From Actinoplanes subtropicus (GTDB lineage: Bacteria; Actinomycetota; Actinomycetes; Mycobacteriales; Micromonosporaceae), in assembly GCF_000721705.1 (NCBI RefSeq), contig NZ_JOJL01000058.1:1-38067 (forward strand): DNA of 38,067 nt, in the 5' to 3' direction. The position numbers and the translations under genes were made by a program. The notes beneath the pieces are model-generated. The model was not told the DNA's origin, did no database searches, and saw nothing but the letters and a program-made list of their open reading frames with translations. The stretch's first letter is position 1, and each line of letters opens with the position of its first letter. Below are positions 1-38,067 of this stretch, piece by piece.

Positions 1-92
1 GGCCCAGCACGACACCACTACCAGCATCACCAGGGAACAAACCTGATCAACCAACACCAATCACCCGACTTGACAACGGGCTCTTACGTTGG
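1..92 (+). mobile_element. possible 3' end of an IS element (remnant)
   Basis: No complete gene fits here. Frame 2 reads AQHDTTTSITREQT and stops at 44-46, like a short polar transposase C-terminus. It is followed about 25 bases later by CCCGACTTGACAACGGG. A GCTTGACAAC-like segment is what I recall downstream of actinobacterial IS110-type transposases. The element would continue left of the window. No terminal repeat or target duplication can be seen, so this is a weak call based on composition and memory of the family. Confidence 0.22.
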
Positions 93-1016
93 TCAGTCGG
101 TGAGGGCCGGATCCACCGTCGGCCGGTTGGCCCGGGTCGCGCCGAGAATCACGACCACCACCCCCGCCAGCAACAGCAACAGGCCGGGCAGGGCGTCGAG
201 GCGGGGCCGCTGGCCGAGCCAGACCCAGGCGAGCAGGGCGGCGCCGGGCACCTCCAGCAGGATCAGCACGCTGACCGTGGTCGCCGACGTGTGGTGCAGC
301 GCGTAGTTGAACATCGAGTGCCCCAGCAGCTGGGCCCCGGCCACCAGCGCGAGGATCGCCGCCCAGGTGCGTCCGTCGTACCCGGCCAGGTCCACTCCCC
401 CGACCAGGCAGATCACCAGCAGGAACACCGCGCAGGTGCCATAGCAGATCCAGGTGTACGTCGTCGTGCTCAGCGTGGCCCGGGCCTGCTCACCCAGCGC
501 CGTGTAGACCGCCGCCGCCACCGCGCCCAGCAGCGCCAGCACGTCGGCCAGCACCGCGCGCCCGGACACCCCGACGTCCACCCCGGTCGCCCAGGCCGCC
601 CCCGCCACCGCCAGCCCGATGCCGACCCAGCCGGCCGCCGACGGGCGCCGTCCCTGCGCGGCCGCGATCAATCCCTGCCAGACCGGCTGCGTGGCGACCA
701 GCGCGGTGGCCGTCGCCACCGAGCCGAGCTGGACGCTTGGCATCCATGTTGCGAAATGTGCTGCAAGCGCCACCCCGGCCAGAAGGCAAAAAGTCACCGC
801 CCGGCGGGTGGCCCCGGCAAGCTCGCCCCGGCGGGGCCCGAGGGTCACCGGGGTGAGCGCCACGGCCGCCAGCCCGTTCCGCCAAAACGCGATGGCCAGG
901 GCCGGAGCGGCCGCGAACGCGATCAACGGCGCCGACGACGAGACGGCTAGCACGGCGACGACGAGCGCGAGAGCCGTCGTCAATCCAGGCCGTAGGCGTG
1001 GTGAGCGCGTATTCAT
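93..1016 (-). CDS. EamA/DMT-superfamily transporter
   Basis: A 307-residue integral membrane protein, the usual size for a ten-helix drug/metabolite exporter made of two EamA repeats. Hydrophobic Ala/Leu/Val segments run along nearly the whole chain. The first repeat contains AIAFWRNGLAAVALTP and the second GHSMFNYALHHTSATTVSVLILLEVPGAALLAWVWLGQ (read in pieces), which includes the typical Pro/Gly-bearing helix and WLGQRP loop of EamA proteins. A longer reading frame begins at 1133, but its extra residues are polar, Cys/Arg-rich and unlike the family, so I use the ATG at 1016 (MNTRSP). The substrate cannot be told. The gene is divergent from the HAD gene at 1159. Confidence 0.85.
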   Translation of the reverse strand: MNTRSPRLRPGLTTALALVVAVLAVSSSAPLIAFAAAPALAIAFWRNGLAAVALTPVTLGPRRGELAGATRRAVTFCLLAGVALAAHFATWMPSVQLGSVATATALVATQPVWQGLIAAAQGRRPSAAGWVGIGLAVAGAAWATGVDVGVSGRAVLADVLALLGAVAAAVYTALGEQARATLSTTTYTWICYGTCAVFLLVICLVGGVDLAGYDGRTWAAILALVAGAQLLGHSMFNYALHHTSATTVSVLILLEVPGAALLAWVWLGQRPRLDALPGLLLLLAGVVVVILGATRANRPTVDPALTD

Positions 1017-1158
1017 CCCCGGCCGTCGCTTGTTGCGTTTCTTGCAGAGTTTCTCAGCATCTTTGCAGCCTGCTATTGAACGGAAAGTGACGCCGCGACT
1101 ACAGTCACCGAGGTTGTCCGTCCTCTTGATCACCTAGCCCCGGGGAGGCTGATTCACC

Positions 1159-1875
1159 GTGCCCGCGTACCGTGCGGTCGTCTTTGATTTTTTCGGCACC
1201 CTGACCCGCGCGGTCCAACGCGGCCCCCAGCACGCCGAGATCGCCCGATCTCTCGGCGCCGACCCCGACGCGGTGACCGGTGTGCTCGACCGCACCTTCC
1301 GGGCACGCGCCCGGGGCCGGTACGGCTCCGCCGAGGCCACCCTACGGTGGGTCATCGAACAGGCCGGCGGCCGCCCCCGCGAGGCCCAGGTACGCGCCGG
1401 CGTCCCGGCCCGGGTCAACGCGCTGAGGGCCGACACCCGGCTACGGGCCGACGCGGTCACCGTGCTCACCGCGCTCCGCCGGCGGGGCCTGGCCACCGCC
1501 GTGGTCAGCGACTGCACCCACGAGTTGCCCGCCTTCCTCCCGCAGTTGCCGGTGGCCCCCCTGCTGGACGCCGCGATCTATTCCGTACGGCTGGGCGTCT
1601 GCAAGCCCGACCCGGCCATCTACCTGGCCGCCTGCGACGAACTGGACCTGCTGCCCAGCGAGTGCCTGTACATCGGCGACGGCGGCAGCAACGAACTGAC
1701 CGGCGCCGCCGCCGTCGGCATGACCCCGGTCCGCCTGGCCGCCCCCGACCTGATCCACCATCTGGTCTACGACGCCGACACCAACTTCGCCGGCCACACC
1801 GTCCGCTCCCTGACCGAGGTAATCACCCTGATCGACCACAGCCACCTCCACCCCACCCCGATGCCCACCCCTTAG
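1159..1875 (+). CDS. HAD-superfamily hydrolase
   Basis: A 238-residue protein with HAD motif I near the N-terminus as DFFGTL (residues 9-14). DFFGTL has Phe at the second position after the nucleophile Asp, where DxDGT family members carry the acid/base Asp. Motif II Ser/Thr lies in AVVSDCTHE, the Lys in GVCKPDPAIY, and motif IV in YIGDGGSNELTGAAAVGM. This is the subfamily I (cap C1) plan of small-molecule phosphatases and dehalogenase-like enzymes. Altered motif I leaves phosphatase versus another C-O/C-halogen hydrolase open. The GTG start at 1159 is preceded by GGGGAGG at 1140-1146, which fixes it. The substrate is unknown. Confidence 0.82.
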   Translation: MPAYRAVVFDFFGTLTRAVQRGPQHAEIARSLGADPDAVTGVLDRTFRARARGRYGSAEATLRWVIEQAGGRPREAQVRAGVPARVNALRADTRLRADAVTVLTALRRRGLATAVVSDCTHELPAFLPQLPVAPLLDAAIYSVRLGVCKPDPAIYLAACDELDLLPSECLYIGDGGSNELTGAAAVGMTPVRLAAPDLIHHLVYDADTNFAGHTVRSLTEVITLIDHSHLHPTPMPTP

Positions 1876-2038
1876 CCAGACACCGTTCGCGCTCCGGGCC
1901 CGCGGCAACGTCCCGCTCGATCTAGAGAAGGCGCTGTTCGGAGCGAACACAAACTCACCATCCTTGCGATGGCCAGAGCGGTGGCGTCGTGAGTAGCAGG
2001 GCGGGCGCTGAGCGACGGGCGCGTGGGAGGATGGCTCG

Positions 2039-2527
2039 GTGACGTCTGCGGTCTTGGAAGAGGCGCTCAAGAAGGCGGCGCTGGCCTGGGTTTCCGTCGG
2101 GGACGGGCCGGCCGTTGGTGTCTGGTGCCTGCCGCTCGACGGGTCGCTGATCGTGGTGACCGGGCCCGGGGAGCAGTTCGCGCCCGACCTGGCTGGCGCG
2201 TCCCGGGCCACGGTCCGGCTGCGTGGCGACAACGGCGGGCTCATTGTGATCGCCGAGATGACCGCGACCCGCCTGAGGCCGGGCACCGAGGAGTGGAGCA
2301 CGGTCGCCCCGCAGTTGGCTCAGAAGCGGCTGAACGCCTCGGGCACCGCCGACGAGGTGGTGGCGCGGTGGGCCGAGACGGGTTGTGCGGTCGTTCGGCT
2401 GACGCCCGAGCAGGACAAGACCGCCCCCGACCTGCCCGCCGACTCCGGCGCGGCGGTGCCCCGGCCGACCCCGGCCCGCAACGAGACGAGGCGCCCCTAC
2501 CGGCTGCACCGCGTCCGCGGCTCCTGA
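2039..2527 (+). CDS. conserved hypothetical protein, possible split-barrel flavin-binding fold
   Basis: A 162-residue protein with no signal peptide or membrane segment. The GTG start has GGGAGG at 2025-2030, eight bases upstream. The first 100 residues alternate short hydrophobic strands (AVGVWCLPLDGSLIVVTGPGE, ATVRLRGDNGGLIVIAEMTATRL, quoted in part), followed by an amphipathic stretch EEWSTVAPQLAQKRLNA. That pattern resembles pyridoxamine-phosphate-oxidase-like split barrels, but no cofactor residues can be named, so the fold is an inference. The tail from about residue 125 is Pro/Arg-rich and probably disordered. The gene is convergent with the PhzF gene, four bases away. Confidence 0.7.
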   Translation: MTSAVLEEALKKAALAWVSVGDGPAVGVWCLPLDGSLIVVTGPGEQFAPDLAGASRATVRLRGDNGGLIVIAEMTATRLRPGTEEWSTVAPQLAQKRLNASGTADEVVARWAETGCAVVRLTPEQDKTAPDLPADSGAAVPRPTPARNETRRPYRLHRVRGS

Positions 2528-2531
2528 TCCG

Positions 2532-3404
2532 TCAGCCGATGAAGGGCGGGACGGCGATCTCGCCCTTCGCGATCGGGCACACATGGCCGGTCACGGTGGC
2601 CGAAGTAGCTACCCCGGCGGTGGCGGTGACCGTGCAGTCCAGCAGCGACGGGCGCTTCATCTCGATGCCTTGGTGGATCCGGTAGGGCGAAGTGCCGTCG
2701 GCCGGCAGCAGGCCGGCGCCGACCAGCCACACACCCAGGCCCAGCGCCGCCGAGCCGGTTGCCGGGTCCTCCGGGACGGCCGTGCCGGGACAGAGGACCC
2801 GGGCGTGTGCCTCGCCGCCGGCCCAGGAGAAGACGCAGACCTCGGTGAGACCGGCCTTCTCCGCGGCCGCGTTGTCGACCCGGATGCGGGCGAGGGCTTC
2901 TCGGCGTACGGGCAGAAACAGCCAGCTCAAGCCGCACCCGGCGGAACGTGGGGCAGCTAGCCCGGCCAGTTCGTGGTCCTCGGCCGTCAGGCCGCACGCG
3001 GTCAGCAGCGGCAGCGGGTCCAGCGCCTCGCCCAGCGTCGGCTCGCCACCGGTCAGGGTGGCCGAGCCGGACTCGCGCACCGTGATCGGCAGCAGGCCGG
3101 CGCCGCACTCCTGCAGCACGTCGCCCGGCGGGAGGAGACCGCGGCGCATCGAGGTGACCGCGGCGCCGACGCTCGGGTGGCCGGCGAACGGCAGCTCGCT
3201 CTCCGGGGTGAAGATGCGCGCGCGATAGGTCGCCGGGCCGGTCGGTGGGAGCACGAAGACGGTCTCGGCCAGGTTGAACTCGCGGGCCAGCGCGTGCATC
3301 TGGTCGGTGGCCAGGTCAGCGGCGCCGTAGACCACGGCTAGTGGGTTGCCCGCGAAGGGGCGGTCGGTGAACACGTCGACGATCTCGTACGCCACGGTGG
3401 ACAT
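2532..3404 (-). CDS. PhzF-family isomerase/epimerase-like protein
   Basis: A 290-residue protein matching the usual PhzF length of 260-300 residues. The N-terminus YEIVDVFTDRPFAGNPLAVV is the family signature. The catalytic Glu of PhzF proteins is visible in REFNLAETVFV, and RIFTPESELPFAGHPSVGAA is the second conserved block (TP..EL.FAGHP). The C-terminal half repeats the fold with GTAVPEDPATGSAALGLG. Members include phenazine biosynthesis isomerase and many uncharacterised epimerases. There are no phenazine genes nearby, so a general metabolic role is more likely. The ATG at 3404 sits six bases after a TAGGGT box, suggesting a leaderless mRNA. Confidence 0.9.
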   Translation of the reverse strand: MSTVAYEIVDVFTDRPFAGNPLAVVYGAADLATDQMHALAREFNLAETVFVLPPTGPATYRARIFTPESELPFAGHPSVGAAVTSMRRGLLPPGDVLQECGAGLLPITVRESGSATLTGGEPTLGEALDPLPLLTACGLTAEDHELAGLAAPRSAGCGLSWLFLPVRREALARIRVDNAAAEKAGLTEVCVFSWAGGEAHARVLCPGTAVPEDPATGSAALGLGVWLVGAGLLPADGTSPYRIHQGIEMKRPSLLDCTVTATAGVATSATVTGHVCPIAKGEIAVPPFIG

Positions 3405-3431
3405 GTCCGGACCCTAACCTAGGCTTGGGCT
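3405..3431. promoter_or_regulatory. divergent overlapping leaderless promoters (phzF-like / mgtE-N gene)
   Basis: Only 27 bases separate the two divergent start codons. On the minus strand TAGGGT (3416-3411) is followed by six bases and ATG. On the plus strand TAGGCT (3420-3425) is followed by six bases and GTG at 3432. TANNNT placed 6-7 bases before the start codon is the usual picture of actinobacterial leaderless transcripts. The two -10 boxes are only 3 bp apart, so the two polymerases should exclude each other. Confidence 0.55.
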
Positions 3432-4748
3432 GTGACCATGGGGACGCGGGTTTATCTGGCCCGGCTGGCCGGCCTGGGCGTCTTCGATCCGAACGGCGAC
3501 CGGGTGGGCCGCGTGCGGGACGCGGTGGTCCGGCTGCGCACCACGAACCGGCCCCCGCAGATCGTCGGGCTGGTCGCCGAGATGGCGCTGCGCCGGCGGA
3601 TCTTCCTGCCGATCGGCCGGGTGATCTCGATGGACGCCGAGGCGGTCGTGCTCAGCACCGGCACGCTCAACCTGCGCCGCTTCGAGAAACGGCCGAACGA
3701 GCTGCTCGTGGTGGAGGACCTGCTCGACCGCCGGGTGACGGTGATGCCGGAGGACGGCGACGGGCCGGGCACGACGGGCAACGTCGTGGACATCGGCATG
3801 GAGCAGAACCGCAGCAACGAGTGGCTGGTCACCCGGGTCGCGGTGCGCGAGCACACCGGCCGGCTCACCCGGCGCGGGCACGTCTACCAGGCGGAGTACG
3901 AGCGGATCCGGAACCTGTTCGGCCCGACCGACACCCAGGGCACCTCGAACCTGCTGGCCCTGCTCGAACAGATGCGCCCGGCCGACATGGCGAACGCGCT
4001 GCAGGACCTGCCGGACGCCCGGCGTAACGAAGTGGCCGCCGCGATGAGCGATCGTACGCTGGCCGACGTGCTCGAGGAGCTGCCCGAACACGATCAGGTG
4101 GAGATCCTTGTGCACCTCGACCGGGAACGGGCCGCCGACGTGCTCGAGCGGATGGATCCGGACGACGCCGCCGACCTGCTCGGTGAGCTGCCCAAGGTCG
4201 AGCAGACGGTACTGCTCGACCTGATGGAGCCGGAGGAGGCGGCCCCGGTCCGCCAGCTGATGCACTACCAGGAGGGCACCGCGGGCGCCGTGATGACCTC
4301 GGAGCCGGTGATCCTCACACCGGACGCGACGGTCGCCGAGGCGCTGGCCCGCATCCGTGAGCCGGAGCTCTCCCCGGTGGTCGCGGCTCAGGTCTTCGTG
4401 GCGCGCGCGCCCTCGGCCACGCCGACGGGTAAGTATCTCGGGATGGTGCATTTCCAGCGGCTGCTGCGCGAGCCGCCCGCGTCGATGCTCGGCGGCCTGG
4501 TCGACAGCGATCTGGAGCCGCTGCGCCCGGAGGTCACGCTGGCCGAGGTGACCAAGCGGATGGCGACGTACGACCTGGTGGCGATCCCGGTGGTGGACAG
4601 CACACACCGGCTGCTCGGCGCGGTGACCGTCGACGACGTGCTCGACCATTCGCTGCCGCGGGACTGGCGCGATCGGGACACGCTGGGCCCCGAGGAGCAC
4701 GCCGAGATCGCCGCCGCGGTCGCCGCCGATGAGCGGGTCGAGCCGTGA
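3432..4748 (+). CDS. MgtE N-terminal/CBS domain protein without transporter domain
   Basis: A 438-residue soluble protein. Residues 1-100 look like a PRC-barrel-type domain (GVFDPNGDRVGRVRDAVVRL). Residues 165-275 are an MgtE-N superhelix with repeated motifs such as ALQDLPDARRNEVAAAM, VLEELPEHDQVEIL and LLGELPKVEQTVLLDLM. Residues 280-415 hold a CBS pair (AGAVMTSEPVILTPDATVAEAL; LAEVTKRMATYDLVAIPVVD). In true MgtE channels this module senses Mg2+ and gates a five-helix pore. No pore helices follow here, so it probably works as a regulator or in a complex, perhaps with the DUF1003 membrane protein whose GTG overlaps its stop (GTGA, 4745-4748). A similar gene pair is known in actinobacteria near mrp. 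Confidence 0.85.
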   Translation: MTMGTRVYLARLAGLGVFDPNGDRVGRVRDAVVRLRTTNRPPQIVGLVAEMALRRRIFLPIGRVISMDAEAVVLSTGTLNLRRFEKRPNELLVVEDLLDRRVTVMPEDGDGPGTTGNVVDIGMEQNRSNEWLVTRVAVREHTGRLTRRGHVYQAEYERIRNLFGPTDTQGTSNLLALLEQMRPADMANALQDLPDARRNEVAAAMSDRTLADVLEELPEHDQVEILVHLDRERAADVLERMDPDDAADLLGELPKVEQTVLLDLMEPEEAAPVRQLMHYQEGTAGAVMTSEPVILTPDATVAEALARIREPELSPVVAAQVFVARAPSATPTGKYLGMVHFQRLLREPPASMLGGLVDSDLEPLRPEVTLAEVTKRMATYDLVAIPVVDSTHRLLGAVTVDDVLDHSLPRDWRDRDTLGPEEHAEIAAAVAADERVEP

Positions 4749-5284
4749 GCGCCGAGCCGCGGCGGGAGCGCCTGGACCGTTTGGACCAGCCGGTCGAGCC
4801 GGGCCGGGTCCGGCTGCCCCGGTTCAACGCGGAGACGTTCGGGCGCTGGTCGGAGGCGATCGCGCGGTACATGGGGACGGCGCAGTTCATCGTCTGGATG
4901 ACGGTCGTGATCGGCGCCTGGTTCGCGTGGAACACGCTGGCGCCGAAAGGGCTGCGCTTCGACCCGTACACCTTCACGTTCTTGACCTTGGTGTTGTCCT
5001 TGCAGGCGTCCTACGCGGCGCCGTTGATCCTGCTCGCGCAGAACCGGCAGACCGACCGCGATCGCCTGGCCGCCGAGGAGGACCGGCGGCGCGCGGCGAT
5101 GCAGAAGGCGGACACCGAGTACCTGGCCCGCGAGATCGCCTCGCTGCGTATCGCGCTCGGCGAGGTGGCCACGCGTGACTTTCTTCGCAACGAGCTGGCC
5201 CGGCTGGCCGATGAACTGGACGAGGCGGCCCTCCGGCGGGAGAAGCGGGCGCGCTTGGAGTGGGAGGAGACAGACCGCCCCTGA
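4745..5284 (+). CDS. DUF1003 membrane protein
   Basis: A 179-residue protein with two transmembrane helices, roughly residues 52-72 (FIVWMTVVIGAWFAWNTL) and 85-105 (FLTLVLSLQASYAAPLILLAQ). A polar coiled-coil-like tail follows (NRQTDRDRLAAEEDRRRAAM onward). NRQTDRDR is the hallmark after the second helix of DUF1003 proteins. Function is unknown for the family. It is translationally coupled to the MgtE-N/CBS gene through a GTGA overlap, so the two proteins are likely made together and may act together at the membrane. Confidence 0.88.
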   Translation: MSAEPRRERLDRLDQPVEPGRVRLPRFNAETFGRWSEAIARYMGTAQFIVWMTVVIGAWFAWNTLAPKGLRFDPYTFTFLTLVLSLQASYAAPLILLAQNRQTDRDRLAAEEDRRRAAMQKADTEYLAREIASLRIALGEVATRDFLRNELARLADELDEAALRREKRARLEWEETDRP

Positions 5285-5292
5285 CCACCGAG

Positions 5293-5298
5293 TAACCT
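5293..5298 (+). promoter_or_regulatory. -10 box for a leaderless mrp transcript
   Basis: TAACCT lies exactly seven bases before the ATG of the Mrp gene, within the 21-bp gap after the DUF1003 gene. There is no Shine-Dalgarno sequence, so the ATPase is probably also transcribed separately with no 5' leader. No clear -35 is seen. Confidence 0.45.
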
Positions 5299-5305
5299 CG
5301 AACCC

Positions 5306-6454
5306 ATGTCCGCTCCCGCCCCCACACTCGAGGACGCGATCCAGGCCGCATTGGCCACGGTCGACGACCCCGAGATCCGCCGCCCGATCACCGACCTCGG
5401 CATGGTCAAGGGCTTCACCGTTGCGAACGGCCTGGTCAAGGTCGAGCTGCTGCTCACCGTGGCCGGTTGCCCGCTGCGCGACAAGCTCAATGCGGACATC
5501 ACCGCCGCACTCACCAGGATCCCCGGGATCACCACGGTGAGCATCGATTTCGGCGTGATGTCCGAGGACCAGCGCAAGGCGCTGCAGACCACGCTGCGCG
5601 GTGGTGCCGCGTCCGCGGAACCGGTCATTCCGTTCGCCCAGCCGGGCTCCCGGACGAGGGTGTACGCGGTGGCCAGCGGCAAGGGCGGCGTCGGCAAGTC
5701 GAGCGTGACCGTCAATCTGGCCGCGGCCCTGGCCAAGCGCGGGCTCTCGGTCGGCGTCATCGACGCGGACATCTACGGCCACTCGGTGCCGCGGATGCTG
5801 GGTGTCGACGGCCGGCCCACCCGGGTGGAAGACATGATCATGCCGCCGCAGTCGCACGGCGTGAAGGTGATCTCGATCGGCATGTTCACCGCCGGGAACG
5901 CGGCGGTGGTCTGGCGCGGGCCGATGCTGCACCGAGCGCTGCAGCAGTTCCTCGCCGACGTCTACTGGGGCGACCTGGACGTGTTGCTGCTCGACCTGCC
6001 GCCGGGCACCGGCGACGTGGCGATCTCGCTGGCCCAGCTCCTGCCGAACGCGGAGATCCTGGTGGTGACCACCCCGCAGGCGGCCGCGGCCGAGGTGGCC
6101 GAGCGGGCCGGCGCGATCGCGCTGCAGACCCACCAGCGGCTGCTCGGCGTGGTGGAGAACATGTCCTGGCTGGAGCTGCCGGACGGCTCGCGGATGGAGG
6201 TCTTCGGGGCCGGCGGTGGGCAGACCGTGGCCGACTCGCTGACCCGTACGGTGGGCGCCGCGGTGCCGCTGCTCGGTCAGGTGCCGCTGGACACCCGGGT
6301 GCGCGAGGCCGGCGACGCGGGCGAGCCGATCGTGCTGGCCGACCCGGACGCGCCGGCGGCGAAGGCCCTCGACGAGGTGGCCGCGCGGCTCGCCGTCCGC
6401 CGTGACTCGCTGGTCGGCAAGCCCTTGGGCCTCACCGTCACCGCGCGGCGGTAA
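5306..6454 (+). CDS. mrp: Mrp/NBP35-type iron-sulfur cluster carrier ATPase
   Basis: A 382-residue P-loop ATPase of the Mrp/ApbC/MinD branch. Residues 1-95 form an MIP18/DUF59 domain (DDPEIRRPITDLGMVKGF). The deviant Walker A is VASGKGGVGKSSVTVNLA at about residues 123-140. Switch regions appear as DADIYGHSVPRMLG and LLLDLPPGTGDVAISLAQL. Mrp proteins bind and transfer 4Fe-4S clusters as dimers. The C-terminal CxxC cluster ligands common in bacterial ApbC are not visible in this protein: the region after ENMSWLELPDGSRMEVFGAGG has no Cys pair, as I recall for other actinobacterial Mrp proteins. It is convergent with tatB, with six bases between stops. Confidence 0.93.
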   Translation: MSAPAPTLEDAIQAALATVDDPEIRRPITDLGMVKGFTVANGLVKVELLLTVAGCPLRDKLNADITAALTRIPGITTVSIDFGVMSEDQRKALQTTLRGGAASAEPVIPFAQPGSRTRVYAVASGKGGVGKSSVTVNLAAALAKRGLSVGVIDADIYGHSVPRMLGVDGRPTRVEDMIMPPQSHGVKVISIGMFTAGNAAVVWRGPMLHRALQQFLADVYWGDLDVLLLDLPPGTGDVAISLAQLLPNAEILVVTTPQAAAAEVAERAGAIALQTHQRLLGVVENMSWLELPDGSRMEVFGAGGGQTVADSLTRTVGAAVPLLGQVPLDTRVREAGDAGEPIVLADPDAPAAKALDEVAARLAVRRDSLVGKPLGLTVTARR

Positions 6455-6460
6455 ATACCT

Positions 6461-6871
6461 TTACGTAGCGTCCAGGTCGAAGGCCTGGGCCGGGCGCTGC
6501 TCGACGGAGGTGCCGGGCGTCGCGGGACGTTTGATGTCCGCGGCGGCCGCCACCTGGTTCAGGTCGGTCTTCACGCCGTTCAGGTCGCTCTTGACGTCCT
6601 CGAAGAGGCCCTGGAGCGGCTTGCGGAGCGCCTCCTCTTCCTCCTCGCTGAGCAGGTGCTTCCGAATGAACGCCTTCGGATGCAGATCTTGCAGCTGGAG
6701 GTCGGTGCCGAGCTCCTTGTTCAGGTCGGAGGTCGCGTTCTGCGCCATCGCGCGCAGGCCGCGCAGCATGCGCAGGCCGTCGCCGATCACCTTGGGCAGG
6801 CGCTCACCGAAGATAAGCAGGGCGAGCAGCAACAGCGCGCCGACTTCCCACCAGTTCAGGTTCTCGAACAT
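6461..6871 (-). CDS. tatB: Sec-independent (Tat) translocase subunit TatB
   Basis: A 136-residue protein with the TatA/B layout: a short N-terminal membrane helix (WWEVGALLLLALLIFGERLPKVIGDGL), the conserved Glu in the helix border, and the FGERLPKVI hinge. An amphipathic helix follows (LRMLRGLRAMAQNATSDLN), then a charged tail. TatB works with TatC as the receptor for twin-arginine preproteins. Position directly downstream of htrA on the same strand (70 bp gap) is the order known from mycobacteria. The tail DLHPKAFIRKHL matches actinobacterial TatB. Confidence 0.92.
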   Translation of the reverse strand: MFENLNWWEVGALLLLALLIFGERLPKVIGDGLRMLRGLRAMAQNATSDLNKELGTDLQLQDLHPKAFIRKHLLSEEEEEALRKPLQGLFEDVKSDLNGVKTDLNQVAAAADIKRPATPGTSVEQRPAQAFDLDAT

Positions 6872-6941
6872 GCGGGGGCCTCCCTAAGCTCCGCGCCAAG
6901 CGTACGCACGCGATCGGGCTGTCACACCCCTGCCCCGGGGA

Positions 6942-8213
6942 TCAATTGTTGTCCGCGACGAGCGTCACCGAAGCCGTCGAGGTCTTGCTGCCGCGGCGGT
7001 ACTCGATCGGCACCACCGTGCCCGGCGCGTACTTGCGCACGAGGGCGATCAGGTCGGTGCCGTCGACCAGCACGTGGTGGTCGAGCTTGGTGATCACGTC
7101 ACCCGGTTTGAGGCCGGCGGCGGCGGCCGGGCCGGACGGCTCGACGGTACGCAGCCGGGCGCCGGTCACGGTGGCATTGCCGGTGACGACCTCGGCGCCG
7201 ATCACCGTACGGCGGGCCTTGCCGTGGTCGATGATGTCGCCGGCCAGGCGCTTGGCCTGGTTGATCGGGATGGCGAAGGCGATACCGATGTTGCCGGCGT
7301 CGGCCTCGGTGCTGCTCAGCGAGCGGATCACCGAGTTCATCCCGATCACCTGGCCGGCCGCGTTGACCAGCGGGCCGCCGGAGTTGCCCTGGTTGACCGC
7401 GGCGTCGGTCTGGATCGCCGCGTAGTAGCGGGTGGTGCCGCCCGGCTCGCCGGACTCCAACGTACGGTCGAGCGCGCTGACGATGCCGGCGGTCACGGTG
7501 TTTTCCAGGCCCAGCGGCGAGCCCACGGCCAGCACCGGGTCGCCGACCGCGATCGCGTCCGAGTTGCCGAGCGTGACCGGGGAGAGCCCGGACCTGGCCA
7601 CCTTGATCACCGCGACGTCCGACTCGGGGTCGCGGCCGACCAGGCTCGCCTTGGCCGTGGTGCCATCGATGAAGGACACCGACATGTTGTCGCTGCCGGA
7701 CTCCACCACGTGGTCGTTGGTGATCACGTACCCGTCGGCGGAGACCACGAAGCCGGAGCCGATCGCGCCGGTGACGTGCACGGTCACCACGCTCGGCTGC
7801 ACCTTCTTGGCGACGCCGGCCAGCGAGTCGGGGGCGCGGTTGACCGCCGCCGACGGGTCGGCCTGGGGCGCGCCGAGCTGGGTGCCGCCGCCGCGGCCAT
7901 ACCCGCTGCGGGTCAGGTACGTATACGTCAGGGTGCTGCCCAGCGCGCCGGCCAGCAAGGCCGTGACCAGGCAGATCATCAGGACCGGGGTGAGCGAGCG
8001 GCGGGGCGCGTCGGGGTCGGCGACCTTTTCCGGCGCCGGGGCGGAGCCATCCGGCGCGGAGGGCAGCACGACCTGGGTCGGCGCGTACGGATCCCGCCAC
8101 GGGTCGGCCAGCGCATCGGACCACCACACCGACCCCTGGGTCGGCGCACCATTTGCGGGCAGCCTGGGACCGGCGGGCGGCGGAGCGGAGCGGGCGTTCC
8201 AGCCGTCGGTCAC
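6942..8213 (-). CDS. htrA: HtrA/DegP-type membrane-anchored serine protease with PDZ domain
   Basis: A 423-residue protein. The cytoplasmic N-terminus (about 75 residues, Pro/Trp-rich) is followed by one membrane helix around residues 75-100 (VLMICLVTALLAGALGSTL), then an extracytoplasmic trypsin-like domain. The triad is visible as His in ITNDHVVE, Asp in ESDVAVIKV and Ser in NQGNSGGPL. A C-terminal PDZ domain (VEPSGPAAAAGLKPGDVITKLD) completes the DegP plan. I chose GTG 8213 over the longer frame to 8240 because GGGAGG lies seven bases upstream. It should degrade or refold damaged envelope proteins. In mycobacteria sigE and rseA precede htrA; here they do not. Confidence 0.92.
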   Translation of the reverse strand: MTDGWNARSAPPPAGPRLPANGAPTQGSVWWSDALADPWRDPYAPTQVVLPSAPDGSAPAPEKVADPDAPRRSLTPVLMICLVTALLAGALGSTLTYTYLTRSGYGRGGGTQLGAPQADPSAAVNRAPDSLAGVAKKVQPSVVTVHVTGAIGSGFVVSADGYVITNDHVVESGSDNMSVSFIDGTTAKASLVGRDPESDVAVIKVARSGLSPVTLGNSDAIAVGDPVLAVGSPLGLENTVTAGIVSALDRTLESGEPGGTTRYYAAIQTDAAVNQGNSGGPLVNAAGQVIGMNSVIRSLSSTEADAGNIGIAFAIPINQAKRLAGDIIDHGKARRTVIGAEVVTGNATVTGARLRTVEPSGPAAAAGLKPGDVITKLDHHVLVDGTDLIALVRKYAPGTVVPIEYRRGSKTSTASVTLVADNN

Positions 8214-8335
8214 GTCGGTGCCTCCCACTCGTGGTCCCAAGGAGCCCGGCTCCCCCTCAAGAATGACACGGATCCCGCGGTGGGCCCGGCCCCGGCCCGT
8301 TTATCCCATCGACGGCCGCTCTACTCTCATATCCG
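8214..8335. promoter_or_regulatory. divergent htrA / O-methyltransferase intergenic region
   Basis: These 122 bp separate divergent genes. On the plus strand TACTCT (8322-8327) lies eight bases before the methyltransferase ATG, suggesting a very short or absent leader. On the minus strand a Shine-Dalgarno GGGAGG (8221-8226) serves htrA. I see no clear ECF-type GGAAC motif. No room is left for the sigma/anti-sigma pair that sits here in related genomes. Confidence 0.4.
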
Positions 8336-9037
8336 ATGTACGCCGGTTCCGCACGTGATCCCCTCGCCCGCCCGGAGGTCGTCATCGCCCCGCCCGCCCG
8401 TCCGATCGGCCCGCAGAGCGCCCCGGCGCTGCAGTTCGCCGAGGCCTACGCCGCCGAGGACATCGTGCTGCAGACCGCGCGCGGCCTCGCCCACGAGCTC
8501 GGCCTGGACAGTGTCACCCCGGCCGCGGGGTCCGTGCTGCGCCTGCTGGCTGCCGCGGGCAACGCCAAGGCGGTGGTGGAGATCGGCACGGGTACGGGGG
8601 TGAGCGGCGTCTGGCTGCTGCGCGGTATGCGACCCGACGGGGTGCTGACCACCATCGACGTCGAGAACGAGCACCAGCGGATCGCCCGGCGGATCTTCCT
8701 CGAGGCCGGGTTCGCCTCCTCGCGTACGCGGATCATCACCGGCCGGGCGCTGGACGTGCTGCCCCGGCTCGCCGACGGCGTCTACGACCTGGTGTTCGTG
8801 GACGCGGACGCGACCGAGTTCGGCGCGTGCGCGGAAGCGGCGCTGCGGCTGCTGCGGCCGGGCGGGGTGCTGCTGGTCAACGGCGCGATGGCGAACGGGC
8901 GGATCAGCGACCCGGCGGCCCGGGACGTGGACACGCTGACGATCCGGGAGACGGTCCGCAGCGTACGGGAGGCGGAGGAGTGGATCCCGGCGGTGATCCC
9001 CTCGGGTGCCGGGCTGCTGACCGCGGTCAAGCGCTGA
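8336..9037 (+). CDS. SAM-dependent O-methyltransferase (catechol-OMT-like family 3)
   Basis: A 233-residue methyltransferase of the usual family length. Motif I is VVEIGTGTGVSGVWLLRGM (about residues 80-98) and the acidic SAM-ribose residue is in VLTTIDVENEH. The metal-binding Asp block is YDLVFVDADATEFGACAEAAL, and LLRPGGVLLVNGAM is the post-motif strand. Family members methylate catechols or caffeoyl-type substrates with divalent metal, but in actinobacteria the substrate of this htrA-linked copy is unknown. The position matches Rv1220c of M. tuberculosis, which is divergent from sigE. Confidence 0.88.
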   Translation: MYAGSARDPLARPEVVIAPPARPIGPQSAPALQFAEAYAAEDIVLQTARGLAHELGLDSVTPAAGSVLRLLAAAGNAKAVVEIGTGTGVSGVWLLRGMRPDGVLTTIDVENEHQRIARRIFLEAGFASSRTRIITGRALDVLPRLADGVYDLVFVDADATEFGACAEAALRLLRPGGVLLVNGAMANGRISDPAARDVDTLTIRETVRSVREAEEWIPAVIPSGAGLLTAVKR

Positions 9038-9156
9038 CCGGGACCGGCGCGGCGATTTCGGCGGCCAGTTTCCCCGTGGCGTGCGACAGTGAGCCGGTGG
9101 GGACGATGAGCCGGATCGGGAACACGAGAGCGTGACCTTTCGCGAAGACGTGGAAA

Positions 9157-9190
9157 GCCCGCCGGTACGGGCGGTACCGTACCGGCGGGC
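9157..9190 (-). terminator. hairpin terminator downstream of the DUF3117 gene
   Basis: A perfect 14-bp inverted repeat, GCCCGCCGGTACGG (9157-9170) and its complement (9177-9190), has a six-base loop. On the minus strand the stem is followed by TTTCC, a short U-rich tract, so it best ends the DUF3117 transcript. It lies between convergent genes and may also stop the methyltransferase transcript. Confidence 0.65.
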
Positions 9191-9202
9191 TCGCGTGAAA
9201 CG

Positions 9203-9370
9203 TCAGCCGGCGATCGACTTCAACGCGTCACCCAGCGCGTTGGCCTCGTCCGGAGTCATCTCAACGACGAGACGGCCACCACCTTCCAGCGGGACGCGCA
9301 TGACGATGCCCCGCCCTTCCTTGGTGACCTCCAGCGGACCATCGCCCGTCCGCGGCTTCATCGCCGCCAT
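9203..9370 (-). CDS. DUF3117 small protein
   Basis: A 55-residue protein starting MAAMKPRTGDGPLEV and ending DALKSIAG. This is the near-invariant DUF3117 family found throughout actinobacteria. It has no membrane segment. The middle reads GRGIVMRVPLEGGGRLVVEM, two short strands. Its start is set by GGGGAG about six bases before the ATG. The function is not known; strong conservation and small size suggest a housekeeping binding role. It stands alone, with its own hairpin terminator. Confidence 0.9.
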   Translation of the reverse strand: MAAMKPRTGDGPLEVTKEGRGIVMRVPLEGGGRLVVEMTPDEANALGDALKSIAG

Positions 9371-9596
9371 TTCGTCTCCCCTCAGACCTACATCAGGGTG
9401 TCGGTGGGTTTCCCCACAGCCACAGCTCTTCGGCTAGCTCAGCTTCAACGTCGCGTGCTCAGCCCCACGCGGCGCAGGTACCTCGTTATCCGACCGGCGG
9501 CAGGCCAATTCGCGTGCTGTCCGCGACCCGGCCCACCGTGCCGATCAAACATTTTCCCTGATGAACACCGGCGAACCCAAACCCAGCCCGGGCGGA

Positions 9597-9635
9597 TGTG
9601 ACAGCGTCTAGCATATCGTCTTTTGGGCTGTCACA
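9597..9635. promoter_or_regulatory. inverted repeat upstream of paaX, candidate operator
   Basis: TGTGACAGC at 9597-9605 is repeated in perfect inverted orientation as GCTGTCACA at 9627-9635, ending 10 bases before the paaX ATG at 9646. The half-site centres are 30 bp apart, about three helical turns, so both lie on the same face of the DNA. Such a pair suits a dimeric or tetrameric autoregulator. That PaaX itself binds it is inference from position. Confidence 0.5.
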
Positions 9636-9645
9636 ATGTGCGGTC

Positions 9646-10458
9646 ATGCAGGCGCGGTCGGCACTCTTCGACCTGTACGGCGACTACCTCCGCCCGCGGG
9701 GCGGCCGCGCGCCGGTCGCCGCCCTGGTCAAGCTACTCGCGCCGCTCGGAATAGCGCCGCCGGCGGTCCGTACCGCGGTCTCCCGGATGGTGCGTCAGGG
9801 CTGGTTGCACCCCCTCCGGCTGGTCTCCGGACCGGGCTATCTGCTCACGCCGAAGGCGGCCCGCCGGCTCGACGAGGCCGCGGCCCGGATCTACCGCACC
9901 GGGCGCTCCGGCTGGGACGGGCGCTTCGATCTGATCCTGCTGCACGGCCCGCTCGCCCGCAAAGACGCCAGCCGGCTCTCCTATCTGGGCTACGGCACGC
10001 TCGGCGAGCACGCCTGGGTGGCGCCCCGGGCGGCCGACGAGGTCGACGCCGTCCTGGACGACGCCGGGGTCGGCTACGAGCGGTTCAGCGCCGCGCACGC
10101 GGCCGGGTCGCCGGGTGCCGCCGAGGTGGTGGGCCGGGCGTGGGACCTGTCCTCGCTGGCCGAGTCGTACGAGACGTTCGTGGCCGACCTCCGGCCGGTG
10201 GTCGGCGCGGTCAACGCCCGCAGCAGCGACGAGGAGGCTTACGCGGCCCGGTTCCGGCTCGTGCACGCGTGGCGCTCGTTCCTGTTCCGCGACCCGCAAC
10301 TGCCCCCGTCGCTGCTGCCGCCGCGCTGGCCGGGGGTGAGCGCGGCCGGCTTCTTCGACCGGCACGCGACCCGGTTGCGGCCGGCCGCCGACCGCTACGT
10401 CGAGCGTTGCCTGCAATCGGTCAGCAAGGCCGGACGTGTGGGATTCTCAGACACATGA
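9646..10458 (+). CDS. paaX: PaaX-family transcriptional regulator
   Basis: A 270-residue regulator. The N-terminal winged helix (MQARSALFDLYGDYLRPRGG, then PAVRTAVSRMVRQGWLHPLR) is the PaaX signature. A central domain (WDGRFDLILLHGPLARKD, LGYGTLGEHAWVAPR) and a C-terminal domain (LVHAWRSFLFRDPQLPPSLLPPRWPG) match the three-part family plan. PaaX represses phenylacetate degradation and is released by phenylacetyl-CoA. I chose the ATG at 9646 rather than GTG 9598 because the latter lies inside an inverted repeat that looks like an operator. Its stop overlaps the next ATG (ATGA), coupling it to the enoyl-CoA hydratase. No other paa genes are present in the window. Confidence 0.9.
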   Translation: MQARSALFDLYGDYLRPRGGRAPVAALVKLLAPLGIAPPAVRTAVSRMVRQGWLHPLRLVSGPGYLLTPKAARRLDEAAARIYRTGRSGWDGRFDLILLHGPLARKDASRLSYLGYGTLGEHAWVAPRAADEVDAVLDDAGVGYERFSAAHAAGSPGAAEVVGRAWDLSSLAESYETFVADLRPVVGAVNARSSDEEAYAARFRLVHAWRSFLFRDPQLPPSLLPPRWPGVSAAGFFDRHATRLRPAADRYVERCLQSVSKAGRVGFSDT

Positions 10459-11243
10459 CTGACGCCCTCCTCGTCGACCGCAATGACGCGGTTGTCACGC
10501 TCACGCTCAACCGGCCCGCGGCGATGAACGCGCTCGACGTCGACCTCAAGGAGGCGCTGCGGGACACGCTGGCGGCGCTGGAGACCGACCGCGGCTGCCG
10601 GGCGATCGTGCTGACCGGCGCGGGTCGCGGCTTCTGCGTCGGGCAGGACCTGCGCGAGCACGCCGACCAGCTGCAATCCGGGCAGACCGAGCTGGATACC
10701 GTACGCCAGCACTACAACCCGATCGCGCAGCGGCTGGCCAGCATGCCCAAGCCGGTGGTCGCCGCGGTGGGCGGGATGGCGGCCGGGGCGGGCGCGTCGC
10801 TGGCGCTGCTGGCCGACTTCCGGGTCGGTGGGCCGTCAACGAAGTTCCTGATGGCGTTCGCGAACGTGGCGCTGGCCGGGGACACCGGTGTCTCCTGGTC
10901 GCTGCCGCGGATCGTGGGGCACGCCCGGGCGCTCGAACTGCTGCTGCTGGCCGAGCCGGTGGACGCCGCGACGGCCGATCGGTACGGGCTGCTCTCCCGG
11001 CTGGTCGACGCCGACGACCAGGTGCTGCCGGTGGCGCAGGAGCTGGCCGCGCGGCTGGCGGCGGGGCCGACGGTGGCGTACGGCGCGATCAAGCGGGAGC
11101 TCTCGGTGGGTGACGCCGGGACGCTCTCCGACGCGCTGGCGGCCGAGGCGCAGGCCCAGGCGATCTGCGGCGGCACCGACGACCACCGGGCCGCGGTCGA
11201 CTCGTTCCTGGCCAAGCGGAAGCCGGTCTTCGAGGGCCACTGA
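10455..11243 (+). CDS. enoyl-CoA hydratase/isomerase (PaaG-like)
   Basis: A 262-residue crotonase. The oxyanion-hole segments are GAGRGFCVGQDLREH (about residues 52-66) and VAAVGGMAAGAGASLALLAD. PaaG and many isomerase-type members carry an Asp in the first block (CVGQDL) in place of the hydratase Glu, which is what is seen. A typical Glu at the second hydratase position is replaced in FANVALAGDTGVSWSLPRIVG, where Asp of GDTG lies at the isomerase position. This points to a PaaG-like ring-epoxide isomerase or dienoyl-CoA isomerase. Overlap with paaX (ATGA) supports a link to phenylacetyl-CoA catabolism. It is single here, without paaABCDE. Confidence 0.88.
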   Translation: MTDALLVDRNDAVVTLTLNRPAAMNALDVDLKEALRDTLAALETDRGCRAIVLTGAGRGFCVGQDLREHADQLQSGQTELDTVRQHYNPIAQRLASMPKPVVAAVGGMAAGAGASLALLADFRVGGPSTKFLMAFANVALAGDTGVSWSLPRIVGHARALELLLLAEPVDAATADRYGLLSRLVDADDQVLPVAQELAARLAAGPTVAYGAIKRELSVGDAGTLSDALAAEAQAQAICGGTDDHRAAVDSFLAKRKPVFEGH

Positions 11244-11257
11244 CTCGCGTGTTATGA

Positions 11258-12136
<879 letters not shown>

Positions 12137-12195
12137 CACCCGACGGGGCCGCCGACCGCACCCGGCCCGATCAGCCGGCCGGTGGCCCCAATCCG

Positions 12196-12459
12196 GTCGC
12201 GGCACCCGGCAGGGCCGCAGCCACCGCGGTCGCGGCACCCGGCAGGGCCGCAGCCACCGCGGTCGCGGCACCCGGCAGGGCCGCAGCCACCGGGGTCGCG
12301 GCTCCCGAGAGGGCCGCGGCCAATGCGGTCGCGGCACCCGGCAGGGCCGCAGCCACCGGGGTCGCGGCACCCGGCAGGGCCGCAGCCACCGGGGTCGCGG
12401 CACCCGAGAGGGCCGCGGCCAATGCGGTCGCGGCACTCGGTAGGGCCGCGACACGCGAT
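12196..12459. repeat. 33-bp minisatellite, eight units
   Basis: Eight head-to-tail units of exactly 33 bp start at 12196, 12229, 12262, 12295, 12328, 12361, 12394 and 12427, each opening with GTCGCGGC. Two variants alternate: type A (contains CACCCGGCAGGGCCGCAG) at units 1-3, 5 and 6, and type B (contains CCGAGAGGGCCGCGGCCAAT) at units 4 and 7. Unit 8 is degenerate. The array lies in the 446-bp gap between the convergent trypsin and hypothetical genes. All reading frames are open through it because of its length and GC content, but no frame has a plausible start or family, so I treat it as noncoding. Confidence 0.9.
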
Positions 12460-12582
12460 CGCGACGCCGACCGCTTCCTCGCACAGTCGTCGGCGTCGCA
12501 CCCACGGCCTCGCAGCCTCCCGCTGCGGGGCCGTGGCGCGTCCACCACGCTTTCTCCGGCCCGCGCGCCCGAGGCCCTCGGG

Positions 12583-13329
12583 TCAGTCCTCGTCGTCCTC
12601 CTCCGGGTCCTGGTTGGCCTCCTCACCCAGCACGAATGCCTGCATCGCCAGCTCGTCGCCGGACGGCCAGACGTAGGCGGGCAGCTCCCGGGGCCCGAGC
12701 TCGACCACATGAGTCCAGAACTGGCGGACCGCGTCGGCCGGCGTCGCCGCCTCGATCGGCAGGGCCAGGCTGACCAGCCAGGTCGGCGTGCCCGGCCCCG
12801 GCTCGGCGCCCAGCGCCGCGGCCAGCCGGCGGAACACCTGCGGCTCCACCTCGACCGGCCCGCCACCGGCGGCGAGCACCGGTCCACCACCCGCGGCGGC
12901 GAGTGCCGAGCCGTCGGCCAGACCAGGCTCACCGCCCGTGGCCGTCAGACCCGTGACCGGCGCCGGCTCCCCGTCAAGCACCGGTCCACGGCCCGAGGCG
13001 GCCACGCCCGAGGCGGCCACGCCCGAGGCGGCCACGCCCGAGGCGGCCACGCCCGAGGCGGCCACGCCCGAGGCGGTCAGACCGTCGGCCGGCACCGGGT
13101 CGTCGAACGCGCGCCGCACGTAGGTCAGTACCAAGTCGTCGCCGTGGACCCCGGCGCCGTCGGTTTTGGTGGCTCGGGTCAGGGCCACCACGTGGTCGTC
13201 GGCGACCAGCAGCACCTGCTCGTCGGGCGCCACCCGGCCCACCGCGCCCGCGACCGTCACCGTCTCGTTGTGGAACAGGCGCTCGGTCGCCCACTGCTCC
13301 GCCGGAATGGTCACCGCCCAGACAGCCAT
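12583..13329 (-). CDS. hypothetical protein with internal pentapeptide repeat
   Basis: A 248-residue protein that I do not recognise. Residues 1-85 form one conserved-looking block (MAVWAVTIPAEQWATERLF, VAPDEQVLLVADDHVVALTRA, DDLVLTYVRRAFDDPVPADG). Residues 135-248 form a second (EPQVFRRLAAALGAEPG, WLVSLALPIEAATPADAVRQFW, YVWPSGDELAMQAFVLGEEA). Between them is a low-complexity linker with six in-frame copies of ASGVA (12991-13080), then Gly/Pro/Ala-rich sequence. The C-terminus ends in an acidic tail (NQDPEEDDED). I chose the second ATG (13329); one at 13338 is also possible. It lies four bases from the tag stop, probably cotranscribed with tag. Confidence 0.75.
   Translation of the reverse strand: MAVWAVTIPAEQWATERLFHNETVTVAGAVGRVAPDEQVLLVADDHVVALTRATKTDGAGVHGDDLVLTYVRRAFDDPVPADGLTASGVAASGVAASGVAASGVAASGVAASGRGPVLDGEPAPVTGLTATGGEPGLADGSALAAAGGGPVLAAGGGPVEVEPQVFRRLAAALGAEPGPGTPTWLVSLALPIEAATPADAVRQFWTHVVELGPRELPAYVWPSGDELAMQAFVLGEEANQDPEEDDED
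12991..13080 (-). repeat. 15-bp in-frame tandem repeat, six units
   Basis: Plus-strand units GCCCGAGGCGGCCAC begin at 12991, 13006, 13021, 13036, 13051 and 13066. The first five are identical and the last is altered at its end. They encode ASGVA on the minus strand, in the linker of the hypothetical protein. Near-perfect nucleotide identity suggests a recent slippage expansion. Confidence 0.9.
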
Positions 13330-13342
13330 GCGGTCCATCTCA

Positions 13343-13942
13343 TCACGCGGCCGCGCCGACCGAGATCGGCGGCACCCAGCAGCCCGCGAGGTGGTCGTCG
13401 ACCATGCCGGTGGCCTGCATCAACGCGTACGCCGTGGTGGGTCCGACGAATTTGAAGCCGAGCTTTTTCAGTCGTTTGGCCATCGCCACCGACTCGGGTG
13501 TCGTCGCGGGGAGGTCGGCCCGGGTGCGCGGGCGGGGCGGCCGCGGCGCCGGCGCGAACGACCAGAGCAGCGCGGAGATGCCGTCCGGCAGGTCGGCGGC
13601 GACCCGGGCGTTGTGCAGGGTGGCGTCGACCTTCATCCGGTTGCGCACGATGCCCACGTCGGCCATCAGTCGGGTGGCGTCGGCCTCCGAATACGCCGCG
13701 ACCTTGTCGATCGAGAAGTTGTCGAACGCGGCCCGGAAGGCCGGGCGTTTCCGCAGGATCGTGATCCAGGAGAGACCGGACTGGAACGCCTCGAGGCTCA
13801 TCCGCTCGAAGATCGCGTCGTCGCCGCGGACCGGCTGACCCCACTCGCTGTCGTGATAGCCCACGTAGTCGGGGGTGCTGCCGCCCCAGAAGCAGCGGGC
13901 GTGGCCGTCGGGGCCGATCACCAGCCCGGATTCGTCTGTCAT
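13343..13942 (-). CDS. tag: DNA-3-methyladenine glycosylase I
   Basis: A 199-residue base-excision repair enzyme that removes 3-methyladenine. Family marks are CFWGGSTPDYVGYHDSEWG near the N-terminus (a zinc-ligand Cys, and the catalytic-pocket Glu in the HDSEWG block), FERMSLEAFQSGLSWITIL, and LKKLGFKFVGPTTAYALMQATGMVDDHLAGCW. The second half carries the remaining zinc-snap ligands His and Cys in the DDHLAGCW block. The longer frame begins at 13972, but a TACGGT box (13955-13950) seven bases before the ATG at 13942 argues for a leaderless transcript from 13942. Confidence 0.94.
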   Translation of the reverse strand: MTDESGLVIGPDGHARCFWGGSTPDYVGYHDSEWGQPVRGDDAIFERMSLEAFQSGLSWITILRKRPAFRAAFDNFSIDKVAAYSEADATRLMADVGIVRNRMKVDATLHNARVAADLPDGISALLWSFAPAPRPPRPRTRADLPATTPESVAMAKRLKKLGFKFVGPTTAYALMQATGMVDDHLAGCWVPPISVGAAA

Positions 13943-13949
13943 GGCGACC

Positions 13950-13955
13950 ACCGTA
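13950..13955 (-). promoter_or_regulatory. -10 box for a leaderless tag transcript
   Basis: On the minus strand TACGGT lies seven bases before the tag ATG at 13942, with no Shine-Dalgarno between. It matches the TANNNT-N6/7-start layout seen at other genes in this window. A matching -35 is not evident. Confidence 0.45.
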
Positions 13956-13979
13956 GGGCCACCCTCTGACAAAAACGGG

Positions 13980-14462
13980 CTAAGGGAGGCGGCCCTGCTC
14001 GACCAGCCGGCCGAACTTCTTCAGCGCACCGGTGAAGCCCAGCTTCGAGCCCGGCCAGAGCACCGGCCAGGCGACCTTCCCGGCGGCGCCGGCCGGCAGG
14101 TGGAACCACTCGTGCAGCACGACCTGGGTGCGATCGCCGGACATCGCCGTACAGCGGACCGAGCCCGGACCGCGCAGCACCTTCCCGCAGTGCACCACCC
14201 GTACCTCATAAGGGGGGTTGACCTTGACCACCCGCAGCTCGTCGCGGAGCGACGCCGGACCGATCGCGGTGATCGCCTCGACCAGGCTGCCCTCGCCGCC
14301 GTCGCCCTCGACCACCCGCACCCTGGTGAACGGGATCCACTGGGACTGGCCCTCCCAGTTGAGGAACGCGGCGAAGACCTTGGCCGCCGGCGCGTTGACG
14401 ATGACCGTGGCGGTGACTTCCCCCGTTCCGGGGCTGGCCGCGTCGTCGAACCCGCCGCTCAC
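13980..14462 (-). CDS. SRPBCC (START/polyketide-cyclase-like) family protein
   Basis: A 160-residue protein with the SRPBCC pattern: an opening strand (GEVTATVIVNAPAAKVFAAF), helix and LNWEGQSQWIPFTRV, alternating strands (YEVRVVHCGKVLRGPGSVRC, then TQVVLHEWFHLPAG), and a long C-terminal helix (LGFTGALKKFGRLVEQG). The fold binds small hydrophobic ligands in a deep pocket; no catalytic residues can be assigned. The GTG start overlaps the stop of the upstream DivIVA-like gene (GTGA, 14459-14462), so the two are translationally coupled. Confidence 0.83.
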   Translation of the reverse strand: MSGGFDDAASPGTGEVTATVIVNAPAAKVFAAFLNWEGQSQWIPFTRVRVVEGDGGEGSLVEAITAIGPASLRDELRVVKVNPPYEVRVVHCGKVLRGPGSVRCTAMSGDRTQVVLHEWFHLPAGAAGKVAWPVLWPGSKLGFTGALKKFGRLVEQGRLP

Positions 14463-14968
14463 CGCGGTTCTGCCGGCTCGGACTCCTTGGCATCCGCGCC
14501 GGGCCCGTCCTTGGACGCCACGTCCTTCGGTGCCTCGTCGTCCGGCGGCGGGGTGGTGGTATCCAACTCGATCACCGGGCCATCGGTGGCCGGCGGCGTG
14601 GCGGACGGCGCGAGCGCGGCCTCCCGGGCCCGGCGCAGTGCGTCGGCATCCGCCGTCCGGCCCTCGCGCAGCGCGACGACCTCGGCCTCCAGCACGCTGA
14701 TCAGCTCGCCCTTGTAGCCGATGTCGTACGCGGCCCGCTGCAGCGCCTGGTCGACCTGGGCCATCCGGTAGCCCCGCCAGGCGGTGTCGAACTTGGTGGT
14801 GGAGATGTCGTCCTCGTCCAGCGGACGGTCGGTCGGCAGCGGCACGGCCTGGCCATCGGGCTCGACGGGCGTCAATCCGGAGTCGCCCCCGCTCAGCATC
14901 ACGGTCACGCCGAAGACGATCGCGGCGACCACCAAGGCGACCACGATGAAGAGGAGAAGCTGCGCCAT
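14459..14968 (-). CDS. DivIVA-domain membrane protein
   Basis: A 169-residue protein. It has one N-terminal membrane helix (MAQLLLFIVVALVVAAIVFG, residues 1-25), then a Pro/Asp-rich spacer and a short DivIVA-type motif (DISTTKFDTAWRGYRMAQVDQAL; TxFDxxxRGYxxxQVD is the hallmark). A helix follows (YKGELISVLEAEVVALREG), then a disordered acidic/Pro tail. DivIVA domains mark poles and septa. This short membrane-anchored form is common in actinobacteria but its role is unclear. I use the ATG at 14968; the longer frame to 15013 adds polar residues before the helix. Confidence 0.85.
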   Translation of the reverse strand: MAQLLLFIVVALVVAAIVFGVTVMLSGGDSGLTPVEPDGQAVPLPTDRPLDEDDISTTKFDTAWRGYRMAQVDQALQRAAYDIGYKGELISVLEAEVVALREGRTADADALRRAREAALAPSATPPATDGPVIELDTTTPPPDDEAPKDVASKDGPGADAKESEPAEPR

Positions 14969-15037
14969 GCGCACGATGTTGGCATGCCTGTCGTTGCCTG
15001 GCGAGCCCGCCACCCCGTCGGTACGGTCACGGTACGG

Positions 15038-15415
15038 TCAGGTCCAGGTAAGGATCTTCTTTCGCCAGGCATAGAGGATGCCCAGCGCGAGCACCGCCAC
15101 GAAGATCGCCATCTCGATGACCGTGGTCGTGCCGAATCCCGGCAGGTCATAGACCACGGCCCACGGGAAGAGAAAAACGGCTTCCACGGCGAAAAGCACA
15201 TAAAGGTACGCATATACGTAGTAGCGGATCTGCGCCTGCGCCCAGTCCCCGCCGACCGGGTCGATGCCGCTCTCGTACGCGATGAACTTGCCCGGCGGCT
15301 CGGCCGGACTGCCCGGGCGAAGCAGCCGGTTGGCCGAGAAGGCGCCGACGAAGACGAGCACACCAGCGCCGATCACCAGGCCGAGCGTGGCGTACGAGCC
15401 GAGATATCCGTCCAC
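15038..15415 (-). CDS. nuoA: NADH-quinone oxidoreductase subunit A, isolated copy
   Basis: A 125-residue protein with three membrane helices: ATLGLVIGAGVLVFVGAFSA, YAYLYVLFAVEAVFLFPWAV and VIEMAIFVAVLALGILYAW. The NuoA core KFIAYESGIDPVGGDW, then QIRYYVYAYLYVLFAVE, is present. The Glu of helix 2 is present. The loop Cys usually found in the YECG motif is Ser here (YESG). The GTG start at 15415 is eight bases after TAAGCT. The next gene downstream is the DivIVA-like gene, not nuoB, so this is an orphan complex I subunit. It is divergent from korAB. Confidence 0.88.
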   Translation of the reverse strand: MDGYLGSYATLGLVIGAGVLVFVGAFSANRLLRPGSPAEPPGKFIAYESGIDPVGGDWAQAQIRYYVYAYLYVLFAVEAVFLFPWAVVYDLPGFGTTTVIEMAIFVAVLALGILYAWRKKILTWT

Positions 15416-15540
15416 GAGGTCACAGCTTAGTGAACCGAGTGAGATGAATGACCCGCCGCATGGTGGACTCCGCTGGATCGAGCAAGCATCGCCTAAGTAC
15501 TGTGGGCTCCGGCCTCGGACGGCCGTAAGGACCGCCGACG

Positions 15541-15546
15541 TAGGCT
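15541..15546 (+). promoter_or_regulatory. putative -10 box upstream of korA
   Basis: TAGGCT lies about 75 bases before the korA GTG and would start transcription near 15553, giving a leader of about 70 bases with the Shine-Dalgarno TGGGAGG at 15606-15612. No good -35 is seen, so this is tentative. Confidence 0.3.
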
Positions 15547-15620
15547 GGAGATGACTGATGCGGGCCGGCCCGGAGACGTGCGCAACCCCGTCTGGCCGGC
15601 ACCACTGGGAGGTTGAGATC

Positions 15621-17474
15621 GTGGCCGCTGGAGCGAAGCGAGTCGAGCAGTTGGATCGGGTGGTCATCCGGTTCGCGGGCGACTCGGGCGACGGCATGCA
15701 GCTGACCGGTGACCGGTTCACGTCCGAGACCGCACAGCTCGGCAACGACATCTCCACACTGCCGAACTTCCCGGCCGAGATCCGCGCACCAGCAGGCACG
15801 CTGCCCGGCGTCTCCAGCTTCCAGGTGCACTTCGCCGACTACGACATCCTCACGCCCGGCGACGCGCCGAACGTGCTGGTCGCGATGAACCCCGCGGCGC
15901 TGAAGGCGAACCTGTCCGACCTGCCGCCGGGCGCCGACCTCATCGTCAACACCGACGAGTTCACCAAGCGAAACCTGGCGAAGGTCGGATATGCGACCAG
16001 CCCGCTCGAGGACGGCTCGCTGGACGGCTACGCCGTACACCCGGTCGCGCTGACCTCGATGACCGTGGGCGCCCTCAGCGACCACGGCGTCTCCAAGAAG
16101 GACGCCGAGCGGGCCAAGAACATGTTCGCCCTCGGCCTGGTCTGCTGGATGTATTCCCGGCCGTACGAGTCGACCCTGCGCTTCCTCGAGCGCAAGTTCG
16201 CCAAGCGCCCCGACCTGGTCGCCGCGAACAAGGCCGCCTTCCAGGCCGGCTGGAACTTCGGCGAGACGACCGAGGACTTCGCGGTCCGGTACGAGATCAA
16301 GCCGGCCAAGATGCACCCGGGCACCTACCGGAACATCACCGGCAACCAGGCGCTCGCGCTCGGGCTGGTGGCCGCCGGCGTCCGGTCCAAGCTGCCGGTG
16401 TTCCTGGGGGCGTATCCGATCACCCCGGCCTCGGACATCCTGCACGAGCTGTCCAAGCACAAGCGGTTCGGCATCACCACGATGCAGGCCGAGGACGAGA
16501 TCGCGGCGATCGGCGCGGCGCTGGGCGCGGCGTACGGCGGAGCGCTCGGGGTGACGACGACGAGCGGCCCCGGCGTCGCGCTCAAGGGCGAGACGATCTC
16601 GCTGGCCATCGCGCTCGAGCTGCCGCTGGTCATCGTCGACGTGCAGCGGGCCGGCCCGTCGACCGGTATGCCGACCAAGACCGAGCAGGCCGACCTGAAC
16701 ATGGCGTTGTACGGCCGGCACGGCGAGGCGCCGCTCGCGGTGATCGCCCCCAAGTCGCCGTCCGACTGCTTCCACGCGGCCATCGAGGCGGCGCGGATAG
16801 CGCTGACCTACCGCACGCCGGTGATCCTGCTCTCCGACAACTACGTGGCCAACGGCTCCGAGCCGTGGCTGCTGCCGTCGCCGTCCGAGTTGCCCGACCT
16901 GACGGTGCCGTTCACGACCGCGCCGAACAGCGAGGACGGGCGCTTCCTGCCGTACCTCCGCGACCCCGAGACGATGGCGCGGCCCTGGGCGATCCCGGGC
17001 ACGCCGGGCCTGGAGCACCGGATCGGCGGCCTGGAGAAGGCGGACAAGACCGGAGACATCTCGTACGACCCGGCGAACCACGAATTCATGGTGCGTACGC
17101 GAGCGGCCCGGATCGAGGCCATCGAGGTGCCCGACATCGACGTCGAGGACGCCGACGAGAACGCCCGGGTCCTGGTGCTCGGCTGGGGTTCGACCTACGG
17201 CCCGATCGGCGCGGCCTGCCGGGCGCTCCGCCAGCGCGGGCTGCCGATCGCGCAGGCGCACCTGCGGCACCTCGCACCGCTGCCGGCCAACCTCGGCGAG
17301 GTGCTCAAGGCGTACGAGAAGGTGATCATCCCGGAGATGAACCTGGGTCAGCTGGCCCACGTGATCCGGGCAAAATACCTGGTCGACGCGGTTCCGTTCA
17401 ACCAGATCAGCGGCCTGCCATTCACCGCCGCGACCCTGGAAAGCATGCTCGAGGACGTGGTCAAGAATGGCTAG
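15621..17474 (+). CDS. korA: 2-oxoacid:ferredoxin oxidoreductase subunit alpha (gamma-alpha fusion)
   Basis: A 617-residue subunit. The N-terminal gamma domain (residues 10-200) contains VVIRFAGDSGDGMQLTG and NFPAEIRAPAGTLPGVSSFQ. The alpha/pyrimidine domain follows from about residue 230 with GNQALALGLVAAGVRSKLPV, FLGAYPITPASDILHELSKH, and TTTSGPGVALKGETISLAIA. The C-terminus is a transketolase-C-like domain (ARVLVLGWGSTYGPIGAACR). With KorB it decarboxylates 2-oxoglutarate (or a related 2-oxoacid) to the acyl-CoA and reduces ferredoxin. The GTG start is eight bases after TGGGAGG; an ATG at 15558 would add a non-conserved leader. Its end overlaps korB by eight bases. Confidence 0.94.
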   Translation: MAAGAKRVEQLDRVVIRFAGDSGDGMQLTGDRFTSETAQLGNDISTLPNFPAEIRAPAGTLPGVSSFQVHFADYDILTPGDAPNVLVAMNPAALKANLSDLPPGADLIVNTDEFTKRNLAKVGYATSPLEDGSLDGYAVHPVALTSMTVGALSDHGVSKKDAERAKNMFALGLVCWMYSRPYESTLRFLERKFAKRPDLVAANKAAFQAGWNFGETTEDFAVRYEIKPAKMHPGTYRNITGNQALALGLVAAGVRSKLPVFLGAYPITPASDILHELSKHKRFGITTMQAEDEIAAIGAALGAAYGGALGVTTTSGPGVALKGETISLAIALELPLVIVDVQRAGPSTGMPTKTEQADLNMALYGRHGEAPLAVIAPKSPSDCFHAAIEAARIALTYRTPVILLSDNYVANGSEPWLLPSPSELPDLTVPFTTAPNSEDGRFLPYLRDPETMARPWAIPGTPGLEHRIGGLEKADKTGDISYDPANHEFMVRTRAARIEAIEVPDIDVEDADENARVLVLGWGSTYGPIGAACRALRQRGLPIAQAHLRHLAPLPANLGEVLKAYEKVIIPEMNLGQLAHVIRAKYLVDAVPFNQISGLPFTAATLESMLEDVVKNG

Positions 17475-18504
17475 CCCGACTGTGGAGCTCAAGCTCACCG
17501 CCAAGGACTTCAAGTCCGACCAGGAAGTACGTTGGTGCCCGGGCTGCGGTGACTACTCGATCCTCGCGGCCATGCAGCGGTTCATGCCCGAGCTCGGCAT
17601 CCCCCGGGAGAAGACGGTCTTCATCTCCGGCATCGGGTGCTCCTCGCGCTTCCCGTACTACATGAACACGTACGGGATGCACTCGATCCACGGTCGTGCC
17701 CCGGCGATCGCGACCGGCCTGTCCGCGTCCCGCCCCGACCTGTCGGTCTGGGTCGTGACCGGTGACGGCGACGCGCTCTCGATCGGCGGCAACCACCTGA
17801 TCCACGCCCTGCGGCGCAACGTCAACCTGAAGATCCTGCTGTTCAACAATCGGATCTACGGCCTGACCAAGGGGCAGTACTCACCGACCTCCGAGCTCGG
17901 CAAGATCACGAAGTCGACCCCGGCCGGCTCGGCGGACTCGCCGTTCAACCCGCTGTCGCTGGCGCTCGGCGCCGAGGCGACCTTCGTGGCCCGCACGATC
18001 GACTCGGACGCCAAGCACCTGCAGTCGGTGCTGCGCGCCGCGGCCCAGCACGAGGGCAGCGCGTTCGTCGAGATCTACCAGAACTGCAACATCTTCAACG
18101 ACGGCGCCTTCGAGCTGATCAAGGACCCGTCCACCCGCGACGACCACCTGATCCGCCTCGAACAGGGCAAGCCGATCACGTTCGGCTCGGAGCAGCAGTT
18201 CTCGGTCGTCCACCCGGCCGGCGGCTTCGGCCTGTCGGTACGCGACTCGGCCGCCCTCGACGGCGAGTTCCCGGTCGTGCACGACGCCACGGTCGACGAC
18301 CCGGCGTACGCGTTCGCCCTGTCCCGCCTCTCCGGCTCCGACCTGGCGACCACCCCGATCGGCGTCTTCCGCGACGTCAAGCGGCCGACCTACGACCAGA
18401 TCCTGCAGAAGCAGCTGGCCGACGCGAAGGCCGAGGCGGCGGGCACCCCCGAGGAGATGCTCGACGCCCTCCTCAACGCCGCCGACACCTGGACCATCAT
18501 GTAG
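17467..18504 (+). CDS. korB: 2-oxoacid:ferredoxin oxidoreductase subunit beta
   Basis: A 345-residue thiamine-diphosphate subunit. The N-terminus carries VRWCPGCGDYSILAAMQ and SGIGCSSRFPYYMNTYG, which supply the Cys ligands of the single 4Fe-4S cluster. The ThDP/Mg motif is VVTGDGDALSIGGNHLIHAL, followed by NNRIYGLTKGQYSPTS and the Kor-type HxIHGRAPAIATGL segment. Residues 200-345 hold the C-terminal beta extension. It overlaps korA by eight bases and must be cotranslated with it. KorAB enzymes in actinobacteria allow a CoA-dependent, NADH-sparing route through the TCA cycle. Confidence 0.94.
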   Translation: MASPTVELKLTAKDFKSDQEVRWCPGCGDYSILAAMQRFMPELGIPREKTVFISGIGCSSRFPYYMNTYGMHSIHGRAPAIATGLSASRPDLSVWVVTGDGDALSIGGNHLIHALRRNVNLKILLFNNRIYGLTKGQYSPTSELGKITKSTPAGSADSPFNPLSLALGAEATFVARTIDSDAKHLQSVLRAAAQHEGSAFVEIYQNCNIFNDGAFELIKDPSTRDDHLIRLEQGKPITFGSEQQFSVVHPAGGFGLSVRDSAALDGEFPVVHDATVDDPAYAFALSRLSGSDLATTPIGVFRDVKRPTYDQILQKQLADAKAEAAGTPEEMLDALLNAADTWTIM

Positions 18505-18512
18505 TTCTCCGG

Positions 18513-19164
18513 TCACCGCCACTTGTCCGGGCGCCGATAGGTCGGCCCGGACCGGGGGTCGTGGACCTCGCTCGGCAGCTGGACGCTTCGGAGGATCGAC
18601 TCCCGAATGAAGAAGTGGCCGAGGTCGCCCACGCTGAGAAGCTGTCCGGAGGGCTGGGTGTTGCCGGGCGGCAGGCCGATGTAGAGACGCTGCCGGGGCA
18701 CGACCATTCGAACCGCCTGCAGCGCGGGCCGCATGTCGGTGTCCGCGCTGATCAGGAGGCTCGTCTCGGCAAACCCGCGCGCCGCATCGGCCACCATCAT
18801 GGCGCCGAGCGCGACGTCGGTCTCCTTCTCCTCGTGCGAGTGATACTCCAGACCGCATCCACATCGATAGGGCTCACCGCACCGGCGGCAGGCACGGAGT
18901 GCGGTGCTTGAAACGGCCGATCCGCACGTCGAGCCGGGAGCCGTTGCGAGCCGTCATCGCGTCCAGGTAGCCGAGCTGATTGTGGGTGGCCTCGGCATTG
19001 CCGCGCACCACCGCGGTGAAGTAGCGGACTAGGACGACGTCATCGTGGGGCCGAAGACGACAGATCAGGTCGACCGGGTCCAGCCACAGATACTTTCGCC
19101 GGTACTTGCTCTTCATGCCGTAGTAGAGGTTGAAGCCGTCGATGTACGCGGTGAGCGATGCCAC
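18513..19164 (-). pseudogene. NYN-domain (PIN-like) ribonuclease gene broken by a frameshift
   Basis: The 5' part (19164-18874) encodes MASLTAYIDGFNLYYGMKSK, a NYN active-site opening with the first catalytic Asp, and continues to GRFKHRTPCLPPVR and a stop. One base further along the frame resumes as CRRCGEPYRCGCGLEYHSHE, then EKETDVALGAMMVADAARGF and LISADTDMRPAL, which supply the remaining acidic residues. The break lies in a TGCCTGCC tandem at about 18886-18894, as if one base had been gained there. The restored protein of about 216 residues would carry a zinc-knuckle-like Cys cluster exactly at the break. GGAG precedes the GTG start. It is a true pseudogene or a sequencing error; NYN proteins cleave RNA. 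Confidence 0.82.
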
Positions 19165-19190
19165 GGTTGCTCTCCAGGTCGTTGGGGGTG

Positions 19191-19255
19191 TACGCTGGAC
19201 TAGCTCGGGCGGAGAGATACCGCAGGACGGCCCCCTTTGGGGGCCGTTTTCTTTT
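19191..19255 (+). ncRNA. putative short transcript ending in a strong intrinsic terminator
   Basis: TTGCTC (19167-19172) and TACGCT (19191-19196) form a possible promoter with an 18-bp spacer. A perfect 9-bp stem follows about 30 bases on (ACGGCCCCC, loop TTT, complement; 19227-19247) with TTTCTTTT after it. No plus-strand gene lies between korB and this point or before 20575, and no ORF with a start fits inside. A transcript of about 50 nt, divergent from the NYN gene, is the simplest reading. It matches no RNA family I know. Confidence 0.4.
19227..19255 (+). terminator. intrinsic terminator
   Basis: A perfect 9-bp G+C-rich stem (19227-19235 with 19239-19247), a three-base loop and a run of T residues broken once by C. 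This is the most classical rho-independent terminator in the window. The orientation is plus strand only, since the minus side lacks a T tract. Confidence 0.8.
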
Positions 19256-19394
19256 GCCCTCCGGCGCTCACTCGCCCCTTGTCTCGCGCAACTAGCGGTG
19301 CGTGTGGTTGCTTAGCGCCTAGTCTAGTGGCAAAGACATCGGAATGCACCTACATGTGTGAGCCCGGTAAGCCCGGGGTGAATCAAGGGGCAAA

Positions 19395-20408
19395 TCAGAC
19401 CGAGACGCCGACGCTGCTTTCCTCGTTGCGGATGTAGACCAGGAAGTCGCCGGTTTCGATGGTTACCGCCTGGTCGCCGCCGAGGGGGAGCACCTTGCCC
19501 CGCCGGATCAGGGCCACCACCAGGGTCGCCAGCTCGCGTGGGTTCTGGCCGACCTCGCTGCGTTCCGCGCTCCGCATCGCCAGCGCCATCCCCTGCCCCG
19601 GCGTCAACAGGTCCTCCACCACGTCGATCAGCGGCGGCGCCGTGGTCGTCAGGCCGAGCAGCCGGCCGGCCGTGGACGACGAGACGATCACGTGGTGGGC
19701 ACCGCTCTGCTTCAGCAGCGCCGCGTTCTCCTGCTCGCGTACCGCCGCGATGATCCGGACCTGGCCGGCCGTCAACTGGCGGACGGTGAGGGTGATCAGG
19801 ACGGACGCCTCGTCGCTGTCCGTGGCGATGATGACGGCCTTGCAGTTCTTGACGTCGGCCTCGTTGAGCACGGACGACCGGGTGGCGTTGCCGTCGATCG
19901 CGGCCAGGCCGTTGGCGGTCGCCTGGCGTACGGCCGCCTCTCGATTTTCCACCACGACGATGCGCGCCTTGTCGTGTCCGTTCTCCAGCAGCGCGGCGAC
20001 CGCCGCGCGGCCCTTGGTGCCATAGCCGCAGACGATGACGTGGTCCTTCAACTTTCGCCTCCACCGGCCGACGCGCAGGCTGTTGCGGTATTGATCGGTC
20101 AGCACCTCGAGGGCGGTGCCGACCAGGATGATCAGGAAGAGCACCCGGGCGGGGGTGATCACCAGGACGTTCACCAGCCGGGCGTCCTGGGTGACCGGGG
20201 TGATGTCGCCGTAACCGGTCGTGGAGAGCGTCACGACGGCGTAGTAGAAGCAGTCGAGCAGGCTCAGTCCATCGTTGTTGATGTCCCGGTAGCCGCCCCG
20301 GTCGGCGTAGATGATCGACACCGTGACCAGCACCAATGCGATCGCGAGCAGCACTCGGACGGTGAGCGCTCGCAGGGGGCTCCGGCGCACCAGCGGCAGA
20401 TGGATCAT
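19395..20408 (-). CDS. potassium channel protein with RCK (TrkA-N/TrkA-C) domains
   Basis: A 337-residue protein. Two membrane helices (ALTVRVLLAIALVLVTVSII and VLVITPARVLFLIILVGTAL) flank a pore loop with the K+ selectivity filter TLSTTGYGDITPV. A cytoplasmic Rossmann RCK domain begins DHVIVCGYGTKGRAAVAAL (about residue 120), with acidic VVVENRE at the end of strand 2. A TrkA-C-like domain ends the protein (GKVLPLGGDQAVTIETGDFL). This is the MthK-like plan of ligand-gated K+ channels. The start is the ATG at 20408 (MIHLPLV); the frame is open to 20453. The gene is divergent from the phospholipase gene. Confidence 0.9.
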   Translation of the reverse strand: MIHLPLVRRSPLRALTVRVLLAIALVLVTVSIIYADRGGYRDINNDGLSLLDCFYYAVVTLSTTGYGDITPVTQDARLVNVLVITPARVLFLIILVGTALEVLTDQYRNSLRVGRWRRKLKDHVIVCGYGTKGRAAVAALLENGHDKARIVVVENREAAVRQATANGLAAIDGNATRSSVLNEADVKNCKAVIIATDSDEASVLITLTVRQLTAGQVRIIAAVREQENAALLKQSGAHHVIVSSSTAGRLLGLTTTAPPLIDVVEDLLTPGQGMALAMRSAERSEVGQNPRELATLVVALIRRGKVLPLGGDQAVTIETGDFLVYIRNEESSVGVSV

Positions 20409-20574
20409 TTCTTGTCCCGCACACGGACACCTTAGTTGGCCGCGTACAGGCACGCCCTTCAGGACATCACATTAACCATCGTTCAGGAATGCCCGCCGGT
20501 AGCTTCGCGCACGGTGCGGCAAAGCCCATCGACAGACCTTCATGCGTACGCCGTCGGCCGCCGACACTGCCCGC

Positions 20575-21081
20575 ATGACCCGACGCATCCTCATCGTTCT
20601 GGTCGTCACCCTGGCCGCGCTGTTCCCCGCCGGCGCCGCCTACGCCACCGCCGACAAGGCGACGGTCCTTTCCAACTGGACGCAGCCGACGTCGGCCAGC
20701 ACCACCGCCTGGAACACGGCCCGGCTCGACCGCGCTCGGTGGGCGTCCTACAACTTCGACTGGTCCACCGACTACTGCTCGGCCAGCCCGGACAAGCCGC
20801 TCGGCTTCGACTTCACGCTGTCCTGCTGGCATCACGATTTCGGCTACCGCAACTACAAGGCGATCGGCACCTTCCCGGCCAACAAGGACCGGGTCGACTC
20901 GATGTTCTACGCCGATCTCAAGCGCAAATGCGCCACCTACAGCGCCGTGGTCCGGCCAGCCTGCTACAGCCTGGCCTGGACGTACTACGAAGCGGTGCAC
21001 AACTTCGGCTCACTGGCCGCGGTCCAGCAGAGCGACCTCAACCGGGCCCAGGCCATGCTGGCCGGCGCCGCCGCTAGGTAA
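20575..21081 (+). CDS. secreted prokaryotic phospholipase A2
   Basis: A 168-residue secreted enzyme. The signal peptide is MTRRILIVLVVTLAALFPAG followed by AAYA. The catalytic helix reads LSCWHHDFGYRNYKAIG, with the His-Asp pair in the family pattern CxxHDxxY. Four Cys outside the signal (DYCSAS, LSCWHH, RKCATY, PACYS) fit the two disulfides known from Streptomyces PLA2. It hydrolyses the sn-2 ester of phospholipids with Ca2+. I chose ATG 20575 because it gives a proper signal peptide; an ATG at 20542 would place 11 polar residues before it. It overlaps the 3' end of the convergent cyclase gene by eight bases. Confidence 0.9.
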   Translation: MTRRILIVLVVTLAALFPAGAAYATADKATVLSNWTQPTSASTTAWNTARLDRARWASYNFDWSTDYCSASPDKPLGFDFTLSCWHHDFGYRNYKAIGTFPANKDRVDSMFYADLKRKCATYSAVVRPACYSLAWTYYEAVHNFGSLAAVQQSDLNRAQAMLAGAAAR

Positions 21082-24000
21082 GGGTCTGGGCGAACCGGGT
21101 CGCGCCGTCCTCGAGATCGGGATGCTCCACGGCCAGGGCCATCGCCACGATCCGATCAAAACCCAAACCCACTCCGTCGGCGTACGCGGCATCAAAGGCC
21201 GCGTCGCCGAGGGAGGTGCGCAGAGCCAACTGCTGGTCGGCCCAGAAACGCCCGAACATGTCGGTACCCCGGGCGCCGCGGGCCGCCTCCGCCCCGCCGA
21301 ACAGGACGGCCGCGCTCGCCGGGTCGCCGCCCAGCGCACAGCGGACCGCGATCGCGGCGACCGCGTCGGCGGCCGCGCCCCGGAACCCGTGCCGCAGCCG
21401 CGACCGCAGGGCCACCACCAGGTGGTCATGGGCGGCGACCAGGTCACGACGGCGCAGCGCGACCATCCCCAGCAGCCAGTCGACGGTGCGCCGGCCGCGG
21501 TCCTCGGGGCGGCCGGCCTCCAGCTGACGGGCGCCGCCGAGCAGTTCGGCCGCCTCGAGGAGCGCGTCCCGCCGCCAGAGCAGCTCGGCCAGCGTCACCA
21601 CGGACGGCAGCCCGGCCTCGGCCACGCCGAACTGCTCGGCCCGGGCGATCATCTCGCGGCAGTGCTTCTCGGCCGCGTCGAACTGCTCCTCCGCCACCAG
21701 CGTCAGCCGGTACTTGGCCATGGCCCGAACCCGCAGGCCCTGGTCTTCGGCGACCCGCGCCATCCGCTCGGCCCGCTCGGCGAACCGGGCCCGCTCCTCG
21801 GGATCGTCGGCGAGCCGGGCGTGCACCAGATAGGCGGAGGCCAGGTCGGCGGGCGGCACGGAGGCGTCGTCGAGCCGGCGGTAGAGCCGGAACAGCAGGT
21901 CGCGTCCCTCGCGGGCGCCGCCGTGCTCCCGCCACCAGGGGTCGAGCGCACTGGCCAGCCGCAAGCCGGCCTCGACGCTTCCGTGCGTGGCGGCCCAGCG
22001 CAGCGCTGCCTGCCATTCCGGCACGTACGGGGCACGCTCGGTCAGCGAGACGGTGCGCGGCTGACCGTCGGTGTCCACGGTGGCGGCCGCGAGCGTGTGC
22101 AGCGACCAGGCCAGGTGCCGGTCCCGGGCGACGTGCTCGTCCCCGGCGGCGGCAAGTTGGCGGCACGCGTACGCCCGGACCTGCTCGGACATCCAATAAA
22201 GCGGCCCCGGCACCACCTCGATCAGCGACTTCTCGGCCAGCTCGGCGAGCGACCCGACCGCGTCCGGCCCGCACCACTCGACGGTCGGCAGGTCGACGGC
22301 GCCGGCGAAGACCGAAAGGCGGCGCAGGAGGGCGGCGGAGCGCAGGCTCAGCGTCCGGTAGGACCAGTCGAGACAGGCGGTCAGGCTGCGGTGGCGCTCC
22401 CCGGGATCCGCACCATCCGGGTCGGCACCGCTCAGGTCGGCACCGCTCAGCCCGGCACCGCTCAGCCCGGCACCGCTCAGCCCGGCGCTGCTCAAGCCGG
22501 CGCTGCTCAAGCCGGCGCCGGCCGGGGCGGCGCTGATCGGGTCGAGGGCAGCGATCGGGTCGTCGAGTCGTGCCTCCAATTGGGCGGCCGAGAACAGCCG
22601 CATCCGGGCGGCGGCGAGCTCGATGGCGAGCGGTGAACCCTCCAGCCGCGCGGCTACCCGAGCCAGGTCGCCCTTCTCCTCGACCGACGCCGCCCGTCCG
22701 CCGCGGGCCGCCTCGAAGCGCTCGCCGAGCAGGGTGAACGCGTCGGCCGGCGACAGCGGCGGGATCCGCCAGACCACCTCGCCGTGCACCCCGAGCGGCT
22801 CGCGCCCAGTGACCAGCACGTCAACGCCGGGGCAGGCGGCCAGCAGCCGCTGCACGAGACCGGCACAGGCGGCCGGCGCGGCGTCAGAGGTCTGCAGGAG
22901 CAGCAGCATCCGCCGGCCCGCGCACTCTTCCAAGACCGTCTCCAGCACCGGACGGCCCGGCTCGGCGCGCAGGCCAAGGGCCGCGGCCAGGGCGGGGGCC
23001 AGGCCGGTTGCCGCGCTGACCGCATCGACCGTCCAAATTCCTTGCGGGTACGCCGTGAGCACCTGCTCGCCGAACGCCAGTGACAAGCGCGTCTTACCCG
23101 CGCCACCGGGTCCCGCGATCGTGACGAGCCGGTGCCGGGTGAGCAGCTCGGACAGCTCGGCGAGTTCGGCCCGCCGGCCCACGAAGGAGGTGACCGGCGC
23201 GGGCAGGTTGTGCCGGGCCGCTCCCGGGGTGCGCGGACGCGGGAAGTCCCGGTCGAGGCCGGCCGCGACGACCTGGAAGAGCCGCTCGTCGTCGTCGAAG
23301 CCGCGCAGCCGGTGCGGCCCGAGGTCGAGCAGGTCGACACCGGACAGACACTCGGCAACCGGATCCACCACGGTCTCGGCGCGATTCGACCCGTTGGCCG
23401 CCAAGGAGCTGGGCGCTGTCTGGGCGCTGACCGCTGCCGGGCCGCTGGCCAGCGCCGCTCCACTGGCCGACGCCGAGCCACTGACCGACGCCACGCCACT
23501 GGCCAACGCCGAGGCACTGACCGACGCCACGCCACTGGCCAACGGCGGGCCGCTGACCGCCGCCGAGCCACTGACCAGCGCCGCTCCACTGGCCGAGGCC
23601 GAGCCACTGACCAGCGCCGGACCGCTGGCGAGGGACGGGCTGGTGGGTTTTGCTGGGGCGCTGGATGCCGGGGCGGGCCGCGCGGCCGGGCCGAACGGCA
23701 AGAGCTGCGGGGCGCCCGGGATCGACACTCCGAACGGGATGTCGGCGCCCGAGGTCAGGATGGCCAGCGCGGTGGCGCCCGAACAGAGGACCTGCCCACC
23801 GTGCGCGGCCGCCGCTACCCGGGCGGCGCGGTGCACCTCGATGCTCGCGTACTCCTCGCCGATCGGCTTCGCGAACCCGGTGTGCACCCCCATCCGCACC
23901 CTTGGCATAGCGTCACGACCCGGCCACTCGTGTGCGGACAGTCGCCGTTGTGCCTCTACGCAAGCGGCGAGAGCGGAGCCAGCTTCACGGAAGGCGACGA

Positions 24001-24190
24001 AGAACGAATCACCCTCTGTAAATAACTCGACACCGTCAAAATCCCCGAACACGTCGCGTAGCAACGTACGGTGAGCAAGAAGGACGGAGCCGTAATCGTC
24101 ACCGAGCATCCGGGCCAGCCGAGTCGAGCCTTCGATATCGGTGAACATAAAGGTCACCAGGCCGCTCGGCAGCTCGGTCCGTCCCGACAC
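21074..24190 (-). CDS. class III nucleotidyl cyclase / STAND ATPase fusion regulator
   Basis: A 1038-residue multidomain protein. Residues 8-180: cyclase homology domain (VTFMFTDIEGSTRLARML; FTEGDSFFVAF; VRMGVHTG; ASIEVHRAARVAAAAHGGQV). Both metal Asp are present, and the transition-state Arg is kept, but the Asn two residues before it in active enzymes is His (VHRAAR), so activity may be weak or absent. Residues 183-255: a linker of 12 six-residue repeats. Residues 310-700: NB-ARC-type ATPase with Walker A GPGGAGKT near residue 360 and a second repeat insertion near 560-590. Residues 700-1038: TPR-like helical repeats. No LuxR or BTAD DNA-binding domain is seen. GGAGG six bases before GTG 24190 fixes the start. 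Confidence 0.88.
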   Translation of the reverse strand: MSGRTELPSGLVTFMFTDIEGSTRLARMLGDDYGSVLLAHRTLLRDVFGDFDGVELFTEGDSFFVAFREAGSALAACVEAQRRLSAHEWPGRDAMPRVRMGVHTGFAKPIGEEYASIEVHRAARVAAAAHGGQVLCSGATALAILTSGADIPFGVSIPGAPQLLPFGPAARPAPASSAPAKPTSPSLASGPALVSGSASASGAALVSGSAAVSGPPLASGVASVSASALASGVASVSGSASASGAALASGPAAVSAQTAPSSLAANGSNRAETVVDPVAECLSGVDLLDLGPHRLRGFDDDERLFQVVAAGLDRDFPRPRTPGAARHNLPAPVTSFVGRRAELAELSELLTRHRLVTIAGPGGAGKTRLSLAFGEQVLTAYPQGIWTVDAVSAATGLAPALAAALGLRAEPGRPVLETVLEECAGRRMLLLLQTSDAAPAACAGLVQRLLAACPGVDVLVTGREPLGVHGEVVWRIPPLSPADAFTLLGERFEAARGGRAASVEEKGDLARVAARLEGSPLAIELAAARMRLFSAAQLEARLDDPIAALDPISAAPAGAGLSSAGLSSAGLSGAGLSGAGLSGADLSGADPDGADPGERHRSLTACLDWSYRTLSLRSAALLRRLSVFAGAVDLPTVEWCGPDAVGSLAELAEKSLIEVVPGPLYWMSEQVRAYACRQLAAAGDEHVARDRHLAWSLHTLAAATVDTDGQPRTVSLTERAPYVPEWQAALRWAATHGSVEAGLRLASALDPWWREHGGAREGRDLLFRLYRRLDDASVPPADLASAYLVHARLADDPEERARFAERAERMARVAEDQGLRVRAMAKYRLTLVAEEQFDAAEKHCREMIARAEQFGVAEAGLPSVVTLAELLWRRDALLEAAELLGGARQLEAGRPEDRGRRTVDWLLGMVALRRRDLVAAHDHLVVALRSRLRHGFRGAAADAVAAIAVRCALGGDPASAAVLFGGAEAARGARGTDMFGRFWADQQLALRTSLGDAAFDAAYADGVGLGFDRIVAMALAVEHPDLEDGATRFAQTLT
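22421..22510 (-). repeat. 15-bp in-frame tandem repeat in the STAND domain
   Basis: Six units of 15 bp (for example GTCGGCACCGCTCAG at 22421 and 22436) run to 22510. They encode minus-strand pentapeptides of the form AGLSS, AGLSG and ADLSG, superficially like A(D/N)LxX pentapeptide repeats but too few for a beta-helix. The insertion lies between the ATPase core (DPIAALDPISAAP) and ERHRSLTACLDWSYRTLS. Confidence 0.85.
23427..23642 (-). repeat. 18-bp in-frame tandem repeat, twelve units, in the cyclase linker
   Basis: Units beginning CTGACC, CTGGCC or similar start every 18 bp from 23427 to 23625 with no indel. On the minus strand they encode hexapeptides of the type (L/S/A)(A/V)SG(x)A. The array separates the cyclase domain from the ATPase and should form a flexible Ser/Gly/Ala tether of 72 residues. 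Confidence 0.9.
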
Positions 24191-25223
24191 GGTGAACCTC
24201 CGCCTCCTTCTGGGAAGTCGTGACTCATGCTGCCGTATCGCAGCGTTACCGTGCATCGTAGAAACGGACGGTAACAATCCGCCCGTCACGACCGACCCCG
24301 GACGGAGGACACTCGTCCGAGAGTCATCGACTTCCCTATGCACTACGCGTGACGTAACGAAATGGATCGAGCCGGGACACGCCGCAGTCGGTCAGTTCCC
24401 GCCGACCGTTCGGGCGTACCCGCAAGAGTCACCCCACACGACATCTCTCCACGTCGCACGGTCACTGCGCTGCGTAATCGCGACCCCGCCCCGAAGATCG
24501 ATCGCCGGACCATATGCCCGATCGGCCGGAAAGAGCCACCCCTTCTGGACGTACGCACCCGCGCGGAACTTCAACACCCCCCGAACGAGACCGCATCACC
24601 CGCCCGCGTAAACCCCGCACGAACCTACGCGAGCCCCATTCCCGGCAACCACCCGATCCGACACGACCCCGCACCACCCAGCCAGCCCGACCCCGCGCAC
24701 CCGGCCCCAGGCACGCCACGGCCCGACCAGGCACAGGACGGCACGACCCGACCCAGCCCAGCCCGGCCCAGCACAGCCCGGCCCAGCACAGCCCGGCCCA
24801 GCACAGCCCAGCACAGCCCGGCCCAGCACAGCCCGGCCCAGCACAGCCCGGCCCAGCACAGCCCGGCCCAGCACAGCCCGGCCCAGCACAGCCCGGCCAG
24901 CACAGCCCGGCCCGCCCGGCGCAACGCAACGCGGCGACGGGGCACGGGCCGGCGCCACGCGGCCCGGCGAGGCGGCGCGACGCGGCAGGACGCGACGCGG
25001 CAGGACGCGACCCGGCCCGCCCGGCGCGACCCGGCCGGCCCGGCGCGACCCGGCGCGGCACGACGCGGCGGCGCGACTCGGCCCGGCGAGGCGGCGCGAC
25101 GCGGCCTGGTACGGCCCCGACGACGCGGCCCGACGCGGCAACGCGGCGACCCGACGCACAGGGGCCCAGCACGACGCGGCCCGGCACGCCTCGTCGGTCG
25201 ACTGCGCGCCCGCGGTTGGCGGG
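24191..25223. other. gene-free region between cyclase and FmdB genes
   Basis: No supported gene lies in these 1.03 kb. Bases 24191-24620 are of ordinary composition and should hold the cyclase promoter; no clear box was found. Bases 24650-24765 are rich in CCC-A/G words, 24766-24909 hold a 15-bp tandem repeat, and 24920-25200 are made of jumbled GCGACGCGG and CCCGGCGCGAC words with few T residues on the plus strand. ORFs on both strands are long but repetitive and carry no domain. Confidence 0.7.
24766..24909. repeat. 15-bp intergenic tandem repeat
   Basis: GCCCAGCACAGCCCG is repeated from 24766, 24781, 24796, then after a 10-bp partial unit (24811-24820) from 24821, 24836, 24851, 24866, 24881, with a 14-bp last unit at 24896. 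Most units are identical. The plus strand has almost no T, giving strong strand asymmetry. Confidence 0.9.
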
Positions 25224-25436
25224 TCAGCAGCCGCAGGCGCCGCCGCAACAGCCGCCGGCCTGAGGCTGGGCCGGCTGGGCTGTGGCGCCGCCGCGGGCGA
25301 CCGCGACGGTGGAGAGCAGCTTGACAGTGTCGCCGTGGCCCTGGGGGCAGGCGGCGGGGGTGGACGCCTCGCTCATCGGGCGGCTGACCTCGAATGTGTC
25401 GCCACAGGCGCGGCACCGGAACTCGTAACGCGGCAT
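25224..25436 (-). CDS. FmdB-family zinc ribbon protein
   Basis: A 70-residue protein beginning MPRYEFRCRACGDTFEVSRP, the FmdB/CxxC regulatory-protein opening with the first CxxC. The second knuckle is altered: CPQGHGDTVKLLS keeps one Cys and offers a His in place of the usual second Cys. The C-terminus ends GGCCGGACGC, four further Cys that may bind metal. FmdB proteins are small putative regulators of unknown target. A TACTCT box six bases before the ATG (25448-25443) suggests a leaderless mRNA. Confidence 0.85.
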   Translation of the reverse strand: MPRYEFRCRACGDTFEVSRPMSEASTPAACPQGHGDTVKLLSTVAVARGGATAQPAQPQAGGCCGGACGC

Positions 25437-25442
25437 TGGCAA

Positions 25443-25448
25443 AGAGTA
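25443..25448 (-). promoter_or_regulatory. -10 box for leaderless fmdB-like transcript
   Basis: On the minus strand TACTCT is followed by six bases and the ATG at 25436, the layout shared with the phzF-like and MgtE-N genes. No Shine-Dalgarno is present. Confidence 0.45.
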
Positions 25449-25547
25449 GGTCCCAGGTCCGACAGAAATACACGCGGCGGCCCTACCCAGCCGCAACGTC
25501 ATCGGCGGGGGGTCGACGGGGCCTCTTGCCGCGAGCCATCGGCGGGT

Positions 25548-27008
25548 ATGGTCGGGGCCGTGGCGAACGGGCGGAAGACACCGATGGGGCAACCTGAGCT
25601 GCGCGCGTCGGCGCCGCACCGGGGCGGGCCGCTCGGCAGTTCCGGCGCGGCCCCCGAGGCGGCGCCGGCAACCACGCAGGCCACCAAGTCAGATATAGCC
25701 GAAAAGTCCGAGGCCAAGACGGACGCTGTGCCGGCGGCAAAGGCAACGGACGAAGGCAAGACCGAGGTGACCCCGGCGGTCGAGGGCAAGAGCGAGGCGA
25801 CCCCGGCGGCCGAGGACAAGAGCGAGGCCAAACCCGAGGTGACGCCTCCGAGCGAGGCCGCAGGCGAAGGCAAGACCGAGGTAGTGCCCCCGGACGCGGC
25901 CAAGAACGACCGCAAACCCGACGTGGCGCCTCCGAACGGGACCAAGGACGACGGCAAGACCGACGCGGTGCCTCTGGACGCGGCCAAGGACGACGGCAAG
26001 ACCGAGGCGGCAGCCAAGGGGGACGGCGCGGACAAGCCCCCGACGACCCCCACGGCCACCCCTACGAGCGACTCCACGAGCGACCCCAAGGCGACTCCCC
26101 CAGCCCCCCGACGCGCGCATCCCGTGCAGGCCGTCGCCCGGGCCGGCCGCAGCACCTCCGCCTGGGCCAAGCGCCCCAGTGGACGCCTCGTGCTACCCGG
26201 GGTCATCGTCCTGCTGCTGCTCGGGGCGGCCGGCACTGCCGGTGCTTACCTCGTACCGCAAGCATTGGATGCCACACCCGCGCCCAGCGCGACCCCCGCA
26301 TTCGGCGCCGGAGCGACGGCGGCCTCGGCGCCGCCGGTCGGCGCGGCCGCCGGGCTGCCCACCGGCTCCGCTCCGATCGGCCCGTCCGGCGCGCCCGCCG
26401 TCACCACCCCGGCCGGGCAGGGGCAGAACGGCCAGCGCCCGGCCGATGCCCTGGAAGGCTGGGCCCAGCAGATCGGCACCAAGGTCAGCATTCCGGTGGT
26501 GGCGCTGGAGGCGTACGGCTATGCCGCGCTCGTGCTGGAGAAGACCACGCCGTCCTGCCATCTGAGCTGGACCACGATCGCCGCCCTCGGCAAGGTGGAA
26601 TCCGACCATGGCAGCGCGAACGGCGCCGTGCTCGGCGCCGACGGTGAGGTGCAGCCTCCCATCTATGGCCTGCCGCTGGACGGCAAGGGCGGTCGGCAGC
26701 TGGTCCGGGACACCGATCAGGGCACGATCGACGGTGACACCACGTACGACCGGGCCGTCGGTCCACTGCAGTTCGTCCCGCAGACCTGGAACAGCTACAA
26801 GATGGATGCCGACAACAACGGCGTCGCCGACCCGAACGACATCTACGATGCGTCACTCACCGCGGCCTCCTATTTGTGCCAGGGCGGGCGTGACCTGTCC
26901 AAGGGGGCGTCCTGGTGGGACGCGATTCTCTCGTACAACGCCGTCCAGCCGTACGCGCAAAAGGTCTTCGAGGCCGCTAACGACTACGGCCAGCGCAGCC
27001 AGGGATGA
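25548..27008 (+). CDS. membrane-anchored lytic transglycosylase with long charged N-terminal tail
   Basis: A protein of about 486 residues. Residues 1-205 are an intracellular, disordered Lys/Glu/Asp/Pro/Ala-rich tail with imperfect repeats such as EGKTEVTPAVEGKSEATPAA and KDDGKTDAVPLDAAKDDGKT. One membrane helix follows at about 213-237 (LVLPGVIVLLLLGAAGTAGA), then an Ala/Pro/Gly linker and the catalytic domain from about 305. The catalytic Glu is in AALGKVESDHGSANG (about residue 350), and RAVGPLQFVPQTWNSYKMDA and ILSYNAVQPYAQKVF are family blocks. It should cleave peptidoglycan outside the membrane. The start is uncertain: ATG 25548, GTG 25560 (VANGRKTP) and ATG 25584 (MGQPEL, after GGCGGAAG) are all possible. 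Confidence 0.86.
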   Translation: MVGAVANGRKTPMGQPELRASAPHRGGPLGSSGAAPEAAPATTQATKSDIAEKSEAKTDAVPAAKATDEGKTEVTPAVEGKSEATPAAEDKSEAKPEVTPPSEAAGEGKTEVVPPDAAKNDRKPDVAPPNGTKDDGKTDAVPLDAAKDDGKTEAAAKGDGADKPPTTPTATPTSDSTSDPKATPPAPRRAHPVQAVARAGRSTSAWAKRPSGRLVLPGVIVLLLLGAAGTAGAYLVPQALDATPAPSATPAFGAGATAASAPPVGAAAGLPTGSAPIGPSGAPAVTTPAGQGQNGQRPADALEGWAQQIGTKVSIPVVALEAYGYAALVLEKTTPSCHLSWTTIAALGKVESDHGSANGAVLGADGEVQPPIYGLPLDGKGGRQLVRDTDQGTIDGDTTYDRAVGPLQFVPQTWNSYKMDADNNGVADPNDIYDASLTAASYLCQGGRDLSKGASWWDAILSYNAVQPYAQKVFEAANDYGQRSQG

Positions 27009-27095
27009 GACCGAACCACGACGCACAGTGACGGTCCCCGCACAATTACGTTCGCAGCACTTCCCTGAAGGTCCGCTTACCGGCAAGCTGTACGG

Positions 27096-28115
27096 GTGAG
27101 GGTGCGTGAATGGGATCCCCGGTCAGCGTCGGCGGGGGAGATCCGATCTCTCGTGGAGACGGTGAACGCGGTCCTGTCCGTCGATCTCCCCGACGATCCA
27201 CCATGGCAGGACGTCCAGGTCAGAGAGTATCTGGCCGAGACCGTCCCGGGTGAGCGCCGGATCTGCTGGGTCGCCGAGGACGACCGCCTCCCCGAAGGGG
27301 AGAGTGAGATCTTCGCGCATGTCAGCATCCTGCTGCTCGGCGACATCGGCGTGCTCGAGGTGATGGTCAAACCCTCGCTGCGCCGGCGCGGCCTCGGCCG
27401 CCAGCTGGTCGCGGTCGCCACCCGCCGGGCCTATCTCGAGGGTTTCTCCTCGATCGGTGTGGAGGTGATCGGCGGCACCCCGGCGATCCCGTTCTACGAG
27501 TCGCTGGGCTTCGAGCGGGAGTATGTGGAGACCCGCAGCGTGCTCAATCTGGCCTCGGTGGACTGGCCGACGCTGCGCGAGATGGCCGGCGGCATCGCGC
27601 CCGGCTACCGCGTGGAGTATCACCCCGGCGGCCCGCCCGAGGAACTGCTCGAGGCGTATGCGCAGGCCAAGCTCGAGGCGCAGGACGATGACGACGATCT
27701 CGACCTGGCGCCCCGCTCGTCCGACCCGCAGCGCCTCCGCGACTCGCTGAACACGCTGCACAAGCGCGGCCTCAAGCCGTACATCGTGCTGGCCATCCAC
27801 GAGGCCACTGGCGACGTGGCCGGCCTGACCGAGGTGGTCGTGCCCGCGCAGCACCCCGAGCGCGCCGACCAGTACGACACGATCGTGGTCCGGGCGCACC
27901 GCGGCTACGGCATCGACCGCGCGATCAAGGCCCGCATGCTGTTCGAGCTGCGCGACGCCGAGCCGGAGCTGCGCGAGGTGCAGACCTGGAACGCCCAGAA
28001 CAACGAGGCCATGCTCAAGGTGAACGCCGAGCTCGGCTACCAGCCCGACCGCGACTGGTTCGAGTACGGCGCCGATGTGGCCCAACTCGTCCAACTGCTC
28101 GAGCCGACCGAGTGA
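27096..28115 (+). CDS. tandem GNAT-domain acetyltransferase
   Basis: A 339-residue protein with two GNAT folds. The first (residues 1-165) has the acetyl-CoA loop VKPSLRRRGLGRQLVAVATR (R/Q-x-x-G-x-G/A) and the closing GGTPAIPFYESLGFERE. The second (165-339) has VAGLTEVVVPAQHPERADQY, VRAHRGYGIDRAIKARMLFE and NAQNNEAMLKVNAELGYQ, as in the MshD/mycothiol-synthase-like architecture. MshD itself has a different N-terminal sequence, so the substrate is unknown. A run of acidic residues (AQDDDDDLDLAP) links the domains. The gene is convergent with the XRE gene; a shared hairpin ends both. Confidence 0.88.
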   Translation: MRVREWDPRSASAGEIRSLVETVNAVLSVDLPDDPPWQDVQVREYLAETVPGERRICWVAEDDRLPEGESEIFAHVSILLLGDIGVLEVMVKPSLRRRGLGRQLVAVATRRAYLEGFSSIGVEVIGGTPAIPFYESLGFEREYVETRSVLNLASVDWPTLREMAGGIAPGYRVEYHPGGPPEELLEAYAQAKLEAQDDDDDLDLAPRSSDPQRLRDSLNTLHKRGLKPYIVLAIHEATGDVAGLTEVVVPAQHPERADQYDTIVVRAHRGYGIDRAIKARMLFELRDAEPELREVQTWNAQNNEAMLKVNAELGYQPDRDWFEYGADVAQLVQLLEPTE

Positions 28116-28116
28116 C

Positions 28117-28173
28117 GCCTCCGCCGGCACCGGGCTTTCTCAGAAATAGCCCGGCACCTGCGGCGGCGGAGGC
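28117..28173. terminator. bidirectional hairpin at the GNAT/XRE convergent junction
   Basis: GCCTCCGCCG (28117-28126) pairs with 28164-28173, and inside it CCGGGCT (28130-28136) pairs with AGCCCGG (28148-28154) around an 11-base loop. The structure starts two bases after the GNAT stop and its far arm lies in the last codons of the XRE gene (Pro-rich PPPPQVPGYF). It lacks a strong T tract, so termination is likely but not certain. Confidence 0.5.
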
Positions 28174-28631
28174 TGATCACGGTATTTCTTGACCCGGACC
28201 TCCCACTGGCTACGCCGGCGCTGTATCTCTCGCGTGCGCCGATCTCGGTGGAAGGTCTCTGGCGGACGGGCGAGCCCATATTGATCGCCCCACCATTCCC
28301 CGGGCTCCGGATCCAAGATCGTGTCGAGATGACTCGGATAGCGTCGGTCGGCGCCGTCGCGGGCATCCTCCCGGTCGCGCATCGGCAGAATTACCCGCCC
28401 GTCATCGTTGACGACCGCCATGCCGAGACCAGCCACGCCCAAGATCCGTTCGAAGGCGGGCAAGCTCGGCGTCAGAGTGCCCTTCTCGATGCGACTGATC
28501 GTGGAGCGGGAGAGCCGAGCCGCCACCGCCAGCTCACGTTGGCTGATACGCGCGATGCTGCGCACGCGGCGAACCAGGCCCGGCACGGGAAGCCCGAACG
28601 ACGGCTCGTCAGCATTTGCTGGGATTGGCAT
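28140..28631 (-). CDS. XRE-family helix-turn-helix regulator
   Basis: A 163-residue protein. Residues 15-72 form a Cro/C1-type HTH: LVRRVRSIARISQRELAVAA RLSRSTISRIEKGTLTPSLP (two adjoining blocks), with ISRIEKG as recognition-helix end. The rest is polar: PMRDREDARDGADRRYPSHL, then DPEPGEWWGDQYGLARPPET and a basic stretch (RDRRTREIQRRRSQWEVRVK) with a Pro-rich tail. No ligand or protease domain is seen. I take the ATG at 28631; the frame is open upstream through a repeat array but that part is clearly not coding. The 22-core array begins 210 bp upstream and one inverted core lies 114 bp upstream. Confidence 0.85.
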   Translation of the reverse strand: MPIPANADEPSFGLPVPGLVRRVRSIARISQRELAVAARLSRSTISRIEKGTLTPSLPAFERILGVAGLGMAVVNDDGRVILPMRDREDARDGADRRYPSHLDTILDPEPGEWWGDQYGLARPPETFHRDRRTREIQRRRSQWEVRVKKYRDQPPPPQVPGYF

Positions 28632-28744
28632 GCGTCCGACTATGGCAGCTGGCGTCGATTCCCGGAGAGCCCCTGTGGACAACTCCGAGTTCGCCCCAAC
28701 TCCGCACCAAATCCGCAGGCCAGGTGCTGCTTCTCCGCGCCTTT

Positions 28745-28755
28745 GCTCTGCGCAC
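28745..28755 (-). repeat. inverted copy of the array core
   Basis: GCTCTGCGCAC is the exact reverse complement of the array core GTGCGCAGAGC, placed 87 bp before the first direct copy and 114 bp from the XRE start codon. Degenerate cores (TACGCACAGC, TACGCACCGC) follow at about 28760-28790. Confidence 0.75.
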
Positions 28756-28841
28756 CAATACGCACAGCACTGCGCACTGATACGCACCGCCCGAGCGGAC
28801 CACCCCGACGGGCGTCCTTGCGCGCAAGCGGGTGCCTCCTG

Positions 28842-29330
28842 GTACGCAGAGCGGGCGCGCCCACGTGCGCAGAGCAGGCGCGCCCACGTGCGCAGAGCAG
28901 GCGCGCCCACGTGCGCAGAGCAGGCGCGCCCACGTGCGCAGAGCAGGCGCGCCCACGTGCGCAGAGCCGGGGCGCGCCCACGTGCGCAGAGCCGGGGGCG
29001 TCTCGGTGCGGAGAGCAGTGCGTCTTTGTGCGCAGAGCCGGGGGCCCAAGTGCGCAGAGCCGGGGGCCCAAGTGCGCAGAGCGGGCGTGCTCACGTGCGC
29101 AGAGCCGGGGGGACTCGGTGCGCAGAGCAGTGCGTCTTTGTGCGCAGAGCGGGGGCCCAAGTGCGCAGAGCGGGCGTGCCCACGTGCGCAGAGCCGGGGG
29201 GACTCGGTGCGCAGAGCAGTGCGTCTTTGTGCGCAGAGCCGGGGGCCCAAGTGCGCAGAGCGGGCGTGCCCACGTGCGCAGAGCCGGGGGCGTCTCGGTG
29301 CGCAGAGCAGTGCGTCTTGGTGCGCAGAGC
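28842..29330 (+). repeat. nested array of 22 GTGCGCAGAGC cores at 21-25 bp spacing
   Basis: Cores begin at 28842 (GTACGCAGAGC), 28865, 28888, 28911, 28934, 28957, 28982, 29006 (one mismatch), 29028, 29050, 29072, 29095, 29118, 29140, 29161, 29184, 29207, 29229, 29251, 29274, 29298 and 29320. Spacers fall in a few classes: AGGCGCGCCCAC, CGGGGGCCCAA, GGGCGTGCCCAC, CGGGGGGACTCG or CGGGGGCGTCTCG, and AGTGCGTCTTT. From 29095 four unit types recur in the same order every 89-90 bp. Unit lengths vary by 1-2 bp without regard to frame, so it is not coding. Spacing of about two helical turns places the cores roughly on one face of the DNA. Confidence 0.92.
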
Positions 29331-29569
29331 AAAGTGGTCCGGGAAGGGTTCGGAGCGCGGCCGAGTGCAGGAGGAATGTGGCCCTCACGGCAACCGTGGT
29401 TGTCGCGGAAGGCACGGCTGGTGGCTGACGGCGGCCGAAGGTCGCGATTCACGGCGGTCAGGCGGGCGACGCACGGTTGGGACACGACGCCTTGAAGTGG
29501 CCTGATCGAACTGCTCAGGTCGCCCCGAAGACGCGGGACCGCGACGTCACGTCGGTGGCGGACCGGCGG

Positions 29570-30553
29570 TCAGAAGCGGAGGCGCTGGGCCACCTCGGTG
29601 GCCCAGTAGGTGAGGATGATCTGGGCGCCCGCCCGCTTGATCGAGGTGAGCGTCTCCATGATGATGCGGTCGCGGTCGATCCAGCCGTTCGCGGCGGCCG
29701 CCTCGACCATCGCGTACTCGCCGGAGACCTGGTAGGCGGCGACCGGGACGGTCACCCGGTCGCGGATCGCCGCGATCACGTCGAGGTAGGCCAGCGCGGG
29801 CTTGACCATCACGATGTCGGCGCCCTCGGCCACGTCCAGGTCGACCTCGCGCAGCGCCTCGCGCAGGTTCGGCGGGTCCTGCTGGTACTGGCGGCGGTCA
29901 CCCTGCAAGGTGGACTCGACCGCCTCGCGGAACGGGCCGTAGAACGCACCCGCGTACTTCGCCGAGTAGGCCAGGATCGACGTGTCCTGGAAGCCCTTTT
30001 TGTCCAGGGCGCGCCGGATCACGCCGATCTGGCCGTCCATCATGCCGGACGGGCCGACCATGTGCGCTCCGGCCTGCGCCTGGCACACCGCCATCTCGGC
30101 GTAGACCTCGAGCGTCGCGTCGTTGTCGACCGAGCCGTCCTTGGCCAGCACCCCGCAGTGCCCGTGCGAGGTGAACTCGTCCAGGCACAGGTCGCTCATC
30201 ACGACCGTGTCGTTGCCCACCTCGGCGACCAGGTCGCGGATGCCGACGTTGAGGATGCCGTCCGGGTCGAGGCCGGCCGAACCGGTCTCGTCCTTGTTCT
30301 CGTTCTCCGGTACGCCGAACAGCATCAGGCCGCCGACGCCCGCGCTGACCGCCTCGTGCGCCGCCTTGCGCAGCGACTCCCGCGAGTGCTGGACGACGCC
30401 GGGCAGCGAGCTGATCGGCCGGGCCTCGGTCAGCCCCTCCTTCAGGAAGAGGGGCAGGATCAGCTCGGACGGGGCGAGGCGAGTCTCCTCCACCAGGCGG
30501 CGGAGGGCCGGCGTGCGCCGCAGGCGGCGCGGGCGCACATCGGGGAACGACAT
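29570..30553 (-). CDS. hemB: porphobilinogen synthase (delta-aminolevulinate dehydratase)
   Basis: A 327-residue enzyme that condenses two 5-aminolevulinate molecules to porphobilinogen. The two active-site Lys are in [15 protein letters not shown] and [13 protein letters not shown] (Schiff base). The metal loop reads [17 protein letters not shown]: two Cys with Asp in place of the middle Cys of the all-Cys zinc site, an intermediate type. The allosteric Mg region ([17 protein letters not shown]) is also present. It is the last gene of the rex-hemACDB series, 13 bases after the hemD stop. Confidence 0.96.
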
Positions 30554-30566
30554 GGCGACTCCAAAA

Positions 30567-32153
30567 TCAGCGGAAGCGCAGAGCGGTGGGTCCCTGAACC
30601 TTCGAGCCGCGGCGCTGCTTGGCCGGCATCGCGGCCAGCTTCTCGCGCAGCTCGATCGCGTACGACGCGAGCGCCTCGACCAGATCCGGCACCGACGCGT
30701 GCTGGGGCTGGACGTCGACGCGCAGGCCGAACTCGGTGGCGGTCTCGGCGGTCTTCGGGCCGATCACCGCGACGACCGTGCGGGCGTGCGGCTTGCCGGC
30801 GATGCCGACCAGGTTGCGTACGGTGCTGGACGAGGTGAACAGCACCGCGTCGAAGCCGCCCGACTTGATCGCGTCGCGGATCTCGGCCGGCGGCGGCGCG
30901 GCCCGCACGGTGCGGTACGCCGTCACGTCGTCGACCTCCCAGCCGCGCTCGATCAGCCCGGCGGCGAGCGTCTCGGTGGCGATGTCGGCGCGCGGCAGCA
31001 GCACCCGGCCGACCGGGTCGAGGATCTCGTCGTGCGGCGAGAACTCGGCGAGCAGCCCCTCGCTGGACTGGTCGTCGGCCGGGATCAGCTCGGGCTGGAT
31101 GCCGAACGAGCGGACCGCCTCGGCCGTGGCCTCGCCGATGCAGGCGATCTTGACGCCGCCGAAGTGCCGGGCGTCGAGGCCGTGCTCGTCGAACTTCTCC
31201 CAGACCGCGCGCACGGCGTTGACCGAGGTGAAGACGACCCAGGCGTACCGGCCGTCGACCAGGCCCTTGACCGCGCGCTCCATCTGCGCCGGGGTGCGCG
31301 GCGGCTCGACCGCGATGGTCGGCACCTCGCACGGGATCGCGCCGTACGCCCGCAGCCGGGCGCTCATCGCGCCGGCCTGCTCCTTGGTGCGCGGGACGAG
31401 GACCTTCCAGCCGTACAGCGGGCGGTTCTCCCACCAGCTGAGCGCGTCCCGCTCGGCCACGTCGGAGCCGACCGTCAGCACCACCCGGCCGGTGAAGCCG
31501 AGGGCGGCGGCGACGAAGCTGTCGACGGTGGAGGTGGTCGTGTACTGGGTCTCGCCGGTGCCGTCGCCGGTCACCGCGACCGGGATGCCCGGCTCGACGC
31601 CGGCCGCCAGCAGCCCGTCGCGGACCGCGGCCAGGTCGCCGGCGTCGACCGCCACGGCGAACGAGCCCTTGCGCGACGAGGCGGCGAGCGCGTCGAAGTC
31701 GAGCGCGGTCACGTCGTCGACGTCGGCCGTGGTCCGCACCGACGGCAGCGGCACGCCGGCGTAGGTGGCGACGCCCGCGGCCTGTCCGATGCCGGGCACG
31801 ACCTCGAAGTGCACCGCCGTACGCGCGACGGCCTGCACCTCCTTGATCACCGACTCGTGGCCGAACGGGTCGCCGGACACCAGGTGCACGGCGGACAGGC
31901 CGGACTTGGCCGCGGACAGCAGCACCTTGGCGACGTCGCCGGGCGCGCCCTCGGCCGGGCTGAACTGGGCGTCGGCCTTGGCCTCGGCCTTGATCGCGGA
32001 CAGCAGGGAGTCGGGGACTCCGCGGTCGTACACCACCTGGTCGGCGTCGGTGAGCGCGGCGTGCGCGCGACGGGTCAGCAGCTCCGGATCGCCTGGTCCG
32101 GCGCCGACGAACGCGATGCGTCCTGCAGGCTTGCGGGCGGTGCGGGTGGTCAT
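30567..32153 (-). CDS. hemD: uroporphyrinogen-III C-methyltransferase-like / uroporphyrinogen-III synthase fusion
   Basis: A 528-residue fusion. Residues 10-245 are a tetrapyrrole-methylase (SUMT/CobA) domain: [55 protein letters not shown] and [17 protein letters not shown]. The usual SUMT GGDPFxFGRG is changed to [10 protein letters not shown], so methylase activity should not be assumed. Residues 260-510 are the uroporphyrinogen-III synthase domain ([51 protein letters not shown]). The same fusion is found in Streptomyces hem operons. ATGA overlap with hemC at 32150-32153 couples translation. Confidence 0.93.
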
Positions 32154-33079
32154 TCTGTGCTCCCCATCAGGGTATCGGCGCCGGCGTCGAGGAGGTCGGC
32201 GGCGAGTGCCTTGCCGATCTCCGCCGCGTCGGCGGGCGTTCCGGTGCGCGACAGGCGGATGGCTCGGGACCCATCCGGGCTGATCACCGCACCGCGCAGG
32301 TAGATCTCGTCACCGTGCTCGCCCTCGGCGAGCTCGGCGTGTGCCGCGACTGGGGCGGAGCACCCGGCCTCGAGCGTGGCCAGCATCGCCCGTTCCGCCA
32401 CGACGGCGGCCCGGGACGGTGCGTGATCGAGCGCGGCCAGCAGCTCGACCAGGTCGGAGTCGTCGGCCCGGCACTCCACCGCCAGCGCTCCCTGGGCCGG
32501 GGCGGGCAGCATGAGCATCGGGTCGAGCGTCTCGGTGATCTCGGCGGCCCGGCCGAGACGAGCCACACCGGCCCGGGCGAGGACGACGGCGTCCAGATCG
32601 GCCTCGGGCCCGTGGACCCGGGCGATCCGGCTGTCGACGTTCCCGCGGATCGGCGTGACCTGCAACTCTAGGCCCAATGCCCGCAGTTGCGCGATTCGGC
32701 GCACCGCGCCGGTGCCCACCACGGAGCCCGGCGGCAGCTCGGCGAGCACCCGGTCGCCCTTCGCGATCAGTACGTCGCGGGGGTCCTCGCGCGGCGGGAC
32801 GGCCGCGATGTGCAGCCGCGCCGGCACGGCGGTGGGCAGGTCCTTGTACGAGTGGACGGCGAAGTCGATCTCACCGGCCAGCAGCGCGTCCCGCAGTGCG
32901 GACACGAAGACACCCACGCCGAGCTGCGCGACCGGGGCCGAGGAGCGGTCGCCCGACGTGACGATGCGCACCAGCTCGACCGGCCGGCCGGTGGCGGCGG
33001 TCAGCGCATCGGCGGTCAACTGCGACTGGGCGAGGGCCAGCGCGGAGCCACGAGTGCCAAGGCGCAGGGGGGCGCTCAC
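32150..33079 (-). CDS. hemC: hydroxymethylbilane synthase (porphobilinogen deaminase)
   Basis: A 309-residue enzyme that polymerises four porphobilinogens to the linear tetrapyrrole. Marks are LRLGTRGSALALAQSQLTAD at the N-terminus, FAVHSYKDLPTAVPARLHIA with the catalytic Asp, PIRGNVDSRIARVHG, and the dipyrromethane-cofactor Cys in LATLEAGCSAPVAAHAEL. The GTG start overlaps the hemA stop (GTGA, 33076-33079). Length and domain order are standard. Confidence 0.96.
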   Translation of the reverse strand: MSAPLRLGTRGSALALAQSQLTADALTAATGRPVELVRIVTSGDRSSAPVAQLGVGVFVSALRDALLAGEIDFAVHSYKDLPTAVPARLHIAAVPPREDPRDVLIAKGDRVLAELPPGSVVGTGAVRRIAQLRALGLELQVTPIRGNVDSRIARVHGPEADLDAVVLARAGVARLGRAAEITETLDPMLMLPAPAQGALAVECRADDSDLVELLAALDHAPSRAAVVAERAMLATLEAGCSAPVAAHAELAEGEHGDEIYLRGAVISPDGSRAIRLSRTGTPADAAEIGKALAADLLDAGADTLMGSTE

Positions 33080-34365
33080 GCTTTTCCTCCGATCTCGGGC
33101 ACGGCATCGGCCTGGGTGGCATGGGGGACGTCCAGATCGAACAGCTCCCGCAGCAGCGCGGCGTACTGGTCGCCGCCCGGTTCGGCGGCCAGCTGGCGCA
33201 CCCGTACGGTCGGCGAATGCAGCAGCTGCTGAACGACCCGATGCAGCGTACGGGAAACATCCGCTCGCTGCTCATCCGTGAATTCCGCTCGGCGCGCGTA
33301 GAGCTTGCGCAACTCGCCGGCGACCACGTCCTCGGCCCGGTTGCGCAGCGCGGCCACGGTCGGCGCGATGTCGGCGCCGCGCAGCCAGCCGAGGAAGTGC
33401 TCGACCTCGGCGGTCACGATCTGCTCGACGGCCGCGGTCTCGGCGGCGGCCGGCAGCGTGCGGCGGGACGAGGCGAGACTGTCGATGTCGATGATGGTGA
33501 GGCCGGGCAGTCCGGCCGCCTCCGGCGCCACGTCGCGGGGCACCGCCAGGTCGAGCACGACCAGCGGACCGGCCGCGGACAGGCGGTCCCGGGTCAGCAC
33601 CGGCTCACTCGCCGCCGTCGCTGTGATCACCAAGTCGGCCGAGCGCAGCGCCGCGTCCAGCTGCTCGAACGGGACGGCGACGGCGCCGTACGCCTCGGCG
33701 AGCCGGTCGGCCGCCGCCGCGCTGCGGTTGCTGATCCGCACCGAGCCGACGCCGGCCCGGGTCAGCGTGGCCACCGACAGCGAACCCATCGCGCCCGCGC
33801 CGATCACCAGCGCCGATTTCTGGTCGAGCGGGCCCATCTCGGCCGCGGCGACGTCGAGCGCGGCGGTGACCACACTCTGCCCGGCCTTGTCGATGCCGGT
33901 CTCGGCGTGCGCCCGCTTGCCGACCCGCAGGGCCTGCTGCATGAGCTCGTGCAGCAGCCGCCCGGCGGTGTCCGCCTCGCTGGCCGCGTGGTACGCGTCG
34001 CGCATCTGGCCGAGGATCTGCGACTCGCCGACCACCATCGAGTCGAGCCCGGCGGACACCCGGAACGAGTGCTGCACCGCGGCCTCGTCGTAGTGCACGT
34101 ACAGGTGGCCGGCCAGCTCGGTGGCCGGAATGCCGGAGGCCTCGGAGAGGACGTTGCAGACGTCGCCGAGGCCGCCGTGGAAGCCGCTCACCGCGGCGTA
34201 GATCTCGACCCGGTTGCAGCTGGAGAGCAGCACCGCCTCGCCGATGTACGGCTGGCTGACGAGCTTGTGCAGCAGCCCGGGGACGGCGTCCTCCGCTATG
34301 GTGAGCCGCTCCAGGGTGCTGATGTCGGCGGTGCGGTAGGAAGCACCGACACTGAGCAGGTTCAC
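33076..34365 (-). CDS. hemA: glutamyl-tRNA reductase
   Basis: A 429-residue enzyme that makes glutamate-1-semialdehyde from Glu-tRNA, the first committed step of C5-pathway heme synthesis. The N-terminus MNLLSVGASYRTADISTLER carries the family opening, the catalytic Cys is in VLLSSCNRVEIYAA, and FRVSAGLDSMVVGESQILGQ is the central signature. The NADPH site is ALVIGAGAMGSLSVATL. A helical dimerisation domain ends it. I use GTG 34365, preceded by AGGAGG ten bases upstream; the longer frame to 34524 lies inside rex and is not used. The start overlaps the rex stop by four bases. Confidence 0.95.
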   Translation of the reverse strand: MNLLSVGASYRTADISTLERLTIAEDAVPGLLHKLVSQPYIGEAVLLSSCNRVEIYAAVSGFHGGLGDVCNVLSEASGIPATELAGHLYVHYDEAAVQHSFRVSAGLDSMVVGESQILGQMRDAYHAASEADTAGRLLHELMQQALRVGKRAHAETGIDKAGQSVVTAALDVAAAEMGPLDQKSALVIGAGAMGSLSVATLTRAGVGSVRISNRSAAAADRLAEAYGAVAVPFEQLDAALRSADLVITATAASEPVLTRDRLSAAGPLVVLDLAVPRDVAPEAAGLPGLTIIDIDSLASSRRTLPAAAETAAVEQIVTAEVEHFLGWLRGADIAPTVAALRNRAEDVVAGELRKLYARRAEFTDEQRADVSRTLHRVVQQLLHSPTVRVRQLAAEPGGDQYAALLRELFDLDVPHATQADAVPEIGGKA

Positions 34366-35105
34366 GACCCGACCGCCTCCTGAGTTCCCGCCCCCGTGGC
34401 GGACCGGCCGCCGGGCAACGCGGTGAGCGACGCCTTGCGGTGCTCGTGGAATGAGAGGATCTGCAGCTCGATGGCGAGGTCGACCTTGCGCACGTCGACG
34501 TTCGCCGGGACCGATAGCACGCACGGCGCGAAGTTGAGGATGCTGGTGACCCCCGCGGCGACCAGTTCGTCGGCGACGGCCTGGGCGGCGCCGGCCGGGG
34601 TCGCGATCACGCCGATGGCAATGCTCTCCTCGACCGCGACCTCGCTGAGCTCGTCGATGTGCCGCACGACCAGGCCGTGGATCCGCTCGCCGACCTTCGC
34701 GGGGTCGGCGTCGAACAGCGCGACGATCTTGAAGCCGCGGCTGGCGAAGCCGTCGTACCCGGCCAGGGCGTGACCGAGATTACCCACGCCCACCAGGCAG
34801 ACGGCCCGGCGCTGGTCGAGGCCGAGAACGTACTCGATCTGCTCGATCAGCAGGGCGACGTCGTAGCCGACCCCGCGCGTGCCGTACGACCCGAGGTGGG
34901 AGAGGTCCTTGCGGAGTTTCGCCGAGTTGACCCCGGCGGCGGCCGCGAGACCCTCGCTGGAGATCGTGTCGGCCCCACCCTCGCCGAGGTTGTGCAGTGC
35001 GCGAAGGTATTCGGGCAGCCGGGCGATCGTCGCCTCCGGGAGGTCCGGGAAGGCCGGGACGTCGCCCGTTCCTCCGGGCGTGCTTCCGTGACGCTGCTGA
35101 CTCAT
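34362..35105 (-). CDS. rex: redox-sensing transcriptional repressor Rex
   Basis: A 247-residue NADH/NAD+ sensor. The winged helix is residues 20-85 (FPDLPEATIARLPEYLRALH, SSEGLAAAAGVNSAKLRKDL, SHLGSYGTRGVGYDV). The Rossmann domain begins AVCLVGVGNLGHALAGYDGF, with the acidic FKIVALFDADPAKVGERIHG and IATPAGAAQAVADEL. Rex binds DNA as a dimer when NAD+ is high and is released by NADH. It heads hemA-hemC-hemD-hemB with 4-base overlaps, as in Streptomyces. A consensus Rex operator overlaps the -35 box of its own promoter. Confidence 0.95.
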   Translation of the reverse strand: MSQQRHGSTPGGTGDVPAFPDLPEATIARLPEYLRALHNLGEGGADTISSEGLAAAAGVNSAKLRKDLSHLGSYGTRGVGYDVALLIEQIEYVLGLDQRRAVCLVGVGNLGHALAGYDGFASRGFKIVALFDADPAKVGERIHGLVVRHIDELSEVAVEESIAIGVIATPAGAAQAVADELVAAGVTSILNFAPCVLSVPANVDVRKVDLAIELQILSFHEHRKASLTALPGGRSATGAGTQEAVGS

Positions 35106-35197
35106 CTGACTCCGTGCCGACGACGTGTCGAACTAGCGGTGCGAGCCCCCTGTCGCCCAGCTCGACCGGCTGTGATAGCGGGGCTCTTCGAAGTCAC

Positions 35198-35226
35198 AGA
35201 GTAGGCGCTTGTGAAGGCGTGCACAA
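35198..35226 (-). promoter_or_regulatory. rex promoter with Rex operator (ROP) over the -35 box
   Basis: On the minus strand TTGTGCACGCCTTCACAA (35226-35209) matches the Streptomyces Rex operator TTGTGAACGCGTTCACAA at 16 of 18 positions. Its first six bases, TTGTGC, lie exactly 17 bp upstream of TACTCT (35203-35198), giving a -35/-10 pair. Bound Rex would block polymerase. The leader to the rex ATG is about 85 bases. Confidence 0.82.
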
Positions 35227-35499
35227 ATCGCGATCTTGGTGAGGCGAGTGGACAGAGATCCACTAGCGTGCTATTGAACCCCTCGAAGTATGCCCCGGCC
35301 GTCGGTCTACCGACCACCCTGCCGTCAGCGGCGGCAGCGAGGGTGACCGGCCGCCCGGGCCGGCCTGCCCGAGTGCAGCCCAGCCCGGATGCCGGCGGCA
35401 CCGGGGCCGGGACGGCAGGCAGATCGCCTGGGCAGGCGGGGACTCGGCTGACCTCGTACGGTAACGGGAACTTGATCTGGCTCTTGACCCTGAAACGCG
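35227..35499. other. gene-free stretch between rex promoter and HAD gene
   Basis: About 270 bases with no supported gene. It is GC-rich, and a plus-strand reading frame of 124 codons crosses it but has no ribosome site or family. CTCTTGAC (35481-35488) and GTCAAAGAG (35499-35507) form a weak imperfect hairpin at the 3' end of the HAD gene, which may help end that transcript. Confidence 0.4.
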
Positions 35500-36141
35500 T
35501 CAAAGAGACTTCGCGAGCTCCACGGCCTCGAGGAGGGTGTCGGCTACTGGACGGCCTGAGGCGCGCAGCTTGTCGGGGTGGGTGAAGCCGCCGGTGTAAA
35601 GGACCGCTTGGGCGCCCACCGAGTCGGCCGCGGCGGCGTCGTCGAGGGAGTCGCCGATCATCACGACCTGGTGGCCGGGGATGCCCAGTTGGTCCAGGTG
35701 AGTCGCCAGATGGGCGGCCTTCAGGTGGCCGCCCACCTCGGTGCGCAGCCCGTCGACCCGGGTGAAGACCCCGGCCAGGCCGTACGTCTCGACGGCCGGC
35801 ACCAGCTCGCTGTGGAACCACATGGACAGCAGCGACTGCGAGCCGGGCCACGACTTGATCGCCGTCATCGCGTCGGCGGCCAGCGTCATGCTGGTCAGCC
35901 CCAGCCGGTACGTGTCGTGAAAGAGCCGGTCGAGCCGCCCGAACTCCTGGTCGTCGATCGCCCGCTCGAGCATCTCGGCGTAGAACTCGGCCACCGGCCG
36001 GCGGTACCGGGCGCGGTGCTCGTCGGCGTCGACCGGCCGGCCGCCCACCGATTCGAAGGCGACATTGGTGGCCGAGACCACCAGATGCAGGTCGTCGAGA
36101 AGGGTGCCGTTCCAGTCCCAGACAAGATGCGTAGCGGTCAC
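35500..36141 (-). CDS. HAD-superfamily phosphatase (phosphoglycolate-phosphatase-like)
   Basis: A 213-residue protein. Motif I is LVWDWNGTLLDDLHLVV (DxNGT, with Asn after the aromatic instead of Asp), motif II Ser lies in QSLLSMWFHSEL, the Lys in GGHLKAAHLATHL, and motif IV is VVMIGDSLDDAAAADSVG. A helical C1 cap (residues 15-85) fits Gph-like phosphatases. The variant DWNGTL is known in this group. The start is taken as GTG 36141 (VTATHLVWDW), ten bases after the glutaredoxin-like stop; the frame is open to 36288 but that part overlaps the previous gene. Probably cotranscribed with it. Confidence 0.85.
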   Translation of the reverse strand: MTATHLVWDWNGTLLDDLHLVVSATNVAFESVGGRPVDADEHRARYRRPVAEFYAEMLERAIDDQEFGRLDRLFHDTYRLGLTSMTLAADAMTAIKSWPGSQSLLSMWFHSELVPAVETYGLAGVFTRVDGLRTEVGGHLKAAHLATHLDQLGIPGHQVVMIGDSLDDAAAADSVGAQAVLYTGGFTHPDKLRASGRPVADTLLEAVELAKSL

Positions 36142-36151
36142 GGCGAACAAC

Positions 36152-36400
36152 CTATATGCGGGGCTCCCCCGGTTGTCGCGCCAAATCCCGCAACAGCCGG
36201 GCCTCCTCGATCCGCCAGTAGCCGTGCTCGGCGCCGTCCAGCAGCACCACCGGCACCCGGTCGCCGTAGTCACGCTGCAGCTCCACATCCGAGTCGACGT
36301 CGACCCGGCTCCACTGACCAGGCAAAATCCGGTCGAGCACGGCCTCGGCGTCCTCGCACAGGTGGCAACCGTCCCGGCTGATCAAGGTCACTCGGTTCAC
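36152..36400 (-). CDS. glutaredoxin-like thioredoxin-fold protein
   Basis: An 82-residue thioredoxin-fold protein. The redox motif is CHLC in TLISRDGCHLCEDAEAVLD, and the cis-Pro strand is DRVPVVLLDGAEHGYWRI. This is the DUF836/glutaredoxin-like family common beside rex or hemA in actinobacteria. It likely reduces disulfides; its partner is unknown. The GTG start overlaps the stop of the acyl-CoA ligase gene by four bases (36397-36400). Confidence 0.9.
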   Translation of the reverse strand: MNRVTLISRDGCHLCEDAEAVLDRILPGQWSRVDVDSDVELQRDYGDRVPVVLLDGAEHGYWRIEEARLLRDLARQPGEPRI

Positions 36401-37917
36401 GACGTGATCTCCCTCTTCCGGACCTTGCCGATCGCCGAGTGCGGAAGCTCACGCACCAGCTCGATGCTCGGCAGCTTGAACCGGGCGAGCTGCGCGGCGC
36501 AGAAGACCTGCAGCTCGGCCGGGGTGGGCGCGGGGTCGAGCGCGGCCACCACGTACGCGTGCGGCCGCTGCCCGGTCTCGTCGTCGGGCACCCCGACCAC
36601 CGCCGACTCGGCCACCGCCGGGTGCCCGTCGAGCACCCGCTCGATCTCGGCCGGGTAGACGTTGAAGCCGTTCACCAGGATCAGCTCGCCGATCCGGTCG
36701 ACCAGGTGCAGGTCGCCGTCGCCGTCCGCGTACGCCACGTCGCCGGTGCCCCACCAACCTTCGTCGTCCGGCCCGTCCCGGCCGTCCGGCCAGTAGCCGG
36801 AGAACAGGTTGGCGCCGCGTACCACGATCTCGCCGGGGTCGGTGCCGGCCGAGTCCTCGACGGAGAGGTCGAGCTCGGCCGCCTCGTCGGGCGGAAGCGT
36901 CTCGTCGGGCGAGGCGGTGCCGTCCTCCCAGAGGATCTCGCCCTCCGCGTTTCGCAAGCGCAGCGAAACTCCCGGCAGCGGGCGGCCGATCGAGCCCGGC
37001 TTGCCCCGATCGCTGACCGCCGTGGTGGTCAACACCGGCGCGGTCTCGGTCAACCCGTACCCAATGATCAAGGTTTTGCCGGTTGCGGCGTGGAAGTGCG
37101 CGGCCTCGGCCGGGGCGATCGGCGCGGCGCCGCACACCGCGGTGCGCACGCTGCTGAGCCCGGTCTTGACCGACGGCTGCCGGGACCACTCGGTGTACAT
37201 GCCCGGCACGCCGATCGTCACCGTGACGGCACGTTCGGCAATCACGGAGAGCGAGGCCGCCGGGTCGAAGCGGTCGATCAGCACACCGGTGGCCGCGTGG
37301 TGCGCGACGGTGCCGAGACCGGTGTTCAACCCGTACGCGTGGAAGAACGGCATCGCCAGCAGCACCACGTCGTCCGGCCCGACCACCGGCGGATCGATCG
37401 CGTCCAGCTGGTCGTGGTTGGCCGCCAGCGCGGCGCGGGTGAGCATCGCGCCCTTCGGCCGTCCGCTGGTCCCGGAGGTGTAGAGCAACACCGCGAGATC
37501 ATCCGCCGAAACTTCCGGCAGGTCGCCGGTCGCTCCGGCGAGATCCGGCGGTACGCACGGCGGGGTGGACGACCGCAGCTTGGTGCGGGCCTCGGCCTCG
37601 GCGACCACCACCGCGGCCTGGCAATCGGTGATCACGTAGTCCAGTTCGTCGGCCGTGTACCCGGGGTTGAGCGGCACCGCGACCCGGCCGGCCCGCAGCA
37701 CCCCGTAGTAGGTCGCCACGAAGTCGACGGAGTTGCCCAGCACGATCGCGACGCGTTCCCGGGGGCGGGCCAGCATCACCAGCCGGCGGGCGGCCGCCTC
37801 CACCCGGGCGTCGACCTCGGCCCAGGTCAGCGTGCTCGTCGGAGCGATCAGTGCGGGGTGGTCCGGTCGCGACTCGGCGGCGACAGCGATCTCGTCCACG
37901 AGGCACGAGTCTGGCAC
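36397..37917 (-). CDS. AMP-forming acyl-CoA synthetase / fatty-acid--CoA ligase
   Basis: A 506-residue ANL-superfamily enzyme. The P-loop-like motif is LAVLLYTSGTSGRPKGAML (about residue 140), A5 is IIGYGLTETAPVL, A7 is WWGTGDVAYADGDGDLHLVD, A8 is RIGELILVNGFNVYPAEIE, and the catalytic Lys of A10 is in LPHSAIGKVRKREI. It activates a carboxylic acid to acyl-AMP and then the CoA thioester; substrate choice cannot be read. Odd: a short acidic insertion after ILWEDGTASPDETLPPDEAA. The GTG at 37917 is used; a second GTG at 37899 (VDEIAVAA) is also possible. It leads a probable three-gene unit with the glutaredoxin-like and HAD genes. Confidence 0.9.
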   Translation of the reverse strand: MPDSCLVDEIAVAAESRPDHPALIAPTSTLTWAEVDARVEAAARRLVMLARPRERVAIVLGNSVDFVATYYGVLRAGRVAVPLNPGYTADELDYVITDCQAAVVVAEAEARTKLRSSTPPCVPPDLAGATGDLPEVSADDLAVLLYTSGTSGRPKGAMLTRAALAANHDQLDAIDPPVVGPDDVVLLAMPFFHAYGLNTGLGTVAHHAATGVLIDRFDPAASLSVIAERAVTVTIGVPGMYTEWSRQPSVKTGLSSVRTAVCGAAPIAPAEAAHFHAATGKTLIIGYGLTETAPVLTTTAVSDRGKPGSIGRPLPGVSLRLRNAEGEILWEDGTASPDETLPPDEAAELDLSVEDSAGTDPGEIVVRGANLFSGYWPDGRDGPDDEGWWGTGDVAYADGDGDLHLVDRIGELILVNGFNVYPAEIERVLDGHPAVAESAVVGVPDDETGQRPHAYVVAALDPAPTPAELQVFCAAQLARFKLPSIELVRELPHSAIGKVRKREITS

Positions 37918-38006
37918 AAACGCGCCGTCAGAGGGATGGCGGACAGCCTGTCCGTTGGCGGGAGAGCCCGGGTGCGTTTCTCTCTGAGTGACTTTCTTGG
38001 TCTTGG

Positions 38007-38067
38007 TTAGGCCGCGAGGTCGTATTGGTGCTGGTAGCGGCTGGTGTGGGTACGTTGGTGTTCTTGC
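38007..38067 (-). CDS. possible 3' end of a transposase or other gene (partial)
   Basis: On the minus strand the window edge reads in one frame QEHQRTHTSRYQHQYDLAA and stops at TAA (38009-38007). The polar His/Gln/Arg tail resembles transposase C-termini, and the DNA shares TGCTGGTAG-like words with the opposite end of the window. Only about 20 codons are visible, so identity is a guess. Confidence 0.2.
   Translation of the reverse strand, partial: QEHQRTHTSRYQHQYDLAA

Follow-up and report, generated by a model that had tools for sequence, protein, structure and literature searches.

A 22-unit DNA array in Actinoplanes subtropicus as the probable overgrown arm of a palindrome that accompanies an XRE-family gene

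The array and its neighbourhood

The window analysed, a stretch of 38,067 nucleotides from Actinoplanes subtropicus, carries an array of short repeats in the gap between a gene of the XRE family and hemB (Table 1), the neighbourhood being made up, according to Pfam, of hem genes, an acetyltransferase and the XRE gene itself. The gap had been described as gene-free, and we likewise recognised no convincing gene from the start of XRE (28631) to the stop of hemB (29570), one gene finder used here missing XRE as well; nor does the window match any Rfam family at gathering scores.

Table 1. Positions of the genes and sequence features around the array (window coordinates).
Feature	Position	Strand	Basis
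XRE-family gene, 163 aa, with an HTH at about residues 16-66 and a highly conserved C-terminal tail	28140..28631	-	Pfam HTH_31, HTH_3
DnaA-box-like TTGTCCACA, between XRE and the palindrome	28674..28682	-	
Left (XRE-side) arm: tip TTTGCTCTGCGCAC and second inverted unit with one mismatch	28742..28777	.	
Palindrome interior	28778..28841	.	
Right (hemB-side) arm, amplified to 22 core units, with closing tip GTGCGCAGAGCAAA	28842..29333	+	
Four-core higher-order unit, 89-91 bp	29050..29319	+	TRF and spacer comparison
hemB (delta-aminolevulinic acid dehydratase)	29570..30553	-	Pfam ALAD

The XRE protein has an HTH domain, as recognised by Pfam, by its AlphaFold2 model and by fold comparison. In this model the HTH alone is confident, the C-terminal tail being of low confidence, and a Foldseek search with it returned HTH matches only, none at E 0.001 or better, the fold of the tail going unrecognised. 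In an alignment of 47 sequences the tail is conserved more strongly than the HTH. The GC content at third positions of the gene is 0.74, lower than in most genes of the window.

The 9-mer TTGTCCACA upstream of XRE is DnaA-box-like. With at most one mismatch it is present in 32 of 40 XRE loci (between 260 bp upstream and 20 bp inside the gene), 50 of the 52 matches having the same orientation, against 0.018 per 280 bp in the controls; the exact 9-mer is found in 21 of the 40 loci (250 bp) and at 3 of 280 control genes. These sites, located between the palindrome and XRE, are often paired.

The analysis of the array itself bears out what had been described for it. From 28842 to 29330 the plus strand holds 22 copies of the 11-bp core at spacings of 21-25 bp, 20 of them exact and two (at 28842 and 29006) with one mismatch. 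At this tolerance the window contains 25 matches, comprising the 22 of the array, two inverted copies and one inside a predicted gene (21216), far above the mean of 2.67 and the maximum of 8 obtained in 100 shuffles. The single exact inverted core reported between the array and XRE lies at 28745-28755, and a second one with one mismatch, unlisted earlier, at 28767-28777. The 21 spacers correspond to 11 different strings, in the order ABBBBCDEFFGHEIJHEFJDK, which fall into about five or six classes, in agreement with the non-unique spacers of about five classes originally noted; a CRISPR is rejected, as its spacers would not repeat in this way. The mean pairwise difference amounts to 0.017 for the core and 0.48 for the spacers, and this contrast is not an artefact of the core search, since no core is missing in the spacing from the first to the last. 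Tandem Repeats Finder (TRF) assigns a period of 89 and 5.1 copies to 28865-29330, and periods of 23, 46 and 89 across the array, which thus has the head-to-tail units of 10-100 bp of a minisatellite. From 29050 onward equivalent cores return each 89-91 bp, matching the four-core unit of 89-90 bp that had been proposed for the later part.

The array is bounded by tips that belong to a single palindromic element, which starts with TTTGCTCTGCGCAC (28742) and ends with GTGCGCAGAGCAAA (29333), its left arm having 2 units and its right arm 22. It is one such element whose right arm has overgrown.

A palindrome family in the genome and the genus

The palindromes have the layout TTTGCTCTG-block...block'-CAGAGCAAA, with inverted ends (terminal inverted repeats), and usually measure 66-76 bp. 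A search for the exact core in the genome of A. subtropicus (G000, 11.26 Mb in 215 contigs) gave 86 matches, whereas the reversed pattern gave 6. Many of the 86 form inverted pairs 57 bp apart and make up the two arms of a palindrome of 76 bp, CTTTGCTCTGCGCAC...GTGCGCAGAGCAAAG. A covariance model, applied to 150 of 976 first-look candidates, gave 14 strong and 4 weak places in this genome, the window being among the weak ones. Tandem arrays are present at other loci, with eight left and two right units at L024, nine units of 24 bp at L033 and four of 18 bp at L032, and others at L022, L025, L026 and L031; the core is common to all arrays, the spacers differing to varying degrees.

A stringent tip pattern detects the family in 3 of 67 genomes of the genus, with 21 half-sites in A. 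subtropicus, 44 in G005 and 26 in G080 and none in the control, a fourth genome (G004) carrying variants. In the order, 18 of 397 genomes are positive, from 3 of 86 genera. A longer arm pattern yields 13 stretches in named genomes, 12 of Pseudonocardia and one of Paractinoplanes tereljensis, and no match in viral contigs. The block that follows the tip is genome-specific, being CGCAC in A. subtropicus and CTTAC, CACCC, CATCC or CAGCC elsewhere. At four loci of G005 (L149, L153, L175, L182) three to five single arms stand in tandem, the opposite arm being absent, with units partly of ~32 bp, and at two Pseudonocardia loci (L071, L070) 10-bp units GTGCGTATCG are in tandem inside an arm, a pattern expected of slippage.

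Five palindromes of A. subtropicus (L164, L165, L167, L168, L169) are contained in a repeat of ~190 bp, 90-98% alike, at unrelated sites. At four contig ends of the same genome (L034, L037, L039 and L166; contigs C31, C65, C70 and C10), different palindromes lead into an identical sequence of ~89 bp, which starts at the same base after CAGAGCAAAG and reaches the contig end. Since four different palindromes continue from the same base into one identical sequence, this suggests an insertion sequence, probably target-specific, at the palindrome edge.

The palindrome accompanies XRE

We have searched 150 genomes of the Micromonosporaceae for relatives of the XRE protein and found them at 41 places in 39 genomes (E 1e-25); in the genus, close relatives (E 1e-15 or better) are present in 2 of 67 genomes. 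Tips are located upstream of 33 of these 41 genes and on both sides of three more (L208, L210, L216), as though the gene sat within the palindrome; none has tips downstream only, three with full flanks have no tip (L218, L219, L365) and two sit at the edge of a contig (L222, L367). Among the 33 upstream cases, 30 are exact tip pairs ending 46-532 bp before the projected start, the others being two tip pairs at 1043 and 1495 bp and one single tip. No tip was found in 400 kb of control DNA, consisting of twenty 20-kb stretches from blindly chosen places in 10 XRE-bearing genomes. It had been stated that absence of the array from strains that keep XRE would speak against a connection: the long array is indeed seen in the window only, but the parent palindrome is kept at most XRE genes, the other XRE loci having a palindrome instead of a long array.

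The search of the genome and its relatives that the original prediction had proposed shows that core and XRE go together. A gapped palindrome pattern is positive in 43 of the 150 family genomes, with 1-21 palindromes per genome, the reversed control giving 0 in all; 35 genomes have both palindrome and XRE, 4 XRE only, 8 the palindrome only and 103 neither (Fisher p 5e-22, a figure that ignores kinship). The XRE-only genomes are G083, G109 and G119, where tips are present at XRE but more widely spaced, and G131. The palindrome-only genomes are G087, G117, G123, G132, G145, G151, G154 and G156, and in the genus G080 and G004 have palindromes without XRE too. One of them, G145, has nine palindromes, a close XRE relative being absent at the threshold used. 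Two genomes (G104, G099) lack the XRE-side copy, yet have 15 and 4 palindromes elsewhere, and in two others (G204, G210) the XRE-side copy is the sole palindrome detected by the pattern. No XRE relative was found in 23 stretches, as opposed to whole genomes, from Pseudonocardia (12), Paractinoplanes tereljensis (1), G425 (2) and G080 (8). The core is therefore scattered over genomes, as had been foreseen for an unrelated sequence, but not without a link to a regulator, as the scattered copies track the presence of XRE. Linkage, co-occurrence and placement, as far as comparison of sequences goes, lend good support to XRE as the first candidate binder.

The neighbourhood of hemB and XRE is old, the two being close together at 24 of the 41 loci. 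In G005 hemB is on a different contig from XRE and has no tip, XRE keeping its palindrome, and the hemB loci of 14 genus relatives (L091-L104, including that of G005) are without exact tip or core, so that a tie of the palindrome to hemB is rejected. Nor does hemB adjoin XRE in the stretches examined from G152 (L336) and G091 (L354), and at L203, L206 and L217 hemB is 3' of XRE and the palindrome 5' of it. The palindrome follows XRE, not hemB, and stays 5' of XRE in different surroundings.

Arm covariation and correspondence between blocks

The arms of the XRE-side palindromes change in a concerted manner. In 17 palindromes, hand-picked among 36 XRE-side loci for a length of 66-80 bp, 16 of 29 arm pairs have changed on both sides, with a covariation of 0.322, whereas shuffling gave 0.135 and sliding no more than 0.099; 9 of the 12 invariant arm pairs are fixed by the way the copies were found.

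The XRE-side block is also the commonest dispersed block in 16 of 20 genomes, these being 20 of the 35 with an XRE-side block and 13 of them having one dispersed locus each. On permuting the XRE blocks within genera, the observed match score was reached in 191 of 10000 trials. Ten loci were left out of this comparison, five being the XRE-side copy itself (L280, L289, L296, L299, L300) and five coming from genomes whose XRE-side block could not be used or was missing (L282, L285, L287, L290, L293).

Across loci the HTH varies along with the block. The 11 columns of highest mutual information with the block include residues 37, 39, 40 and 41, and also 81, 137 and 76. In partial Mantel tests on 35 of 36 loci (L363 was dropped, its helix being missing), the recognition helix (residues 38-46) is not significantly related to the block (p 0.21), unlike helix 1 (p 0.0005) and tail residues 101-130 (p 0.0015). 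Because columns outside the helix score too and the test for the recognition helix is not significant, we do not claim a co-evolution of helix and block.

Genomic placing of the dispersed copies

Being mostly intergenic, the elements are dispersed extragenic palindromes. For five genomes (G091, G133, G152, G167, G187) we have analysed the gene context at 58 loci, after removal of five XRE-side loci, and found 26 palindromes in convergent, 19 in tandem and 3 in divergent position; nine rows fell inside a predicted gene (four from one locus) and one was unplaced. In comparison with control intergenic regions of other genomes (38 convergent, 95 tandem, 38 divergent), convergent positions are enriched (p 5e-5) and divergent ones scarce (p 0.011). 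In G000, G005 and G080, 66 clusters are distributed as 18 convergent, 25 tandem, 7 divergent, 9 inside genes and 7 unplaced. All these counts are approximate, because the home-made gene finder misses genes such as XRE.

The Y1 transposase PF01797 is absent from the four carriers of the genus (G000, G004, G005, G080) and present in 21 of its 67 genomes, so that a RAYT driver is unsupported. No empty site was found for 137 elements within the loci examined, no target duplication or autonomous relative of the palindrome was found, and inspection by eye revealed no transposase between widely spaced tips.

Proposed explanation and alternatives

The finding that the same small DNA-binding protein gene is fronted by the palindrome in many relatives, whose genomes also have copies at other places, suggests, as judged from sequence comparison, a protein with dedicated DNA sites. 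We consider it fairly probable that the array is the overgrown arm of XRE's own palindrome, and that the XRE protein is the most likely binder of the arm, where it would contact the tip and the adjoining 5-bp block (in A. subtropicus within GTGCGCAGAGC). Binding upstream of its own gene would probably result in autoregulation, and the protein may also bind the palindrome copies dispersed elsewhere, the site having perhaps been first at its own gene and spread afterwards. Given the excess of dispersed copies between convergent genes and their scarcity between divergent ones, the role of the protein there may be to coat, insulate or organise DNA, and not to control promoters.

This arrangement resembles that of XRE autoregulators such as HipB, HigA and the C-proteins of restriction-modification systems, which also combine an HTH fold with a symmetric site upstream of their own gene. 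Unlike these, the present protein has a conserved tail whose fold was not recognised, neither a toxin nor a restriction partner was identified, and some genomes contain dozens of dispersed copies. Several observations weigh against XRE binding: the distance between XRE and palindrome (46-1495 bp) is unusually variable for one operator, the dispersed copies keep away from promoter regions, the palindrome occurs without XRE in 8 of 150 genomes and three fully flanked XRE genes are tipless. Also, the species are related, the within-genus permutation reached the observed match score in 191 of 10000 trials, and the Mantel test for the recognition helix gave p 0.21.

The main rival is a selfish palindrome family of the REP or MITE kind merely inherited at XRE, in which case the array would be a neutral, hairpin-driven minisatellite and the position at XRE an old insertion without binding; we regard this as possible, if somewhat unlikely. 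Indeed, a selfish element would account for the patchy spread of the stringent tip pattern, for the copies inside the ~190-bp repeat and those continuing into one identical sequence, for the multiplication of arms at several loci and for the age of the hemB-XRE neighbourhood. Convergent and tandem intergenic placing is likewise reported for REPs (PMC3733652), and, like REP/REPIN elements with their RAYT (TnpA-REP), the palindromes are short and dispersed, have a copy beside the partner gene and were apparently hit by an insertion sequence. However, the partner is here an XRE HTH protein, with no Y1 transposase in four carriers, copies per genome are few, and the ends are TTTGCTCTG and CAGAGCAAA instead of the GTAG or CGTC tag reported at the stem foot of REPs (PMC3733652). 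MITEs share with the palindromes the inverted ends, the variable interior and, in most copies, the lack of coding capacity, but not the single arms in tandem, and they differ further in that neither autonomous relative nor target duplication nor empty site was found here. A selfish element merely inherited at XRE does not explain why dispersed copies track XRE across genomes, why the 5' position at XRE holds in other surroundings, or why cores are retained while spacers drift.

An extension of XRE binding, which we consider doubtful, is a dedicated system of chromosome marking in the Micromonosporaceae. The XRE protein would bind family-specific palindromes, both beside its own gene and at further chromosomal sites, up to some tens in number, co-evolving with their second block, and in some strains the sites would multiply into arrays; as the gene is under DnaA-box-like sites, the system would perhaps be tied to replication.

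An improbable alternative is that the palindrome acts mainly as an RNA hairpin, either a two-way transcription terminator or an mRNA end, XRE being a bystander. One canonical copy does form a very stable hairpin (-59.8 kcal/mol, z -12.2), and arm covariation and the enrichment between convergent genes would be in agreement. However, such a hairpin predicts neither the co-occurrence with XRE nor the matching blocks, the stem is followed by no T run (on both strands the last letters of the tip are AAA), and single arms without a partner arm are kept in the array.

The iteron-like platform for replication or copy control that had originally been suggested is very improbable and was not borne out, in spite of direct repeats about two helical turns apart and DnaA-box-like sites near XRE, as the array has a chromosomal position by the hem gene cluster, its neighbours (hem genes, acetyltransferase, XRE) include no replication initiator gene, none of the genes examined could be recognised as a replication gene, 72,556 plasmid records contain no XRE relative, and the unit is a dispersed palindrome, which at other XRE loci stands in place of a long array.

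XRE and palindrome constitute a candidate pair of protein and site that is open to direct testing. Dispersed bacterial palindromes are mostly credited to a transposase partner, or are partnerless, whereas this family tracks a small DNA-binding protein across many genera, with matched arms that differ by lineage; no description of the element is among the literature matches listed. The parent palindrome would also explain the origin of an array that appears to be a neutral minisatellite. In this strain the arm probably grew in tandem by hairpin slippage and then by unequal exchange of four-unit blocks, and retention of the core while the spacers drifted would provide more sites beside XRE. The neutral minisatellite allowed for in the original prediction stands in part: neutral slippage may explain the growth in length, and tandem units with higher-order repeats are common to both, but here the 11-bp core is conserved whereas the spacers vary, and separate arrays have it in common, unlike in neutral minisatellites. 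The window has further tandem repeats at 12194-12463, 22423-22520, 23427-23627, 24747-25115 and 25747-26011, several of which have a period that is a multiple of three, as coding repeats show.
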